NCBI GenBank assembly: GCA_902801585.1
Contig: CADCIU010000058.1
Coordinates: forward strand, 1-11,381
Direction of reading: 5' to 3'
Length of the DNA: 11,381 nucleotides
Source of the DNA: an uncultured Lachnospiraceae bacterium
GTDB taxonomy: Bacteria > Bacillota_A > Clostridia > Lachnospirales > Lachnospiraceae
Both the position numbers and the translations under genes were made by a program. The notes below the pieces were generated by a model. It did no database searches, was not told the origin of the DNA, and saw nothing but the letters and a program-made list of their open reading frames with translations. Positions 1 through 11,381 of the stretch are shown in pieces (position 1 is the first letter of the stretch; each line of letters begins with the position of its first letter).

Positions 1-663
1 TTTTCTCACATCCATGAGGGAGGATCTCAAGCGCGCCATCGAGCAGGGGCAGAACTTCAGCGCGAAATACAAGGACAGCATCTCCATCAGCCTGATGGTT
101 CGGCCAGCGGTGTTTTTCCTGCCCGAAGCTATGCGCCTTTTCGCGGAAACCAATCCCGAGGTCCAGATTCTTCCTTTGTTCCAATACGAAGGCGGCGTGG
201 AGACTTTTCTCCGAAACGAGGTCGATATTTTGTTCGCTCTGAAAGAACAGACCAGGCAGATCCCCGGAATTCACGTCCACGATCTGTTTGAGAGCCACAT
301 CTACCTGATCGCACAGCGGGACGACCCTCTCGCTGCCAAAAACCTGATCACCGAAGAAGACTTGTATCTCCGCAGGCATTGAAAGCGGTCCAGTATAGGC
401 TGATCTCGACAGGGAAGATCGACTATTTCAATAGCGCGGACCACGACACAACGCTCACCAATGTGGCGGCCGGGCGGGGCGTCTGCCTGGCACCGGGCTT
501 TCTCAACGATCACAGCGGACAGTTTGCATGGATTCCTTTCGACTGCAGGGAAAGTTTTTCCTGTGTCCTCTGCACTCACAGAGATGACAACCGGCCTGGC
601 GTAAAGGTATTCCTCGATATTTTGAAGAAGCTTTATGCGGAAGCGGTCGCTTTCCCGATGTGA
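1..663 (+). pseudogene. LysR-type transcriptional regulator, 5' truncated by window edge and frameshifted
   Basis: The frame is open from base 2 and reads FLTSMREDLKRAIEQG, the linker helix that follows the DNA-binding domain in LysR regulators. The helix-turn-helix therefore lies left of the window. The effector-binding domain follows (for example FLPEAMRLFAETNPEVQILP, then NEVDILFAL) until a TGA at 380-382. The rest of the domain continues in another frame: from about 361 that frame reads LVSPQALKAVQYRLISTGKI and runs through VAAGRGVCLAPGF to a TGA at 661-663. LysR proteins normally have about eight to ten more residues (a Gly/Ser-rich strand) between 'EEDL' and 'SPQALKAVQ'. The break therefore looks like a small deletion with a frame change near 361-372. 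The product would lack the C-terminal half of the effector domain, so it is probably non-functional. A sequencing error is the alternative. Confidence 0.8.
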
Positions 664-665
664 AT

Positions 666-735
666 ATGTCAAGGGGACGGTTCTTCTGACACCTTTTTGT
701 CCCAAAAGGTGTCAGAAGAACCGTCCCCTTGACAT
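666..735. repeat. Perfect 32-bp inverted repeat (REP-like palindrome)
   Basis: Arms 666-697 and 704-735 are exact reverse complements around a 6-nt loop (698-703). The left arm contains TGTCAAGGGGACGGTTCT (667-684), and the same 18 bases recur at 11360-11377. The element fills the 75-nt gap between the convergent stops at 663 and 741. The RNA from either strand would form a very stable hairpin and could end transcription from both sides, though no T-run follows either arm. From general knowledge, GGGGACGGTTCT palindromes are scattered through many Clostridia genomes and resemble REP-type elements mobilised in trans by IS200-like Y1 transposases. No transposase is in this window. Confidence 0.9.
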
Positions 736-738
736 GTT

Positions 739-1770
739 TCACCAGTTCTCATATCGCTCATGGCGATCAAGAGCTTGGATTCTCTGCATCTCATTTTCCG
801 TCAATTCGAAATCGAAGATATCATAATTCTCCGCAATATGGTCCGGATCAGAGGAGCCCGGAATGGCGATAAATCCTGCCTGGAGCTGCCACCGTAGGAT
901 GATCTGGGCAGAAGACTTTCCATATTTATCAGCCAGTTCTGTAATCACTTCATTTCCGAAGTGCTCTGAAGTGTGTCCCCGGCCTCCAAAAGGATACCAG
1001 GATTCGATCACTATGTTATATTGGCGGACATAATCCTGAAGATCTGTATTTTGATAGTAAAGATGGTTTTCGTTCTGGATGACCGCCGGCGTGATCGTGG
1101 CAAAAGACAGCACCTTGTCGACCTGCTCCTTCGTGTAATAATTGGAGATTCCGATCGACCGGAGCTTGCCGTCTCTTACGGCTTCCTCCATGGCTCTGTA
1201 GACGCCTTCATCATCAGCTCCTGGCTGGTGAATCAGAAGCAGGTCGATGTAATCCACGTTCAGGTCTTTGAGGGCGTCATCAATGATCCCGCCTGCACGC
1301 TCGTAGTTGCCGCCGTAAATCTTGGTGGTGATGAACACTTCTTCCCGTGTGACGATTCCTTCGTCGATCGCTTTTTGAAGTCCGCGTCCGACCCCGACTT
1401 CATTTCCATAGTACCTGGCCGTATCGATCAGGCGCATCCCGGACTCTAAAGCATGGTACACGGAATTCTCAGCCTCGTCGTCGGAAAGGGTCCACGTTCC
1501 AAGTCCGATCACAGGCATCTCATATCCGCTGTTTAAGAGCACGGTTCTTTTTTCGAGATTAAATACGCCTTCGGACTGAGAAAGAGTGGCTGTGGTATTT
1601 CTGCCGCCGGAGGTTTCTCTTTGCGCTTCCTCAGACGAATAGGCAACACCCGTTTTCTCCTCGTCACTCGATTTTAATATGCCGCCTGCGCCACATCCTG
1701 CGAGGAGCAGCATTATGGCAGCAATGGCAAAACAGTGCTTTCCTCTACGCAGGCGATTTCCTGAATTCAT
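739..1770 (-). CDS. Aldo/keto reductase, predicted lipoprotein
   Basis: 343 aa. A basic start and hydrophobic segment (residues 1-25) end in the lipobox LLAGC, with Cys26 as the likely lipidated residue. A Ser/Thr/Glu-rich linker covers about 27-70. The (beta/alpha)8 aldo/keto reductase domain runs from about 72 to 343. The catalytic tetrad is complete: Asp116 and Tyr121 (DTARYYGNE), Lys150 (TTKIY) and His181 (LLIHQP). The cofactor loop reads IPGSSDPDHIAEN (303-315), with Gly305 and His311 where the classical IPKS....R pattern has the Lys and Arg that contact the NADPH 2'-phosphate. The family reduces carbonyls with NAD(P)H and is normally cytoplasmic, so the lipoprotein signal is unusual. 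It starts 16 nt after the stop of the upstream hydrolase-like gene and is probably the last gene of that operon. The fold and family are certain; the substrate is unknown. Confidence 0.92.
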   Translation of the reverse strand: MNSGNRLRRGKHCFAIAAIMLLLAGCGAGGILKSSDEEKTGVAYSSEEAQRETSGGRNTTATLSQSEGVFNLEKRTVLLNSGYEMPVIGLGTWTLSDDEAENSVYHALESGMRLIDTARYYGNEVGVGRGLQKAIDEGIVTREEVFITTKIYGGNYERAGGIIDDALKDLNVDYIDLLLIHQPGADDEGVYRAMEEAVRDGKLRSIGISNYYTKEQVDKVLSFATITPAVIQNENHLYYQNTDLQDYVRQYNIVIESWYPFGGRGHTSEHFGNEVITELADKYGKSSAQIILRWQLQAGFIAIPGSSDPDHIAENYDIFDFELTENEMQRIQALDRHERYENW

Positions 1771-1786
1771 ATGTTTTCACCGACTC

Positions 1787-2788
1787 TTACTGCAAATACT
1801 GATTGAAGAACGACTCCAGCTTATCGAACGGAATCGCATTCTTGCCGCCGCCGTCATAGAGATCCGTGTGGACTGCATCCGGAATGATCATCAGTTCCTT
1901 GTTATCCGCATACTTGCTGTCTTTGATCATGTTTGTATAAGCGTCCCGTGAAAAATAGCAGGAGTGCGCCTTGTCACCGTGAATAATGAGGACCGCGCTG
2001 CGGATCTCATTGCTGTACTGCAGGATCGGCTGATTGATGAAGCTCTCGCAGCCGATGACGTTCCACCCGCCGTTGGAATTGAGGGAACGGGCATGGTAGC
2101 CACGGCTGGTCTTATAGTAATCATAGTAATCCTTAACGAAGAAAGGCGCGTCTTCCGGCAGGGGATCGACGACACCGCCGCCCAACTTATACTCACCGTT
2201 CTTAAGGTCTTCCAACCTCTGAGCACACATGGCTGCCTTCGCCTGGTAGCGGGCTTCTTCGCTGTCTGCAGAGTCAAAATAACCCTTGGCATTCACACGG
2301 GTCATATCGTACATGGTAGAAGCCACCGTTGCCTTGATGCGGGTATCGAGAGCCGCCGTGTTCAGAGCCATGCCGCCCCAGCCGCAGATACCGATGATGC
2401 CGATTCGGTCCGGATCAACTTTATCGCACAGGGACAGAAAATCCACCGCCGCCATGAAATCTTCTGTGTTGATGTCAGGAGATGCCATGTATCGCACGCC
2501 ACCGCCGCTCTCGCCGGTAAAAGACGGATCAAAAGCAACAGTAACAAATCCGCGTTCCGCCATGGTCTGGGCATACAGACCGGAGCACTGCTCCTTGACG
2601 GCTCCAAAGGGTCCGCTCACCGCAATAGCCGGGAACTTTCCCTCCGCGTTCTTGGGAACGTACATGTCTGCTGCCAATGTGATGCCGTATCTATTTACGA
2701 AGGTCACTTTAGAGTGATCGACTTTTTCGCTTTTCGGGAAGGTCTTGTCCCATGCCTTTGTGAGAGTGAGTTCTTCTTTTCTGATCAT
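1787..2788 (-). CDS. Alpha/beta-hydrolase-fold protein with non-canonical catalytic residues
   Basis: 333 aa from the ATG at 2788, which has AAGGAG about 7 nt upstream. An upstream in-frame GTG at 2812 overlaps the preceding gene and has no comparable site. The protein matches the dienelactone-hydrolase/YcjY-like alpha/beta-hydrolase fold: YGITLAADMYVPK (about 34-46), an oxyanion-region AVSGPFG, and the elbow GICGWGG (133-139). Where relatives carry Ser in the elbow (C-x-S-x-G-type alignment), this one has Trp137. The acid position in HGDKAHS (270-276) is Ala274, where a canonical member has Asp. The His is kept (His307, in AVHTDLYD). There is no signal peptide, so it is cytoplasmic. It overlaps or nearly abuts the small upstream gene and precedes the aldo/keto reductase by 16 nt. 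It could be a hydrolase using another nucleophile (Cys135 is near), or a non-hydrolytic binding or lyase member. Confidence 0.85.
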   Translation of the reverse strand: MIRKEELTLTKAWDKTFPKSEKVDHSKVTFVNRYGITLAADMYVPKNAEGKFPAIAVSGPFGAVKEQCSGLYAQTMAERGFVTVAFDPSFTGESGGGVRYMASPDINTEDFMAAVDFLSLCDKVDPDRIGIIGICGWGGMALNTAALDTRIKATVASTMYDMTRVNAKGYFDSADSEEARYQAKAAMCAQRLEDLKNGEYKLGGGVVDPLPEDAPFFVKDYYDYYKTSRGYHARSLNSNGGWNVIGCESFINQPILQYSNEIRSAVLIIHGDKAHSCYFSRDAYTNMIKDSKYADNKELMIIPDAVHTDLYDGGGKNAIPFDKLESFFNQYLQ

Positions 2789-2808
2789 GATTTTCTCCTT
2801 ATTGCTCT

Positions 2809-3033
2809 TCACTGTAGTGTTTTGACTGTCTGCCGGATCAGGAAATCCAGGCAGTCCACTTTTCGCTGGCTCTCATGGAGCTCCTCCATCCGGCTGCATC
2901 GGCATTTTCGAAAGTATTGTATCAGGGCTTTTGTATCGCCTGATTTATAGAGCAGTTTTGCTCTTTCTACCTCCTCGCTTCCGCACCCGGCATCCTTGAG
3001 ATTTGTGAGTATTTCTTCCAGTTCTTCCTTCAT
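2809..3033 (-). CDS. Small cysteine-containing protein of unknown function
   Basis: 74 aa, start ATG at 3033 preceded by GGGAG about 9 nt upstream. The sequence is highly charged and predicted to be all-helical: a first helix (1-14), a short AGCGSEE turn, a second helix (about 20-45) ending in RKCRCSR, and a final helix with the pattern HESQRKVDCLDFLI (53-66). Cysteines are at 17, 44, 46 and 61. The last helix resembles the 'K-x-LD-x-LD-x-I' coiled coil at the C-terminus of MerR-type regulators, but no DNA-binding domain is present. Its stop lies 20 nt before the ATG of the hydrolase-like gene, so it probably opens that operon. It could be a small partner or redox- or metal-responsive protein; this is a guess from the Cys pattern. 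A real gene is likely because the ribosome binding site and start are good and a promoter lies upstream. Confidence 0.7.
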   Translation of the reverse strand: MKEELEEILTNLKDAGCGSEEVERAKLLYKSGDTKALIQYFRKCRCSRMEELHESQRKVDCLDFLIRQTVKTLQ

Positions 3034-3074
3034 GTGTGGTGTCTCCCATACACTTTTTTGCTGTCTGTGAGCTT

Positions 3075-3104
3075 ATTATAGGGGCTTAACAGATACCTTG
3101 CTAA
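3075..3104 (-). promoter_or_regulatory. Putative promoter of the small-protein/hydrolase/aldo-keto reductase operon
   Basis: On the minus strand a perfect TATAAT (3080-3075) lies about 40 nt before the start codon at 3033. The best -35 match is the weak TTAGCA (3104-3099) with 18-nt spacing. A strong -10 with a weak -35 fits a promoter that needs an activator such as the neighbouring LysR protein. A palindrome (3115-3130) sits about 55 nt upstream of the expected start. Confidence 0.5.
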
Positions 3105-3114
3105 TGGGTATAAT
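3086..3114 (+). promoter_or_regulatory. Putative plus-strand promoter pointing into the 3' end of the LysR gene
   Basis: TTAACA (3086-3091), a 17-nt spacer and TATAAT (3109-3114) make a strong sigma-A-type match on the plus strand. It overlaps the minus-strand promoter. No plus-strand gene follows; a transcript from about 3121 would be antisense to the LysR gene. Confidence 0.35.
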
Positions 3115-3144
3115 GAATATCGTGATATTCTTATTTAGAATATC
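3115..3144. promoter_or_regulatory. Operator-like cluster of three GAATATC half-sites
   Basis: GAATATC (3115-3121) and GATATTC (3124-3130) form a 7+2+7 palindrome, and a further GAATATC lies at 3138-3144. The middle copy can pair with either neighbour. Position about 55 nt upstream of the predicted minus-strand start fits an activator site, possibly for the LysR protein encoded at 3209-4072. It also overlaps the predicted start of the plus-strand promoter. The assignment to a regulator is inference. Confidence 0.4.
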
Positions 3145-3154
3145 AGGAAAAAGA

Positions 3155-3206
3155 TACCCCAGAGGTCGTTTTTTCGAGGTCGATTTTTGAAGAGGTCGAT
3201 TTTTGA
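3155..3206 (+). repeat. TACCCCAGAGGTCG element with tandem GAGGTCG units
   Basis: TACCCCAGAGGTCG (3155-3168) is followed by TTTTTT and then two 16-bp units of the form (C/A)GAGGTCGATTTTTGA at 3175-3190 and 3191-3206. The 14-bp core recurs at 4445-4458 inside a gene and at 5740-5753 in an intergenic hairpin. The tandem units end 3 nt before the LysR stop codon. Confidence 0.85.
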
Positions 3207-3208
3207 TG

Positions 3209-4072
3209 TTAGATCGTCTCCCGGACCCGGTCAATAAACATCTGCACCGCCGGCGAGAAGACCTGGTACTTCTTCCAAATCAGATATCCGGCGGACTTCA
3301 TGGAAGGCACGAGAGGCCTCATACACAGAGGGCTGTCCCCGGTCGTGTTAATCAGCTTGTCGAAGCAGATGGCGTACCCAAGCCCGTCTTCCACGAGAAG
3401 GGAGGCATTATAGACAAGGTTGTAGGTGGCAACGACATTCAGCGAGGACACCCCTCCGACGCCCGTCAAATAAGGCTCAGCCGCTCTCGAAATAATGACA
3501 GGGAGACCTCTGAGGTCGGAGAGACAGATTTCCGACTTCTCTGCAAGAGGGCAGTCTTTTGGCATCAGCAGGCCAAAAGAGTCCTCAGCCGGCAGCTCAA
3601 TAGACTGATAGAGAGTGTGGTCCACTTCAGTGAAGATGACAGCAAAATCGATCAACCCGTTGTTCAACTCATCCATCAGGTCCTGCGTGTCCCCGCTGGT
3701 GATATGAAAGCGGATATCCGGGTGCGCTGCAGCAATATCCGCCGCCGCCCGCGAAAGGTAATGGAAGGACCAGGACTCTCCGGCGCCAATCCGCACGGAG
3801 CCCGAGATATGGTTTTTGATCTGCGAGATCTCTTCCTCGGTCATCTGCATCAGGCGCACCATTTCTTCGGCCCTTTTCCGAAGCACCATCCCTTCTTCGG
3901 TGAGCGTGATCTTCCGGTTCCCGCGCGCAAAAAGGGACACGCCGAGTTCCTCCTCCAGTTCCTTCATCTGCCGCGACAAAGAGGGCTGGGCGACATGAAG
4001 CGTCTGAGCCGCCGCGGAAATCGTGCCTTCCCGCACCACTGCCAGATAGTATTGCATTGTTCGTATATCCAT
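3209..4072 (-). CDS. LysR-type transcriptional regulator
   Basis: 287 aa and complete; AAAGGAG sits 7 nt before the ATG. The N-terminal winged helix-turn-helix covers about residues 2-60: the recognition region TISAAAQTLHVAQPSLSRQM (17-36), followed by LGVSLFARGNRKITLTEEG. A linker helix runs to about 88, and the periplasmic-binding-protein-like effector domain from about 90 (GSVRIGAGESWS) to the end. It is transcribed divergently from the hydrolase-cyclophilin lipoprotein (148-nt gap) and lies upstream of the small-protein/hydrolase/aldo-keto reductase operon in the same direction (175-nt gap). By family habit it probably controls both and represses itself. Its promoter overlaps an operator-like palindrome (4107-4128). 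The effector is unknown. Confidence 0.95.
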   Translation of the reverse strand: MDIRTMQYYLAVVREGTISAAAQTLHVAQPSLSRQMKELEEELGVSLFARGNRKITLTEEGMVLRKRAEEMVRLMQMTEEEISQIKNHISGSVRIGAGESWSFHYLSRAAADIAAAHPDIRFHITSGDTQDLMDELNNGLIDFAVIFTEVDHTLYQSIELPAEDSFGLLMPKDCPLAEKSEICLSDLRGLPVIISRAAEPYLTGVGGVSSLNVVATYNLVYNASLLVEDGLGYAICFDKLINTTGDSPLCMRPLVPSMKSAGYLIWKKYQVFSPAVQMFIDRVRETI

Positions 4073-4101
4073 AAGAAAACTCCTTTCTCGACTTCATATT
4101 C

Positions 4102-4131
4102 ATTTTATGTATAGGAATCCATATACATCAA
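4102..4131 (-). promoter_or_regulatory. Putative promoter of the LysR gene
   Basis: On the minus strand: TTGATG (4131-4126), an 18-nt spacer, and TAAAAT (4107-4102), about 30 nt before the ATG at 4072. The -35 box lies back to back with that of the divergent gene; ATCAA-GTAT-TTGAT (4127-4140) spans both. The spacer contains the operator-like palindrome. Confidence 0.55.
4107..4128. promoter_or_regulatory. Candidate LysR operator
   Basis: ATGTATA (4107-4113) and TATACAT (4122-4128) are a perfect 7-bp inverted repeat with 8 nt between. It lies at about -64 to -43 relative to the predicted start of the plus-strand lipoprotein gene, the usual LysR recognition position, and inside the LysR promoter, where binding would repress. 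It does not strictly match T-N11-A. Confidence 0.45.
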
Positions 4132-4135
4132 GTAT

Positions 4136-4164
4136 TTGATTATAGGAAAATCCGCGAATATAAT
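4136..4164 (+). promoter_or_regulatory. Putative promoter of the hydrolase-cyclophilin lipoprotein gene
   Basis: TTGATT (4136-4141), a 17-nt spacer and a perfect TATAAT (4159-4164). Transcription would start near 4171, about 50 nt before the start codon. Confidence 0.65.
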
Positions 4165-4223
4165 AAAGCCATAACAAAGAATTATGCAGATTTTACTCGG
4201 CTGTTATTTAAAAGGAGACTATG

Positions 4224-5669
4224 ATGAGAAAAGGGTTTATGGGAATCATATCGCTGATTATGATATTTTGCCTTGTTCTTTCCGGGTGCGGTTCGGCCCA
4301 GGCAAAAGACAGCGGCAGTGAAGGTACCTCAGAGGTCACTCCCGCAGAGGAAGGCACCTCAGAGGTCGATTCTGATGCGCAAACCACCTCAGAGGTCGGT
4401 TCTGACACGCAAACTACCTCAGAAGTCGATTCTGACACGCAAACTACCCCAGAGGTCGAGGTCGTTTCAGCAGAACAGGCAGAAGAAGGAGAAGAGGCTA
4501 TGTCCGCAGGGACTTACACAACACAGGAAATTTGGGTGCAGAACGGCGATAAAAGGATTTACGGCGTCGCCTATGTGCCTGCATCAGAAGCCGGCAAAAA
4601 AGTGCCGCTTGTGATTTTCTCCCACGAGCTTGGAAACGATCACACGTCCGGCGAGAGGTATGCCGAGAGACTGGCGGAAGCAGGCTACTCGGCTTATGTC
4701 TTTGATTTCTGCGGCGGCACGGTCGGCGGCAACAAAAGTGACGGCAGCAACAATGAAATGTCCATCCTGACCGAGGCGTCGGATTTGGAAGCAGTGCTGG
4801 CGTCTGCCAAAACATGGGATTTTGTTGACCCTGATAAGATCGTGCTTCTCGGAGGCAGCATGGGCGGACTTGTAACAACCGTTGTGGGCAGCACGTATCA
4901 GGACGAGATCGCAGGCATGATCCTCATGTACCCTGCACTGTCCGCCAAGGACGACAGCGGGGCGGAGCAGTATCAATCAGAGGATGAAGTTCCGGAGGAC
5001 GTCAGCCTGTTCGGCGGCTGGATCCATGTGGGCAAAAACTACATCACCGATCTGTGGAAAGTTGATTTCAACCGGCTGCTCTCTTCCTATCAGGGGCATA
5101 TGCTGCTTCTTCACGGCGATAAAGACAGTACTGTTCCGCTCTCTTACTCTGAGGAGGCCAGTAAGATCATCCCGGACTGCGAATTCTATGTGATCAAGGA
5201 CGGCGGGCACGAGTTCTTCGGACAGCCGTTTGAGGATGCGATGAGCTATATTTTGCCTTATCTTGAGGGGCAGCTTAGTGGTGAAAACATATCAGGAACA
5301 TCAGAAAACGAGGAGGGCGAAGCAGTGCTGCAGATGACGATCGGGGAAACCCCTGTTGAAGTGGAATGGGAAGACAATGAATCCGTGGAGGCGCTGAAGC
5401 AGTTGTGCCGAGAAGAGCCCTTGACCATTCAGATGTCTATGTACGGCGGCTTTGAGCAGGTCGGGTCCATCGGGCAGAGCCTGCCTAGAAATGACAGCCA
5501 AACGACCACGCAGGCCGGCGACATCGTTCTTTACTCCGGCGACCAGATCGTCGTTTTCTACGGATCCAATTCATGGGCGTATACCAGGCTGGGCCACATT
5601 ACGGATAAGACCGATCAGGAGCTGGCGGAGCTGCTTGGAAATGGAGACGTGACGATTACAATTGAATGA
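4224..5669 (+). CDS. Lipoprotein: alpha/beta hydrolase fused to a cyclophilin-like domain
   Basis: 481 aa. The second of two adjacent ATGs is chosen because AAAGGAG lies 6 nt before it and only 3 nt before the first (4221). A signal segment ends in LVLSGC with lipid Cys22. Residues 34-83 are five decapeptide repeats of the form TTSEVDSDTQ. The alpha/beta-hydrolase domain (about 98-350) has a complete triad: Ser212 in GGSMGG, Asp301 in HGDKDSTVP and His329 in DGGHEFF. An intact lid region lies between the strands (about 243-285). A linker (about 350-365) leads to a C-terminal domain (about 367-480: VLQMTIGETPVEVEW, LTIQMSMYGGFEQVGS, TTQAGDIVLYSGDQIVVFYG, GHI) of the small cyclophilin-like-fold family. 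The hydrolase domain probably acts as an esterase outside the membrane; the cyclophilin-like domain's role is unknown. It is divergent from the LysR gene, which likely regulates it. Confidence 0.92.
   Translation: MRKGFMGIISLIMIFCLVLSGCGSAQAKDSGSEGTSEVTPAEEGTSEVDSDAQTTSEVGSDTQTTSEVDSDTQTTPEVEVVSAEQAEEGEEAMSAGTYTTQEIWVQNGDKRIYGVAYVPASEAGKKVPLVIFSHELGNDHTSGERYAERLAEAGYSAYVFDFCGGTVGGNKSDGSNNEMSILTEASDLEAVLASAKTWDFVDPDKIVLLGGSMGGLVTTVVGSTYQDEIAGMILMYPALSAKDDSGAEQYQSEDEVPEDVSLFGGWIHVGKNYITDLWKVDFNRLLSSYQGHMLLLHGDKDSTVPLSYSEEASKIIPDCEFYVIKDGGHEFFGQPFEDAMSYILPYLEGQLSGENISGTSENEEGEAVLQMTIGETPVEVEWEDNESVEALKQLCREEPLTIQMSMYGGFEQVGSIGQSLPRNDSQTTTQAGDIVLYSGDQIVVFYGSNSWAYTRLGHITDKTDQELAELLGNGDVTITIE
4323..4472 (+). 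repeat. Five in-frame 30-bp repeats encoding a Thr-Ser-Glu-Val linker
   Basis: Units at 4323, 4353, 4383, 4413 and 4443 encode GTSEVTPAEE, GTSEVDSDAQ, TTSEVGSDTQ, TTSEVDSDTQ and TTPEVEVVSA. Each carries C(T/C)CAGA(G/A)GTC. The last contains CAAACTACCCCAGAGGTCG (4440-4458), identical to 5735-5753 of the intergenic hairpin. The repeats sit between the lipid anchor and the catalytic domain and would form an extended acidic stalk. Confidence 0.95.
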
Positions 5670-5677
5670 TTGTGTGT

Positions 5678-5754
5678 AAAAAGCGACCTCTGGGGTAGTT
5701 TGTGGACAGGTGGTGATTATTCCACATCTGTCCGCAAACTACCCCAGAGGTCGC
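5678..5754 (-). terminator. Long hairpin with T-run: intrinsic terminator of the minus-strand operon
   Basis: Arms 5683-5709 and 5728-5754 (27 nt) pair with one exception, which is a T/G wobble at 5703/5734. The stem can be extended by GTGG/CCAC (5710-5713 with 5722-5725) around an 8-nt loop. Reading the minus strand, the stem is followed directly by TTTTT (5682-5678), a classic intrinsic terminator for the operon that ends at 5792. On the plus strand it starts 14 nt after the lipoprotein stop but has no T-run. The arms are the TACCCCAGAGGTCG repeat and its inverse. Confidence 0.8.
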
Positions 5755-5779
5755 CTTCTCAAAGAGGTCGCCTTCTCAA
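5746..5779 (+). repeat. Exact 17-bp tandem duplication AGAGGTCGCCTTCTCAA
   Basis: Units 5746-5762 and 5763-5779 are identical and adjacent. The first overlaps the right arm of the hairpin. The same kind of arrangement, TACCCCAGAGGTCG followed by tandem AGAGGTCG-N8 units, is seen at 3155-3206. Confidence 0.95.
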
Positions 5780-5791
5780 TAAAACAGCCGC

Positions 5792-7549
5792 TTACTCGCC
5801 TATAACTAAAACCTGCCCGCGTGCATCCGGATCATCCATGATCACCTCGCCGACAGATTCTGCCGTAATCCTCCCACTGTGAGGATTTTTGATACTGACT
5901 ACAGTTGAAACGATCGATGCCTCAACATCTGATTTTTCGAAAGCCAGATCGCAATCGACCATACGGCAGTTGATCAGTTTGAGTCCCTTGCAGTAGCACA
6001 ACGGTTGTGTGCCGATGATCGTGCAGTTCTCAAAAGTCACATTCTCACAGTACCATGCCAGGTACTCGCCCTTTATAACGCTGTCCTTAACAACGACATT
6101 CTTCGCATGCCAGAAGGCATCTTTTGTATCAAACTCACAGCCGGTAAAAACAGAGTCCGCAATATACTGAAAAGAATACTTCCCCTTGAGCCTGACTTTG
6201 TCAAAATACAGATGATCCGAACGCATCATGAAATACTCGCTTTGCGCGCTTGTGTCCTTCATCTCGATTCCACGAATTGACCATCCAAATTCAGGGGATA
6301 TGATATCGCAGTGAAGGATTCTGACATCTGCGCACTCTCTGAGCGCTTTGATCCCATGCATCTTCGTGTCCGTTATCTCAATGTCTTCAGAATACCAAAG
6401 CGCCGCCCGGCAAGCTGAAGTCATCTCGCTTCTGACAATTCTCAATCTTTTGTCATGCCAGAAAGGATATCTTAAGTTAAAGAAGCAATCCTGTACTGCT
6501 ATATCTCTGCATTCCTTGAATGCACTTTCGCCATCTGCCGGTCCGTCAAAGCGGCATCCTGCCACTTCCACATTTTTGCTTCCATAGAAAGCTCTTTCTT
6601 CATCAAAGGTTTGATCTGTTATCGTCTGCATAGTATGGCTCCTCCCGGGCTGCAGCGGGCACATCATTATGTATTCTTCGTCATTCTCATCTACGATCTC
6701 AAACCCAACTTTTCTATACATTCGCACCGCATAGTTCGCTTTTTGCACGGCGAGAGAGGCTTGTTTGAAACCCTGTTCCTTTAACAGGATGAGCATGTCT
6801 CTCATCAGCCGGGTTCCGATTCCCTGCCCTCTGTTTTCAGGCAGCAGAGATATGGCAAATGACGGCGTTTCGTCATTCACATGACCGTAGTCATTCATGA
6901 TCCTGGTCCACACGGCGCCCACCACCCGGCCGTCTACCTCTGCCACAAGGCAGTGATCCGCTGCACCGCTGCCAAAATTCTCATAATAGAGCCGCAGTTC
7001 CGGCCGTTCCACGACATCTGCAGCCGGAGGCTCCACGCCTTCCGGGACGAAGATCGCCTCATACAGGAAATCTTTCAGCAGATCTTTCTCGCAGGAGAGC
7101 AGCTTTCGTATCAAAATACCGTCATGGATCTCGACCAGATCTTCCGCATCAATGCATCGGAAGCCATTTTTCATGAGAAGCTGTGCGGTCACGCCGGCTC
7201 CACTTACCGGCGTTCCGGTAAAAGAGCCATCGTAGCGCTGCTTCACACCGCAGCTGGGACTGCGCGGCTGCAGTACGACCAGATCCGGCTGCTCGCGCCT
7301 GGCGATCTCCAGGCACTTTTCTGCCCCCGCGCGGAATTGCGCATCCACGTTCCGGCCATCCTTTGCTGTGACCACGCCCTCTCTGATCTCCGAAGGAATG
7401 CGCGGCGTAGGCAGGCCCCCCATCTGCTCCGGGCAGACGGTGATCACGTCACCCGCGGAAAACAGCTGCAGGACTTTTTCATTGCGGTTGTTACCGCCGT
7501 TATATTTACAGTTTTCACCTGTCAGGCAGGCGCTGACCATGATCTTCAT
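5792..7549 (-). CDS. Three-domain fusion: TudS-like (DUF523), GNAT acetyltransferase, DUF3737 beta-helix
   Basis: 585 aa; GAGGGG lies 8 nt before the ATG. Domain 1 (1-145) is DUF523. It has Cys8 and Cys14 (MVSACLTGENCKYNGG), VCPEQMGGLPTPR (38-50) and Cys100 in RSPSCG. This family includes TudS thiouracil desulfidases, where three cysteines hold a [4Fe-4S] cluster; Cys8, Cys14 and Cys100 fit that role. Domain 2 (about 147-299) is a GNAT acetyltransferase with the acetyl-CoA loop ENRGQGIGTRLM (238-249). Domain 3 (307-585) is DUF3737, a right-handed beta-helix-like protein of unknown function, beginning MQTITDQTFDEERAFYG exactly where stand-alone family members start. The frame is unbroken, but an internal ribosome binding site precedes Met307. 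The gene begins 5 nt after the YjbR-EVE stop and is the last of its operon. The fusion could be real, or a recent stop-codon loss with the parts still working separately. Confidence 0.9.
   Translation of the reverse strand: MKIMVSACLTGENCKYNGGNNRNEKVLQLFSAGDVITVCPEQMGGLPTPRIPSEIREGVVTAKDGRNVDAQFRAGAEKCLEIARREQPDLVVLQPRSPSCGVKQRYDGSFTGTPVSGAGVTAQLLMKNGFRCIDAEDLVEIHDGILIRKLLSCEKDLLKDFLYEAIFVPEGVEPPAADVVERPELRLYYENFGSGAADHCLVAEVDGRVVGAVWTRIMNDYGHVNDETPSFAISLLPENRGQGIGTRLMRDMLILLKEQGFKQASLAVQKANYAVRMYRKVGFEIVDENDEEYIMMCPLQPGRSHTMQTITDQTFDEERAFYGSKNVEVAGCRFDGPADGESAFKECRDIAVQDCFFNLRYPFWHDKRLRIVRSEMTSACRAALWYSEDIEITDTKMHGIKALRECADVRILHCDIISPEFGWSIRGIEMKDTSAQSEYFMMRSDHLYFDKVRLKGKYSFQYIADSVFTGCEFDTKDAFWHAKNVVVKDSVIKGEYLAWYCENVTFENCTIIGTQPLCYCKGLKLINCRMVDCDLAFEKSDVEASIVSTVVSIKNPHSGRITAESVGEVIMDDPDARGQVLVIGE
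6629..6646 (-). promoter_or_regulatory. Internal ribosome binding site and start for the DUF3737 part
   Basis: On the minus strand GGGAGGAG (6646-6639) lies 7 nt before ATG (6631-6629), which codes for Met307 of the fusion and matches the expected DUF3737 start. It could make a separate 279-aa protein. Just upstream the acetyltransferase's natural end (MMCPL) is followed by CAG, one base from a TAG stop. Confidence 0.7.
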
Positions 7550-7554
7550 AGAAA

Positions 7555-8349
7555 CTACCCCTCAGGCTGTCCTTCTTGTTTGTGCCCCTCGCCATGGAAT
7601 CCCTTATCCTTCTTCAGTGCCGCACTCAGGGAGTTCGGAATACCGCGCGGTCCCCGGACAGCGTAGATTCCATACTCCGATTTTAGGACCTCAAACGTAA
7701 ATCTGTCCGGCGCATAGCGCTTCTGCAGCCTGATCTTCATAAGTGCTTTGATCGTGATATGTTCGTTTTTGTGCTCATAAGGAATGCCGGTTTCCAGCAC
7801 CTTACATTTGTACAGCACAGCCGAGACCGGCGCGGCAACATACAAATAGACGGTATCTCCTTTTTTGATCCCGGCTCCCTGCTTCCAGTTTATGAGATCC
7901 GTGTCGTCAAAGGCATGTATGATATCGTAGTACTTCGGGTTCGCCGGAATGATCCATTCCTTCGGAGGCCGGATTTTCTCTTTCTTCTTCGCCGACGCCG
8001 TCGCCAAAAAGCTCATATCGATCAGGTCAAAAACCTGTTCCTTCGGCACGCTGCCGTCCAGCAGAACGGAGATCCAGTGCATTTTGTTCATATGGTAGGC
8101 CGGCATGATCCCCTTTTTCTGAATGATCATGTCCCGGAAGATCATATCATCAATCTTGAGATTGATCACGTCTACATAATCCGTTCCGAAGAGTCCGACC
8201 TTGTCACCCTGCACGTCCATCACCAGCGCAAACCACTTGTTATTATCCGTATGACGGAAAACGGCACTTCCATTGTATTTTCGCCAGGGATACTCCGGCT
8301 GTACCTTATATTTCTTTATAATATAGTCAAAAACTGTCTGCCGATTCAT
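7555..8349 (-). CDS. MmcQ/YjbR family protein fused to an EVE/PUA-like domain
   Basis: 264 aa from the ATG at 8349, with AAGGGA 7 nt upstream; an in-frame GTG at 8352 is only 4 nt from it. The N-terminal half (about 1-117) is the MmcQ/YjbR fold: FDYIIKKYKVQPEYPWRK, NNKWFALVM, MPAYHMNKMHWISVLLDGSV. A lysine-rich linker (about 118-130) leads to a C-terminal EVE/PUA-superfamily-like domain (about 131-246): EWIIPANPKYYDIIHAFDD, INWKQGAGIKKGDTVYLYVA and a late EYGIYAVRGPRGIP. EVE-type domains are known to recognise modified bases; YjbR proteins are called DNA-binding by structural analogy only. The C-terminal tail is charged (GHKQEGQPEG). It sits 5 nt before the TudS-GNAT-DUF3737 gene, so the two are probably translated together. 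The precise function is unknown. Confidence 0.85.
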   Translation of the reverse strand: MNRQTVFDYIIKKYKVQPEYPWRKYNGSAVFRHTDNNKWFALVMDVQGDKVGLFGTDYVDVINLKIDDMIFRDMIIQKKGIMPAYHMNKMHWISVLLDGSVPKEQVFDLIDMSFLATASAKKKEKIRPPKEWIIPANPKYYDIIHAFDDTDLINWKQGAGIKKGDTVYLYVAAPVSAVLYKCKVLETGIPYEHKNEHITIKALMKIRLQKRYAPDRFTFEVLKSEYGIYAVRGPRGIPNSLSAALKKDKGFHGEGHKQEGQPEG

Positions 8350-8373
8350 CACATAGTCCCTTATTTTGTGGTG

Positions 8374-9186
8374 TCAAGAAACTGCAAGCTGAAGCAAAAC
8401 ACCGATGATGACCGCAGCCATGATGAGAACAACGGGCAAAAGAGGATTCTTTTTGGCCGCTGTTTTTTGACCTGCATACTTGAGAGCTTGTACGATCTGT
8501 GTCCCGACGAATGCCCAGAAGGACAGCATGAGTAAGTTCTCCAAAATGACCAGCCAGCCGGCCTTGTCATAATCCAAAAAAGCAAACGGTACCCGGAAGA
8601 ACAGATAATCCGGTATCCCATTCCGAAGGAACAGGTACAGACCGATCCCTCCGGCAATGGTAAAGATACAAGTAAGAATTGCTTTTGTCCGGTCCTTCCA
8701 CTTGAAGCCGGCTGTCATCGCAGGGATATGCATTCCCAGATGCAGCCCCATCAGAACAAAGGCCCAGTGGGACATGGACAGGTGCATTCTGCGCGCAAAA
8801 GAGGCCGGTGCCATGCCATACATAAAAGGTACCGCATGGCCGCTCATAGACATACCGCAGAATGCCGTCAGCGCAATACAAAACAGGAGCAGAATGTTCA
8901 CAGCCGTAGACAGGATCCGGTAAGGATTGTATTTTCCCTTAAACAGAGCACCGTACCACTTCCGGTTCAGGATCTGATGGGCGATCACAAGGGCCGTCAT
9001 GCCCATGCCAATCCATTCATGTGCCGATTCCCCTGTGACCTGATAGGCCATGAGGAACAAAAGAAGAACGGTCATAACCGCATCCACGATTCTTTTGACG
9101 CCGCTGTTTTTGATATTTCTGTTTTTAATATTTCTGTTTTTGCTGCCGCCGTTTTTGAGATCACCGGTTGATTTGAACTTGGACAT
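8374..9186 (-). CDS. DUF4405-type membrane protein, cytochrome-b-like
   Basis: 270 aa from the ATG at 9186, with AAGGGG 9 nt upstream; an alternative ATG at 9192 is too close to that site. A charged N-terminus (1-32) contains the repeat KNRNIKNRNIKNSG. About seven hydrophobic helices follow: roughly 33-50, 57-73, 91-112, 137-157, 167-187, 209-235 and 248-268. Helices 2 and 4 and their flanks hold histidines at 56, 70, 135, 140, 149 and 153 (AHEW, AHQILNRKWYG, MHLSMSHWAFVLMGLHLGMH), the pattern expected of haem ligands in DUF4405 and related cytochrome-b-like proteins. It follows the lipoprotein flavodoxin by 27 nt, so it may pass electrons across the membrane to or from that protein. Haem binding and direction of electron flow are inference. 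Confidence 0.82.
   Translation of the reverse strand: MSKFKSTGDLKNGGSKNRNIKNRNIKNSGVKRIVDAVMTVLLLFLMAYQVTGESAHEWIGMGMTALVIAHQILNRKWYGALFKGKYNPYRILSTAVNILLLFCIALTAFCGMSMSGHAVPFMYGMAPASFARRMHLSMSHWAFVLMGLHLGMHIPAMTAGFKWKDRTKAILTCIFTIAGGIGLYLFLRNGIPDYLFFRVPFAFLDYDKAGWLVILENLLMLSFWAFVGTQIVQALKYAGQKTAAKKNPLLPVVLIMAAVIIGVLLQLAVS
9112..9141 (-). repeat. Two 15-bp tandem repeats in the DUF4405 gene
   Basis: Units 9112-9126 and 9127-9141 ((G/A)ATATTTCTGTTTTT on the plus strand) differ at one base and encode the repeated KNRNI pentapeptide in the cytoplasmic N-terminus. In-frame slippage here would change only tail length. Confidence 0.8.
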
Positions 9187-9213
9187 GATCATACGCCCCT
9201 TAATCTTCAAGGT

Positions 9214-9954
9214 TTACTTCAGGCTCTCGATCCAGGACTGCAGTTCCTCTTCAGAAACATTACCGTCGAAACGCTCTCCCTGCAGCCAGCTGCCGCTGCC
9301 TGCAAGAGCTTCCATGTTGGGACCGCTCTTGCCGATGCCGCTTCCGCCGGATGTGCAGAACGGGATCACAGTGATTCCTTCAAAATTATATTTCTCGACA
9401 AAAGTATCCAAGATGCGCGGCTCCTCACCCCACCAGATCGGGAAGCCGAGATAAATGGTCGTGTAACCCTCGAGGGAAATCTCTTCACTGCCGATCTCCG
9501 GGCGAACGCTCTTGTCATTCTGCTCTTTCGTAGAACGGCTGTTGTCGTCGTTGTAGTTCAGGTCGTCCTCTGTATATGGATCAGCTGCCTGGATCTCGTA
9601 GAGATCTCCGCCGGTAACGGAAGCGATTCGCTCTGCGACGCCTTTCGTTGTGCCGGTGGCAGAGAAATATGCGATCAGAACATCCGAATGAGCCGCCGGA
9701 GCCTGTCCCTGACTATCTGTTTCTGCAGCAGCCTCTTCTGCAGCTGCTTCTGTCTCCTGTGTTGTCTCCTCCTGCTTTGCTTCCGGCTCTGCTGCGGCCT
9801 GGTCCTCAGCCGCCTCTTCCTGCGACTCTGTCACAGCCTGTGCGTCATTTTCCGCCGCCTGTGCGTCTGTTGCTGCCGCCTGTGAATTGCCTCCGCAGGC
9901 AGTAAGTGCGATTGTCAAAACAGTGACTGCAATTAAAGATACGATTCTTTTCAT
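9214..9954 (-). CDS. Flavodoxin, predicted lipoprotein
   Basis: 246 aa. The signal segment MKRIVSLIAVTVLTIALTAC gives lipid Cys20. Residues 21-90 are a low-complexity Ala/Glu/Gln/Thr stalk. The flavodoxin domain (91-246) begins VLIAYFSATGTTKGVAERI: the FMN phosphate loop is SATGTT (98-103). It also has FPIWWGEEPRILDTF (171-185) and IPFCTSGGSGIG (197-208), both near the expected flavin site. AAGGAG lies 13 nt before the ATG, longer than usual, which may mean weak translation. The domain is paralogous to the cytoplasmic flavodoxin upstream. Exported flavodoxin domains would carry electrons outside the membrane or protect the flavin-dependent reduction of external substrates; this is inference. 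The neighbouring DUF4405 protein is a plausible membrane partner. Confidence 0.92.
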   Translation of the reverse strand: MKRIVSLIAVTVLTIALTACGGNSQAAATDAQAAENDAQAVTESQEEAAEDQAAAEPEAKQEETTQETEAAAEEAAAETDSQGQAPAAHSDVLIAYFSATGTTKGVAERIASVTGGDLYEIQAADPYTEDDLNYNDDNSRSTKEQNDKSVRPEIGSEEISLEGYTTIYLGFPIWWGEEPRILDTFVEKYNFEGITVIPFCTSGGSGIGKSGPNMEALAGSGSWLQGERFDGNVSEEELQSWIESLK

Positions 9955-10053
9955 ATCGTTCGTATAACTCCTTTTATATTTTTTTCTGTTTATTTTCCGA
10001 TCTTCTGATCACCTGTGGACCAGACATGTTTCTCTTTTGCTGCTGCCGGCTTA

Positions 10054-10533
10054 TTAGAGTACTTGATTCAGCCAGCGGCGGATCTGTGTTTCGTTCGGAC
10101 GGTTGATCTGTATGCCCTTTTCCCATTTCACATTGCCGCTGACATTTTTGTGGAGCGCGGTGTCGCTTCTTCCTACGCCGCTGCCGCCGGAGGTGCAGAA
10201 GGGAATGATCTTTTTGCCGCTGAAATCGTAGCTTTCCAGGAAAGTCTCAATGATCCTGGGAGCAATACCCCACCAGATCGGGAATCCCACAATGACGGTA
10301 TCGTAAGATGCCATATTTATGGCACTTCCTGCGACTTCCGGCCTTGCGGACGGGTCATTCATTTCCACACTGCTGCGGCTCTTCTTGCTCATCCAATCAA
10401 GATCGGCAGGGGTATAGATCTGTTTCGGGACGATCTCATAGAAATCCGCGCCGGCGATCCGGGCGATCTCCTCTCCGACTTTTCTCGTAACACCGCTGGC
10501 GGAGAATACCGCCACTAATACTTTCTTTGCCAT
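10054..10533 (-). CDS. Flavodoxin, cytoplasmic
   Basis: 159 aa from the ATG at 10533, preceded by AGGAG at 9 nt; a further in-frame start at 10572 would add 13 polar residues before the natural MAKKVLVAVFSASG start. The FMN phosphate loop is SASGVT (11-16). SRSSVEMNDPSARPEV (52-67), VGFPIWWGIAPRIIETFLE (82-100) and IPFCTSGGSGVGRSD (110-124) are shared almost motif for motif with the lipoprotein flavodoxin at 9214-9954. It has no signal peptide. It follows the TetR gene by 57 nt, so it is probably the first structural gene of the TetR-led operon, and precedes the lipoprotein paralogue by 99 nt. It likely carries low-potential electrons or acts as a small flavin reductase; the partner is unknown. 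Confidence 0.93.
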   Translation of the reverse strand: MAKKVLVAVFSASGVTRKVGEEIARIAGADFYEIVPKQIYTPADLDWMSKKSRSSVEMNDPSARPEVAGSAINMASYDTVIVGFPIWWGIAPRIIETFLESYDFSGKKIIPFCTSGGSGVGRSDTALHKNVSGNVKWEKGIQINRPNETQIRRWLNQVL

Positions 10534-10590
10534 TCCTTTAGTCTCCTTTTTGGTGTTTGTTTTATTGATCATTTGTTGCTGCCTGTTCGC

Positions 10591-11214
10591 TCATTCCCCC
10601 AGCAGCCGGGTCAGGCAGCTGCGGGTCAGTTCATAAACGGTCTGGTACACATAATTGACTCCTGCTTCCTCCATGGCGGCTTTCTGCTTCTCAGTTACGG
10701 TCGTATAGGGATAAATGCCGAACATAAAGGGGAAGAAAATATAGCTGAAGTTCTGAATGTCCGCCACACTCATGTCCGGACAGAACTTCGTGAGCAGCAT
10801 GCTCATACGGCGAAGAGAATTGCCGTATGATTCCTTGAACGAGGTCAGAAGTTCCTGCCGGCTGTTGGCTTCCATATCGTAGTTGTTCATGGAAAGGAGC
10901 TTTAAAAGCTGCTGCCTTTCCGCCAGAGACTGTGCGATCTTCTCAGCCAGCTGTACTTTGGTCAGCTGTTCATTTTCCTCAAAAATCACTGTCAGATTCT
11001 CGTTCCAGCGGTCGTACTCCCGCTTGAAAAGGGCCAGAAAGATCTCTTCCTTCGTTTCAAAGTAGTTGTAGATCGTGGGACGGGAGAAAGAGGTGATCTT
11101 GCTGATCTCCTTGAGCGTGATCTCCTTAAAGCTCATTGTCTGATAAAGATGCTCGCAGGCATCCACGATCTCTTCCCGCTTCCGGGCGATCTCTTCCGGG
11201 GTCCCTTTTCTCAT
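10591..11214 (-). CDS. TetR-family transcriptional regulator
   Basis: 207 aa from the ATG at 11214, chosen because GGAGGA lies 7 nt upstream. In-frame starts further out (ATG at 11253, and one at 11289) fall inside the operator or the promoter and lack a binding site. The N-terminal helix-turn-helix is typical: EITLKEISKITSFSRPTIYN (31-50), then YFETKEEIFLALFKREYDRW. The C-terminal ligand and dimer domain (about 75-207) is all-helical and not assignable to a ligand class. The gene heads the minus-strand operon, and two palindromes overlapping its own promoter (11247-11261 and 11283-11297) are the obvious operators. It is therefore probably an autorepressor that also controls the flavodoxins and downstream genes. 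The ligand is unknown. Confidence 0.93.
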   Translation of the reverse strand: MRKGTPEEIARKREEIVDACEHLYQTMSFKEITLKEISKITSFSRPTIYNYFETKEEIFLALFKREYDRWNENLTVIFEENEQLTKVQLAEKIAQSLAERQQLLKLLSMNNYDMEANSRQELLTSFKESYGNSLRRMSMLLTKFCPDMSVADIQNFSYIFFPFMFGIYPYTTVTEKQKAAMEEAGVNYVYQTVYELTRSCLTRLLGE

Positions 11215-11246
11215 TACAAATTCCTCCGCGTTTCCTTTCAGTAGTA

Positions 11247-11261
11247 CTGACATTGTGTCAG
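11247..11261. promoter_or_regulatory. TetR operator candidate 1
   Basis: CTGACATTGTGTCAG: 6-bp perfect arms around three central bases. It covers the predicted transcription start of the TetR operon (about 11262). Its TGACA/TGTCA arms match operator candidate 2, whose centre is 36 bp away. Confidence 0.65.
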
Positions 11262-11268
11262 CATATGG

Positions 11269-11297
11269 ATTATATCTCTTTCTTGACACTGTGTCAA
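11269..11297 (-). promoter_or_regulatory. Full-consensus promoter of the TetR-flavodoxin operon
   Basis: On the minus strand: TTGACA (11297-11292), exactly 17 nt, TATAAT (11274-11269). Both hexamers match the sigma-A consensus completely. Such a strong promoter is expected to be held by a repressor, which fits the two palindromes overlapping it. Confidence 0.85.
11283..11297. promoter_or_regulatory. TetR operator candidate 2
   Basis: TTGACACTGTGTCAA: a perfect 7-bp inverted repeat with one central base. It contains the -35 box, so a bound repressor would block RNA polymerase. Confidence 0.7.
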
Positions 11298-11324
11298 CAT
11301 GTTTTCAGAAAGAGGCCGCAATAA

Positions 11325-11381
11325 AAAAGGTGTCAGAGGGCGGTTCGGTGTCAAGGGGGTGTCAAGGGGACGGTTCTACTG
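11325..11381. repeat. Partial GGGGACGGTTCT-type repeat at the right edge
   Basis: AAAAGGTGTCAGA (11325-11337) matches the start of the right arm of the palindrome at 704-716, and TGTCAAGGGGACGGTTCT (11360-11377) matches its left arm at 667-684. Between them GGTGTCAAGGGG occurs twice (11347-11358 and 11358-11369). The copy looks degenerate or rearranged, and its other half may lie beyond the window. Confidence 0.75.

Follow-up and report, generated by a model that had tools for sequence, protein, structure and literature searches.

Arms of a RAYT-associated palindromic repeat occur in frame within a lipoprotein linker and other genes of a Lachnospiraceae clade

How one and the same sequence came to form both an intergenic hairpin and part of a lipoprotein is the question raised by the window, i.e. 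the whole stretch of DNA analysed here (11,381 nucleotides of an uncultured Lachnospiraceae bacterium; contig CADCIU010000058.1, assembly GCA_902801585.1). Direct reading and repeat search both recover the 21 bp CGCAAACTACCCCAGAGGTCG, with the same letters, at positions 4438..4458 (plus strand) and 5733..5753, confirming an identity first pointed out in a preliminary description of the locus. The former copy lies in frame within a lipoprotein gene (4221..5669, plus strand; defined by ORF call, Pfam and structure model) and encodes QTTPEV, and the latter is the right arm of the hairpin. The preliminary description read this as a REP-like element that entered the gene, was expanded in frame and was domesticated as a stalk. 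From the evidence set out here, it is very probable that the motif is the conserved arm of a REPIN spread by its cognate RAYT (REP-associated tyrosine transposase), mostly to places between genes, and that some copies entered genes, where single arms were duplicated in tandem and in frame.

The lipoprotein consists of a signal peptide with lipobox, a linker, an alpha/beta hydrolase and a cyclophilin-like domain (PF18050, Pfam). In its structure model (mean pLDDT 63.5), residues 20-95 fall below pLDDT 50 and are followed by the hydrolase and the cyclophilin-like domain. The linker holds five translated REP half-units with a 30-bp period (4326..4457, plus strand; repeat search and orthologue comparison), in which the unit DSDTQTTSEV is repeated to five and the cores encode T(S/P)EV. 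These cores read ACCTCAGAGGTC at 4326-4337, 4356-4367 and 4386-4397, ACCTCAGAAGTC at 4416-4427 and ACCCCAGAGGTC at 4446-4457 (all plus strand); the first four had been described as decayed versions of the fifth, which they are, except that one reads CCTCAGAAGTC and not CCTCAGAGGTC. The hairpin, a REPIN between convergent genes (5680..5757, without strand; repeat search, fold and blastn), is composed of two inverted REP arms with 12 nt in between, the outer ends of its 12-mer cores being at 5685 and 5752, and folds as single-stranded DNA with -36.2 kcal/mol (z -13.8). The 14-bp core TACCCCAGAGGTCG is found in a third place, 3155-3168, as had also been reported, within a lone REP arm that follows the 3' end of a LysR-type gene and has tail repeats of 16 bp (3155..3206, plus strand). 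Both intergenic copies have their tails duplicated alongside, a feature absent from the preliminary description, the right arm of the hairpin with a 17-bp tail in tandem (AGAGGTCGCCTTCTCAA twice; 5746..5779, plus strand, repeat search) and the single arm with one of 16 bp (3161-3206). Allowing at most one mismatch, CCYCAGAGGTC matches the window 10 times against 0.46 expected, and none of 200 shuffles exceeds 2.

The motif is found well beyond this locus. In relatives of the window's organism, which are metagenome assemblies and the source of all copy counts, the exact 12-mer ACCCCAGAGGTC occurs in 18 of 61 genomes of the genus (16 with 5-235 copies, two with one), and the reversed 12-mer, used as control, once each in four of the same 61. 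Among the 18 genomes that supplied the first 18 loci, four contain ACCCCAGAGGTCG (105 copies in G001, 136 in G002, 102 in G017 and 6 in G018) and none its reversed form. Across the family, in 397 genomes drawn from a larger group, a sample that leaves out G002 and G017 (both included in the genus scan), the 13-mer is found in seven, with 105 copies in G001 and one in each of the other six, and is absent from 390; reversed, it occurs once in each of two. The count of coding against intergenic positions proposed in the preliminary description gives, for 605 kb of relatives' contig pieces, most of them chosen for holding the repeat, 519 copies with at most one mismatch, 451 outside and 68 inside genes, as called by a simple in-house codon-usage caller under which genes cover 81% of the sequence. 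Copy density is uneven, 59 of 185 exact copies in G001 lying in about 33 kb of one contig and 66 of 223 in G002 in about 32 kb, and the pieces G001:C2:1-20000 and G001:C21:1-20000 contain zero copies. The motif is a member of a REP/REPIN family found in one Lachnospiraceae clade, and its bearers are some rumen bacteria. Two other kinds of element were considered and rejected: a phage origin, the 19-mer having 0 exact matches in viral_contigs, and an integron-like cassette array, suggested by about one repeat per gap in G002:C13 and L001 and dropped because the genes point in different directions and each element is a symmetric pair.

Neighbouring copies within 120 bp of each other are tail to tail in 108 cases, on the same strand in 176 (91 + 85) and head to head in 3. 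Tail-to-tail pairs include 55 at a spacing of 38 bp and 34 at 56 bp, corresponding to palindromes of about 50 and 68 bp, measured from the outer end of one 12-mer core to that of the other, with arms GACCTCTGGGGTAGTTTGT / ACAAACTACCCCAGAGGTC; the hairpin of the window is of the 56-bp class. At three inner stem positions of the short class, Watson-Crick pairing holds in 32, 32 and 33 of 40 distinct elements, compared with shuffled means of 19.0, 19.6 and 22.2 and maxima of 27, 27 and 28; the same three positions of the long class show no excess (12, 20 and 19 of 34 versus 13.5, 16.9 and 17.6 when shuffled). The arm contains GTAG (GGGGTAGTTTG), but internally, away from the outer end, and is open in five of six frames, with the peptides QTTPEV, KLPQRS, NYPRGR, TSGVVC and DLWGSL. 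Several of the properties by which REPs and REPINs are recognized are observed: a short palindrome of high copy number, mostly extragenic, in inverted pairs of fixed spacing and flanking a cognate RAYT. A different arrangement is seen in the pieces read of G462:C42 (L281, L282), in which the arm forms 17-bp head-to-tail arrays, 22 same-strand neighbours being spaced by exactly 17 bp, whereas the copies of G001, G002 and G017 pair at 38/56 bp.

The link to a transposase was analyzed in 15 Y1 transposases (PF01797) from G001, G002, G017 and G018, with flanks of up to 1.5 kb. Four of them, one in G001, two in G002 and one in G017, are flanked on both sides by the repeat and constitute a single RAYT subfamily, and the other 11 have zero copies in these flanks. 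This RAYT exceeds the cut-off of PF01797 (Y1_Tnp) and scores 66.3 bits with NCBIfam NF047646 (REP_Tyr_transpos), for which the cut-off is 80. In the genus, a RAYT of at least 50% identity and near full length is encoded by 12 of the 16 repeat-bearing genomes versus 0 of the 45 others (Fisher 1e-9), each of the 12 having 12 copies or more of the repeat. The repeat-bearing genomes devoid of a close RAYT are G421 (5 copies), G434 (19), G453 (17) and G018 (7), the last with a RAYT fragment containing stops. In the genus sample, 20 RAYT loci, one per genome, were compared, 12 close and 8 distant (36-43% identity). Copies with at most one mismatch flank 11 of the 12 close loci, the exception being the 2.8-kb locus of G432 with zero copies nearby, and 0 of the 8 distant ones. 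Of the genomes with distant loci, seven are free of the repeat and one contains a single copy, which makes this a weak control; the comparison of Y1 transposases within genomes is the better one. From the association observed, we infer that the RAYT moves the repeat. GGGGACGGTTCT, the 12-mer of a second palindrome of the window, occurs near 6 of the 8 distant RAYT loci but near 0 of the 12 close ones, suggesting two repeats, each with a RAYT lineage of its own. Another three RAYT-like genes (L142, L144 and L145; G001, G002 and G017) have neither the repeat nor GGGGACGGTTCT beside them. This second palindrome of the window, REPIN-like, lies at 663-738 (GGGGACGGTTCTTCTGACAC; 35-bp arms, 97% complementary, with a half copy at 11347-11381), which may belong to another RAYT lineage.

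Alignments also point to in-frame insertion of the repeat in other conserved proteins, namely CarB, TrpF, a UvrA-family protein and a DUF362 lipoprotein. In G017 and G001, CarB contains inserts encoded by the repeat at two sites, the first near residue 440 (EQTTSGVVCTSGAESTSGVSC) and the second, of four units, near 565 (EQMTPEV...EQTTPEV...GTPEV...EQTTPEVEVENE); the CarB fragment of G002 spans the second site alone and has two units. Both inserts are absent from the outgroup CarB proteins of G004, G005, G006 and G009, and those of G018 and G003 have other residues at the same two loops, so that these sites are permissive; none of the repeat's peptides was seen in the long in-frame CarB inserts of L200 (G018) and L198 (G003), one of which, near residue 926 in L200, has about 75 residues and contains internal repeats. 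For TrpF, G017, G001 and G002 share an insert in the PRGR frame; by alignment, in which the G003 row was left out as being in a wrong frame, it is absent from G004 and G018, and in G005 two matches leave no more than 9 nt for the insert stretch. An insert in the PQRS frame is found in the UvrA-family protein of the same three genomes and is missing from G003-G006, and G018 has a different one. In the DUF362 lipoprotein a whole REPIN is translated in G001 and G017, and is absent from L007, the single outgroup compared. The repeat is probably translated also in PyrG, GltD and MurT, as judged from the genes themselves rather than from outgroup alignments. G421, which lacks a close RAYT, has five copies, three of them inside the genes for PyrG (543 residues against 529 model positions in the alignment), GltD and GltB; MurT of G001 holds three copies in the sixth frame, in which a changed base avoids the stop, and in G454 the repeat occurs in MurT and at the C-end of PurF. 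Within the same gene, the distance between same-strand neighbours is divisible by three in 26 of 28 cases, both exceptions being in one GH2 gene, versus 55 of 158 between genes (p 5e-9); this count includes orthologues repeatedly, and gene callers by nature favour kept frames. The expansion in frame that had been proposed for the linker is supported.

A search with the lipoprotein yielded 302 relatives, of which 80 loci were kept. Comparison of unit number, also proposed earlier, reveals 1-5 linker matches to T(P/S)E(V/A/I), at several positions, in 35 of the 120 homologues listed (out of 2314 found), and these nearly all rank at the top of the 120; the other 85 have zero, some of them being fragments or longer proteins whose linker was trimmed away by the script used. 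The closest among the matches listed (P0002) has, by eye, one 10-residue unit fewer than the window. Within the genus, G003 (zero repeat copies) and G464 (one copy) have linkers without the unit. At the DNA level, the 11 T(P/S)EV units of the window, L001, L002 and L017 are all exact or near ACC CCA GAG GTC, and not repeats in unrelated codons: five are exactly ACCCCAGAGGTC, three are ACCTCAGAGGTC, differing by a C-to-T change alone (Pro to Ser), and the remaining three show one or two synonymous substitutions, in one case together with the Pro-to-Ser C-to-T. Eight of the 11 read ACC(C/T)CAGAGGTC, and the C-to-T form occurs between genes too (e.g. L001:6138). Among the loci compared, the window is nearest to G017, G001 and G002 (blastn, 89-90% over 667-3171 and 82-85% around the lipoprotein), and the REPIN behind the lipoprotein gene is in the orthologous place in G001 and G002 (blastn).

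Domestication in the strict sense, i.e. selection of the units as an acidic Thr/Ser/Pro/Glu tether that holds the hydrolase off the membrane, with selection on length driving the expansion, appears doubtful. The units do lie between the lipobox and the hydrolase, where the model gives no structure with confidence, their reading frame is kept, and they recur at several linker positions with the QTTPEV frame in the orthologues read. However, outgroup orthologues manage with unrelated linkers, the number of units ranges from 1 to 5 within the clade, and the same repeat is translated in other frames in cytosolic enzymes, which points to tolerance. Moreover, 20 distinct frame-0 coding copies have 32, 12 and 19 substitutions at codon positions 1, 2 and 3, giving no indication that the peptide is protected, in a test that is small and biased, its copies having been found by DNA similarity. 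The stalk function put forward in the preliminary description is therefore not favoured.

As to the route of entry, recombination or template switching with a neighbouring REPIN, the RAYT having made the intergenic population alone, is an unlikely alternative to insertion that nevertheless accounts for several observations. The lipoprotein gene of the window, like those of G001 and G002, is immediately followed by a REPIN; the lipoprotein linker, like the CarB interdomain site, holds single arms in one orientation and no whole REPIN; and same-strand arms at irregular spacing are common in the contigs read (the 176 neighbours above). Insertion explains more simply the inserts in CarB, TrpF and the DUF362 lipoprotein, the last with its whole REPIN, and the single arms at both sites imply that either half an element or a decayed REPIN may have been what entered. 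A distinct situation is encountered at L269:1351-2901 (G417), which appears to be a gene fusion across a REPIN: a lipoprotein orthologue without the hydrolase is joined in frame, by way of a translated REPIN (CLTSGAVCRQMW...STNYPRGQ), to another protein that looks aldo/keto reductase-like by its start.

The reverse direction, in which the repeat arose from the lipoprotein coding sequence and then spread to intergenic places, had been left open and is now very improbable. The coding units of the window are numerous and in one frame, yet the clade has many intergenic inverted pairs with a linked RAYT, the coding copies are a minority distributed over many unrelated genes and several frames, and lipoprotein orthologues from outside the clade lack the units. 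The abundance of the repeat, its mostly intergenic position, its tie to one RAYT lineage and the same absence of units outside the clade uphold instead the entry of a REP-like element into the gene. Chance or codon bias, by which TPEV would merely resemble the repeat, has next to no probability and is excluded for the linker by the 21-bp identity, the 10 matches versus 0.46 expected, the lack of the 13-mer in 390 of 397 family genomes and the codons common to 8 of 11 linker units, although a few matches inside genes look natural (SDLRGLP of the LysR-type gene at 3505-3517, GH1 and the C-end of UvrA). Such matches, i.e. VDLWGY of GH1, GTPEV at the UvrA C-end, SDLRGLP of LysR and LRGR of HypB, look natural rather than inserted when judged by the motifs of their protein families. 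At the LysR-type site, SDLRGLP is encoded by the palindrome GACCTCTGAGGTC, common to the window, L001 and L002, and L017 and L018 read LSDLKGL; the palindrome may be either a natural coincidence or a product of conversion by the repeat.

Taken together, the preferred reading is that of a non-autonomous palindrome of about 50 or 68 bp that would be spread by the RAYT in one Lachnospiraceae clade, filling gene gaps in some stretches of the chromosome and now and then entering genes, presumably by insertion and not by gene conversion. In-frame insertions would be tolerated in permissive loops and linkers, where they could survive because five of the arm's six frames are free of stops. After entry, single arms would be duplicated in tandem in steps that are multiples of three, lengthening the tether, with slippage or unequal exchange as the likely expander. 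The added residues would be near-neutral, mostly tolerated and not needed.

That translation of an intergenic repeat is rarely described in bacteria, as had been supposed, is half right. Translated palindromic repeats are already known, among them the Rickettsia palindromic elements (RPE; PMC2229807), REPs within ORFs of several species (PMC3733652) and PARCELs (PMC2996958), and the present repeat comes in addition with its own matching transposase and in-frame copy-number variation. The repeat resembles the REPIN/RAYT systems outlined by Bertels and Rainey (2011, PMC3116915) in being a short palindrome with many, mostly intergenic copies, in forming inverted pairs at fixed spacing and in having one RAYT lineage that it flanks and co-occurs with. 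Unlike those systems, as far as they are outlined there, it has GTAG inside the arm and not at the outer end, its copies are strongly clustered in stretches of about 30 kb, and some are translated in core enzymes. REP superfamilies have been defined by a GTAG or CGTC tag at one end, REPs wholly within ORFs have been reported from uvrA and other repair genes, some grouped and encoding 43-82 residues, and the GTAG-23 REP family of T. roseum is clustered in large blocks (PMC3733652). The present family is alike in its translated copies, in having a UvrA-family gene among its hosts and in its block-like clustering. The words Firmicutes and Clostridi are absent from that paper, and its section on genome distribution describes no case of one arm multiplied in tandem to form a lipoprotein tether with 1-5 units.

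RPEs are likewise palindromic, and occur both between genes and fused in frame in conserved protein genes, but at 105-146 bp (PMC2229807) they are longer than the approximately 50 or 68 bp found here, where in addition a linked transposase lineage is visible; the repeat is thus not an RPE by size, though RPE-like in behaviour. PARCELs, 25-residue amphipathic domains encoded by repeats with dyad symmetry, share with it the coding dyad-symmetric DNA, the variable number and the presence in surface lipoproteins (PMC2996958), and differ from it in that its unit has about 10 residues (30 bp) and its DNA is mainly intergenic. Among the papers listed by full-text literature searches, with few subscription journals, none was seen on this family or on REP arms expanded into Lachnospiraceae lipoprotein tethers, and those listed for RAYT together with Firmicutes were unrelated microbiome papers.

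The finding links two phenomena described before, the upkeep of REPIN populations by a RAYT and the translation of palindromic repeats in conserved proteins. Related species that differ by degrees in copy number show both, so that entry, in-frame expansion and persistence once the transposase is lost can be put in order and subjected to tests. There is also a caution: an unusual loop or a T(P/S)EV-type linker in these genomes can be mobile DNA of recent origin instead of a conserved protein feature. A further reading, put forward with little confidence, is that the REP-RAYT pair acts as a running supplier of linker sequence that invades loops and tethers, varies in copy number and leaves coding copies that can outlast the transposase, for which G421, with three of its five copies in genes, would be an example; being open in five of six frames, the arm would be 'translation-safe' and so able to invade loops of CarB, PyrG, GltD, TrpF and MurT. 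If this were true, the pair would provide these bacteria with rapidly adjustable linkers.
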